Shown here: piece by piece, positions 1-41,849 of the stretch | Layout: every line of letters begins with the position of its first letter | Position numbering within the stretch: position 1 is the stretch's first letter | DNA from: Victivallales bacterium | Lineage (GTDB): Bacteria; Verrucomicrobiota; Lentisphaeria; Victivallales; GWF2-38-69 | Assembly: GCA_021733985.1 (NCBI GenBank) | Contig: JAIPJT010000023.1 | Coordinates: 1 to 41,849, forward strand | Length of the DNA stretch: 41,849 nt | Direction: 5' to 3' | Position numbers and translations under genes: made by a program | The notes under the pieces: generated by a model | The model's input: the letters and a program-made list of their open reading frames with translations, nothing else | What the model was told of the DNA's origin: nothing | Databases searched by the model: none

Positions 1-91
1 TATAGATGGTGTTGTTGTTAAAAAAAATATTTCAATGCCTGATACTGAACAGAAAAAAATACTCGAACTGCTGGATGTGAAATTAGCGTAG
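1..91 (+). CDS. IS1634-family transposase, C-terminal 29 residues only
   Basis: Frame 2 of the window start reads the last 29 codons of a transposase, ending in TAG at 89-91. The residues are identical to the C-terminus of the transposase at 40176-41801. The rest of the gene lies outside the window. No catalytic residue is in this fragment. Confidence 0.85.
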   Translation, partial: IDGVVVKKNISMPDTEQKKILELLDVKLA

Positions 92-174
92 ACAAGAAAA
101 TTTAAAAGTTATTTTACTTTAAATGCTTATTTATAAATGTGTTACTCTATATTTCAGGTCGTAAAATCCGTTTT
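1..174 (+). mobile_element. Right end of an IS1634-type insertion sequence (partial)
   Basis: The first 139 bases are identical to the last 139 bases of the window, which lie at the end of the nearly complete IS copy on the right. Beyond the transposase stop there is a short non-coding tail. A candidate right terminal inverted repeat lies at about 160-174 (reading cgtaaaatccgtttt). It is the imperfect reverse complement of aaaacggatctttcg at 40108-40122, with 13 of 15 positions matching. The element boundary is inferred from that match only. Confidence 0.7.
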
Positions 175-726
175 TTGTGTGAAAGTTTTTAGGCATGCAG
201 CGATATTAAGCATGAACAGCCGAGCATACGTTTCCTGATATACAGCTTTTACAGTTTTGTCTATGAACTTTTCAATTTTCACTTTGCATTTGATTGATTT
301 TGAACCTATATCTACTTTGTTAACTTCAACTCATGTGCCGTGGTTAACTGGTATGCAGTACGAAGTACAACTTCGCTTTGCTGCCTCCTCCTACGCCAAG
401 GCTTCTGAGGACAGGTCGTGGCTACAACTTCAAAATCAACTGCGTTATTTAGGATCATGTTCAGACAACTATGATCTACCCCCATATTGCAGAAATGGAC
501 AAGCTTGGAGTGAAGAGCCCCAGGATAACTGTTGAAAAGAAATAATTTTATTCACGAATTTTCCTGAATAGTAATTCGCGTTAATCGGCGTAATCAACGG
601 ATAGTGAAAAATCACTGTCTTTTGATTTTTGTTAAAGATATTGGATGTATGTCTATGATTGAAGATTGATTAGGATTAAGATTAAAAAAATATTCTCCAT
701 TTATTCATTAACAGTGGGGTGTAGGT
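175..726. other. Gene-poor region with decayed repeats
   Basis: No credible gene is visible. An open frame at 257-535 has no ribosome binding site and low-complexity, repeat-derived content. The stretch holds a palindromic element at 384-414 and, near 570-600, a run with recurring gcgttaatc / cggcgtaatc units that looks like degraded repeat DNA. Both flanking genes (the IS transposase and thiP) end towards this region. Confidence 0.5.
384..414 (-). repeat. Imperfect palindrome, REP-like
   Basis: Read on the minus strand it has an outer stem tcctc/gagga, symmetric internal loops, and an inner stem gcc-tt-ggc. The same layout (outer stem, small symmetric internal loop, inner stem) is seen in the elements at 8474-8502 and 14288-14319. 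I infer a dispersed palindromic family; no function is visible. Confidence 0.45.
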
Positions 727-2259
727 TTAATGATAAAATGAAAGTTTTTTTCTGAGGTATTCGCCTATTATAAAGACTGACAGGACGATTACTATGTTTA
801 AACCGTTCAGAGCTGAACTTTCAGAAAAAAGCCTTCTTGAGAGCATGGAATAATTTACAACAGGTACTGTAGGGAGATAATTAATAAGCTGCATAGTATA
901 GGCAATTGTAAATTCTCCGAAACAAATTGCAAAAATAAGCAGAAATGAAGAGATAAATATTGGAAGCAGCAGCGGCAGTTCAACATAAATAAAGATTTTC
1001 AGCGGAGAACAGCCGTCAATTTTTGCAGCTTCGATAAGACTTTTAGGGAATGAAAGAACCGGTTGATAGAGAAAAGAAAAAGAAAAAGGGACAGTTATAA
1101 GGAAATATCCGGTCAGCGCAAGCATAAAATAAGGAATATCAAGGCTTATATTAAGATAGACTAATACTATGCCGAGAAAAGCACTTGATATACCGCACGT
1201 GGATAATATAACTGCATTGGTATACCTGCAAGTATTTTTTAGAAGGATAAATGTAAATACAGTAACTATTAAAGCTGTAGTGAATGAAATTACAAACGAG
1301 TTTAACAATGACTGTATAACAGGGTAAGTGCGGTTAAATTCCACAGAAAATATTTTAATAATCGGGAAAAGTTCAAAGTCCCCTGTGTAAAAATTATAAA
1401 ACGCAAAGATTACTCCTAACCCCACGATGGAAAACTCAATAAGTAGATACATAACACTGTACGCTGTTTCAATTAAAGAAACTTTTTCCTTAACATGACA
1501 ATAATCATCAAACTCATATACTTTGCATGAAGATATCAAAACATTAAAAGCAGAGAGAAAAATAAGTTGAATAAGACCGTAACCGAACGCTGAAGAATAT
1601 GACATACTGCCTGATAAGGTAGTCGCAATTTCAACTTCCAATGTTGAATAGTTTATTCCACCCAGCCCCAGAATTATTGCCATGTTCGTAAAACAAAAAA
1701 CTAAACATAAAAAAAAGGCTTTCATCAGTGCGGGATAGATAAGCGGGAGTTTTATTTTGAAAAATATTTCAAATTTTCCACAGCCTTCTGTACGTGAATA
1801 TTCTATTATTGAATACGGAATTTTTTCTAATGATTCACCGGCAAATTTAACAAACAGAGGCATATTATAAAATACATTTGCAACTACAATAGCTTTCAAA
1901 GTATACAGAAAATTCAGCTGCTCCATCAGCTTAAAATTCCCTATTATTGAAAAAACCATAACAGTCGAAACTGCAGGAAAAAAAAGCGGTATCAGTACGC
2001 TTGATTTTAATAATACAGAGAGAAAATTATCTTTTTTGGATACATAAACCGAAGGTATGATCGCTAAAATCATTGCAATTATCGATGAAATAAATGCCTG
2101 GTAAAATGTGAAAATAAATATTTCAAAAGTATTCCGATTAAATATCTGCAGAATTGAATCAAAAGTTATCAAATTATATACAAAAAAGATAAACGGTAAG
2201 AGCCATATTAAAAGATAAAAAATATTTACGGCATATGGCTTAATTCTTTTCACAAACAT
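727..2259 (-). CDS. thiP: Thiamine ABC transporter permease (ThiP-like, fused two-domain)
   Basis: A 510-residue, very hydrophobic protein with about twelve membrane segments. It is built as two tandem permease domains, each with an EAA loop that would contact the ATPase: one near residues 155-180 (TEGCGKFEIFFKIKLPLIYP) and one near 410-435 (EAAKIDGCSPLKIF). Two-domain permeases of this kind belong to the ThiP/iron-type class of ABC importers. It starts 23 bases after the thiB stop in the same operon, downstream of a TPP riboswitch, which sets thiamine or a thiamine phosphate as the cargo. No Shine-Dalgarno is obvious before the ATG, so translation may be coupled to thiB. A thiQ-type ATPase gene would be expected next, but this gene ends the operon, so the ATPase must be supplied from elsewhere. 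Confidence 0.88.
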   Translation of the reverse strand: MFVKRIKPYAVNIFYLLIWLLPFIFFVYNLITFDSILQIFNRNTFEIFIFTFYQAFISSIIAMILAIIPSVYVSKKDNFLSVLLKSSVLIPLFFPAVSTVMVFSIIGNFKLMEQLNFLYTLKAIVVANVFYNMPLFVKFAGESLEKIPYSIIEYSRTEGCGKFEIFFKIKLPLIYPALMKAFFLCLVFCFTNMAIILGLGGINYSTLEVEIATTLSGSMSYSSAFGYGLIQLIFLSAFNVLISSCKVYEFDDYCHVKEKVSLIETAYSVMYLLIEFSIVGLGVIFAFYNFYTGDFELFPIIKIFSVEFNRTYPVIQSLLNSFVISFTTALIVTVFTFILLKNTCRYTNAVILSTCGISSAFLGIVLVYLNISLDIPYFMLALTGYFLITVPFSFSFLYQPVLSFPKSLIEAAKIDGCSPLKIFIYVELPLLLPIFISSFLLIFAICFGEFTIAYTMQLINYLPTVPVVNYSMLSRRLFSESSALNGLNIVIVLSVFIIGEYLRKKLSFYH

Positions 2260-2282
2260 TTTTTAAACACGTGCTTACAGTT

Positions 2283-3284
2283 TTATTTTGTAACGATAGC
2301 AGCCCATTCCTCTAACCAGGAAGTAAGATTTTTTTCTATTTCCTCATTTGAAATAGAGCAGTATTTTTTAGGCTTTACATAATATTTTGCTATTTCAGGA
2401 AGTTTTACTTCTGTAACAGGAAACATCCAGTTATGTAAAAATATTTTAGACTGTATCTTATCCGAAAGCATGAATTGGATATATTTTTTCGATATCTGCT
2501 TTATATCCTGTTTTTTAACAAGGGCGTTTCCTTCAATCTGCTTAAAGCCAGAGTTTTCAGGCACAAACACATCAAACCTGGAATTATGATATTTATATAT
2601 ATTATATGCTTTATCAGATGCATAACTTACCATGGCGGCTGCTTCTCCTGTTTCCAGTTTTGAAAAAGCTGAGTTCCAGCCTTTGGTTACAGTTAGAATC
2701 GCAGGTTTTAGTTTACGCCAGAATGACTTCCAGTTTTTTCCGTATAAGGCAATTGTCCAGAGCAGAAAATCCTGGCCGGTAGTGGAAGTCCTTGGATCAG
2801 TTAAAACCAATTCCCTTCTCAGATCGGTTAAGTCATTAAAAGAATTAAGGGAGCCTCCTAATTTATTTTTATTATAAATAATTGCCAGACCTCCGTAATC
2901 AAAAGGTGTTGCATAAAATCCCGAAAAAATATTGTTTCCGGAAATGATTTTATCAGCGTTTTCGGGTTTATACTTTTCTAAAACCCCTAATTTTTTAGCC
3001 CTGATAAAAGTTGTTCTGGACAACCCCATTAGGATATCTGCTTTCGGATTGGACTTTTCAAGTGACATTCGGGAAACTATATTTACAGCAGCTTCGAAAT
3101 ATACAAATTTTATTTTACATTCATTCTTTTTTTCAAAACTTTTGCAGGTCCCCGTTTCTTTAAGCCAGGAATAACTGTCCGGCAGATAAACTGTCAGTGT
3201 ATTACTGTTTTTTTTCTTCCCGCACGAAGCTGAGAGCAGGAGCAGAAAAATGAATGAAACAGTAAAATTTAAAATTTTTTTCAT
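2283..3284 (-). CDS. thiB: Thiamine-binding lipoprotein (ThiB)
   Basis: A 333-residue solute-binding protein of the importer. The N-terminus is a lipoprotein signal with lipobox LSASC (Cys 21), so it is probably membrane-anchored. ThiB hallmarks known from the Escherichia coli protein are visible: LTDPRTSTTGQDFLLW (E. coli has DSRTSTPG), VTKGWNSAF, VSYASDKAY and, near the C-terminus, NWMFPVTEVKLPE (E. coli NWMYPVANVTLP). The aromatic residues in these blocks hold the thiamine pyrimidine and thiazole in known structures. The start has a good SD (agagg, 4 bases before ATG). It is the first gene after the TPP riboswitch and is followed by thiP. The assignment rests on motif recall plus the riboswitch. 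Confidence 0.9.
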   Translation of the reverse strand: MKKILNFTVSFIFLLLLSASCGKKKNSNTLTVYLPDSYSWLKETGTCKSFEKKNECKIKFVYFEAAVNIVSRMSLEKSNPKADILMGLSRTTFIRAKKLGVLEKYKPENADKIISGNNIFSGFYATPFDYGGLAIIYNKNKLGGSLNSFNDLTDLRRELVLTDPRTSTTGQDFLLWTIALYGKNWKSFWRKLKPAILTVTKGWNSAFSKLETGEAAAMVSYASDKAYNIYKYHNSRFDVFVPENSGFKQIEGNALVKKQDIKQISKKYIQFMLSDKIQSKIFLHNWMFPVTEVKLPEIAKYYVKPKKYCSISNEEIEKNLTSWLEEWAAIVTK

Positions 3285-3465
3285 ATTTCCTCTTATTATT
3301 ACCAGTTATAAATTTTATTTGTATAATACCCCAGTCGATTTATTTTTATTTATCCACGTTGAATAACCGTGGCGATAAATGCTGTCCGGTTTTGGGCTGG
3401 GCACCGTTAAAAAATCTCTTCCGTCTTCGTTTTCACTATTGCGGAACTACGCCGGATTAGGAAAA

Positions 3466-3491
3466 AAACCGCATACACTTGTGTATAATTA
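3466..3491. repeat. Copy A of a 26-base repeat with a palindromic core
   Basis: aaaccg-c-atacacttgtgtataatta. It is identical, apart from one base, to 28933-28958. The core atacac-tt-gtgtat is a perfect dyad. It sits between the riboswitch terminator and thiB, inside the thi leader. Confidence 0.7.
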
Positions 3492-3493
3492 AA

Positions 3494-3526
3494 ATAAAAA
3501 AGCCTTTCCGCTAAAGGAAAGGCTTC
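3494..3526 (-). terminator. Intrinsic terminator of the TPP riboswitch
   Basis: On the minus strand the stem agcctttcc (3524-3516) pairs with ggaaaggct (3509-3501) and is followed by a run of Ts. It lies directly after the TPP aptamer and before thiB. The aptamer's 3' segment aaggaaag (3551-3544) is the exact complement of ctttcctt in the terminator's 5' arm (3521-3514). The two can form a mutually exclusive antiterminator when thiamine pyrophosphate is absent. Confidence 0.88.
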
Positions 3527-3542
3527 CGAACAGTTATTTATG

Positions 3543-3624
3543 TCTTTCCTTCGCCGGCATTACCCGGAGCAGGTTCAAATGGTCGAAGTTTTTTTAAGCT
3601 TCCTCTCAGCCCTGACGGCTCCCA
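3543..3624 (-). ncRNA. TPP riboswitch aptamer (THI element)
   Basis: Minus-strand RNA beginning gggagccgtcagggctgaga, with the conserved GCUGAGA segment, then the second conserved block tgaacctgctccgggtaatg and ccggcgaaggaaag. This is the standard order of a THI box: P2/P3 arm with CUGAGA, P4/P5 arm with UGAACCUG and GGGUAAUGCC. It heads the thiB-thiP operon. With the terminator at 3494-3526 it forms a transcriptional OFF switch: TPP binding closes P1, frees the terminator and stops synthesis of the importer. Confidence 0.95.
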
Positions 3625-3625
3625 T

Positions 3626-3631
3626 ATTATA
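3626..3631 (-). promoter_or_regulatory. -10 box of the thi operon promoter
   Basis: A perfect TATAAT on the minus strand, about 7 bases before the first conserved aptamer bases, so transcription should begin almost at the riboswitch. No good -35 match is visible at 15-17 bases upstream (best is tgttca at 15). Confidence 0.55.
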
Positions 3632-3920
3632 ATGAATGATTATCAGTGAACATATAAAGAAAAATCGTAAATCAGAAATTTTTAAAAAAAATAATCCCTA
3701 AATTAAGAACTTGTTTAATATATTAAAACATATTTCTAAAGTTTTCAATACATTTCGGAAAGTTTTCACTTTACTTGGGCTGACTTTATTATATTCTAAT
3801 ACGGATTATAGGTTAAATAATTTAAATTTATTAGAATTTTCCAGATAAATAACCTAATATAATAAATACAAAATATCGGTTTATCCTAAATAAATTGCAA
3901 TAATTAAAGGGAAGGTTTGT
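3632..3920. other. AT-rich divergent intergenic region before sodN
   Basis: It separates the leftward thi promoter from sodN. Partly inverted segments taggtta (about 3810) and taaccta (about 3850) flank an A/T tract and could serve as an operator for sodN. No known Nur or Fur box was recognised. The SD for sodN (gggaagg) is at its right end. Confidence 0.35.
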
Positions 3921-4370
3921 ATGAATAAAAAATCAGTTTTATTATTGTTAATCATCTGTTTAATCACTCTTGTTCAAATGCCTGTTTTAGCACACTGTGA
4001 AATTCCATGTGGAATTTACAATGACAGGATGCGGATAAAAATGATTGAAGAGGATATTTTTACTGTCAAAGAATCAATGAACGCTATTACTGAACTTGAA
4101 AAAGATGAACATTCCCACAGCAATCAGCTTGTCCGGTGGATAATGAATAAAGATGTTCATGCATCAAAAATACAAAAAGTTGTCTGGCAGTATTTCATGA
4201 CACAGAGAATAAAGCCCGAGCAGAAAAAATATACTAATATGCTGAGTTTGCTCCATCAGATGCTTGTTTACAGCATGAAATGCAAGCAGACAACCGACTT
4301 GAAAAATGCAGAAAAACTGTCTTCATTGGTTAAACAGTTTGAAAAACTCTATTTTACTCCTGAAAAATAA
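3921..4370 (+). CDS. sodN: Nickel superoxide dismutase with Sec signal peptide
   Basis: A 149-residue protein. Residues 1-24 are a Sec signal peptide ending VLA. The mature protein then begins HCEIPCGIY, the nickel hook of NiSOD (HCxxPCGxY; His1, Cys2 and Cys6 of the mature protein bind Ni). The remaining ~116 residues are helical, matching the four-helix bundle of this family (about 117 residues in Streptomyces). The enzyme dismutates superoxide, here probably in the periplasm. In well-studied NiSODs a dedicated peptidase, SodX, removes the leader. Here signal peptidase cleavage after Ala24 would directly expose His1, and no sodX is nearby. SD gggaagg precedes the ATG. It is monocistronic. 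Confidence 0.92.
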   Translation: MNKKSVLLLLIICLITLVQMPVLAHCEIPCGIYNDRMRIKMIEEDIFTVKESMNAITELEKDEHSHSNQLVRWIMNKDVHASKIQKVVWQYFMTQRIKPEQKKYTNMLSLLHQMLVYSMKCKQTTDLKNAEKLSSLVKQFEKLYFTPEK

Positions 4371-4649
4371 ACAAATAAATCAGCAAAATATACTGTATAT
4401 TAACGAACTAAGGCAAATTAATATTGTTGTTTTTTAAAACAGCTTCATACAAGTAATTGAATATATCATTCAACTGCTTTTAATAGTTCTATAAAATAAT
4501 GCTACATTATGCTAAAGTACTTTTTTAATAAGGAATTTATCGCGAGTTATTGTTTTTTGGGTTAAAAGACAATAGAATAGTTTTGTAATATACAGTAAAG
4601 AAAATATTTATAATTTAAATAAAATAATCTTTAAAATTTGGAGGAATTA

Positions 4650-5774
4650 ATGAAAGTTCCATTACTTGATGTTAAAGCACAGTATGAAGAGAATAATTTG
4701 CGTGAAGAGATCATTCCTTTAATAGATGAAATTTGTTCTGCCCAGGCTTTTGTATTCGGTAAAAGACTTGAGAATTTTGAGCAGGCTATAGCTGATTATT
4801 CTCAATGTAAATACGCCGTCGGTGTTTCTTCCGGCTCTGATGCCCTGCTTATTTCTTTAATGGTTGAAGGTATCGGTTACGGAGACGAAGTAATAACAAC
4901 TCCTTTTACGTTTTTTGCTACAGTCGGTGCAATTTGGAGAACCGGCGCCAAACCTGTATTTGCTGATATAAATCCTGATGACTTCAATATCAACCCCGAA
5001 CTAATTGAAGATAAAATTACTCCGAGAACAAAAGCAATTATGCCCGTTCATCTTTTCGGCCAGACGGCAAGGATGGACAGGATTATGGAAATTGCCGAAA
5101 AACATAACCTTGCTGTAATAGAGGATGCTGCTCAGGCAATAGGCGCCGAATATCAGAACAAAAGAGCAGGCAGCTTTGGAGACTACGGCTGTTTTTCATT
5201 CTATCCCAGTAAAAATCTCGGAGCATTCGGTGATGCCGGGATAGTTACAACTAATGACAAAGAAATATACGAAAAACTTAAAATGTTCCGTAATCACGGA
5301 GCAGATCCCGTGACAAGGTATATGCACGAATATGTAGGCGGTAACTTCAGAATGGATTCTCTGCAGGCGGCTGTGCTTCATGTTAAACTGCAGTATTTGG
5401 ATAAATGGAGCAGAGCAAGACAGGAAAATGCTGACCTTTACCGTAAACTGCTGACTACAAATAAAATTAAACTGCCTGTGAATATTGATAAGGCCACAAG
5501 ACATATTTACAACCAGTTTTCCATACGTGTTGCCGATGGAAAAAGAGATGAATTGCAGAAAAAACTTTCTGAATCCGGCATTGGGTCCGCAATATATTAT
5601 CCTCTTTCTCTTCATTTACAGAAATGCTTCTCCTCTTTAGGATACAAGGAAGGTGATTTCCCTGTAAGCGAACAATGTTCAAGGGATATCCTCGCACTGC
5701 CGGTTTATCCTGAATTGAAAAAAGAACAGCTCGAATATATTGCAGAAACAATAAACAATGCTTTCAAAGGCTAA
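4650..5774 (+). CDS. DegT/DnrJ/EryC1-type nucleotide-sugar aminotransferase
   Basis: A PLP-dependent enzyme of 374 residues that transaminates keto-sugar nucleotides, using glutamate as usual donor. Visible motifs are VSSGSDALLI (phosphate cup), VIEDAAQAIGA (PLP-ring Asp), FSFYPSKNLGAFGDAG with the Schiff-base Lys188, and GGNFRMDSLQAA. I chose ATG 4650 over an in-frame TTG at 4638, because ggagg (4640-4644) lies 5 bases before 4650 and inside the longer reading frame. It is 3 bases upstream of the MsbA-like exporter. That pairing suggests a role in lipid A or surface glycan, for example a GnnB-type enzyme making a 3-amino-GlcNAc nucleotide, or a WbpE-like enzyme. The exact substrate cannot be read from sequence. 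Confidence 0.85.
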   Translation: MKVPLLDVKAQYEENNLREEIIPLIDEICSAQAFVFGKRLENFEQAIADYSQCKYAVGVSSGSDALLISLMVEGIGYGDEVITTPFTFFATVGAIWRTGAKPVFADINPDDFNINPELIEDKITPRTKAIMPVHLFGQTARMDRIMEIAEKHNLAVIEDAAQAIGAEYQNKRAGSFGDYGCFSFYPSKNLGAFGDAGIVTTNDKEIYEKLKMFRNHGADPVTRYMHEYVGGNFRMDSLQAAVLHVKLQYLDKWSRARQENADLYRKLLTTNKIKLPVNIDKATRHIYNQFSIRVADGKRDELQKKLSESGIGSAIYYPLSLHLQKCFSSLGYKEGDFPVSEQCSRDILALPVYPELKKEQLEYIAETINNAFKG

Positions 5775-5777
5775 ATA

Positions 5778-7724
5778 ATGGAGACAAATAATTTAAAATC
5801 GCAATCATATTTAAGACTTTTTAAATATATAAAACCTTATAAAACTGTTTTAATTATAGGAATAATCGCCGGGATCATGACCGGTGGGTTTTTAGGCGCA
5901 AGTTTTTTCTGGCTTAAAGGCTTGGTTGAACCGTTTGAAAAAACACCGCCTAAAATAATTAAAACTGCTGACACTAAAATTGAACCTCCGCAGCAGGCCA
6001 AACCTCCGCAGCAGGCCAAACCTCCGCAGCAGGCCAAACCTCAAAAAAAGAAAAAATCTCTGGAAGAATCCAAACTTGATTCCATTATATACATAGCAGC
6101 AGAATATGGAATCCAGCTTCAGGATAATAAAGGCAATATGACTCTGCTGGGAATGATTATTTTTGTTGGGTCTTTTGTGCTTGTATGGCTGTTGAAAAAC
6201 TTTGCTATTTATATAAACGGCTACTGTATGAGATGGGTAGGGACAAAGGTTATAACAGATATGAGGGGTGAAATATTTCACAAAATACTTAGCCAGTCCC
6301 TTTTATTTTACAGTAAAGCAGAAGTCGGCCAGCTTATAAGCCGTTGCGTGGAAGATACAAACCAGATCCAGGATGGAGTTTCAAATAAAATAGCTGATTT
6401 AACGAGCTGTCCGTTTCAGGTTGCCGGATGCATAGGGTATATTATATATGTTTCTGTTGTAAATGATAATTTTGTAATGCTGATAACACTTGGCCTTTGC
6501 GGTCTGGGCATATTATTCCCTATAATTCTTATCGGCAGAAAAATAAGAGGTGTTTACAAGGGTGCATTTCAAAAGGTTGCGGAAGTAATATCAAGAATGC
6601 ATGAAGTTTTTACAGGAATAGTTCAGGTAAAGGCTTTTCATACTGAAAAATATGAGTCTGATAAATTTAATAAAGTAAATCAAAACTACTGTAAAAGCTT
6701 AATTAAAGGTGCAAAAGCAGAACTCATAATAAGCCCGGCTACAGAAACTCTCGGAGTGTGTGCAATGGGGGCGTTCTTTGTTTACGCTTTTATTGACCAG
6801 GTGCATCTTTCAGATATTGTTACTCTGGTAGTCCCTGCTCTTTTAATTTATCAGCCTCTTAAGGTTTTGGTCAGGTTAAATGCAAGCATACAGAAAGTTA
6901 TGGCTGCAGCAGACAGGTACTTCAACATCATTGATACAGAAAACAAGCTTGTTGAAGCTACTCACCCCAAAAGACTTCCCTCTTTTGAAAAGGAAATAGA
7001 GTTTAAAAATGTCGCTTTTTCCTATGATGATGATCAGATGAGAGTTCTAAAGGATATTAACTTCACACTTAAAAAAGGCAAAACTATCGCAGTTGTTGGC
7101 GAAACGGGTTCAGGAAAAACTACTATAGCAAATCTTCTTGCAAGGTTTTATGATGCAACTGAAGGCCAGGTTCTGATAGACGGCATTGATGTCCGTGATA
7201 TTAAAATAAAAGATCTTCGGGATCAGGTCGGGATAGTAACTCAAAACACAATTCTGTTCAATGATACTATTGCTAATAATATTGCTTACGGCAGGCCTAA
7301 CACTCCAATGGAGGATATTGTCAAAGCAGCAAAGCGTGCAAATGCTCATAAGTTTATAACTTCAGGCATACACGGCGTGGGTTATAATACTGTTGTTGGT
7401 GAGAAAGGTTTTGTTCTTAGCGGCGGCGAAAAACAGAGAATAGCGATCGCAAGGGCAATACTTAAAAATCCGCCTATTTTAATATTGGACGAAGCAACGA
7501 GTGCTCTCGATACAGTTACTGAGAAATTAGTTCAGGAAGCTATAAACAATCTTATGGAAAACAGGACGGTTTTTGCCATTGCCCACAGGTTAAGTACAAT
7601 CAAACATGCAGATGAGATACTTGTACTGAAAAAAGGCACTATTATAGAAAGAGGCACTCATTCTGAATTAATGAAAATAAAGGATGGTATATATCAGTAC
7701 CTGCATGATATGCAGTTTAATTAG
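5778..7724 (+). CDS. MsbA-like ABC exporter with Pro/Gln-rich loop insertion
   Basis: A 648-residue half-transporter: six-helix exporter domain, then ATPase. The ATPase shows Walker A GETGSGKTT, signature LSGGEKQR, Walker B ILILDEATSALD and the switch His in AHRLST. Family members such as MsbA flip lipid A-core or other lipids across the inner membrane as dimers. TM1 is near residues 19-45. The first extracytoplasmic loop is enlarged to roughly 70 residues and holds three exact PPQQAK repeats followed by a lysine-rich stretch; TM2 starts near 120. It lies between a sugar-nucleotide aminotransferase (3-base gap) and a PAS protein (2-base gap) in one operon. Lipid A export is the most likely job but other lipid cargo is possible. 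Confidence 0.85.
   Translation: METNNLKSQSYLRLFKYIKPYKTVLIIGIIAGIMTGGFLGASFFWLKGLVEPFEKTPPKIIKTADTKIEPPQQAKPPQQAKPPQQAKPQKKKKSLEESKLDSIIYIAAEYGIQLQDNKGNMTLLGMIIFVGSFVLVWLLKNFAIYINGYCMRWVGTKVITDMRGEIFHKILSQSLLFYSKAEVGQLISRCVEDTNQIQDGVSNKIADLTSCPFQVAGCIGYIIYVSVVNDNFVMLITLGLCGLGILFPIILIGRKIRGVYKGAFQKVAEVISRMHEVFTGIVQVKAFHTEKYESDKFNKVNQNYCKSLIKGAKAELIISPATETLGVCAMGAFFVYAFIDQVHLSDIVTLVVPALLIYQPLKVLVRLNASIQKVMAAADRYFNIIDTENKLVEATHPKRLPSFEKEIEFKNVAFSYDDDQMRVLKDINFTLKKGKTIAVVGETGSGKTTIANLLARFYDATEGQVLIDGIDVRDIKIKDLRDQVGIVTQNTILFNDTIANNIAYGRPNTPMEDIVKAAKRANAHKFITSGIHGVGYNTVVGEKGFVLSGGEKQRIAIARAILKNPPILILDEATSALDTVTEKLVQEAINNLMENRTVFAIAHRLSTIKHADEILVLKKGTIIERGTHSELMKIKDGIYQYLHDMQFN
5985..6038 (+). repeat. 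Three exact tandem copies of an 18-base coding repeat
   Basis: The unit cctccgcagcaggccaaa occurs at 5985-6002, 6003-6020 and 6021-6038, in frame, encoding PPQQAK three times in the first extracytoplasmic loop of the ABC exporter. The copies are identical at DNA level, which suggests recent slippage expansion. A partial fourth unit (cct ca) follows. Confidence 0.95.
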
Positions 7725-7726
7725 TT

Positions 7727-8110
7727 ATGAATAAGGCTGATGATGAAAAATTCAAGACTTTTTTGAAGGAATATTACGAACGCTCTGATACCGCTGTTAT
7801 TATTTATGATGTATACTCAAATAAGTATATTTATGCCAATGAAAAGATAGAAGAGCTGTTTGAAGTTGACCGCAAAAAATTTTTGAAAATAAGGCATAAT
7901 GTCCGGCTTTACAGCTTTGTTCATACAGAAGATCTTTACCGGCTTTTTAAATTTCAGATGATTGATGATACAGGCGATGCTGTCTACCGAATCATTGGGG
8001 CTAAAACAAAGAAAATAAAATGGGTCCATATCCGTTTTTTCAGGAAAAAAATAAAACAAAATCTTTGCGTTTATGCAATTATTGAAAACATTGATGATTA
8101 CGTGAATTAG
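7727..8110 (+). CDS. Small stand-alone PAS-domain protein
   Basis: 127 residues, essentially one PAS fold: an N-terminal helix, then AVIIYDVYSNKYIYANEKIEELF (typical PAS core start with IYAN), a middle FVHTEDLYRLFKF (the VHPDD-like element of PAS_3 domains) and a C-terminal strand pair KWVHIRFF / CVYAIIENI. No kinase, cyclase or DNA-binding part is attached, so it would act as a sensor or protein-interaction module. It starts 2 bases after the exporter's stop and is probably translated by coupling, the last gene of the operon. Its partner and ligand are unknown. Confidence 0.7.
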   Translation: MNKADDEKFKTFLKEYYERSDTAVIIYDVYSNKYIYANEKIEELFEVDRKKFLKIRHNVRLYSFVHTEDLYRLFKFQMIDDTGDAVYRIIGAKTKKIKWVHIRFFRKKIKQNLCVYAIIENIDDYVN

Positions 8111-8246
8111 TATGATAATAAGTTCATTGTTTGTTACCAGCCCTTATCCTATTCTTTTGTTACCGATAACTTTTAAAGCAGAAGGGCGACTGTTTATTTT
8201 AAGGAACTTAAACCCGGATTATGCAATTACGCAGTGTGCTAATGCA

Positions 8247-8263
8247 GCAGTAGTAACTACTGC
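8247..8263. repeat. Perfect 17-base palindrome
   Basis: gcagtagt-a-actactgc: two 8-base arms around one base. It cannot form a hairpin without opening its centre, so it fits a dimeric-protein binding site or a recombination relic better than a terminator. Confidence 0.6.
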
Positions 8264-8288
8264 ATACCCAATGCCGTTGAATTAAGAC

Positions 8289-8378
8289 GTTGGAGTTCGC
8301 ACTTTAGTGTGTTAGGTAAAATATTCAGCCAGACAAGCTAATCACGTCATTCGACACGACAAGAGCTTGAACTCCAAC
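8289..8378. repeat. 90-base element with 10-base perfect terminal inverted repeats
   Basis: gttggagttc (8289-8298) is the exact reverse complement of gaactccaac (8369-8378). A second inverted pair, gaattaag (8279-8286) and cttaattc (8410-8417), flanks it on the outside. It could be a small non-autonomous element or a large cruciform. No coding content. Confidence 0.5.
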
Positions 8379-8473
8379 CATACACCAAAAAATTTGATGC
8401 TCAATTTCTTAATTCGATGACATTGACTGCTTACCAGTCATGCGACGGTACTTGAATTGCTGTTAACGACCTG

Positions 8474-8502
8474 TCCGCCATAGCTCGGTGAGCGACGGCG
8501 GA
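8474..8502. repeat. REP-like palindrome, GCCATAGC/GCGACGGC family
   Basis: tccgcc-ata-gctc-ggt-gagc-gac-ggcgga: outer 6-base stem, 3x3 internal loop, inner 4-base stem, 3-base loop. The octamers gccatagc and gcgacggc recur in the same order on the minus strand at 14288-14319 with a different loop, so the two are copies of one dispersed family. Confidence 0.65.
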
Positions 8503-8531
8503 AGCAGATACAGTACAATGCACAATTTTGG

Positions 8532-9323
8532 TTAAATATTAATTTGAACAATTTCCGGTCTGCATAAAAATCTTTTTTTGATCCCTGTATACCCTAAGCC
8601 CCCTGAAACAATTAAATCTGTATCACTTCTTTTATTATAGTAGTGTCCATATTCAAAAAGCTTCCAGTAAATAGATGAAGTATATACTGCTCCAAAACAT
8701 GGAAGACGAATTTGTCCTCCGTGAGTATGTCCGCAAAGAATGAGATCCGGATTAAGATTGCTGTTTTTAATAAATAGCACGGCATCTTCCGGTTTATGTG
8801 AAATAAGGCACTTAAAACCGACAAAATCCTTAGAGCTGCGTTTAAAAGGTTTGTCTAAGAGGGAAGACACTCCGTAAAATTTTAAATTTTCAGTGTGGAA
8901 TGTGGTGTTAGTCAATAAAGTAAAACCTGAATTTGAAAAGAAGCCAATCCATTCGTCAAGTGTAATCCATTTTAACCTTCGGATTTCCCAATTCCCTAAA
9001 ACAGCTATTTTACTTTTTTTTGCTTTTAATCCCGACAGAAATTGACTTGCAGCTTTATGGTAGGGAAGCAGTGTCAGTAAATCACCTCCGAAGATAATCC
9101 AGTCTGCATTTATTTCATTAATTTCCCTTGTAAGCGCTGTAAAATAAAAGTCGTCATCCTGAAGATGCAAATCTGTAAAAAAAAGGATCTTTTCCCCCGC
9201 TGAACCTTCTGAATTTATTGAGTATCCAACAATATCAAAATCTTTACAAGCTTTGATAATATTTCTCGTTTTATAATTTTTCTTGTTATGCCAGCCATTC
9301 AGGAGTTTTATTAAATGCTTCAT
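8532..9323 (-). CDS. Calcineurin-like metallophosphoesterase (YkuE/YaeI/LpxG-type)
   Basis: 263 residues with all five metal-binding blocks of the family: FFTDLHLQDDD (DxH), FGGDLL (GD), GNWEIRR (GNxE), SHKPEDA and CGHTHGGQIRLP (GHxHxG). The GHTHGGQIRLP block is typical of the YkuE/YaeI branch, usually membrane-associated phosphodiesterases or phospholipases. Chlamydial LpxG, a UDP-2,3-diacylglucosamine hydrolase for lipid A, is in the same branch. Given the MsbA-like gene nearby, an LpxG role is possible but unproven. No transmembrane segment or signal is evident. No SD is visible before the ATG. It stands alone and is divergent from the DUF349 gene. Confidence 0.8.
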   Translation of the reverse strand: MKHLIKLLNGWHNKKNYKTRNIIKACKDFDIVGYSINSEGSAGEKILFFTDLHLQDDDFYFTALTREINEINADWIIFGGDLLTLLPYHKAASQFLSGLKAKKSKIAVLGNWEIRRLKWITLDEWIGFFSNSGFTLLTNTTFHTENLKFYGVSSLLDKPFKRSSKDFVGFKCLISHKPEDAVLFIKNSNLNPDLILCGHTHGGQIRLPCFGAVYTSSIYWKLFEYGHYYNKRSDTDLIVSGGLGYTGIKKRFLCRPEIVQINI

Positions 9324-9483
9324 TGTTAGTTTTTTTACGAAAAATATTAGGAAGAATGAATTAAAATTTGTTTTTAAAGCATTAAAATTACTTTTGATAT
9401 AATTTATACTTGAAATTAATATTTTACGAATTTATTTATTGTTATAGTAAAATTTTTTAAATAAACAGCTGAAGGTGTCAGTA

Positions 9484-12003
9484 ATGGAGAATAAAGGCCA
9501 TATGGAAAGTTATACATTCTTTAAGATGAGCAATGAACCAGTTGAAAAGAATTTAAACGAAACGGGAGATAATGAAAGCGTTATATCTGCCGGACCAAAT
9601 ACAAAACAAAATGACTGTACAGCAGAAAAACCAGGAAAAGGTCATCTTGTGGAAAAAAAAATAAAAGAACTGGTCAATACAGTAGAAGAAAAAAGCATTT
9701 CGACAAACTGGGCACCGACAAAAAGCGAATTTGAAAAAATAAAAGAAAAACTGGAGGAATTAGATCCTGAAAAAATACACAGGGAGCTGCACAATAAATT
9801 TGAAGAATATTATAATATATTTGAAAGAAGATATAATAATCATTTAATAGTAAAAAAAACGATTAATCACAAAGAAGACCTCTGTGAAGAAATAGAAAAA
9901 TTAATTGAAACTGCGCAGGATAATTCAGCAACAGAAAAATTTAATGAAATTCAGGAAAAATGGAATAGTTCAGAAGACCTTCACCTTCCCGAACAGTTTG
10001 ATGAAGTTTTGCAAAAAAAATACAAAAAACTTTGCAAAAATTTTCAGGAAAAAATGGAAAATATAAAAGAAGTTATGGGAAAAAATGAACAAATCTACAA
10101 ACAAATGAAAAAATGCTGTGAAGAAGCTGAAAATATTCTTGATGAAGAAAGTCTGATTAAAAGCAAAGAAAGATTGAAAAATTTAAAAAATAAATGGGAA
10201 AGTATTAAAGAGAACAGTGGAGATTTTAAAGAACTAAAAGAACGATTTGAAAAGACTGAAAAAAATATAAATGATAAATTAGAGAAATACACATTGGAAC
10301 TGGATAATAAAAAAGTTATGGCTCAGGATACAGCCCGGAATATCATTTCGCAGATAGAGGATTTTTCTAATTCAACAAAAATTAAAAATGTACTCCAGAA
10401 AGTTAAAGACCTTCAGAAAGAATGGGATAACCTTAATACAGACCTGCTAAAAAAGGAACAGATAAAAAAATTCAATAAGCTTATAAAAAAATATTTTTCT
10501 AAATTAAAGTTTATACAGCAGAAAGAAGATTGGGAAAGATGGGAAAATTATACTAATAAACTTTTGCTTTGTGAAAGAATTGAACAACTTTCTAAAGAAT
10601 CAGATACATTTAAGGTTGCAAAAGGATTAAAAACCATTTGGGATGAATGGAGAGCTATCGGACAGGTCCCCCGCGAAAAAAACGAAGAAATATGGCAAAG
10701 ATTTAATTCTGTCAGACAACAGCTGAAAAGCAGATGCAATGAATTTTTTAGAGACCTCAAAGTTGAAAGAAAAAAGAACACAGAGTTAAAACAGGAACTT
10801 TGCAAAAAGGCTGAAGAGTTAAGTGAATCAACTGACTGGGAAAGTACAGCAGAAGAATTAAAAAAAATTCAGCAGGAATGGAAAGAAATTGGACCTGCAG
10901 CTAAAGATATAGATGACGAACTTTACAGTAAATTCAGAAATGCCTGCAACATTTTTTTTGAAAACCGAATAGCTTTTTATAAAAAACTTCATGAAAGGCA
11001 GGCATTAAATAAAAACGAAAAAAAAGAATTAATAGAGGAAGCTGAAAAACTCAGAAATTTATTCTGGAAGGATGCAGTTAAAAAAATAAAAAAACTTAGA
11101 ATGCAGTGGAAAAAAATTGGTTCAGCAAGTAGACAAGATGAACAGAAACTTTGGAACCGTTTTAATTCTTCTATTGAAAATTATCTCGCAGAACTTGATG
11201 CCGGGAAGGCTGAAAACCTTGAAAAAAAAGATGAAGTTTGTAAAGAGCTTTCTAAACTGATTGATGTTTTAGAAACAGAAATGTACAATCCTGATGATCT
11301 TAATGATAGAATAAATGAATTTAAGGAAAAATGGAATTCAATTGGCCCTGTTCCAAAAGACAGTGAAAATACTATTCAGGAAAAATATAATAAACTTAAC
11401 AGTCGGCTTTCTTCTCTTTTTCAAGGACTGCTTGAAAAAGAAGCTTTTGAAAACACCAGAAATATTAAGCAAAAAGAAGATATACTTGCAAAAATAGAAA
11501 AACTTGCTAATGAAGGTGGATTTGAACAGAATAAGGATAAATTTGAAGCGATTTGTAATGAATGGAATGAGTTGTCTCTTGAATTACCTGACCAGACCGA
11601 AGAAAAACTAAATGAACGCTTTGATACTCATTGCAATGCTTTTCAATGTAAAGATAAAGAATATTTTACCACAAGCAGGAGTGATAAGGAAAAAAATCTT
11701 AAAAACAAGATAAAAGTCTGTGTTGAACTTGAGAAGCTCGCAGATGTAAGCGTTACAGATGGCTTCTTTTCAGAAAACAGTACTGAAAATTTAGCTGATG
11801 AACTAATGTTTGCTATTAAAGGGAACTTTGGTCTTGAAGAAAACAGCGGTAAAAGCGAAGTCTCCAAAGAACAGAAATATACTAAATATAAAAAACTGAA
11901 GAAAGAATGGGAGTCAATAGGAGCTGTTCCGATCGAAGAGTATGAAAACATAAATATTCGCTATAATAAAATCTGCAGCATTATCGAAAGTAAATTTGCA
12001 TAA
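9484..12003 (+). CDS. Giant DUF349 repeat protein, about ten units
   Basis: 839 highly charged, Lys/Glu-rich helical residues forming a long array of DUF349 units, each about 70-80 residues and marked by a conserved Trp (consensus L..KW..IG.vP, then e..w.rFn). I count ten units. Units 5-8 and 10 are the clearest: WDEWRAIGQVP, QQEWKEIGPA, RMQWKKIGSA, KEKWNSIGPVP, KKEWESIGAVP. The first four are more diverged. ATG 9484 is preferred over the in-frame GTG 9475, because gaagg (9471-9475) sits 8 bases before 9484 and overlaps the GTG. DUF349 proteins are widespread but their role is unclear. The extended helical form suggests a scaffold or a binding protein for a large partner. Nothing is co-transcribed with it. 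Confidence 0.85.
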   Translation: MENKGHMESYTFFKMSNEPVEKNLNETGDNESVISAGPNTKQNDCTAEKPGKGHLVEKKIKELVNTVEEKSISTNWAPTKSEFEKIKEKLEELDPEKIHRELHNKFEEYYNIFERRYNNHLIVKKTINHKEDLCEEIEKLIETAQDNSATEKFNEIQEKWNSSEDLHLPEQFDEVLQKKYKKLCKNFQEKMENIKEVMGKNEQIYKQMKKCCEEAENILDEESLIKSKERLKNLKNKWESIKENSGDFKELKERFEKTEKNINDKLEKYTLELDNKKVMAQDTARNIISQIEDFSNSTKIKNVLQKVKDLQKEWDNLNTDLLKKEQIKKFNKLIKKYFSKLKFIQQKEDWERWENYTNKLLLCERIEQLSKESDTFKVAKGLKTIWDEWRAIGQVPREKNEEIWQRFNSVRQQLKSRCNEFFRDLKVERKKNTELKQELCKKAEELSESTDWESTAEELKKIQQEWKEIGPAAKDIDDELYSKFRNACNIFFENRIAFYKKLHERQALNKNEKKELIEEAEKLRNLFWKDAVKKIKKLRMQWKKIGSASRQDEQKLWNRFNSSIENYLAELDAGKAENLEKKDEVCKELSKLIDVLETEMYNPDDLNDRINEFKEKWNSIGPVPKDSENTIQEKYNKLNSRLSSLFQGLLEKEAFENTRNIKQKEDILAKIEKLANEGGFEQNKDKFEAICNEWNELSLELPDQTEEKLNERFDTHCNAFQCKDKEYFTTSRSDKEKNLKNKIKVCVELEKLADVSVTDGFFSENSTENLADELMFAIKGNFGLEENSGKSEVSKEQKYTKYKKLKKEWESIGAVPIEEYENINIRYNKICSIIESKFA

Positions 12004-12275
12004 TTTGTAAAAATCAAGATTTGATCTGACGGGAGTGACCGAAAACTGCAGACCGCATAAAAACAGTTATACTTATTAGGCTTCGTAATATTTTGTTGCT
12101 TACCCTCTTAATAAGCTGAATAAGGTCCACTTTCGTTATGTGCTGTTTACTTCCTATTGCTTCCTTCAGACAATACCGTAACCAATACTGCCCTTGCAAT
12201 TCGGATTAACTTCCCCCTGAACAGGGTGTTTCATGCTTCTTACAGCATGACGGGTTTGCCAGCTTTGCCGGGCAA
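12004..12275. other. Intergenic, no supported gene
   Basis: A minus-strand frame at 12014-12199 has no ribosome site and no recognisable family, and I do not accept it. The G+C and texture differ from the flanking DUF349 gene, so this may be decayed foreign sequence. A hairpin gtttgcc/ggcaaac (12254-12276) precedes the STAS terminator. Confidence 0.45.
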
Positions 12276-12279
12276 ACAA

Positions 12280-12308
12280 AAAGCCGACTAATTTAAATAG
12301 TCGGCTTT
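12280..12308 (-). terminator. Intrinsic terminator after the STAS gene
   Basis: An 11-base perfect stem aaagccgacta (12280-12290) / tagtcggcttt (12298-12308) with a 7-base loop. On the minus strand it is followed by a T-rich run. It ends the STAS transcript and may also stop rightward transcription. Confidence 0.85.
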
Positions 12309-12342
12309 GATATTTATAAAAATTTCTATAGTAAAGAAATTC

Positions 12343-12675
12343 CTAAAACTTTTGTAAAGCTTCTTCCTTAGTATCACAAATTTCAAATATGATTGAAAAA
12401 CCACTGATTTCAAAAACACTCTTTACATTATCAATCAGTGAACAGAGAATAATTTTGCCATTTTTTGCTTTCATTTCTTTTGCAGCGACAAGTAGAACCC
12501 TTAAACCAGCACTGCTGATATAAGTAAGATTTTCTAAATTAATAAGTACTTTTGTATTATTTTCTTCAATAACATTAGTAATAACGCTTTCAGCATCTGA
12601 GGATGTTGCAGCATCAAGTCTTCCGGATATGTTTATTTCAACTATTCCGTTATGTTCAGTTCTATTAATTTCCAT
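12343..12675 (-). CDS. STAS-domain anti-anti-sigma factor (SpoIIAA/RsbV-like)
   Basis: 110 residues forming a single STAS domain: ISGRLDAATS near the N-terminus, VLINLENLTYISSAGLRVLL in the middle (the SSAGLR segment holds the phospho-acceptor serine) and a C-terminal FEISGFSIIFEI. Such proteins, when unphosphorylated, bind an anti-sigma kinase and release a sigma factor; the partner kinase phosphorylates the serine to switch this off. No kinase or phosphatase gene is next to it. SD ggaga lies 9 bases before the ATG. It has its own terminator and is transcribed alone. Confidence 0.88.
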   Translation of the reverse strand: MEINRTEHNGIVEINISGRLDAATSSDAESVITNVIEENNTKVLINLENLTYISSAGLRVLLVAAKEMKAKNGKIILCSLIDNVKSVFEISGFSIIFEICDTKEEALQKF

Positions 12676-12863
12676 TTATTTTTCTCCGCAATTCTATGTT
12701 AATTTGCTATTACTTTAATAATAATATTACTTTTAAATGAAATTTCAAAAACAAAAGCAATAAATAATGAAATTTTTTATTTAATTTCAGTACAGTTGAA
12801 TATATAATTTTATATGTTATAGAACAAATTTTAATTATAATTTTAATTTTTTAACTACTAAAA

Positions 12864-14222
12864 ATGCACATAACAGAAAAAACACTACTGAGTATCGCAA
12901 AGAAAATTGTAAAAAAATTACAGGATAATGGATATTCTGCATTTTATGTTGGAGGATGTGTTCGTGACAAGCTTTTAGGCAAACATGTCCAGGATGTAGA
13001 TATAGCAACCTCTGCTTTGCCTGTTCAAGTTCAAAATCTTTTTAAAAGAACATATAATATAGGTGCTGCATTCGGAATAATTAATGTTGTAGAACATAGC
13101 ATAAATTTCGAAGTTGCAACTTATCGGACTGAAGGAGAATATAAAGATGGACGCAGACCGCATTTCATAAAATATACTGAATCGCCTGAAGAAGATGCAG
13201 GAAGAAGAGATTTTTCTATAAATGCTCTTTTTTATGATCCATCGGAAAATAAAATTTATGATTTTTTTAACGGCATTAATGATTTAGAACTCGGATTAAT
13301 TAAATGTATTGGGAATACAGAAAAACGCTTACTAGAAGATTATCTGAGAATGATTAGAGCTGTAAGGTTTGGAGCAAGATATAATTTTGTAATTGACCCT
13401 GCAATTATTAGAACAGTAAAAAAATACTCATCCAGACTGAAGAACATTTCTAATGAAAGAATAAGAGAAGAACTTAACAAAATATTTTCCGGCCCCAACC
13501 CGGATAGAGCTCTTCAATTACTTTCTGATACAGGTATTTTAGAGGTTATACTGCCTGAACTTGAACTCCTTAAAGGTATTAGGCAACCTGAAAATTTTCA
13601 TCCTGAGGGCGATGTTTTTGAACATACGAAGTTGATGCTCGCAGGAATGGTGGCCCCTACCCCTGAACTCGCATGGTCAGTTCTGCTCCATGATGTTGGT
13701 AAAGCCAGTACTATGCATATAGATAAAACAGGAAAACCCTGTTTTCACTGCCATGATGCAAGAGGAACTGAAATTGCAGGATATGTACTTAAAAGGTTCA
13801 GATTTTCAAATGAATCGATTAGACGTATATGTACGGCGGTAAAAAACCATATGAAGTTTGCAAATGCAGCTAAAATGAAAACAAGTAAGATACAGCGTAT
13901 GATGACTGCTAAGACTTTTCCTATGGAGCTGGAGCTCCATCGCCTTGATGTTTACTCCAGCAATAAAAAATTTGACAGTTATCTTTTCTTTCTGGATAAA
14001 ATTATAGAATATAAATGCAGACCCGAAATGCCTAAGCCACTTTTAAATGGTAATGATCTAAAAGCTATAGGTTTCAAAACCGGACCGTTAATAGGGAAAA
14101 TACTAAGTGATATTGAAGAAAAACAATTGTCCGGTGAGATCAATAGTAAATCAGCTGCACTGAACTATATAAAAAAAATCTATCTATATTCCTCCCCTGA
14201 GACAAAAATTACTATACAGTAA
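12864..14222 (+). CDS. cca: CCA tRNA nucleotidyltransferase / poly(A) polymerase family, with HD domain
   Basis: 452 residues. The class II nucleotidyltransferase head shows GGCVRD (30-35) and DVDIATSA with the catalytic DxD at 44-46, followed by the TYRTEGEYKDGRRP and EDAGRRDFSINAL blocks, and RMIRAVRFGARYNF. A C-terminal HD phosphohydrolase domain has HPEGDVFEHT and LLHDVGKAS (near 274-282). It adds or repairs the 3' CCA of tRNA. The HD domain in bacterial CCA enzymes carries 2',3'-cyclic phosphodiesterase or phosphatase activity. A poly(A) polymerase role cannot be excluded on motifs alone. There is no clear SD. It stands alone. Confidence 0.88.
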   Translation: MHITEKTLLSIAKKIVKKLQDNGYSAFYVGGCVRDKLLGKHVQDVDIATSALPVQVQNLFKRTYNIGAAFGIINVVEHSINFEVATYRTEGEYKDGRRPHFIKYTESPEEDAGRRDFSINALFYDPSENKIYDFFNGINDLELGLIKCIGNTEKRLLEDYLRMIRAVRFGARYNFVIDPAIIRTVKKYSSRLKNISNERIREELNKIFSGPNPDRALQLLSDTGILEVILPELELLKGIRQPENFHPEGDVFEHTKLMLAGMVAPTPELAWSVLLHDVGKASTMHIDKTGKPCFHCHDARGTEIAGYVLKRFRFSNESIRRICTAVKNHMKFANAAKMKTSKIQRMMTAKTFPMELELHRLDVYSSNKKFDSYLFFLDKIIEYKCRPEMPKPLLNGNDLKAIGFKTGPLIGKILSDIEEKQLSGEINSKSAALNYIKKIYLYSSPETKITIQ

Positions 14223-14550
14223 AATATTTCATTAAATCGTATAATTTTATTATACATTTAACAATAATGCTGTATTGCGGCGCGCTAAGCCGTCGCCCCG
14301 GAGTAGCGGGGCTATGGCTCACACGGTCGGAGATCGCGCCCTACCGTTTTGTTTCAGTAAAGATTAAACTTCGTCGTGCGAAGTTCAACTCTAATAGGAA
14401 AATATGGGTTAATTCTGCTAAAAAGGCTTGCCTCATTTAAACGGAATGTTAGAGTTAAAGTCCGACCTTTTAGTCTTAAACTAAAAGAGAATGATGTAGT
14501 GCTTACAGAATTTGTATTTACTGCATAGAACAATAGAACAAGGAATAAAA
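14223..14550. other. Intergenic region with REP-like palindrome
   Basis: It lies between cca and the SlyD-like gene. It contains the GC-rich block 14278-14345 (see 14288-14319) and otherwise AT-rich DNA without a gene. An in-frame upstream ATG at 14512 for the next gene is not used (see that entry). Confidence 0.5.
14288..14319. repeat. REP-like palindrome, second copy of the GCCATAGC/GCGACGGC family
   Basis: agcc-gtc-gcccc-ggagtagc-ggggc-tat-ggct. On the minus strand it begins gccatagc and ends gcgacggc, exactly as 8477-8499 does on the plus strand, with a 14-base instead of a 7-base centre. Stems are maintained although the bases differ. Confidence 0.65.
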
Positions 14551-14979
14551 ATGACAAAAGCAAAGCAAGGTGACACGGTAAAAGTGCACTACACAGGAAA
14601 ACTTGATGACGGTACAGTTTTTGACAGCTCACAGGACAGAGAGCCTTTAGAATTCAAAGTTGGTGAGGGACAGGTAATTAAAGGATTTGAAGACGGTATA
14701 ACAGGAATGACTGTTGAAGAAGAAAAAACTCTTAATATTCCTCCAGAAGAAGGTTATGGAAACCTTAGAGATGATTTAATAGTCAAATTCCCAAAAGAAA
14801 ACTTTCCGGAAGATATAAAACCTGAAATTGGAATGAAACTTCAACTCCAGCAGCCTAACGGCACACCCGTGATCGTCACAGTAAAAGATATTCTGGAAAA
14901 TGAAGTGATTCTGGATGCGAATCATCAGCTGGCAGGAAAAAACCTGACTTTTGATCTGAAACTTGTAGAGATCAATTAG
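14551..14979 (+). CDS. FKBP-type peptidyl-prolyl isomerase, SlyD-like
   Basis: 142 residues. The split FKBP fold is visible: VKVHYTGKLDDGTVFDSS, EPLEFKVGEGQVIKGFEDGITGM, then EEKTLNIPPEEGYGN. An inserted chaperone flap (residues ~70-125) follows, ending with LTFDLKLVEIN. This is the SlyD layout, but the His/Cys-rich nickel-binding tail of Escherichia coli SlyD is missing. It would speed proline isomerisation and act as a folding helper, probably cytosolic. ATG 14551 is chosen over 14512, because aagga (14540-14544) is well placed for it and homology begins just after. It stands alone. Confidence 0.88.
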   Translation: MTKAKQGDTVKVHYTGKLDDGTVFDSSQDREPLEFKVGEGQVIKGFEDGITGMTVEEEKTLNIPPEEGYGNLRDDLIVKFPKENFPEDIKPEIGMKLQLQQPNGTPVIVTVKDILENEVILDANHQLAGKNLTFDLKLVEIN

Positions 14980-15004
14980 GTTTGTTATTCGCGCACAAAG
15001 TTTA

Positions 15005-15070
15005 ATCCTTTCGGCAGGGTGCAATTCCTGTCCCGTCGGAATGCTGCGAAGCCAGTATTGGGAGGATAAC
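15005..15070 (+). ncRNA. Possible degenerate, shortened FMN riboswitch (RFN-like)
   Basis: The segment cctttcggcagggtgcaatt followed by cctgtcccgtcgg resembles the 5' box of RFN elements (tttcGGGGCaGGGTGaAATTCC then ACCGGCGGT). cgaagccagtattgggaggat resembles the 3' box (GCCGACaGT then TGGATGGGAG with GGAT). The arms P3-P5 that normally lie between are missing. The plus-strand orientation leads into no riboflavin gene. I read it as a relic, with low certainty. Confidence 0.3.
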
Positions 15071-15109
15071 TGCCTCCCTGCGTAGTACAGTAAACGATAC
15101 TAAGCAGGG
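15060..15109 (+). other. Two mutually exclusive hairpins
   Basis: Stem 1: gggagg (15060-15065) with cctccc (15073-15078). Stem 2: ccctgc-g-tagta (15076-15087) with tacta-a-gcaggg (15098-15109). They share bases 15076-15078, so only one can form fully. They directly follow the RFN-like segment, as an expression platform would. No T-run follows. Confidence 0.4.
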
Positions 15110-15288
15110 TAAATAACCGTCATTCGACGGCCAAAGCCCCTGCAAATACAGTATTTAACTATATATACACGTTTAACAATGGACTTTACGAAAATATCGC
15201 CACGATATACAGCACAAGTCATATCGTAGGATGTGATTGGTAAAAAAAAATCAATCGTAGTTTCCGGAAAAGCCGTAATACAAAAAAA

Positions 15289-15510
15289 TTACTCTGCTCT
15301 TTCAACTACTATTTCAGAGTCTACCTGTTCTTTTAGATCTTTTTCTATTCCTTCTTTAAGAGTAATCATTGCATGAGGGCAGCATCCACAGGCGCCTACA
15401 AGCTTTAATTTTACATTTTTACCATCAATACCAACGATTTCGAGGTCTCCACCGTCGTTCTGAAGATATTTTCTTATTTCCTGAAGTCTGGCTCTAATTT
15501 TATCTTCCAT
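15289..15510 (-). CDS. NifU C-terminal-domain iron-sulfur scaffold
   Basis: 73 residues, a stand-alone Nfu domain: RKYLQNDGGDLEIVGIDGKNV, then GACGCCPHAMITLKEGIE with the CxxC pair that binds a [4Fe-4S] cluster between two subunits, and a basic/acidic tail. It carries clusters to client enzymes. The bases around CxxC (CGCCPHA rather than CGSCPSS) are a known variation. SD aaagga is 7 bases before the ATG. It lies 41 bases downstream of dapL on the same strand, and may be cotranscribed. Confidence 0.9.
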   Translation of the reverse strand: MEDKIRARLQEIRKYLQNDGGDLEIVGIDGKNVKLKLVGACGCCPHAMITLKEGIEKDLKEQVDSEIVVERAE

Positions 15511-15551
15511 TTGGTTGTCCTTTCATGTAAGTTTAATTTATAATTTTAAAA

Positions 15552-16790
15552 CTAAAATATAAACGTAGAAGAGTTTAGCCTTTTTTCAAATTCGTTTAAA
15601 ACTTTCTCTTCTTCTTTTATTCCTTCTTTTGCAATAAAGGTTGCACCGAATCTCACATAATGTCCTACATCGTCCCATGGTACAGAACTTATAAGTTTCT
15701 CCTTTATCAGCCATTGAGAAAAATCTTCAGCCGTATTAAAGACAGTACCGTCTTCAGTTGCTTTTGGTGCTTTAACATAAAGGTAAAAACTGCCCTCCGG
15801 TTCCTTTGCCGGGAAACCGCAGCTTTTTAAAGTCTTAACCAGTTTTTTCATTCTTCTTTTGTATTTTTCATTAATAGCCGGTGTTATTTTTTTCCAGTTT
15901 TTCAGAGCCTCGATCGAAGCTTTTTGGATCGCTGCGAACTGTCCGCTGTCCGCATTATCCTTTACACTCGCAAAAGCTTTGACTGCAAGAGGATTTCCGC
16001 AGACCCAGCTTAATCTCCAGCCGGTCATATTAAAACCTTTAGACATACTTTGAAGCTCTATAGCATATTTCTTACCTTCAGGTAGAGAAAGAATACTCAG
16101 AGGTTTTTTATCGAATGTCAGAGGAGCGTATGCAGCGTCAGAAACAATTAAAACATTGTTTTGTTTTGCAAAATTAATAACTTTTGTATAAAACTCTTCG
16201 TTTGCTACAGCCCCCGTTGGATTGTTTGGATAATTAATATAAAGAAGTTTTGCTTTTCTTTTCTCTTCATCGCTAAGAGAATCCAGATCAGGGAAGAAGG
16301 AGTTTTCTTCCTTTAGAGGTAGATTGACAATTTCACCGCCCATATACCTTGTCCATGTACCCAGTACAGGATAGCCTGGAATAGTTGTCAACGTAATATC
16401 GCCGGGATTAATAAACGCCACCGGAAGAAGCGAGAGAGCCGATTTACTTCCGACCGCATGACATATTTCTTCAGGGACTTCCAATTTTACATTGAATACC
16501 TCTTTCATATATTCCGCTGCAGCGTTCTGAAACTCAACAACACCATTATCGGTATACTGTCTGTTTTCCCATTTTGAAGCTTCATCAATCAGTCTTCTTA
16601 TAACAGCCGGATGAGCCATTTCATCAGGTTCGCCTACACCCATATCGATTAGCGATACATTCGGATTTTCCTTAACTGCTTCTCTTTTAGCACGTTTAAT
16701 TTTTTCAAATTTATAAATTTTAGTATCTTTACCAAAACGGTTACCGCCGATTCTTTCAGCAAAATTATTCTGTAAGTAATTCTCAGTCAT
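15552..16790 (-). CDS. dapL: LL-diaminopimelate aminotransferase-type class I aminotransferase
   Basis: 412 residues, fold-type I PLP enzyme. Motifs: IDMGVGEPDEMAHP, TIPGYPVLGTWTRYMGGE, YINYPNNPTGAV (PLP pocket Asn), SDAAYAPLTF (Asp/Tyr) and QSMSKGFNMTGWRLSW with the Schiff-base Lys251. RFGATF near the end supplies the substrate-carboxylate Arg. The overall motif set is that of the DapL group, which converts tetrahydrodipicolinate directly to LL-diaminopimelate for lysine and peptidoglycan. Chlamydiae, plants and several uncultured phyla use this route. A different amino-acid aminotransferase specificity remains possible. SD agagag before the ATG. nfu follows. Confidence 0.78.
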   Translation of the reverse strand: MTENYLQNNFAERIGGNRFGKDTKIYKFEKIKRAKREAVKENPNVSLIDMGVGEPDEMAHPAVIRRLIDEASKWENRQYTDNGVVEFQNAAAEYMKEVFNVKLEVPEEICHAVGSKSALSLLPVAFINPGDITLTTIPGYPVLGTWTRYMGGEIVNLPLKEENSFFPDLDSLSDEEKRKAKLLYINYPNNPTGAVANEEFYTKVINFAKQNNVLIVSDAAYAPLTFDKKPLSILSLPEGKKYAIELQSMSKGFNMTGWRLSWVCGNPLAVKAFASVKDNADSGQFAAIQKASIEALKNWKKITPAINEKYKRRMKKLVKTLKSCGFPAKEPEGSFYLYVKAPKATEDGTVFNTAEDFSQWLIKEKLISSVPWDDVGHYVRFGATFIAKEGIKEEEKVLNEFEKRLNSSTFIF

Positions 16791-16874
16791 AATCTCTCTA
16801 CCTACTATTTCTAATTAGTATTTTCAGGACTTTTTATGCATAATATTATATATAACTCAATGTCATTAGTTTAA

Positions 16875-17510
16875 TCACAATTCTAAAATAAACTTAAATA
16901 TTTCATTTTCATTACGATAAAATCCCTGTTTTTCAAGGTGTCTTGAATAATCAGGAACAGATGTATATGCACAGATTTTTTTTATATCCATTTGTTCTTT
17001 AATATAATTTTTCCCGTATGTTAAAAAAGGTGCTTCGGTCAGTCCTCTATATTTACTGTTGATATAATCAATTAGCAATTCAGCCTGTTTTCTACCTGTT
17101 CTTTTAATTAAAAAGATTCCAACAGGTAACATTTTTCTGAATAAATAGAGACATTCAATATTACTTTCATCATTTGTTATTATCGAACATAAATTAAAGT
17201 CCGGAAAATATCGAATAATCTCTTTGTTATTGTAATTTATAAAATCTTCTGTAAATTTGCCGGAAAAATCGATATCATTAACAATACGTAAATAGCTTTT
17301 CTTTCTGTCAAGCTTTATTATAAAAAAGTGATAAATATTATAAAAAAGAATCAGTAATCCGGCTATCATAACAGGGTATGAACCAATAGATATTCCATAA
17401 AAAGCAAAAATAATGCTGCCGGAAATATAGAAGTAAATTTTTTTTAGGATATTTTTAATTACAAAAGCGCAAACCAGTACTAAAAAAGCAACATATCCAA
17501 CAAATTCCAT
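16875..17510 (-). CDS. YgjV-like membrane protein with GNAT-like C-terminal domain
   Basis: 211 residues. Start chosen at 17510 because aagga precedes it by 7-8 bases; a longer in-frame start at 17591 lacks an SD. The N-terminus MEFVGYVAFLVLVCAFVIKN, then SGSIIFAFYGISIGSYPV and a third hydrophobic segment ending FYNIYHFF, matches the three-helix YgjV-type module. The soluble C-terminal ~120 residues (FPVGIFLIKRTG-like strand, AELLIDYINSKYRGL, then KKICAYTSVPDYSRHLEKQGF) read like a degenerate acetyltransferase fold. I know similar two-part proteins in Bacteroidetes but no proven function. It is monocistronic by spacing. Confidence 0.6.
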   Translation of the reverse strand: MEFVGYVAFLVLVCAFVIKNILKKIYFYISGSIIFAFYGISIGSYPVMIAGLLILFYNIYHFFIIKLDRKKSYLRIVNDIDFSGKFTEDFINYNNKEIIRYFPDFNLCSIITNDESNIECLYLFRKMLPVGIFLIKRTGRKQAELLIDYINSKYRGLTEAPFLTYGKNYIKEQMDIKKICAYTSVPDYSRHLEKQGFYRNENEIFKFILEL

Positions 17511-17739
17511 TATTTTTTCCTTAATTTTTTTTATTAAAATAAAAATCCCCGGTATATTTGACACAGCCTCAGATAATATGCTCCCGAACAATTGAAATTT
17601 CGGAAACTAAGTCCGATAGGTGAAATGGCATAGGAAAATAAATTTTCGTCTACAATACAGCGATGGGGGCCACGCCGGATTAATTAGATGCTTCACGTTA
17701 AAGGCTTAACTCTTCTGAGATCCCATAAGGCCTGTACTT

Positions 17740-18549
17740 CTATAGACCTGTAGGGATATTAATAAACTCTGTTTCCAAATTAAACGTTTCTCTTAGTAAA
17801 TCCATTACCGCAATTACCCCGGGGACCTCAGTCCTGTAATGTCCGGGTGCAATAACAGAAATTCCATTTTCTGTTGACAAATGGTACATACTGTGAGAGA
17901 GTTCCCCGGTAATAACACAGTCAAGTTTCTCAAATATTGCATCGTGAATGCAATCCATACCCGGACTGCCGCTTATAATACCTATTTTGTTTACAGGTGA
18001 TTTTTTTCCTATAATTCTGCATAAATTTTCTAATTCAGAGGAAAAGGTACATGTAGAGTAAGAATCTATTATAAGGTCCAGCTCACGAACAATCATTTCA
18101 GCAATTTGAGAAGTTTCTGCTCCATTATGCAGCATTCCTTTTATACCAATGCTCACACCATTGCATAGTGAAAAGTCTTTTTTCTCCCGGAGCTTCAGGA
18201 TATCAGCAATCAATGCATTATGCCCGAAATTAGGATGAGCGTCGAGCGGCAGGTGTGCAGCATATAACGATATGTCATTTTTAATTAACGGACGCAATAA
18301 TTTTGCATTATATGAAGTTATATAACTTAAGCTGCTCCCCCAACTGATACCGTGATGGACAAATATCATATCAGCATTGCATTCAATAGCTTTATGTATC
18401 AGCCTTTCACTTGTATCAACACCGAAAACGGCTTTTTTAACTTCTTTTTTTCCTTCTACCTGAAGCCCGTTATGACTGGGGTCACATGTTATTTGATCCA
18501 GCATTATAGTATTGTTCAGGTATTCTGTAATATTTTGTAAAGTGTTCAT
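17740..18549 (-). CDS. NIF3/YbgI-family metal-binding protein (GTP cyclohydrolase 1 type 2 homologue)
   Basis: 269 residues. Conserved metal ligands appear at PSHNGLQVEG, VHHGISWG, LYAAHLPLDAHPNFGHN and, near the end, GHYRTEVPGVIAVMD. These are the two-metal centre residues of the NIF3 family, which forms toroidal hexamers. The molecular function is debated. It begins 3 bases before (in transcription, just after) the end of holB, and has SD aaagga, so it is the third gene of a tmk-holB-nif3 operon. Confidence 0.88.
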   Translation of the reverse strand: MNTLQNITEYLNNTIMLDQITCDPSHNGLQVEGKKEVKKAVFGVDTSERLIHKAIECNADMIFVHHGISWGSSLSYITSYNAKLLRPLIKNDISLYAAHLPLDAHPNFGHNALIADILKLREKKDFSLCNGVSIGIKGMLHNGAETSQIAEMIVRELDLIIDSYSTCTFSSELENLCRIIGKKSPVNKIGIISGSPGMDCIHDAIFEKLDCVITGELSHSMYHLSTENGISVIAPGHYRTEVPGVIAVMDLLRETFNLETEFINIPTGL

Positions 18550-18551
18550 AT

Positions 18552-19622
18552 TTATAATCCTTTATTTATAACATTTTCAGTAAAAAAGCTAAGACAAAAT
18601 TCCTGAATAGCAAGTGTTTCATTTATATTCAGTTTAAAACTTTTGACAAAATCTTGAGCCTTCTCCAAATATTTCAGTGAAGTCTTTTCAGACAGATTAT
18701 CAAAGTTTTGGTTTTTACAAAAAATTTCGGGATTAGACAAACTATCCATTTTAATACCGACAGTATTTTGATACAGTTGAGCAAACCAAATAAAAATACC
18801 ATCCAAAAAATATTTTCTCAACTGCCTGTATTCGGCTTCCACTGCAGCAGAATATTTTTCTTTTATACGGTCTTTAGCAGTTTTAGATTCAAGTTCTTGC
18901 GAATCCTTGAGTTTTTTATCCCAGTTTTGAAGTGTTTTAGTTTCAGCCTGCATATAAAGCTGCGCAAAAAGCTTGTTTATTTTTTCTGAAATATCCACAA
19001 TTTCTGTAAAACTATTATTAGATATAAACACTAAATTATAAAGAAGCAGAAAAAGTTCACTGCTTCCTTCAAATGTATAATCGAATTTATTAGTAAGCAG
19101 TGAGATAGTCTGGCACCTTGATCTTATTGTCGGCAAAAGCAACTCAGGATTCTCAGTAGCAAGGATAAAGAAAGTTTTTTTTGTAGGTTCCTCAAGTGTT
19201 TTTAAAAATGCATTTTGTGCCTGAGGCATCAAGCAGTCAGCATCATAAATAATTCCTGCTTTACTGCCGCCCGCAGTTAAAGTTGACAGTGAAAACAGAT
19301 TCTGAAACCATCTTAGGGTATCTTCCTCTTCAATACTTCCGATCTTAATTTTTCTTGTTTTTGAAGTAGGAGATAGAATATGGAAATCCGGATAAATATT
19401 TTTATTTATTTCTGTGCATGCACTGCATTTTTCACAGGGTATACAGTCATAATCTTCATTTTTACAAAGAAAATACTTTACAGTAAATTTTGCAAAGTCA
19501 TTTCTCAGTTCAGAATTATCGCAGTGTACAATATAAGCATGAGCCATTTTTTTGTTTGTCTTTATATTGCGTAAAGCGCTGATTATAAAAGGATGTTTTT
19601 TTTTATAATAATCCAAGTGCAT
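18552..19622 (-). CDS. holB: DNA polymerase III delta' subunit
   Basis: 356 residues. The clamp-loader subunit shows the four-Cys zinc knuckle (CKNEDYDCIPCEKCSAC), GIIYDADCLMPQAQNAFLKT, LEEPTKKTFFILATENPELL and PTIRSRCQTI, the SRC motif that acts on the neighbouring ATPase. As usual for delta', no true Walker A is present. It loads the beta clamp in the replisome. Its start overlaps the last 20 bases of tmk, and NIF3 follows with a 2-base gap, so the three are translationally coupled. tmk-holB adjacency is a common bacterial arrangement. Confidence 0.92.
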   Translation of the reverse strand: MHLDYYKKKHPFIISALRNIKTNKKMAHAYIVHCDNSELRNDFAKFTVKYFLCKNEDYDCIPCEKCSACTEINKNIYPDFHILSPTSKTRKIKIGSIEEEDTLRWFQNLFSLSTLTAGGSKAGIIYDADCLMPQAQNAFLKTLEEPTKKTFFILATENPELLLPTIRSRCQTISLLTNKFDYTFEGSSELFLLLYNLVFISNNSFTEIVDISEKINKLFAQLYMQAETKTLQNWDKKLKDSQELESKTAKDRIKEKYSAAVEAEYRQLRKYFLDGIFIWFAQLYQNTVGIKMDSLSNPEIFCKNQNFDNLSEKTSLKYLEKAQDFVKSFKLNINETLAIQEFCLSFFTENVINKGL

Positions 19623-20250
19623 TTTTTACAATATTGTAAATTTGTTTTTGAGTTTCAGCAACTGTTCCTCTAACCGGTACTACCCTGAATCGCTCAGGTT
19701 CAGCTTTTGCAAGCTCGAGGAAAGCATATCTCACTTTATAATGAAAATCACTCTTCTGTTCTTCCCATCTGTCTTTAGGTTCGTTCCGACTTCTTTTTTC
19801 TGCACGCTTTAAACCTTCTTCGGGAGCAATGTCAAGAACTATCGTAATATCAGGCTTTAAGCCTGAAGTCGAAATTTTATTCAAATACTCTATAATTTCT
19901 TTCCCCAGACCATGCGCTATTCCCTGATACGCAGTTGAAGAATCAGCAAACCTGTCACATAAAACAATTTTCCCTTCTTTAAGAGCAGGGTTTATTATTT
20001 CATGTATATGCTGTGCCCTGGCAGTCTGTAACAATAAAGCTTCTGTCTGTATTGATAAAGTTTTGTTAAGAGCAGTGTCCTTTAGTATATTTCTTATCCT
20101 TTCACCAAGTTCCGTACCTCCGGGTTCGCGTGTTAAAATACATGATAGATTTAAAGCGGTTAAAGCTTCATATACAAGCTTTATATGGGTTGATTTACCT
20201 GAGCCGTCGGGACCTTCAAATGTAATAAAATAACCTTTATTCTTGCTCAT
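19603..20250 (-). CDS. tmk: Thymidylate kinase
   Basis: 215 residues. Walker A EGPDGSGKST (12-21), TREPGGTELGERIR (dTMP-binding), DRFADSSTAYQG (DR-F motif) and a C-terminal LID region rich in Arg (RAEKRSRNEPKDRWEEQ). It phosphorylates dTMP to dTDP. First gene of the operon with holB, which it overlaps by 20 bases. No clear SD. A terminator of the upstream aldolase gene lies at 20299-20325, so a promoter should sit within 20251-20298. Confidence 0.95.
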   Translation of the reverse strand: MSKNKGYFITFEGPDGSGKSTHIKLVYEALTALNLSCILTREPGGTELGERIRNILKDTALNKTLSIQTEALLLQTARAQHIHEIINPALKEGKIVLCDRFADSSTAYQGIAHGLGKEIIEYLNKISTSGLKPDITIVLDIAPEEGLKRAEKRSRNEPKDRWEEQKSDFHYKVRYAFLELAKAEPERFRVVPVRGTVAETQKQIYNIVKNALGLL

Positions 20251-20298
20251 AAAAAAGTTAGGAGAAATTTATTTGGATTCAAAAGTTTATAAAATAAA

Positions 20299-20325
20299 AA
20301 TGGCGGTCGCTTCAGAACCGCCATT
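20299..20325 (-). terminator. Intrinsic terminator after the aldolase gene
   Basis: The stem aatggcggt (20299-20307) / accgccatt (20317-20325) is followed, on the minus strand, by a T-rich run (20300-20291). It closes the fba transcript. Confidence 0.88.
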
Positions 20326-20343
20326 AAGTTTATTCTATATTTA

Positions 20344-21414
20344 TTATAAAGTATTAATGCAGTTCAGTTCTTTAAAAGCCAACTGAAGCCTTTTAACCAT
20401 TGATTCTTCCCCGGCTCTAAGCCATTTTCTGGGATCATAATATTTTTTATTAGGTTTGTCTTCACCTTCAGGATTTCCAATTTGCCCCTGAAGATAATCT
20501 TTATTTTTATTGTAATAATCAAGGACGCCCTTCCATGTAGCCCACTGAGTATCAGTATCAATATTCATTTTTATAACACCGTAGGAAATAGCTTCCTGAA
20601 TTTTTTCCGGTTCTGAACCGGATCCGCCATGGAACACAAAATCAACCGGCTTTTCTTCAGTATTGCATTTTTTCTGAATGTAATTCTGTGAATTGTTCAG
20701 AATAGCTGGAGTAAGGACAACATTACCGGGTTTGTACACTCCGTGAACATTGCCAAAAGAAGCAGCAATAGTAAATCTATGACTTATCTTCTTTAACCTC
20801 TGATAAGCAAGAGCAACGTCTTCGGGTTGCGTATAAAGCGCAGAGTTGTCAAGATGTGTATTGTCAACGCCGTCTTCCTCTCCCCCGGTACACCCGAGTT
20901 CAATTTCCAGAGTCATCTTCATTTTACTCATCCTTGTCAAATATTTTTCTGAAATTGAAATATTATCTTCAAGTGTTTCTTCAGAGAGATCAAGCATATG
21001 TGAACTGAAAAGCGGCCTTCCGTAAGTTTGATAGTGAGCTTCTCCTGCTTCAATAAGTCCGTCGACCCATGGAAGTAATTTTTTTGCACAGTGGTCTGTA
21101 TGAAGTATTACCGGAACTCCGTAATATTCTGCGAGAAGATGTACGTGTTTAGCTCCTGCAATTGATCCCAGGACATCACTTTTTCCGGAACATTCCTTGC
21201 CTGCAACAAATTTCGCGCCGCCATTTGAAAACTGAATAATTACAGGTGAATTTACTTTTTTTGCAGCTTCTAATACAGCATTTATAGAATTTGAACCAAC
21301 GCAGTTCACTGCAGGAAGAGCAAATTCATTCTCTTTTGCGATCTTAAAAATTTTCTGTACATCATCTCCTGATACAACTCCGGGCCTAACTACGTCAAGT
21401 ATTCTTTCAGCCAT
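20344..21414 (-). CDS. fba: Class II fructose-bisphosphate aldolase
   Basis: 356 residues, the length of the FbaA (class IIA) subgroup. Visible are ILHTDHCAKK (catalytic Asp and zinc His), LEIELGCTGGEEDGVDN, FGNVHGVYKPGNVVL (zinc His), VFHGGSGS and MNIDTDTQWA. It cleaves fructose-1,6-bisphosphate to the triose phosphates in glycolysis and gluconeogenesis. SD ggagg precedes the ATG by 6 bases, the best ribosome site in this window, in line with a highly expressed enzyme. It is monocistronic, with its own terminator. Confidence 0.95.
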   Translation of the reverse strand: MAERILDVVRPGVVSGDDVQKIFKIAKENEFALPAVNCVGSNSINAVLEAAKKVNSPVIIQFSNGGAKFVAGKECSGKSDVLGSIAGAKHVHLLAEYYGVPVILHTDHCAKKLLPWVDGLIEAGEAHYQTYGRPLFSSHMLDLSEETLEDNISISEKYLTRMSKMKMTLEIELGCTGGEEDGVDNTHLDNSALYTQPEDVALAYQRLKKISHRFTIAASFGNVHGVYKPGNVVLTPAILNNSQNYIQKKCNTEEKPVDFVFHGGSGSEPEKIQEAISYGVIKMNIDTDTQWATWKGVLDYYNKNKDYLQGQIGNPEGEDKPNKKYYDPRKWLRAGEESMVKRLQLAFKELNCINTL

Positions 21415-21728
21415 TATTACCTCCAGTTAAAGTTAATTTTTGACAATACTTTCAGTCTCATGTATGACACGACACCAGTTTTTATTTTAAATATAAAATA
21501 GCATATTTTTTTGAATTATCTTCTGTAATGGGAAAATTTCTTACCTATTAATCAATAATTCGAAGCTACACGAAAAGAACTTTCGCTTAAACGCTTCGAA
21601 TTATTATCAAATTTTCTGTAGAAAATCTACCCTCAATTTTGTATAAAATATTTAGAAATCAGGCACAAAAGAAAGGGCAGAACCAATGAATACATTTTTA
21701 TTACAGTTATTATTTGATTTCAATGATT
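21415..21728. other. Intergenic region with long inverted repeat
   Basis: Upstream region of fba and tail of the pspC pseudogene. Apart from the inverted repeat at 21554-21605 I see nothing. A minus-strand frame at 21652-21849 is the frameshifted reading of the pseudogene and not a gene. Confidence 0.5.
21554..21605. repeat. Nested inverted repeat upstream of fba
   Basis: Outer arms aataattcgaagc (21554-21566) and gcttcgaattatt (21593-21605) match perfectly over 13 bases. An inner pair cgaaa (21571-21575) / tttcg (21581-21585) nests inside. It could be a terminator-less hairpin, a small mobile palindrome or an operator region. Confidence 0.65.
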
Positions 21729-21881
21729 TTACAAAGATAGACACTGAAATAATGGAAATTTTTCTAAAAAGCAGGGAATCATCAGAAAAATAAACAGCAC
21801 TCTCAACATCCTTGACAGCATCAGGATATATTCTCCCAGGCCTCCGCAAATTCCTTCCTGCGATAATACAGAATCAGACTA
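21729..21881 (-). pseudogene. Frameshifted duplicate of the pspC-like gene
   Basis: Read on the minus strand, after a 4-base insertion relative to the intact gene at 22434-22634, it gives CGGLGEYILMLSRMLRVLFI. The intact gene has CGGLGEYTPMPAWMWRALFI. At DNA level the stretch gaatttgcggaggcctggga is identical in both. The N-terminal codons are missing or altered, no start is usable, and a TAA follows at 21729-21731. It begins directly after the stop of the acetyltransferase gene, so that gene is now bracketed by two pspC copies, one dead. Confidence 0.82.
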
Positions 21882-22322
21882 TTACTCTTTTACCATATCA
21901 ATATGCGGAATTTCAAAGTCAAGATATTCCCCTGATACTTTTTTAAAACCGAACCGTTCATAAAAAGGAACAAGATAAGCTTGAGCAGAAATTTTTATAA
22001 TATCTTCATGATATAAAACCTTTATATATTTTATACAGTTTTTTATAAGTTCATTGGCAAGCCCTTTTCCTCTCGATTCTTTTTCAACTGCCACTCTGCC
22101 GAAAGAACTTTCGTCAGACTTTATTCCAGGCGGCAATATTCTTGCATAAGCGATAATTCGCTCCTCCTCCACTAGGAAAAGATGAACTGCTTCTGTATCG
22201 TACCCATCACATTCCGGGTATAAACAGTGCTGTTCCAGAATAAAAACCTCCTCTCTCATTTTTATTATCCCGTAAAGTTCAACAAGAGAAAGTTCATCAA
22301 ATTTTTTAATTTTAAACTTCAT
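21882..22322 (-). CDS. GNAT N-acetyltransferase, ElaA-like
   Basis: 146 residues. ELYGIIKMREEVFILEQHCLYPECDGYD, then ERIIAYARILPP, FGRVAVEKESRGKGLANELI (acetyl-CoA pyrophosphate loop, R/QxxGxG/A) and ISAQAYLVPFYERFGF, ending EIPHIDMVKE. This order matches the ElaA branch of GNAT enzymes, whose substrate is not settled. No SD is visible. It lies between pspC upstream and a pspC pseudogene directly downstream. Confidence 0.85.
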   Translation of the reverse strand: MKFKIKKFDELSLVELYGIIKMREEVFILEQHCLYPECDGYDTEAVHLFLVEEERIIAYARILPPGIKSDESSFGRVAVEKESRGKGLANELIKNCIKYIKVLYHEDIIKISAQAYLVPFYERFGFKKVSGEYLDFEIPHIDMVKE

Positions 22323-22433
22323 CTGCTAATAGGTTTATATGTTTCTGCTGTAAACAAAAACCGGTTCTTTTACAAAATTTTAAAAATATCTAAACTTAAT
22401 TTGCAGTTATATTTTTTTTACTTATTCAAAAAA

Positions 22434-22634
22434 TTAAAAGTACTCATCAACCGGCATGCATATCCATAAAATAATATAGGCGACTATTCCTGCGCCTCCG
22501 ATAAATAAAGAAAAAATAAACAGAGCTCTCCACATCCATGCCGGCATCGGGGTATATTCTCCCAGGCCTCCGCAAATTCCCGCGATTATACAGTCTCTAT
22601 TCGATCTTCTTAAGTCCCAAAAACTTTTAGCCAT
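22434..22634 (-). CDS. PspC-domain small membrane protein
   Basis: 66 residues. RSNRDCIIAGICGGLGEYTPMPAWMWRALFI is the diagnostic start of PspC domains (aGVcgGla.y), then a membrane helix FSLFIGGAGIVAYIILWICM and a short acidic tail. PspC relatives act in envelope-stress sensing. No pspA, pspB or sensor kinase is adjacent. SD agaggga is 5-6 bases before the ATG. A degraded duplicate lies at 21729-21881. Confidence 0.88.
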   Translation of the reverse strand: MAKSFWDLRRSNRDCIIAGICGGLGEYTPMPAWMWRALFIFSLFIGGAGIVAYIILWICMPVDEYF

Positions 22635-22755
22635 TTCCCTCTCTTATTATATTTTGTTAGTATTAAAGTATACACGCTGCAATTAATTTTATTTATCCAT
22701 GCTGTGTGTAACGGGAAAGATTTTTGTAAAATCAATCGTAGTGTGTATAATATAA

Positions 22756-23985
22756 TTAATCATTTTTTTCCAGTAGAAGTTTTCTTAATTCGTTTAAAGC
22801 AGTTACTGTTGTTCTCCTTCTAATCATTTCTCTACTGCCGTGCATTTTGTGTTTTTTTACACAAATTTTGTTTAAGAATTTAGTTGCAGTATAAACCAGT
22901 CCTACCGGTTTTTCTACTGTACCTCCACCGGGCCCTGCTATTCCGGTTGTAGCTATTCCTGTATCAGTATTGAGGTTCCTCGATAAGCAAAGAACCATCT
23001 CCTCTGCTGTTTCACGGCTTACAGCTCCATAAGTTAGCAGAGTTTTTCCGGAAACTCCCAGAACATTTTCTTTTATCTCATTACTATATACTGTATATCC
23101 GCCTTTGAATACAGAGCTTACTCCTGCTAAATCAGTAATTTTAGATGAAATCATTCCTCCGGTACAGGACTCTGCTGTTCCTAATGTCCAGTTATTCTCT
23201 TTAAGTATACTGACAATTTCTTCGGCAGGATGAGTAAAACCCTTTGCAAGTATAGAATCCTTATAATAATCTCTGATAATATTCACTGCATTTTCTATCT
23301 TTACTTTTTCCCTGCCTGAAATCATTAGTTCGCAAATTCCCGGATTTGTTCTAAATGCAATATCAAAGTTTTTATAATCTTCCTTTAATATTTCTGAAAT
23401 TCCCTCCTGAAAAGTAGATTCAGGTATTCCGATCGCATAAAGACTTTGATAAACGATTTTGTTTCCGTTATCTTTAAGTAATAAGGGAAGAACAGAAGCC
23501 GAAAACATCGGTTTTAGTTCAGCAGGAGGACCGGGAAGCAAAAATACAGACAAGTCATGCAATGCCATATGGATACCGGGTGCAGTACCATTTGGGTTGC
23601 TAATAGCTTCCGAGCCTTCAGGGATGTAAGTCTGTTTCACATTTGTAGGCGTGATAGTTGTTCGTCCTCTGTATTTCAAAAAATTCCTGAGGCTGGCCAA
23701 CGCTTTCGAATCCTGTTTTAATTCTAAACCGAAAAAGTCTGCTGTAGCCTCTACAGTAACATCATCAGTTGTAGGACCAAGCCCGCCAGTTAAAATAATA
23801 ACATCACTGTCGTGCCGGCAATCTTTTAAAGCCCTTTTTATATCTTCTGTATTATCTCTGACAGTGAGCTGCTGTCCGGGAATGATTCCATTTTTAAAAA
23901 GTTCATTTCCAATAAACAGCAAATGTGTATTTATTATCTTTCCTTTTAAAAGTTCATCTCCGATACAAATAATAGAAATTTTCAT
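22756..23985 (-). CDS. cinA: CinA family: CinA domain fused to nicotinamide-nucleotide amidase
   Basis: 409 residues. Start placed at 23985 (MKISIICIGDELLKGK), because CinA proteins begin here and gggg lies just upstream. A longer frame to 24030 has no SD. The N-terminal MoCF-like domain shows GDELLKGKIINTH, LTGGLGPTTDDVT and LLPGPPAELKPMF. The C-terminal PncC domain shows TAESCTGGMISS, GGYTVYSNEIKENVLGV and TGIAGPGGGTVEKPVGLVY. It removes damaged pyridine nucleotides: ADP-ribose hydrolysis by the first domain, NMN deamidation by the second. It stands alone. Confidence 0.92.
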   Translation of the reverse strand: MKISIICIGDELLKGKIINTHLLFIGNELFKNGIIPGQQLTVRDNTEDIKRALKDCRHDSDVIILTGGLGPTTDDVTVEATADFFGLELKQDSKALASLRNFLKYRGRTTITPTNVKQTYIPEGSEAISNPNGTAPGIHMALHDLSVFLLPGPPAELKPMFSASVLPLLLKDNGNKIVYQSLYAIGIPESTFQEGISEILKEDYKNFDIAFRTNPGICELMISGREKVKIENAVNIIRDYYKDSILAKGFTHPAEEIVSILKENNWTLGTAESCTGGMISSKITDLAGVSSVFKGGYTVYSNEIKENVLGVSGKTLLTYGAVSRETAEEMVLCLSRNLNTDTGIATTGIAGPGGGTVEKPVGLVYTATKFLNKICVKKHKMHGSREMIRRRTTVTALNELRKLLLEKND

Positions 23986-24030
23986 TTTTACCCCGAATAA
24001 TTTGGGTTTAAAAGTATAACTGTTTTGCAT

Positions 24031-24664
24031 TAAGTCGCTTTAGCAGTGACTTCACTGTGCCTCTAAATGCATGTTAACCTGCCACTCTTCAAAGTTCTTC
24101 GCCGGCCCCGGCACGGCAGCACTGCAAAAGCTCACGGAATCAGTTGTAAAATACACTGTTTATTGAATTTTAGCAAATAAAAGCTTTAAAGAATTTCTTT
24201 AAAGAAAATATTTATAAGTGCTTAATTTTAAATAAATTAATTTAAAAAAGGTAAAATTATTTACCAAAAACCAATGTTAATAACCTGTAAATAACTGTTA
24301 ATAAAAATTAAATTTCCATTGCAAAAAGTGTAAATATTTATTTTTTTCAGGTTTATATCTTGAAATTTGTTTTATAGTAAAAGAAAAAAGTACTCATTTT
24401 ATTTTGAGGCTAAAAATCTTTTAAACAATTAAAATTACAGTACTTTTCAGTTTTAAATTTATTTGTTAATTTATTCTCAGAATTATGAAAATAGGTTCAT
24501 TTTAAATAAGCTTAAAAAGTTGTAAATAACCCACAGAAAACTATATAAAATTTGATAAAACAGTAAAACAATATATTATAGAATTAATCATTTTTTGAAT
24601 CATTAAATATAAAAATAATCCCGTAAAAATTCTTTTTTACCAACAAAATATAAAGGATGCAAAT
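24031..24664. other. Long, very AT-rich intergenic region with TTATTWACA cluster
   Basis: Upstream of mtnA, divergent from cinA. A small GC-rich palindrome gccgg-cc-ccggc lies at 24101-24112; the remaining ~550 bases are about 80% A+T by eye. On the minus strand TTATTAACA, TTATTTACA and TTATTAACA stand nearly head to tail within 24275-24304, and another TTATTTACA is at about 24520-24529. No open frame is credible. SD aaagga for mtnA is at its right end. Confidence 0.55.
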
Positions 24665-25735
24665 ATGATAAACTCTACCGGCTGGAAACAGTTGAAGCCC
24701 GGAAAACTTATGCCCGGGAAATTAAGAATAATTGACCAGACCAAACTTCCCGGAGAAGTAGTATATATTGAAACTGACAGCGCTGAAGAAATATATAACA
24801 GTATAAAGCGAATGGCAGTAAGAGGCGCCCCGGCAATTGGATGTGCCGCGGCTCTGGGTTTGGGAGCTGTTTGTCAACACAGCGATGCTGTAAGTAGAGA
24901 TGAGTTTGTTCAGGAGGTAAAAAAAACTGCTGCCTATCTTAACAATTCCAGACCCACTGCTGTAAATTTGTCATGGTCACTTAACAGGTGTCTAAAAAAA
25001 ATAGAGGAATCCGCTGAAACAGACATTTTCCTGTTAAAGGAATTACTGATTGAAGAAGGCATAGAGATACTGAATGAAGACTGCAACTTATGTAAATGTA
25101 TTGGGGAACATGGTGCAAAGCTTTTAAAGGACGGTTATGGAATGCTTACTCACTGCAATGCCGGAGGTCTGGCTACCGGAGGCCCTTATGGGACAGCATT
25201 GGCCCCTGCATATATTGCAAATGAAAATGGCCTGAAAATAACTGTTTACTCCGACGAAACCCGTCCGCTGCTTCAGGGCTCCCGTCTGACTGCCTGGGAA
25301 CTTATGAAAAACCGCGTAAATGTTGTAACTATTTGCGATAATATGGCGGCCCAGGTTATGAAAGAAGGAAGAATTGATATAGTTATTGTCGGTTCAGACA
25401 GAATTGCTGCTAACGGAGATGCCGCAAATAAAATTGGAAGCTATGGATTATCCATACTGGCAGACTATCACAAAATTCCTTTTTATATAGCTGCTCCATA
25501 CTCTACTATTGACCCATCTGTTGAAAACGGTGATGAAATTCCTATTGAACAAAGGAATGCTGATGAAATAAAGAGAGGTTTTGGCAAGCTGACAGCTCCC
25601 AAAGAAGTCAATGTATATAATCCGGCTTTTGATGTTATCCCAAATGAACTTATTCACGGAATAATTACTGAAGAAGGTATTCTCAGGCCGCCATTTAAAG
25701 ACAGCATTTATAAACTTTTAAAAAACAAAAAATGA
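24665..25735 (+). CDS. mtnA: Methylthioribose-1-phosphate isomerase
   Basis: 356 residues. Motifs: MAVRGAPAIGCAAALG, NSRPTAVNLSWSL, LTHCNAGGLATGGPYGTALA with catalytic Cys164, VYSDETRPLLQGSRLTAWEL, and IVGSDRIAANGDAANKIG with catalytic Asp245 (Cys160/Asp240 in the Bacillus enzyme). It isomerises 5-methylthioribose-1-phosphate to the ribulose form in methionine salvage. The related eIF2B-like ribose-1,5-bisphosphate isomerase is less likely, since the Cys-Asp pair and length fit MtnA. SD aaagga lies 7 bases before the ATG. The YchF-like gene follows 13 bases downstream. No other salvage gene is present. Confidence 0.92.
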   Translation: MINSTGWKQLKPGKLMPGKLRIIDQTKLPGEVVYIETDSAEEIYNSIKRMAVRGAPAIGCAAALGLGAVCQHSDAVSRDEFVQEVKKTAAYLNNSRPTAVNLSWSLNRCLKKIEESAETDIFLLKELLIEEGIEILNEDCNLCKCIGEHGAKLLKDGYGMLTHCNAGGLATGGPYGTALAPAYIANENGLKITVYSDETRPLLQGSRLTAWELMKNRVNVVTICDNMAAQVMKEGRIDIVIVGSDRIAANGDAANKIGSYGLSILADYHKIPFYIAAPYSTIDPSVENGDEIPIEQRNADEIKRGFGKLTAPKEVNVYNPAFDVIPNELIHGIITEEGILRPPFKDSIYKLLKNKK

Positions 25736-25748
25736 ACAGGTTAAATTT

Positions 25749-26444
25749 ATGAAAATTGGCTATACAGGTTTAAACCTTCCTGAAGGCAAAGTCAAGTTTA
25801 AGGATGAAAGGCTTGCCGCACTCGAAAAGAAAGATAAACCCAAAAAAGTTTCCCCGTATTTCGCTAAATTTATTAAAGACGAATTCGTTCACTGTGATGT
25901 TATAGCTGTTAACAAAGATAGCATTCTTGATTTACTAATTTATGATATGGAAAAAGCTGAAGGCAGAATAGGGAGGGCTGCTAACGATTTAGAAAAGACA
26001 CTGATGCAGAGGTGCATGGAGAATATGGAGAAGGAAATTCCTCTCTGCGATATTGATTTTTCAGAAAATGAACTTGAGATAATGAAAACTGCAAATTTCT
26101 ACAGTTTTATACCGGTTCTGCAGCTTACTGATGAAGAAACTGATGATGTAAATTCGGTTATTCAGAAAGCCCTTGATAAAGCTGATTATATGTTTTTTTA
26201 TACAAGCGGTCCTAAAGAATCGCATGCGTGGCTTGTAAAGAAAAACTCAGATATAGTAACCTGTGCCGGAAAAATTCATACAGACCTTGCCAGAGGTTTT
26301 ATCAGAGGTGATGTTGTAACGTTTGAAGAATATATGCAGCACCATAACTTCAATGAATGCAAGTCCAAAGGAGTAGCAAGGGTTGTAGAAAAGGATTACA
26401 TAGTTCAGCCTAATGAAGTGATTGAAATCAGGTTTAATGTTTAA
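25749..26444 (+). CDS. YchF/OLA1-related TGS protein without a functional GTPase domain
   Basis: 231 residues against about 363 for YchF. The C-terminal ~75 residues are a clear YchF-type TGS domain (KESHAWLVKKNSDIVTCAGK, IHTDLARGFIRGDVVTFEEY, then KDYIVQPNEVIEIRFNV). The middle RIGRAANDLEKTLMQR matches the YchF helical segment between its nucleotide-binding parts. The N-terminus MKIGYTGLNLPEGK keeps a trace of YchF's first strand (GIVGLPNVGKST) but lacks the GKS/T P-loop, the DxxG switch and the NxxE base-recognition motif. It therefore should not bind ATP or GTP the usual way. It may be a ribosome- or tRNA-binding remnant of the family. Cotranscribed with mtnA. Confidence 0.82.
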   Translation: MKIGYTGLNLPEGKVKFKDERLAALEKKDKPKKVSPYFAKFIKDEFVHCDVIAVNKDSILDLLIYDMEKAEGRIGRAANDLEKTLMQRCMENMEKEIPLCDIDFSENELEIMKTANFYSFIPVLQLTDEETDDVNSVIQKALDKADYMFFYTSGPKESHAWLVKKNSDIVTCAGKIHTDLARGFIRGDVVTFEEYMQHHNFNECKSKGVARVVEKDYIVQPNEVIEIRFNV

Positions 26445-26450
26445 AAATAA

Positions 26451-26476
26451 AGAGCACTGGCTCTCTATTTTTCATT
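26451..26476 (+). terminator. Weak intrinsic terminator between convergent genes
   Basis: Stem agagc-actg-gctct (26451-26464) followed by ctatttttcatttttt. It ends the mtnA operon. The stem is short (5 bases), so strength is uncertain. proC ends at 26465 on the other strand. Confidence 0.55.
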
Positions 26477-27280
26477 TTTTTTATAAAGATTCCGGGCCTT
26501 TTCCGCTGAAGTTGTAATACCTTTTATCAAAGCTGAACTGAAACCTTCATGTTCCATTCTGTTAAGTCCGGCAATAGTACAGCCCAGAGGCGTAGTTACC
26601 CTGTCTACTTCAAATTCAGGATGATTCTCAGAAGTCAGGAGCAGGGTTGCGGCACCTTTAGCAGTCTGTGCCGCCATTTTGATAGCCTCTTTAGACGGAA
26701 AACCTATCTCTATCCCCCCCTGTGAAGCGGCTCTGATCGCTCTCAGAAAAAACGCTGTACCGCAGGCAGCAAGTGCGGTGGAAGAACTCATCAGCTCTTC
26801 TTCTATAACAAGTGTTTTTCCAACAGTATTGAAAATATTCTCTGCTATTTCTACAGATTTCTCATCAGCTTTATTGTAGCAAATACATGTCATAGATTCT
26901 TTTACGGCAACTGCTGTATTAGGCATTGCTCTGATAATAGTGCAGCTGTTTCCTATTTGCTCAGAAATCTGTGCAATCTTAACACCGGTAGCTACTGATA
27001 TAAGCAAATGTTCTTCTCGCATGCCTGACTTAATTTCAACTAAAACCTTATTAATATGCTGAGGCTCAACAGCAACTATTATTACATCTGCAGCCTTAAC
27101 AGCTTCGATATTATCATCAGTCAAAATAAAACCTTTATCACGCATATGCTCAAGCTTTTGTAGTTTTCTACGTGTAAGTGTTATATTTTCAGGTTTAAAA
27201 ATCCCTGACTCATAAAGACCGTTGGCAATTGAAGTACCTAAATTCCCGGAACCTAAAATCGAAATCTTTAATTTATCCAT
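26465..27280 (-). CDS. proC: Pyrroline-5-carboxylate reductase
   Basis: 271 residues. The Rossmann start ISILGSGNLGTSIANGL, VIIVAVEPQHI, LISVATGVKI, RAMPNTAVAVKESMTCI, ALAACGTAFFLRAIRAASQGG and DRVTTPLGCTIAGLNRME are all ProC blocks. It reduces 1-pyrroline-5-carboxylate to proline with NAD(P)H, the last step of proline synthesis. SD gggaag before the ATG. Convergent with the YchF-like gene. Confidence 0.94.
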   Translation of the reverse strand: MDKLKISILGSGNLGTSIANGLYESGIFKPENITLTRRKLQKLEHMRDKGFILTDDNIEAVKAADVIIVAVEPQHINKVLVEIKSGMREEHLLISVATGVKIAQISEQIGNSCTIIRAMPNTAVAVKESMTCICYNKADEKSVEIAENIFNTVGKTLVIEEELMSSSTALAACGTAFFLRAIRAASQGGIEIGFPSKEAIKMAAQTAKGAATLLLTSENHPEFEVDRVTTPLGCTIAGLNRMEHEGFSSALIKGITTSAEKARNLYKKNEK

Positions 27281-27433
27281 AACGTCTTCCCTAATTCGCT
27301 ATTACTTATATTTTTGCGGACTGCAATTTTTTTTCAAGTACATATTTGATCAATATAAAAATGAGGCCTTACCGGCATAATTCAGAATAAAGCCCTTATT
27401 AGAATAATTTCAAGTAAATTTTCATAAACGCTG

Positions 27434-27462
27434 TTGCAACTGATTGATTTTTACATTATATA
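27434..27462 (+). promoter_or_regulatory. Promoter of the aro leader
   Basis: TTGCAA (27434-27439), 17-base spacer, TATATA (27457-27462). Transcription would start near 27469, about 26 bases before the leader-peptide ATG. A second TATAAT at 27572-27577 lacks a -35 at normal spacing; if used it would bypass the leader. Confidence 0.5.
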
Positions 27463-27495
27463 TAAAATATAATAATTAAAAAAATAAAAGAAAAA

Positions 27496-27552
27496 ATGAA
27501 TACCGCTTTAAAAAATAGTTTTTATTGGTTTTTTAGCGAAGCTCGACTGTAG
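27496..27552 (+). CDS. Leader peptide rich in aromatic residues (candidate attenuator)
   Basis: An 18-codon frame, MNTALKNSFYWFFSEARL, stop TAG at 27550-27552. Residues 9-13 are Phe-Tyr-Trp-Phe-Phe, a run of all three aromatic amino acids. It lies between a plausible promoter and an intrinsic terminator that precedes DAHP synthase, the entry enzyme of aromatic amino-acid synthesis. Such leader peptides (trpL, pheL types) sense charged-tRNA supply through ribosome stalling. The SD is weak (aaaag), and in AT-rich DNA Phe/Tyr codons are common, so chance is not excluded. The inference rests on the combined arrangement. Confidence 0.55.
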   Translation: MNTALKNSFYWFFSEARL

Positions 27553-27584
27553 CTTTGCCGGTATTCTATTAGTATAATATGCAG

Positions 27585-27617
27585 GGCCGCAGGCGAGCAA
27601 AAGCCGGCGGCCTTTTT
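27585..27617 (+). terminator. Intrinsic terminator in the DAHP-synthase leader (attenuator)
   Basis: ggccgcaggc (27585-27594) pairs with gccggcggcc (27603-27612): 9 base pairs and one A-G mismatch, 8-base loop gagcaaaa, then ttttt. It stands 68 bases before the aro start. gccgg at 27557-27561, just past the leader stop, can pair with ccggc (27604-27608) in the terminator's 3' arm, a possible antiterminator. Confidence 0.75.
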
Positions 27618-27684
27618 CATATCCGGCCGAACAACCGGTTTTCTCTTACCTGATGCCTCAAAATAAAATATAATGAGGTGCAAA

Positions 27685-28578
27685 ATGTTTTTAACAAAGA
27701 CTGAAAGAAGAAGAAAAATTGTTCAGGAAAATATCACCCTTAAGAAAACAGCCGCCAAAGATTTGCTGTCAGCTTTTAAGGAAACTGAAACTGGACGAAG
27801 GCCGGTCAATATCGACAATACAGTTCAAATCGGTGACGGAAGCCTTTGCATTATCGGCGGACCCTGTTCTGTAGAATCAGAAACTCAGATAATGCAGACT
27901 GCCCAGTTTGTAAAAGAAAGCGGTGCTAAAATTCTGAGAGGCGGGTGTTTCAAGCCGAGAACCTCCCCTTATGACTTCAGCGGCCTGGAAGAGCAGGGTC
28001 TGAAGCTTTTACGTAAAGCCGGCGACCGTTTTGAAATTCCGGTAGTCACTGAAGTAATGGATACCAGGGATATTGAATTAGTAATGAAATATTCTGATAT
28101 TCTTCAGATAGGCAGCAGAAACGCTATGAACTATTCGCTGCTGAGAGAAATAGGCAGAACAAATAAACCGATATTGCTGAAACGCGGCCTTATGATGACG
28201 ATTAAGGAATTCATAATGTCTGCTGAATATATTCTTTCAGAAGGCAATATGAATGTAGTTCTCTGTGAAAGAGGTATAAGGACTTTCGAAACTGAAACAA
28301 GAAACACTCTTGATATTTCTGCAATTCCGGTTTTAAAAGAAAAAACAAATTTGCCGGTGATTGTTGATCCTTCCCATTCAGCGGGAAAAAGGTCACTGAT
28401 CAAGCCGTTGTCCCTTGCAGCAGCAGCAGCAGGAGCCGACGGCCTTATGATAGAATGCCACATTTCCCCGGAATCCGCATTGTGTGACGGGAAACAGTCA
28501 CTTAACAGGGAGGAATTCGAGGATGCAGTAAATTCGGTTTCTATAATATCAGACGCCATTCACCCCGTTTTATACTGA
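27685..28578 (+). CDS. aroF: 3-deoxy-7-phosphoheptulonate (DAHP) synthase, class I-beta, no ACT domain
   Basis: 297 residues. KDO8P-synthase-like barrel: [34 protein letters not shown] (metal Cys, PEP-binding RGG/KPRTSPY), [54 protein letters not shown] and [30 protein letters not shown]. It condenses PEP with erythrose-4-phosphate, the first step of the shikimate pathway. ATG 27685 is chosen over 27673, because gagg (27675-27678) lies 6 bases upstream of it. There is no fused ACT or chorismate-mutase domain, and too few N-terminal residues for one, so feedback control must come from elsewhere. The upstream leader offers a candidate. Confidence 0.92.
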
Positions 28579-28581
28579 TTT

Positions 28582-28764
28582 TTAAGGAATTCTGATACAC
28601 ATGAATAAAAAATTACCTTTTACTGTTTTGTTCTTTAAAAGTTTAATTCCTTTTTTCCATATCTGTTCAATATGTTTCTCCTTAGGTACAGAATTTCCTG
28701 CACAGTCATAATGGTCTGCGATTCCCAGAGCGACAGAACTGTATTTATTAACGGAAATTTCCAT
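28582..28764 (-). CDS. Uncertain small hypothetical protein
   Basis: A 60-codon frame converging on aroF with a 3-base gap. The residues are not low-complexity (MEISVNKYSSVALGIADHYD, then EKHIEQIWKKGIKLLKN) and include charged amphipathic stretches, but no family is recognised and no SD precedes the ATG. It may be a real small gene, or the end of a decayed one. Confidence 0.25.
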   Translation of the reverse strand: MEISVNKYSSVALGIADHYDCAGNSVPKEKHIEQIWKKGIKLLKNKTVKGNFLFMCIRIP

Positions 28765-28932
28765 TTTTGAAAGTATCTTATTCTGACTGCGGGGGGGTTA
28801 CAGGTTTGTCAGATTATACCCAAAAGGATTTGGTTTATTTATCCATCACACCATACGGTATGACCTGTATCGAATGATAAGGTCGAAAAATAAAGTGTAT
28901 GTTCAAGTTCATTTACGAAGGACAAAAACCAT

Positions 28933-28958
28933 AAACCGGATACACTTGTGTATAATTA
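28933..28958. repeat. Copy B of the 26-base repeat
   Basis: aaaccg-g-atacacttgtgtataatta, one mismatch to 3466-3491. Its last three bases are the stop codon of the beta-lactamase-like gene. A box tttatttatcca lies 106 bases upstream (28834-28845), as it does 128 bases upstream of copy A (3345-3356). Confidence 0.7.
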
Positions 28959-30191
28959 ATTCTCGATTAGCAGTTTTACGGCTTTTTTAATAAGGTTATC
29001 CATAATTTTAGTACTTGCCATGTAGTATTGTTCCGTTTTACTATTATCCGGCTTATAGGGTGTGGGAAAATCGGAACGGTTAAAAGCGACAAATATTGAC
29101 CGTTTTGATTCAGGATAATAGAGAAATTTTGCTTCAACCCCTGCATTTTCTCCATCTTTACTGTAAACTGTTTCCCCATATTGATTTTTCTGCTTCGAAA
29201 AACCATAACAGTAAGCTATTTTTTTCCCCTTAACGGGAAGTTCTACAGTGGTTGAAAACATTAAATTATAGGTTTTCCTGTCAAGAAGCTCTCCACCGAA
29301 AAGGGAACGGCTCCAAATCAGCATATCATTTGCTGTTGTTACGCCTGATCCGGCAGTCCAGTCCCAGGATAAATTCCACCGTGAAGTATCAATCATTTTG
29401 TCAGCATATCTCATATCAAGCATTGAATACTTAAACCAGCAGTAGTCTTCTGCAAATGGTTCAGTTTTTTTCCCTGATGGAACAACTGCTGTGCGTTTCA
29501 TTCCAATAGGCTTAAAAAAATAATTTTGCAGCAGTTTATTTACAGAAGTATCGGTAGCTTTTTCAGCGATAAGCCCCAGCAGGTAATAACCTGTATTCGA
29601 ATATTTCCATTTTGTTCCCGGTTCAAAATCAGGTTTCTTATTTTTAATCAGAGAGAGTACTTTTTCGTGGCTCCATGCAGCTTCTGGATTTTCAGCGACC
29701 TTCTTCCAGAACTTTTCATTTCCTTCGTGATCGGGAACTCCTGAAGTATGATTAAGAAGGTTGGCAACTGTCATTTTTTCCGCGCTTTTTATTTCTGCAT
29801 CAGGGAGCCATTTTGCAACTGTATCATCGAGAGACAGTCTGTTTTCTTCGATAAGCTTCATAATTAGAACTGAAGTGAACTGTTTAGTTACACTGGCTAT
29901 CCGTAATTGAGTATCCGCAGTCATGTCCTGTCCAGTATTACAGGCTTTTCCAGCGGTGCCGATCCATTCCCCCGCTGGTGTCGTTACAGTCATCACAGCT
30001 CCAGGTATTTTTGTGTTCTTAACTGTATTATCAAGTAATGACTGAAGTTCGTTTACAGGTAAACTTGACGCTGCTGTTTTATCATTTACTCCGAAGTATA
30101 TAGTCAGGGGAAAAATAAAGAATATAAAAATAACTAAAAACAGTATTAAAAAAACAGGAGTTGATTTGGGAAAAAGTACTTTTTTATACAT
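28956..30191 (-). CDS. Beta-lactamase/esterase-family serine hydrolase, membrane-anchored
   Basis: 411 residues. An N-terminal hydrophobic helix (TPVFLILFLVIFIFFIFPLT) anchors or exports it. The class C fold shows RIASVTKQFTSVLIMKL with the nucleophile Ser and Lys of SxxK, VANLLNHTSGVPDHEG, KYSNTGYYLLGLIAEKA with the YxN motif, and late DGENAGVEAKF in place of the KTG box. Members include esterases, D-aminopeptidases and penicillin-binding relatives more often than true resistance enzymes; the substrate is unknown. No clear SD. Separated from the GDT1-like gene by 211 bases, which hold no feature I can name. Confidence 0.88.
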   Translation of the reverse strand: MYKKVLFPKSTPVFLILFLVIFIFFIFPLTIYFGVNDKTAASSLPVNELQSLLDNTVKNTKIPGAVMTVTTPAGEWIGTAGKACNTGQDMTADTQLRIASVTKQFTSVLIMKLIEENRLSLDDTVAKWLPDAEIKSAEKMTVANLLNHTSGVPDHEGNEKFWKKVAENPEAAWSHEKVLSLIKNKKPDFEPGTKWKYSNTGYYLLGLIAEKATDTSVNKLLQNYFFKPIGMKRTAVVPSGKKTEPFAEDYCWFKYSMLDMRYADKMIDTSRWNLSWDWTAGSGVTTANDMLIWSRSLFGGELLDRKTYNLMFSTTVELPVKGKKIAYCYGFSKQKNQYGETVYSKDGENAGVEAKFLYYPESKRSIFVAFNRSDFPTPYKPDNSKTEQYYMASTKIMDNLIKKAVKLLIEN

Positions 30192-30402
30192 AATGGTTCA
30201 CTTAATTAGTCGTTGTATTAAGAAGTTTACAGCTCTTATGGGTATTTAAAACACAATTAAAAAAGTCTTAATATAAATTTATTCACCTATTTTTCAAGGC
30301 TATTAATAATGATTTTGAACAGTTTGCAGGTATTCTTTCCCTTTTTCAAGGTGGTTCTCGTGTGATACGTTCTCAAAAATATAAATTTCTGCTGTCGTTA
30401 TT

Positions 30403-30666
30403 TTACTTTAAGATTGTCCAAATTCCTACAGCTATAAAACCGATACCGGCAATTACGGATAAAAGTTTAGGAGCAATGTATTTTGAAAGATAGTTACCGA
30501 GTAAGACGGCTAATGCAGATGCCAGAACCAAAGCTAAAGCAGAAGCTATAAACACAACCAGTTTTGAATATTCTTTATTTGTAGCGAAAAGAATTGTAGC
30601 AAGCTGCGTTTTATCTCCGAGCTCAGCAAAAAGAACTGTGATAAAGATTGTTAAAAAAAAATTCAT
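30403..30666 (-). CDS. Half-size GDT1/TMEM165 (UPF0016) cation transporter
   Basis: 87 residues, three predicted helices and one copy of the family signature E-x-G-D-K-T (FAELGDKTQLATILFA). Eukaryotic and many bacterial members contain two inverted copies; single-copy members are thought to dimerise. The family moves Mn2+ and/or Ca2+ out of the cytosol. The second family motif is not encoded next door, so it must be a homodimer or partner with a distant gene. 21 bases after the TPR-DUF218 gene, likely one operon. Confidence 0.85.
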   Translation of the reverse strand: MNFFLTIFITVLFAELGDKTQLATILFATNKEYSKLVVFIASALALVLASALAVLLGNYLSKYIAPKLLSVIAGIGFIAVGIWTILK

Positions 30667-30687
30667 ATTTATATCAGTTTTTGTCTC

Positions 30688-31770
30688 TTATCTTTGAATA
30701 CCGGGGTATGCCCAGATTCCTGCACATCTTAATACATCCCTGAAAACAATGATTTTTTCGTGCAGTGTTACTTTCATAGCTTCAATTTTCGACTTATAGT
30801 CCAGGTAAACGAGATTAGTAACTGGGATGTTGAGATTATCCTTGAAAAGTGCGGTTTGAAGTACAGAATATGCTCTGCGCATATGACTGGCGCTTGTGAC
30901 TAAAATGATTTTTTCAGGTTTTAGTTTCTGAATAATTTTGGAAGCAAAAAGGGCGTTGCCGACAGTATCTTTTGACTGATCCTCCATATATATTCTTTTT
31001 TTGTTGACTCCTTTATTAATCAGCCACTGCTGCATCACATAGGATTCAGTCATGCCTGAACGGGGCATACCGCCGGTAACAATTATTTTTGATTTCGGAT
31101 TCAGTTTATACGCAGCCAGCCCCTGTTTCAGTCGTTCAACCAGTGCAGGACGTGCCGAGCCGTCTTCAGCAAGGGCATAGCCTAAAATTATTATAACGTT
31201 ATTTTTTGAATCAAGCTTCTTAGGTTTGACATTTAAATTAATAGAGAAATTTTTCTCTGTGTTGTTAATAATATTCAGAAAACTGTCAAATTTTTCAGGA
31301 TAAAACCTTTGCAGATCGTCTATCTGTTTTTGATAAACGTTTGTATCGCCGGTAATAATACTGTACACGCCAAGTAGGAGTTTGGCATTAAAATTTTCAG
31401 GAGCAAGCTTTACTATGGTTTTGTAAATTTCAATTGCTTTTTTTACTTTACCCTGCAGAATCTGTGTAGAAGCTACATCAAATTTGAGATCAAGCCTGTA
31501 AGGAGCCAGTTCTGCTGCTTTAGCGTAGTTATATTCTACAACACCCAATTTCCCTCGGAGAGTTATACCCTTAAAAACTTTAACCTTATTATTCTTTATT
31601 TCGTTGCCATGCCGGAAATTAATTATAGCTTTCCGGATATACTGTTCAACTTTGGCCTGGTTAGAATAGTTAACCTCAATTTTCTCGGTAGAAGCAGCTC
31701 CTAAAGTAATTCCGCAAATCAGTAATATCGCAATAGCAGCAGTTAAAAATTCTTTTTGTTTTTCTAACAT
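30688..31770 (-). CDS. TPR-fused DUF218 (YdcF/SanA-like) exported protein
   Basis: 360 residues. An N-terminal hydrophobic signal (AAIAILLICGITLGAAS), then a region of TPR-like helices (YAKAAELAPYRLDLKFDVAS, KKAIEIYKTIVKLAPENFNA), and from about residue 190 a DUF218 domain: NVIIILGYALAEDGSARPAL, IIVTGGMPRSGMTESYVM, KDTVGNALFASKII and IILVTSASHMRRAYSVL. DUF218 proteins bind nucleotide-like ligands and are linked to envelope integrity (SanA, ElyC) but the reaction is unknown. SD aaaggga before the ATG. Follows the receiver-like gene by 32 bases. Confidence 0.85.
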   Translation of the reverse strand: MLEKQKEFLTAAIAILLICGITLGAASTEKIEVNYSNQAKVEQYIRKAIINFRHGNEIKNNKVKVFKGITLRGKLGVVEYNYAKAAELAPYRLDLKFDVASTQILQGKVKKAIEIYKTIVKLAPENFNAKLLLGVYSIITGDTNVYQKQIDDLQRFYPEKFDSFLNIINNTEKNFSINLNVKPKKLDSKNNVIIILGYALAEDGSARPALVERLKQGLAAYKLNPKSKIIVTGGMPRSGMTESYVMQQWLINKGVNKKRIYMEDQSKDTVGNALFASKIIQKLKPEKIILVTSASHMRRAYSVLQTALFKDNLNIPVTNLVYLDYKSKIEAMKVTLHEKIIVFRDVLRCAGIWAYPGIQR

Positions 31771-31802
31771 TTTTAGTCCCTTTCTTATTATGAACTACCG
31801 TT

Positions 31803-32252
31803 TTAATTTAACAATTTTGATTTTGCCTGGATAACTATGCCGTGCTTTTCGAGCAGTGGAATTATTCTAAGAACTTTTCCGTGTATAAAAATCCACAACT
31901 TACGGTGTGGTTCAAATACTGTCGAGTGCATTATCATTTTTGCTTTTATTTTATTTCTAATGCACCACATAAGGAATATAGCTCCGTCAAACATATGGTG
32001 TTTTTGCCAAAGTTTACTTCCAAAATCATAGTCTGAAACAATTAACTCATAACCGCCGAAAGTTTCTTTTTCAAGTACTTTAAGTTTAGCTTCTTTAATC
32101 GAAGTGGCAGTTTCAACATGATACCCTGAACTTTTAACGGTTTTACTGACACCATTAAGTTCATCATGTTTGTCATCAATAACGAGTGCGGATTTATTTT
32201 TTTTCATTTTTGCGAATTTAGTTAAGCGCTTTTGTCTCTCCGGCTGCTGCAT
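31803..32252 (-). CDS. Divergent receiver-domain (response-regulator-like) protein
   Basis: 149 residues. SALVIDDKHDELN gives the acidic pair (Asp26-Asp27) and YELIVSDYDF the likely phospho-acceptor Asp74. FDGAIFLMWCI and KMIMHST match the later MDG and Thr/Ser positions. About ten extra residues (GSKLWQKHHM) are inserted after Asp74, and the conserved C-terminal Lys is not evident, so phosphotransfer may be changed or lost. No output domain. The start is uncertain: neither ATG 32252 nor the in-frame ATG 32207 has an SD. No kinase nearby. Confidence 0.6.
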   Translation of the reverse strand: MQQPERQKRLTKFAKMKKNKSALVIDDKHDELNGVSKTVKSSGYHVETATSIKEAKLKVLEKETFGGYELIVSDYDFGSKLWQKHHMFDGAIFLMWCIRNKIKAKMIMHSTVFEPHRKLWIFIHGKVLRIIPLLEKHGIVIQAKSKLLN

Positions 32253-32740
32253 TTTAAAGCGGAAGGAGAGCTATTAAACTCGGACAGCCATAACATCATA
32301 CGACATCAATTTTAGCTACAGCCTATACACAAAACTGAGAATTGCTCCCCACTACCTGATCTGGATTCATCAACAAGCTCCCTTTCTAAAACATGATTAT
32401 ATTGTATTTTCCCGTTATAATCTATCACCTAAATCATGGAATCGGATATTATTAAATATCCTTCTTAATTATAATAGAATGAGAAAGGTATTACAATAGA
32501 AAAATTATTACAAGAAAATTTTAGTAAAAATATATTTCAGAAAGTATTTTAAGCTTATGTAATATGCTGTTTGAATTGTTATGTTTTAATTATACTTTTA
32601 ATTAGACGGCTTACGAAAAGTTTTTATACACTGCGGCCAAATTATTTTGATACGGTTTAAGGCTTTTTCTGAAAATACTTTTCGGCAACGTCAAATTTTA
32701 CTGTTTTATTTACAAAAAGCTTGCTTTATAACACTTTATT
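32253..32740. other. Intergenic region, no gene seen
   Basis: The divergent gap between the receiver-like gene and the YhaN-like gene. AT-rich and without a credible frame. It contains partially inverted tracts around 32600-32690 (cttacgaaaagttttta and gaaaatacttttcgg, sharing an inverted cgaaaag/cttttcg), which could be regulatory or a decayed palindrome. Confidence 0.4.
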
Positions 32741-35700
32741 ATGGAATTAAAAACTGTCAAAATTAACAGGTTACCGGGGATATTCGATCGCTTTTCCTTA
32801 AAAAATCTTCAAAAAGGGATAAATATAATTTACGGGCCTAACGGCAGCGGGAAAACCTCAATTTGCAACCTGGTAAAAACTTCATTATGGGAAAAGAAGG
32901 CTAAAAATCTTTCAGATACGGATGCTGTTTTAGAGTGGGCTGACAGTGAAACTAAATATAATACGGATATATTCAATTCTGTCAAATGGAACAGCAGTGA
33001 TTCAGGCGGTGCACCAAGTGTGCCTGCAGAAAATCTTGCAGAATGTTTTCACATATCTATTTCTGAAATGTTTGATTCGAGTCATAATACCGAGGTTGAA
33101 ATTGCAAAAAAAATATATACTGAAATGTCAGGCGGGTGCGATTTTAACATCTTAAAAGAAAAGAATAAAATACCTCCAAGGGCTTTAAAAAAAGAAATTG
33201 CAGAATATGAACAGCTTATAAAAGAAAAAAGAAAGCTTGAAAATATTCAAGATGGACTCGCAGAAAAACAGGACAAAATTGCAATCCTCAAAAAAGAGCA
33301 GATGGAAGCTGTCAAGGCAGGGAAAAAACTATCAGAACTTGAGCAGATTGACGCTTATTTGGAATTACAGAACAGCCTTAACAGAACAGAAAATAAGCTT
33401 GACGCTTTTCCTGAAATAATGGATCGGCTTACAGGCGATGAACTGGACACCCTGAAAAAGCTTAAAAAAGAAATTTTTTCAACGAACGAAAAAATCAGAA
33501 AGACAGAAAAGGAGATTGGAAAAGCTGAAAAGGAACTGTCGGAGCTGGAACTTCCACCGGATTGCCCTTCTAAGGATGACCTGGCATTAGCTCAAAAAAT
33601 AATTTCAAGGCTTAGGACCCAAAGCTTTACATTAGACAGCACAATTAAAGATTTTTCTGCTTCCGAAAAGAAATTAAATTCCATTACCGGCGTTTTAGAG
33701 CAATACGGAATTTTCAGTGAAGATGATGAGTTTTTTTCTCCTGATACTTTAAAAGAATTTTTAAATTTTAAAAAGAAAAGTTCAGATCTTAGCTATGAAA
33801 TTAATGTTGCCGAACAGCAGAAAAAAAATACTGAAATAGAACTGAAAAAACTTGAGAGTGAAAACCTTTCCGATTTTATAAATGAAGATACACGTTACAT
33901 TCTTAAATTTCTACAGAAACGTTTGCGTATCCCTGAATTGAACCGAAATATTTACGTTTACCTGCAAAGCGCCTTTTCAGGGCTGCTGTTTGTTTCCGGG
34001 TTTTCTACCTTTTTTCTTTCGTGGGATTTATTTCTGCCTCTGATTTTTGCCGGTGCATTTTTCGGTACATTTATATATCAGTTTTTGGCAAGGCTGCAAA
34101 ATAGAAAGCTGATGAAAAGTATAGAATCTGAACTGAAGAATTATTATGATAATGAAATTATCGACAAAGAAAATGCATTGAAAAAAATAGAAGAATTATT
34201 AGCCGACAGGGCTTTTTATGAAGCAAATCAGAAAAGGATAGCAGCTTTAAATGCGTTAAAAGAAAATTTTGAAGAAGTAATAAAAGATAAATCAGAAGAG
34301 CTTAGAGGATTGCTAAACAAAATTAAACAAAACGGTTTATTTAATAAAATTAAAGATTATGTCCTGGAACCCGAGCTTCAGGATATCTTAAATATCATAG
34401 ATAATTTCAGAAATGAGTATTTCAAAAAAATTGAGCAGGAAGAAAAAAAACAGTTTTTAGAAAAAAGCTGCCTAAGATTGAGCGATAAGATTTTCTCACT
34501 TCTTAAAATGGACAGGGACGAAATGACTGAAGCAGAAAAATTTGAAGTATTATTTAACCGTATTAACAATAATATCCAGGCTAAAGAAAGGCTGCTTGGA
34601 GTTATAAGGACAAAGCAGCAGTATCTTGCTGATTATCGTGAAAAGCTGCACTCTTCAAATCTCCAGAAATTGAAGTTAATGGAAAAACTGGAAATGGAAG
34701 ATTTAGAAAATGCTGAAATTACAATATCCGGCTATCTTGAAAGACTATCGCATTTCCGAGAACTGAAAAAGGAAAAAATAAAATTTCAAAACCAGCTGCA
34801 GGGCAAGGCGGATATAAAGGAAATACTTGATAATTACGACATCAACAAAATGGATGAACTGAAAATTGAGTTGAGAAACAAGTCTGATAATCTTGAACAA
34901 ATAATTGAAGAAATAAAAGAAATACAATCCGAAATCAAATATGCCGAAAAAGAGAGAAAATTATTTGACTGTGATAATAAAATAGCTTTTTCAAAATATA
35001 AACTTGACAACACAATAGATGAAATTTTAAAGAAACTGATTTCCGAATTTATAATCGAAGAGGTTGAAAAGCGTTATGAGCTAAACAATCAGCCCAAAAT
35101 AATGCAGGACGCAGTAGGCCTTTTTGCTAAATTTACAAATAACAGATATTTTTTAAAAATAAAAAATGCTTCTGCAAAACCATTTTTTACTGTTATTGAC
35201 AACGATAGAAATTCGGCTCTGCACTTGAACCAGTTATCGGACGGGACAAAAATCCAGCTTTTCCTTGCGGTTAGAATAGCTTTTATTAAATCTGTTGAAA
35301 CCCGATATACTACACTGCCTATCTTTTTTGATGAAGCATTGTCAGTAACAGATTCACGGAGATTCAGCGAAATTGCATCAACTTTATTTAAAATATCCAG
35401 GGAAAACAATAGGCAGATTTTCTATTTAACCAGTGATTATAATGATGTATTAAAGTTTCAAAAAGCCTGTTCAGATTCAGACAGGAATCTTTTAAATGTT
35501 ATTAACTTGGGAAAGCTGAGGCAGTTAGCCATGAAAAACGAGAACTATAAACTGCCCGAACCTGAAGAAGAGGGGGTTCCGCATCCGGCAAACTGCGGCT
35601 ACGATGTCGAAAAATATTCAAAGCTTCTTAAAATTCCTGAATTTAACCCATACAAAACCGTTACCAGCAACCATCTGTTTCATATTCTCAGAGATAAACC

Positions 35701-36232
35701 TAAAATATTATTTAAAATCCTTTCTGAACTGAAAGTTTATACAGTAGGCCAACTGCTCTATCTGCTTGAGAATAACGAAACTGCCTGTAATAAACTGTTA
35801 ACTTCAAAAATTGTAGAACTACTGAAATTAAGGCATTTTATAATGAAAAATTATCAGCGGGAATGGCTGAAAGGCAGAACTAAACCTGTTTTTCCAGGTA
35901 TTTTCAATTCCCTTCTTGGAAACAGTAAATTTTTAAGTCCCATAAGAGATATTTTAGCTGAGATTAATTATGATACCGACAAATTCCTGTATATAATAAA
36001 TAATAATACTGATAAGAGACTGAAAGGTTTTATGCAGGTTAAAAAAACCGAAATCGTCGACTTTTTGAAGAATGAAGGGTATGTGCCTTCTGAAAAAATT
36101 TTAGAAAAACACGTAATACATTCAAATATTATGAAATTATTTGATAATACTGATAAATACAGCAATTACACTGCAGAAAAATTAATTAGTGAAGTTAATT
36201 TTATAGCTGTAACCTTCAAAAACTTTTATTAA
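32741..36232 (+). CDS. YhaN/Rad50-like AAA ATPase with membrane helices and novel C-terminal domain
   Basis: 1163 residues. Walker A YGPNGSGKTS at 31-40, then long coiled coils (about 140-400 and 460-800) interrupted by two hydrophobic helices at about 408-450 (SAFSGLLFVSGFSTFF, FLPLIFAGAFFGTFIYQFL). The second ATPase half has LNQLSDGTKIQLFLAVRIAF (ABC-type signature, ~833) and LPIFFDEALSVTD (Walker B, ~862). This is the YhaN plan; YhaN's usual nuclease partner YhaO is absent. Residues ~930-1163 are an added, all-helical part with two similar units (KILSELKVYTVGQLLYLLEN and IRDILAEINYDTDKFLYIIN) that read like helix-hairpin-helix repeats. The role could be DNA-end or membrane-linked DNA handling. 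It is followed 44 bases later by an AsmA-like gene. Confidence 0.8.
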   Translation: MELKTVKINRLPGIFDRFSLKNLQKGINIIYGPNGSGKTSICNLVKTSLWEKKAKNLSDTDAVLEWADSETKYNTDIFNSVKWNSSDSGGAPSVPAENLAECFHISISEMFDSSHNTEVEIAKKIYTEMSGGCDFNILKEKNKIPPRALKKEIAEYEQLIKEKRKLENIQDGLAEKQDKIAILKKEQMEAVKAGKKLSELEQIDAYLELQNSLNRTENKLDAFPEIMDRLTGDELDTLKKLKKEIFSTNEKIRKTEKEIGKAEKELSELELPPDCPSKDDLALAQKIISRLRTQSFTLDSTIKDFSASEKKLNSITGVLEQYGIFSEDDEFFSPDTLKEFLNFKKKSSDLSYEINVAEQQKKNTEIELKKLESENLSDFINEDTRYILKFLQKRLRIPELNRNIYVYLQSAFSGLLFVSGFSTFFLSWDLFLPLIFAGAFFGTFIYQFLARLQNRKLMKSIESELKNYYDNEIIDKENALKKIEELLADRAFYEANQKRIAALNALKENFEEVIKDKSEELRGLLNKIKQNGLFNKIKDYVLEPELQDILNIIDNFRNEYFKKIEQEEKKQFLEKSCLRLSDKIFSLLKMDRDEMTEAEKFEVLFNRINNNIQAKERLLGVIRTKQQYLADYREKLHSSNLQKLKLMEKLEMEDLENAEITISGYLERLSHFRELKKEKIKFQNQLQGKADIKEILDNYDINKMDELKIELRNKSDNLEQIIEEIKEIQSEIKYAEKERKLFDCDNKIAFSKYKLDNTIDEILKKLISEFIIEEVEKRYELNNQPKIMQDAVGLFAKFTNNRYFLKIKNASAKPFFTVIDNDRNSALHLNQLSDGTKIQLFLAVRIAFIKSVETRYTTLPIFFDEALSVTDSRRFSEIASTLFKISRENNRQIFYLTSDYNDVLKFQKACSDSDRNLLNVINLGKLRQLAMKNENYKLPEPEEEGVPHPANCGYDVEKYSKLLKIPEFNPYKTVTSNHLFHILRDKPKILFKILSELKVYTVGQLLYLLENNETACNKLLTSKIVELLKLRHFIMKNYQREWLKGRTKPVFPGIFNSLLGNSKFLSPIRDILAEINYDTDKFLYIINNNTDKRLKGFMQVKKTEIVDFLKNEGYVPSEKILEKHVIHSNIMKLFDNTDKYSNYTAEKLISEVNFIAVTFKNFY

Positions 36233-36276
36233 AAAAACCTACTATATTCCGATAATTAAATCGGCTTTTGTATATT

Positions 36277-39200
36277 ATGAAAAAGATAAAAAAATATTTA
36301 CTAATATCAGTTTTAACAATCATTGCTTTGTATTTTTTAATTACCAGTTCATTTGTATTGAAACTGATTCTTCAACCGCTGCTTTCTCATGTTTTCGAGT
36401 TTCCTGTAACAGCCGAAAAAGTCAGTTTTCACCCCCTCTCATCCAGGCTGGAACTTGAAAATGTTAAACTCGGGTATCAGGATAACCCTTTCGTAGAGGG
36501 TGAAAAGGGTTCTTGGAGAATTAACGATTTATTAGGCCTTATATGCGGAAAAGTTGATTTTTCAAATATAGAGCTGGAAAATGTTGCCTTCAGGGCTGTA
36601 AGCTCAGAAGACGGCAAATGGAACTTTCCCTGGATGTACAATTCAGATAATGAAATTTCAGGTAAACCAGACGGGTCTGACGGATTGGAAGAACGGCCGG
36701 TAAAACTGAAACTGTCAGATATAAAAATTCGCAATGGCAAAATCCTTTTGAAAAGAAAAAGAAAAAAACCTCAAGTAAGTTCTGAAATGGTTTTTAAAAA
36801 TTTAAATGTTGAATCAGATTTATTTGCCAATAATAAGAATACGGGGATTAAATACTCCGGCAACCTGATGATCAACGGTAGAAAGGTTAACCTTAAGAAT
36901 AGTAATATTTCCGGAAAGATATCAGGTTATATAGACAAATGGACTGTACCTGCAAGTTTAATATCTGAGTTTTATTTAAAGAATGCCAAGGGGAATATAA
37001 ATAATTTAAATTTAAAAGACAATGAAGTTAAACTGCTAACAAATATTTTCACTGAAGGCAGCAGGCTTTACTTCAGAAAACTGGAATTTATTGAAAGACA
37101 CGGAAAAAATATAAAATCCAATATATCACTCTCAGGTGAAATAAATTTAAAAGATAATGAAGGAAAACTGCATGTTAGAACAAGGCCTGTTTCTCCTGAA
37201 ATACTTAATTTATTTTTCAATACCCTGACAAACTACAATTTTGGTAACATGAAAATCTTTTATAATGGAATAATCGGTATAAACGAGAAGGAAATCAAAA
37301 ACAGTGGAAAGATAATTATAAATGATTTCCAGATCCGTAAGAAAACTGAAGAAACAAAAGCAAAGGTTGTACCTTACGATATTAATTTAGATTATGTACT
37401 CAACTATAAATATCCCCAGAAGCTATTGACAGTTAGTAAATTAAATTCATTTTTTTCAAAGGACATTACCGGGCAAAAAAGATTTAACTTCCAGAAAATC
37501 AAGAAGGTCATGACTATTGATCTGAATGATCCTGTAACCTTTAGTTTAAAAAAATCCAAAGCTTATATTATTGGAAACAAATCTACCGGCAGGATTAAAT
37601 TGAATAATCTTGATATTAGATTTTTAAATTCATTTTTAATCGATTTCCCGGAAATCAGACTTAATTCTGGCATTAGCAACGGCAGTTTCGGCTTTGAAGT
37701 AATACCCGGTACAGACTGTATTGATTTCAGCGGGAAGTTTGATACCAAAAAGCTTTCTTTTAGAATAGGTGATTACTGCCAGAAAGATATTCACATTGTA
37801 CACAATTTCCAATGTACTTTGAAGAATTTCAAAAAGTTGAAACTTAATCCCTTTTCCTTCAGGCTTTTCTCTGAAAAGAGGAAAATACTTAATACTGTCT
37901 TAAATGGCTTTATTGACTTTTACAACAGGAAAATGGACTTTACTATCTATATACCGCTTCTCAGAGATACGATTGGAAGATATCTACCGAAGCCGGTAAG
38001 AAGGAATCAGGTTTTTAAAAAGATTATAAGCCAGTTAAAGCCTTTTCAACTCAGTATATCATTAACAGTTAAATTGGATAAACGAACCAGAACGGCAGAA
38101 GTTGGAGAAATAAAAGTAAAAATCAAGTCGGATAAATGTAGTGATACATCCCTGAAGCTTAAAAAGTTTATACCTCTGACCTGGAATGAAAAGCAGTTTA
38201 TACCTAAAAAAGATTTTACAGTATTTGCTGAAATAAAAAATCTAAACACTTTTATAATAAACGATTTGTTACCGGCGGAAAGGCCATTCTCTTTTACTTA
38301 TGGTGATTTTGATACTTCATTCAAATGCATGATGGTAAAAAATCTGTCAGAACTCAAAATGGACGGTAAACTTAATGCCCTTGATTTCGGAATACGAAAT
38401 TCATCAAAAAAAATAGACAAACTTTCTTTTACTTCATTATACCACCTCGGCTACGAACCTCAAAATGATAATATTACCGTCAGAGATACAAACGCTATTT
38501 TAGGTGTTAACAGGAGAAATGCTTTGTCGTTTGAAATTACAGGCCTTTTCAACACCCAAAACAATACTCTCGACTTAAATGCTGAAATTTTCGATTTAAA
38601 CAAACAGTTTTTCTCTTTAATTCCAAAGGTTACTACTGAAAAGATTATAAAACTAAATACAGCAGGTAAAGTACTTATTAAACACAAAAAAGGAAACAGC
38701 GATGTTCGTGCAGACCTAAAACTAAACGGGCTGAAATATACTTCAGATAAAACCGGGAAAACGATTGTTCCGTTTGATAGTGGAACGGTCAAACTGGATT
38801 ATGCCGGTAATGATAAGCGCTCTATCCTAAAAAAAGGACAGTTTAAACTTCAGAAAGACAAAAAAACTGTACTGGACATAAATATCAAAGGGGGAAAAGA
38901 GAAAACTGCCGGAGAAGAAAAGACAACATTAAATATTTATTCAGAAAAAATATATGTAAATTGTCTTAATAATCTGCTTAATGCATTTACAACTCCCCAA
39001 AAGAAAACAATAAAAAAACCGGAAAAATTGAAAAATGTTACAAGGAACAGGACAATCAGCGGTTTTAGCCTGGATGGAAAATTATTTTTAAAGAATGTTT
39101 ATTTCAGTACTTTTACGGCCGGACAAATATTCACAGACATTACACTGAAAAAAGGTATTCTTACTTTATCTCCGGTAGCTATCAGGTTAAATCAAAGCAA

Positions 39201-39972
39201 TATTAAAGGTAAAGCTAAATTTAACCTAAAATATAAAAACGTTTATCCATATTTTATAAAACTGAACTGCAGCTCCGTACCGCTTAAAACTTTATTGAAT
39301 GCCTTCAATATTCCGAATAAAGGTTCTGAGGGAGACATTAAGAAAATAAGTATTTTATTAGAGGGAGTAGACCCGCCGTTTTCTGAATCAAAATACAAAA
39401 AGTTAAAGGGGTTTTTCATATTACAGGCTGAAAACTTAGCCCTTCCTTTGACTTTGATGGAATATAAACTGTTTAAAATTATGTTTATTCCTATACAGAT
39501 TTTGTCCAGATTAAGGCAGCTGGTTCCTAACGGCCTTGCGCCTCAGTCTGTCACAAAGACACTGATCTCAACTTCTGAAATATTTTCAAACCTGAAAAAG
39601 GTGCACTTCAAGTCTGCAACAATTAAATTAGATGCAAATAATGATATTAAAATATCTAATTTTTCTCTTAAAGGGAATAGTACAGACTTAATACGTTTCA
39701 TGGAATTTAAAGGTTTAATAGAGTTGAACAAAAAAATTTGTATTAATACTCATACTGATGTTAGCGGCTTACATTTCCCTATTGAAATAAACGGAACACT
39801 GGATGAGCCTGAAACAAATTATAAGAAATTTCTGTTATTTTTTATGAAAGATAACGCAATAAATATTTTAAATCCCAAAAATCTTGTAGACTTTACTTTA
39901 GACGTTGGAAAAGGATTAAAAAATACAGTTACCGGAACTGTAGAGTTCCTGGCTACCCCTTTAAAAAAATAA
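36277..39972 (+). CDS. AsmA-like giant envelope protein
   Basis: 1231 residues. An N-terminal membrane helix (YLLISVLTIIALYFLITSSF) is followed by the AsmA start (FEFPVTAEKVSFHPLSSRLE, then LENVKLGYQDNPF), then a long beta-rich region of alternating polar/non-polar strands, and near the C-terminus another AsmA-type block (FKGLIELNKKICINTHTDVS, FPIEINGTLDEPETNYKK). Proteins of the AsmA/TamB/YhdP clan span the periplasm as hydrophobic grooves and move phospholipids to the outer membrane. ATG 36277 is preferred to the in-frame TTG 36268; neither has an SD. It seems cotranscribed with the YhaN-like gene and ends ~135 bases before the IS. Confidence 0.75.
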   Translation: MKKIKKYLLISVLTIIALYFLITSSFVLKLILQPLLSHVFEFPVTAEKVSFHPLSSRLELENVKLGYQDNPFVEGEKGSWRINDLLGLICGKVDFSNIELENVAFRAVSSEDGKWNFPWMYNSDNEISGKPDGSDGLEERPVKLKLSDIKIRNGKILLKRKRKKPQVSSEMVFKNLNVESDLFANNKNTGIKYSGNLMINGRKVNLKNSNISGKISGYIDKWTVPASLISEFYLKNAKGNINNLNLKDNEVKLLTNIFTEGSRLYFRKLEFIERHGKNIKSNISLSGEINLKDNEGKLHVRTRPVSPEILNLFFNTLTNYNFGNMKIFYNGIIGINEKEIKNSGKIIINDFQIRKKTEETKAKVVPYDINLDYVLNYKYPQKLLTVSKLNSFFSKDITGQKRFNFQKIKKVMTIDLNDPVTFSLKKSKAYIIGNKSTGRIKLNNLDIRFLNSFLIDFPEIRLNSGISNGSFGFEVIPGTDCIDFSGKFDTKKLSFRIGDYCQKDIHIVHNFQCTLKNFKKLKLNPFSFRLFSEKRKILNTVLNGFIDFYNRKMDFTIYIPLLRDTIGRYLPKPVRRNQVFKKIISQLKPFQLSISLTVKLDKRTRTAEVGEIKVKIKSDKCSDTSLKLKKFIPLTWNEKQFIPKKDFTVFAEIKNLNTFIINDLLPAERPFSFTYGDFDTSFKCMMVKNLSELKMDGKLNALDFGIRNSSKKIDKLSFTSLYHLGYEPQNDNITVRDTNAILGVNRRNALSFEITGLFNTQNNTLDLNAEIFDLNKQFFSLIPKVTTEKIIKLNTAGKVLIKHKKGNSDVRADLKLNGLKYTSDKTGKTIVPFDSGTVKLDYAGNDKRSILKKGQFKLQKDKKTVLDINIKGGKEKTAGEEKTTLNIYSEKIYVNCLNNLLNAFTTPQKKTIKKPEKLKNVTRNRTISGFSLDGKLFLKNVYFSTFTAGQIFTDITLKKGILTLSPVAIRLNQSNIKGKAKFNLKYKNVYPYFIKLNCSSVPLKTLLNAFNIPNKGSEGDIKKISILLEGVDPPFSESKYKKLKGFFILQAENLALPLTLMEYKLFKIMFIPIQILSRLRQLVPNGLAPQSVTKTLISTSEIFSNLKKVHFKSATIKLDANNDIKISNFSLKGNSTDLIRFMEFKGLIELNKKICINTHTDVSGLHFPIEINGTLDEPETNYKKFLLFFMKDNAINILNPKNLVDFTLDVGKGLKNTVTGTVEFLATPLKK

Positions 39973-40107
39973 ACCCCAGAGTATGAAACCTTTTCCTGGA
40001 ACTTTTTTCGCTGAACTTTCAGGGAACCCTTTTCAAAAAGTATATATAAATTATTAAATTAAATGTCAAACTTTTTTGTCTGGAGCGAATATTACAGAAT
40101 ATAAGCT

Positions 40108-41849
40108 AAAACGGATCTTTCGTTATTAGTTCGATGCTAAGTAGAGGCTAAATATTTTTCAAAAAAGTAGCCACGATGTATATAGCAGAGTTAAAAAAGA
40201 GACAAAATGGAAAACTGTATAAAACAGTACTGATACGTGAATCCTACAGAGCAGACGGAAAGGTGAGGCATAGGACAATTGCAAACATAAGCAAGTTGCC
40301 GCCTGAATGTATTCGTCACTTAAAAAAATATCTAAAGGGTGAAAGAGGTGATTTTAGTTTAAATGATTTACAGAACGGCAAGACTTATGAATACGGAGCA
40401 TCATTTGCTTTAAAATCACTAGCCTCAGAAATAGGGCTTGACTCAGTAATATCTTCGACAAAAACACCCTGGCGGGAAAATGTACTTGCAATGATTATCG
40501 GAAGAATACTATACCAGGGAAGCAAATTGAGTCTTGTTAATACTTTTATGGATACAGCATTATGGGAACTTTGCGGTCATATTTTCGGAGAACGTCCTGA
40601 CGCAGAAAAACACTGCTACAGGCCAATGGATGAATTACTTAAAAGAAAAAAGAAAATAGATTCTAAATTAGCAAAAAAGCATTTTAAAAACGGTTGTATA
40701 GTTTTATACGACATAACAAATACCTGGTTTGAAGGTGATTATAAATTTTCAAAGGAAGTTACTTTTGGTAAGCCTAAAGGCGGGAAGCACGGATACAAAC
40801 AAATTGCTCTTGGACTTTTAACTAACAGTGAGGGGTGTCCTGTTGCCGTGGAGATATTCAAAGGAAATACATCAGATCAAACAACTGTACTTGGTCAAGT
40901 AAAAACCATTTCTAAAAAATACGGAATAAAAGAAGTCATATTTACCGGTGACAGAGGAATGTTGACTCAAAAAAGAGTTGATGAAATTAAAGAAACTGAT
41001 TTCAAGATAATAACCGCATTAACTCATAGTGAACTTAAAAAAGTACTGGAAAAAGAAAGTATCCAGCCTGAATTATTTGATCAGATGAATATTACAGAGA
41101 TAATCGATTCTGAGGACCCCCAGACAAGATACATGCTTTGTAAAAACGAAAATGAAATGATAAAAGAAACTGAAACACGCAATAGATTAATAGAAAAAGT
41201 AAAAGATTTACTAAGTAAAAAAGCAGCTGTTAAAAGAAAAAGGAACCCGCAAAAAGTTGCAGCAAGTATTGGGCGAATATTTGAGAAATACAGAATACAA
41301 AAATTTTTTGCTTGGCATGTAGGCGATAACGGGGAAGTTTTATGGAGCTTAAAAGATGATATCATAGAAAAAGAAAAAGCCCTGGATGGTTGTTATGTAA
41401 TTAAAACTGATGCGGATAAAAAGATGATAAATAAAGATGAAGTTGTAGAGGGCTACAGGAATCTTCAAAAAATAGAACAGGCATTCAGAAATATGAAAAC
41501 TGTTATGCTTGAATTAAGACCTGTTTATCATAAAACTGATGAAAGAATTAAAGCACATATTTTTATTGTCATGCTTGCATATTACTTGCAGTGGCATGCC
41601 ACACAAAAATTAAAACCGTTATTTGACATAGACAATGCCGGAAAAGATAAACGCTGGACTTTTGCAACTGTAATTGACAGACTGAAGTCTATAAGGAAAA
41701 TTGAGAATGTTATAGATGGTGTTGTTGTTAAAAAAAATATTTCAATGCCTGATACTGAACAGAAAAAAATACTCGAACTGCTGGATGTGAAATTAGCGTA
41801 GACAAGAAAATTTAAAAGTTATTTTACTTTAAATGCTTATTTATAAATG
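40108..41849 (+). mobile_element. Nearly complete IS1634-type insertion sequence
   Basis: A candidate left inverted repeat aaaacggatctttcg at 40108-40122, transposase 40176-41801, and non-coding tail up to the window end, which stops about 35 bases before the right repeat as seen in the left copy (160-174). The bases outside the left repeat (…tataagct) do not match those outside the right repeat of the left copy (ttgtgtg…). No target duplication is therefore seen when the two ends are treated as one insertion. Confidence 0.8.
40176..41801 (+). CDS. IS1634-family (IS4 superfamily) DDE transposase
   Basis: 541 residues, full length for the family. N-terminal KTVLIRESYRADGKVRHRTI, typical of IS1634/IS1549. 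Catalytic residues: first Asp in LYDITNTWFEGDY, second Asp in FTGDRGMLTQKR, Glu in the Y-R-E-K region YRNLQKIEQAFRNMK. The frame is intact with no frameshift, so the element may be active. It moves by cut-and-paste and usually leaves 5-6 base duplications. The same C-terminus appears at 1-91. Confidence 0.93.
   Translation: MYIAELKKRQNGKLYKTVLIRESYRADGKVRHRTIANISKLPPECIRHLKKYLKGERGDFSLNDLQNGKTYEYGASFALKSLASEIGLDSVISSTKTPWRENVLAMIIGRILYQGSKLSLVNTFMDTALWELCGHIFGERPDAEKHCYRPMDELLKRKKKIDSKLAKKHFKNGCIVLYDITNTWFEGDYKFSKEVTFGKPKGGKHGYKQIALGLLTNSEGCPVAVEIFKGNTSDQTTVLGQVKTISKKYGIKEVIFTGDRGMLTQKRVDEIKETDFKIITALTHSELKKVLEKESIQPELFDQMNITEIIDSEDPQTRYMLCKNENEMIKETETRNRLIEKVKDLLSKKAAVKRKRNPQKVAASIGRIFEKYRIQKFFAWHVGDNGEVLWSLKDDIIEKEKALDGCYVIKTDADKKMINKDEVVEGYRNLQKIEQAFRNMKTVMLELRPVYHKTDERIKAHIFIVMLAYYLQWHATQKLKPLFDIDNAGKDKRWTFATVIDRLKSIRKIENVIDGVVVKKNISMPDTEQKKILELLDVKLA

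Follow-up and report, generated by a model that had tools for sequence, protein, structure and literature searches.

The DNA upstream of the DAHP synthase gene of a Victivallales bacterium (GenBank assembly GCA_021733985.1, contig JAIPJT010000023.1) is read here as a putative ribosome-mediated attenuator of the classical kind, which would sense charged Phe-, Tyr- and Trp-tRNA via one leader peptide and so control the synthase; we put the probability of this reading at roughly 0.9. Such attenuation had been proposed in a preliminary description of the window (the whole stretch of 41,849 nucleotides that was analysed), and it now has behind it an aromatic frame in all 17 copies of the element, covarying stems and a predicted ribosome-driven switch. 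The frame, the stems, their conservation and their covariation rest on sequence and comparison. The result is a covariation-supported attenuator family in uncultured bacteria, placed ahead of the gene for the enzyme that opens the shikimate pathway, and it offers a testable model in which a single leader may combine the signals of three end products.

The putative leader peptide (MNTALKNSFYWFFSEARL*) is encoded on the forward strand at 27496-27552, from an ATG at 27496 to a TAG at 27550 (18 codons), and holds the candidate regulatory codons Phe-Tyr-Trp-Phe-Phe at 27520-27534 (AGT TTT TAT TGG TTT TTT AGC, with FYWFF between AGT and AGC). This frame, the terminator and the DAHP synthase gene were all recovered where the preliminary description had placed them. 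When dinucleotide shuffles of the 362 upstream bases were scanned for frames of 8-45 codons, at least five consecutive F/Y/W residues were found in 16 of 4000, and a run of this kind containing all three aromatic residues in 4 of 4000. The leader is the sole frame with such a run among 506 short frames on the forward strand of the window, and two of the 504 short frames on the reverse strand contain one. The run is rare, yet in AT-rich DNA it is not decisive alone, and it is the comparative evidence that decides; its five aromatic codons are the fewest among the 17 copies. Several weaknesses of the leader had been raised previously. The poor Shine-Dalgarno (SD) sequence before it is real, and an SD-like motif precedes the assumed start of only 8 of the 22 window genes examined. 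The TATAAT between the leader stop and the terminator, regarded as a possible start signal downstream of the frame, occurs in none of the 16 other copies. An 11-base sequence of the leader does recur at 12261, by eye within another small inverted repeat, but no repeat-DNA origin of the leader was found: a search of the whole genome with 27300-27800 retrieved no second copy of the leader, and besides itself gave only one match, of 39 bases on contig C14, by eye in coding sequence.

Upstream of the leader, a consensus scan listed a promoter-like TTGATT-18-TATAAT on the forward strand (27444-27473; 10 of 12 positions), which is not evidence of function. The alternative TTGCAA-17-TATATA named earlier (TTGCAA at 27434, TATATA at 27457) is present in the sequence and is missing from the list of the scan. 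The intrinsic terminator lies at 27583-27617 on the forward strand, where RNAfold predicted 11 pairs with one A/G mismatch at -21.6 kcal/mol (27583-27590 and 27592-27594 with 27607-27614 and 27603-27605), ending in TTTTT at 27613-27617. The consensus scan gave no call here, the mismatch and the loop of 8 bases being the probable reason; the only terminator that it did report in this region was a weaker, terminator-like hairpin of five pairs at 27625-27640 (forward strand), between the attenuator and the gene. In some Spirochaetota copies of the element, G+C-rich inverted repeats were seen by eye past the terminator. The DAHP synthase gene itself (27685-28578, forward strand; 297 amino acids) was identified by an NCBIfam match (TIGR01361, 381.7 bits against a cut-off of 267.75) and by sequence comparison with PDB entries, and its enzyme makes the residues whose codons fill the leader run. 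Translation probably starts at the ATG at 27685, which has GAGGTG ahead of it and lies 67 bases past the T run; the longest frame opens at an ATG at 27673 (301 amino acids), and the former is the likelier start.

The predicted pairings follow the classical 1:2, 2:3 and 3:4 layout, the last being the terminator. Segment 1 (GAATACCG, 27498-27505) would pair with CGGTATTC at 27559-27566. Segment 2 (27541-27558) overlaps the end of the leader and its stop codon, and would form an antiterminator of 16 pairs with segment 3 (27581-27598), which comprises the 5' arm and loop of the terminator. A fold of 27540-27604, which ends before the terminator 3' arm, gave this 16-pair helix at -24.2 kcal/mol. 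In the ribosome-free, full-length fold, segment 2 is hidden by a hairpin at 27536-27558 (GCGAAGCT/AGCTTTGC, arms 27536-27543 and 27551-27558); all of these segments are on the forward strand. From this arrangement the following course may be proposed. With aromatic residues plentiful, the ribosome would reach the stop at 27550 and cover segment 2, and the terminator at 27583-27617 would form. With an aromatic tRNA in short supply, it would stall on 27520-27534 and leave segment 2 free to pair with segment 3 before the 3' arm of the terminator is made, such that RNA polymerase would read on. If the leader is not translated, segment 2 would be expected to stay hidden by segment 1 together with the hairpin at 27536-27558. 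The transcription start, the stalling and the kinetics implied by this course are inferred, as is which of the three residues would matter in the cell.

The switch was simulated with a ribosome footprint assumed to extend from -14 to +16 of the P-site. In the window, the 16-pair antiterminator was predicted with the ribosome on any of the first three aromatic codons and retained 11 pairs with it on the fifth; at the stop the antiterminator was lost and the terminator formed. The predicted equilibrium of the full-length RNA with a ribosome at the Trp codon was the terminator state (-30.0), so read-through would need the antiterminator to have formed first, as in the accepted model of trp attenuation, and the order of transcription would matter. 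Before the 3' arm is made, the minimum free energy structure of the ribosome-free window RNA was the antiterminator; untranslated RNA may therefore be leaky. The 1:2 duplex of the window (-11.5) is the weakest of the 17 copies.

Named DAHP synthase loci from Spirochaetota share the leader design of the window. A covariance model (R1) containing the terminator pairs only was built from the window and seven Spirochaetota loci chosen by eye for likeness of their leaders; the phylum was taken from the record titles of these loci (five Spirochaetes/Spirochaetota, one Spirochaetia, and L038, from genome G395, labelled 'uncultured bacterium'). The model found one match in the genome of the window and matches in 16 of 392 genomes of the Spirochaetota, all seven seed-locus genomes being among these 16. 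Within the phylum of the window it matched 2 of 387 genomes, namely the window's own and one with a bare terminator, and no other convincing copy was found among the 387 sampled. These genome counts are lower bounds, since stricter filters applied whenever over 40 genomes were searched. Two matches were rejected, G260, a terminator without a leader and with no DAHP synthase found in its locus (93 N), and G400 (E 0.095), in whose locus no DAHP synthase was found either. In the 17 copies retained, the aromatic run spans 5-12 positions and is present throughout, with Trp inside it in 12. Relatives that keep the terminator without the aromatic frame, which the preliminary description had held would speak against attenuation, were sought among these copies and all 17 have the frame. 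The aromatic codons are conserved, though their order and number vary. A DAHP synthase follows in 16 of 17 copies, the remaining locus (L127) stopping at a contig end, and those of the 15 copies besides the window are 59-69% identical to that of the window. The stop codon falls inside segment 2 in 16 of 17. In the exception, L132 (1501-1625, reverse strand), the leader stops at a TAA right after the aromatic run while the CTCGTAGC motif persists downstream, as if conserved for RNA pairing and not for the peptide.

Folding of all 17 copies gave a consistent picture: with a simulated stall on the first aromatic codon the antiterminator (at least 8 pairs) was predicted in 17 of 17, with the ribosome in the middle of the run in 16 (L126 fails), and with the ribosome at the stop the antiterminator was gone and the terminator formed in every copy. 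The 1:2 pairs appeared in the ribosome-free fold of all copies except L123. Covariation was assessed on an alignment made with the model, which lacks the antiterminator pairs, the pairs tested being drawn from one row of that alignment. With the eight seeds, 86.7% of antiterminator cells were paired, with changes on both sides in 8 of 16 pairs, and the terminator was 96.9% paired. Across 17 sequences the antiterminator was 85.6% paired, against 38-55% when slid by 1-3 columns, and 8 of 16 pairs had changes on both sides, a number reached in 6 of 500 shuffles. Its covariation score of 0.370 compared with 0.260 +/- 0.021 for shuffles that leave the relatedness among the copies in place, and none of 500 scored as high. 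The row of the window forms 15 of the 16 pairs. In the nine copies that took no part in model building, 120 of 142 cells were paired (84.5%; 40-57% when slid), and 3 of 16 pairs had changed on both sides. The terminator, across the 17, was 97.5% paired, with changes on both sides in 5 of 12 pairs and a covariation of 0.286 against 0.196 +/- 0.014 shuffled. Covarying terminator and antiterminator stems in relatives, which had been set as a check on the original proposal, are hence present, the antiterminator being 2:3 and not the pairing first drawn.

In a swap test, the pairing of each segment with its own partner was compared with its pairing with the corresponding partners from relatives, for all three stems. 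Energies with own and swapped partners were -21.2 and -13.9 kcal/mol for 1:2, -23.4 and -19.2 for 2:3, and -23.1 and -20.2 for 3:4. For each stem none of 20000 permutations was as good in the 17 copies, and the same was found in 11 less redundant copies. All three stems were likewise better with their own partner in the eight seeds (2 of 20000 permutations as good), and in the nine new copies the corresponding numbers for 1:2, 2:3 and 3:4 were 0, 1 and 3 of 20000. A column count of the 1:2 pairs in one register was not supportive (56.6% paired in eight sequences against 55.8% shuffled), and sliding it by +3 exceeded the given register; the register thus differs among copies, and the column count decides nothing.

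Three other explanations were weighed against these data. The preliminary description had drawn the antiterminator differently, with 27557-27561 pairing with the 3' arm of the terminator. That pairing exists, as a duplex of -14.5 kcal/mol, but 2:3 is stronger, at -19.5 kcal/mol (-24.3 and -25.6 with longer windows), and covaries in the 17 sequences; relatives have other bases at the position of 27557-27561, and these join the 1:2 pairing instead. Moreover, pairing with the 3' arm can begin only when the terminator itself can form. An attenuator working in this manner is consequently judged very unlikely.

It is still harder to credit a plain upstream terminator, whether the end of another transcript or a constitutive damper, with an aromatic frame arising by chance. 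Intrinsic terminators are common, an AT-rich leader raises the odds of Phe and Tyr codons, and such a run was, after all, yielded by those 16 shuffles; against this, the upstream neighbour, a proC-like gene at 26465-27280, is on the reverse strand and directed away from the leader, and the aromatic frame recurs in all 17 copies, whose antiterminator covaries. We consider equally improbable a leader that binds a protein or ligand (a T-box, a TRAP-like site or a riboswitch), with the frame incidental. Rfam matches at the attenuator were sub-threshold only (trpB motif RF04312, 27.3 bits against a gathering threshold of 59; leu-phe_leader, 21.9 against 70), and no family reached gathering here or in any of the seven relatives' loci used as seeds, T-box and TRAP being judged through Rfam alone. 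The varying aromatic codons and the position of the stop inside segment 2 (16 of 17; earlier in L132) fit a ribosome sensor, in line with the preferred reading of ribosome-mediated attenuation.

The attenuators of the enterobacterial trp, phe and ilv operons follow the same three-stem logic, and in ilv a single leader peptide responds to several residues, but they differ from the window in residues, genes and sequence. Closer in function is the aroR leader of Corynebacterium glutamicum, described in the accessible text of PMC11802643 and PMC4046766 as carrying Phe-Tyr-Phe before aroF and acting by ribosome-mediated attenuation. As in the window, an aromatic-codon leader peptide precedes a DAHP synthase gene, whereas the phylum is another and the stated motif lacks Trp, the two being set side by side by description only. 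In the same accessible text, Phe limitation is reported to be effective and Tyr availability without effect (PMC11802643), so the codons of the window need not all be sensed; the trpL and pheL leaders are also mentioned there. A second precedent is uORFC-13-1 of Acholeplasma, in which a terminator accompanies a short upstream frame holding one or more Phe codons, exclusively before aroF (3-deoxy-7-phosphoheptulonate synthase), with 24 representatives from Acholeplasma and environmental sequence only, according to the available part of PMC8632094. It resembles the window in having a short Phe-codon frame and a terminator before a DAHP synthase and differs in that Phe alone is represented, this comparison too being by description only. 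Given these two precedents, the mechanism is known, and that of the window is a new family of the kind. For the Actinobacteria, the accessible text of PMC1262725 reports no conserved RNA regulatory structures before phenylalanine or tyrosine operons. No report of this attenuator family in Spirochaetota was found in searches of open-access papers; in its available part, PMC8632094 names Spirochaetes only among the phyla sampled, and the main text of PMC2965389, as far as accessible, makes no mention of DAHP, aroF, aroG, aroA, aromatic or deoxy. The attenuator family appears to be uncatalogued, whilst the kind of switch is well known.

Aromatic leaders were also sought ahead of other DAHP synthases. 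Besides the window and a paralogue on contig C44 of the same genome, 109 loci were collected as those of the nearest DAHP synthases, and hence not as a random sample; four with short or N-rich upstream DNA were dropped and 105 examined. A short frame with at least six aromatic residues in ten was found in 28 of the 105, compared with 1.5 expected from shuffles and none on the reverse strand; the window scores 5 by this measure and would not pass it. Twenty-three leaders (the window and the 22 of those 28 that lie outside the model family) were tested for an antiterminator, and all except L052, which is without a terminator, had a terminator-like hairpin. In 19 of these 22 the segment past the aromatic run paired with the 5' side of the terminator better than shuffles (p <= 0.05); L064, L096 and L104 had no such pairing at p 0.05. 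These unrelated leaders occur in the order to which the window belongs (aromatic leaders of different sequence in 6 of 29 loci), in Acidobacteriota, Peregrinibacteria, Bacillota and others. They share with the window the aromatic frame, the terminator and, in most of those tested, a predicted 5'-arm antiterminator, yet are not matched by model R1, which gave no match in the 90 loci searched with it, out of 103 DAHP synthase loci outside the seeds. Their presence in several phyla suggests that control of this kind is common and that it has emerged, or been remodelled, on many occasions. When 20 related loci were compared with Rfam, the single match was SpR18_sRNA (88.3 bits) at 1264-1396 of L096, from Anaerococcus, approximately 1.6 kb ahead of the DAHP synthase match and 1.2 kb upstream of the leader.

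The enzyme had been taken for the lone DAHP synthase of its genome, which proved incorrect: contig C44 encodes a second, of 341 amino acids and 50% identical to it. When the window enzyme is numbered from ATG 27685, its residue 45 corresponds in the alignment to residue 86 of 1rzm from Thermotoga maritima and its residue 43 to residue 14 of 1zco, such that N-terminal to the aligned core the window enzyme is about 41 residues shorter than 1rzm; its 297 amino acids lie between the 262 of 1zco and the 338 of 1rzm. The part absent from its N-terminus is presumably the feedback-control domain.

In two trees, one quick with 70 rows and one careful with 35, the window enzyme grouped with the attenuated Spirochaetota enzymes (SH-aLRT 96 in the set including L040; 86/95). 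Four constrained trees beat the free one in the quick analysis, so its search was incomplete, and in AU tests on the careful tree six alternative placements were not rejected (p 0.148-0.434). The element perhaps moved between phyla together with its gene, which the trees favour and do not prove; as the AU tests reject no other placement, transfer is left as likely only. A better argument for transfer than the trees is the leader itself, which the two phyla share and which no other of the 387 sampled genomes of the window's phylum was found to carry. If transfer is true, regulation moved between phyla along with the gene that it controls. Tentatively, and with more doubt than confidence, gene and attenuator could be regarded as a self-contained cassette of Spirochaetota origin: one leader reading Phe, Tyr and Trp together would drive a DAHP synthase whose N-terminus is shortened and which may be free of allosteric control, and the pair would have passed to another phylum, where it may now work beside a longer resident enzyme.

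Other features were noted elsewhere in the window. A TPP riboswitch (RF00059, 61.4 bits) at 3528-3635 on the reverse strand lies upstream of two reverse-strand frames that by eye encode the binding protein and permease of an ABC transporter. A 231-residue frame at 25749-26444 (forward strand) matches positions 266-368 of the YchF model TIGR00092 over its residues 129-231, at 95.8 bits, far under the cut-off of 279.2, and its N-terminal half is unmatched. The N-terminal part of the frame at 5778-7724 (forward strand), by eye an ABC exporter, contains a short tandem repeat (QAKPPQ).
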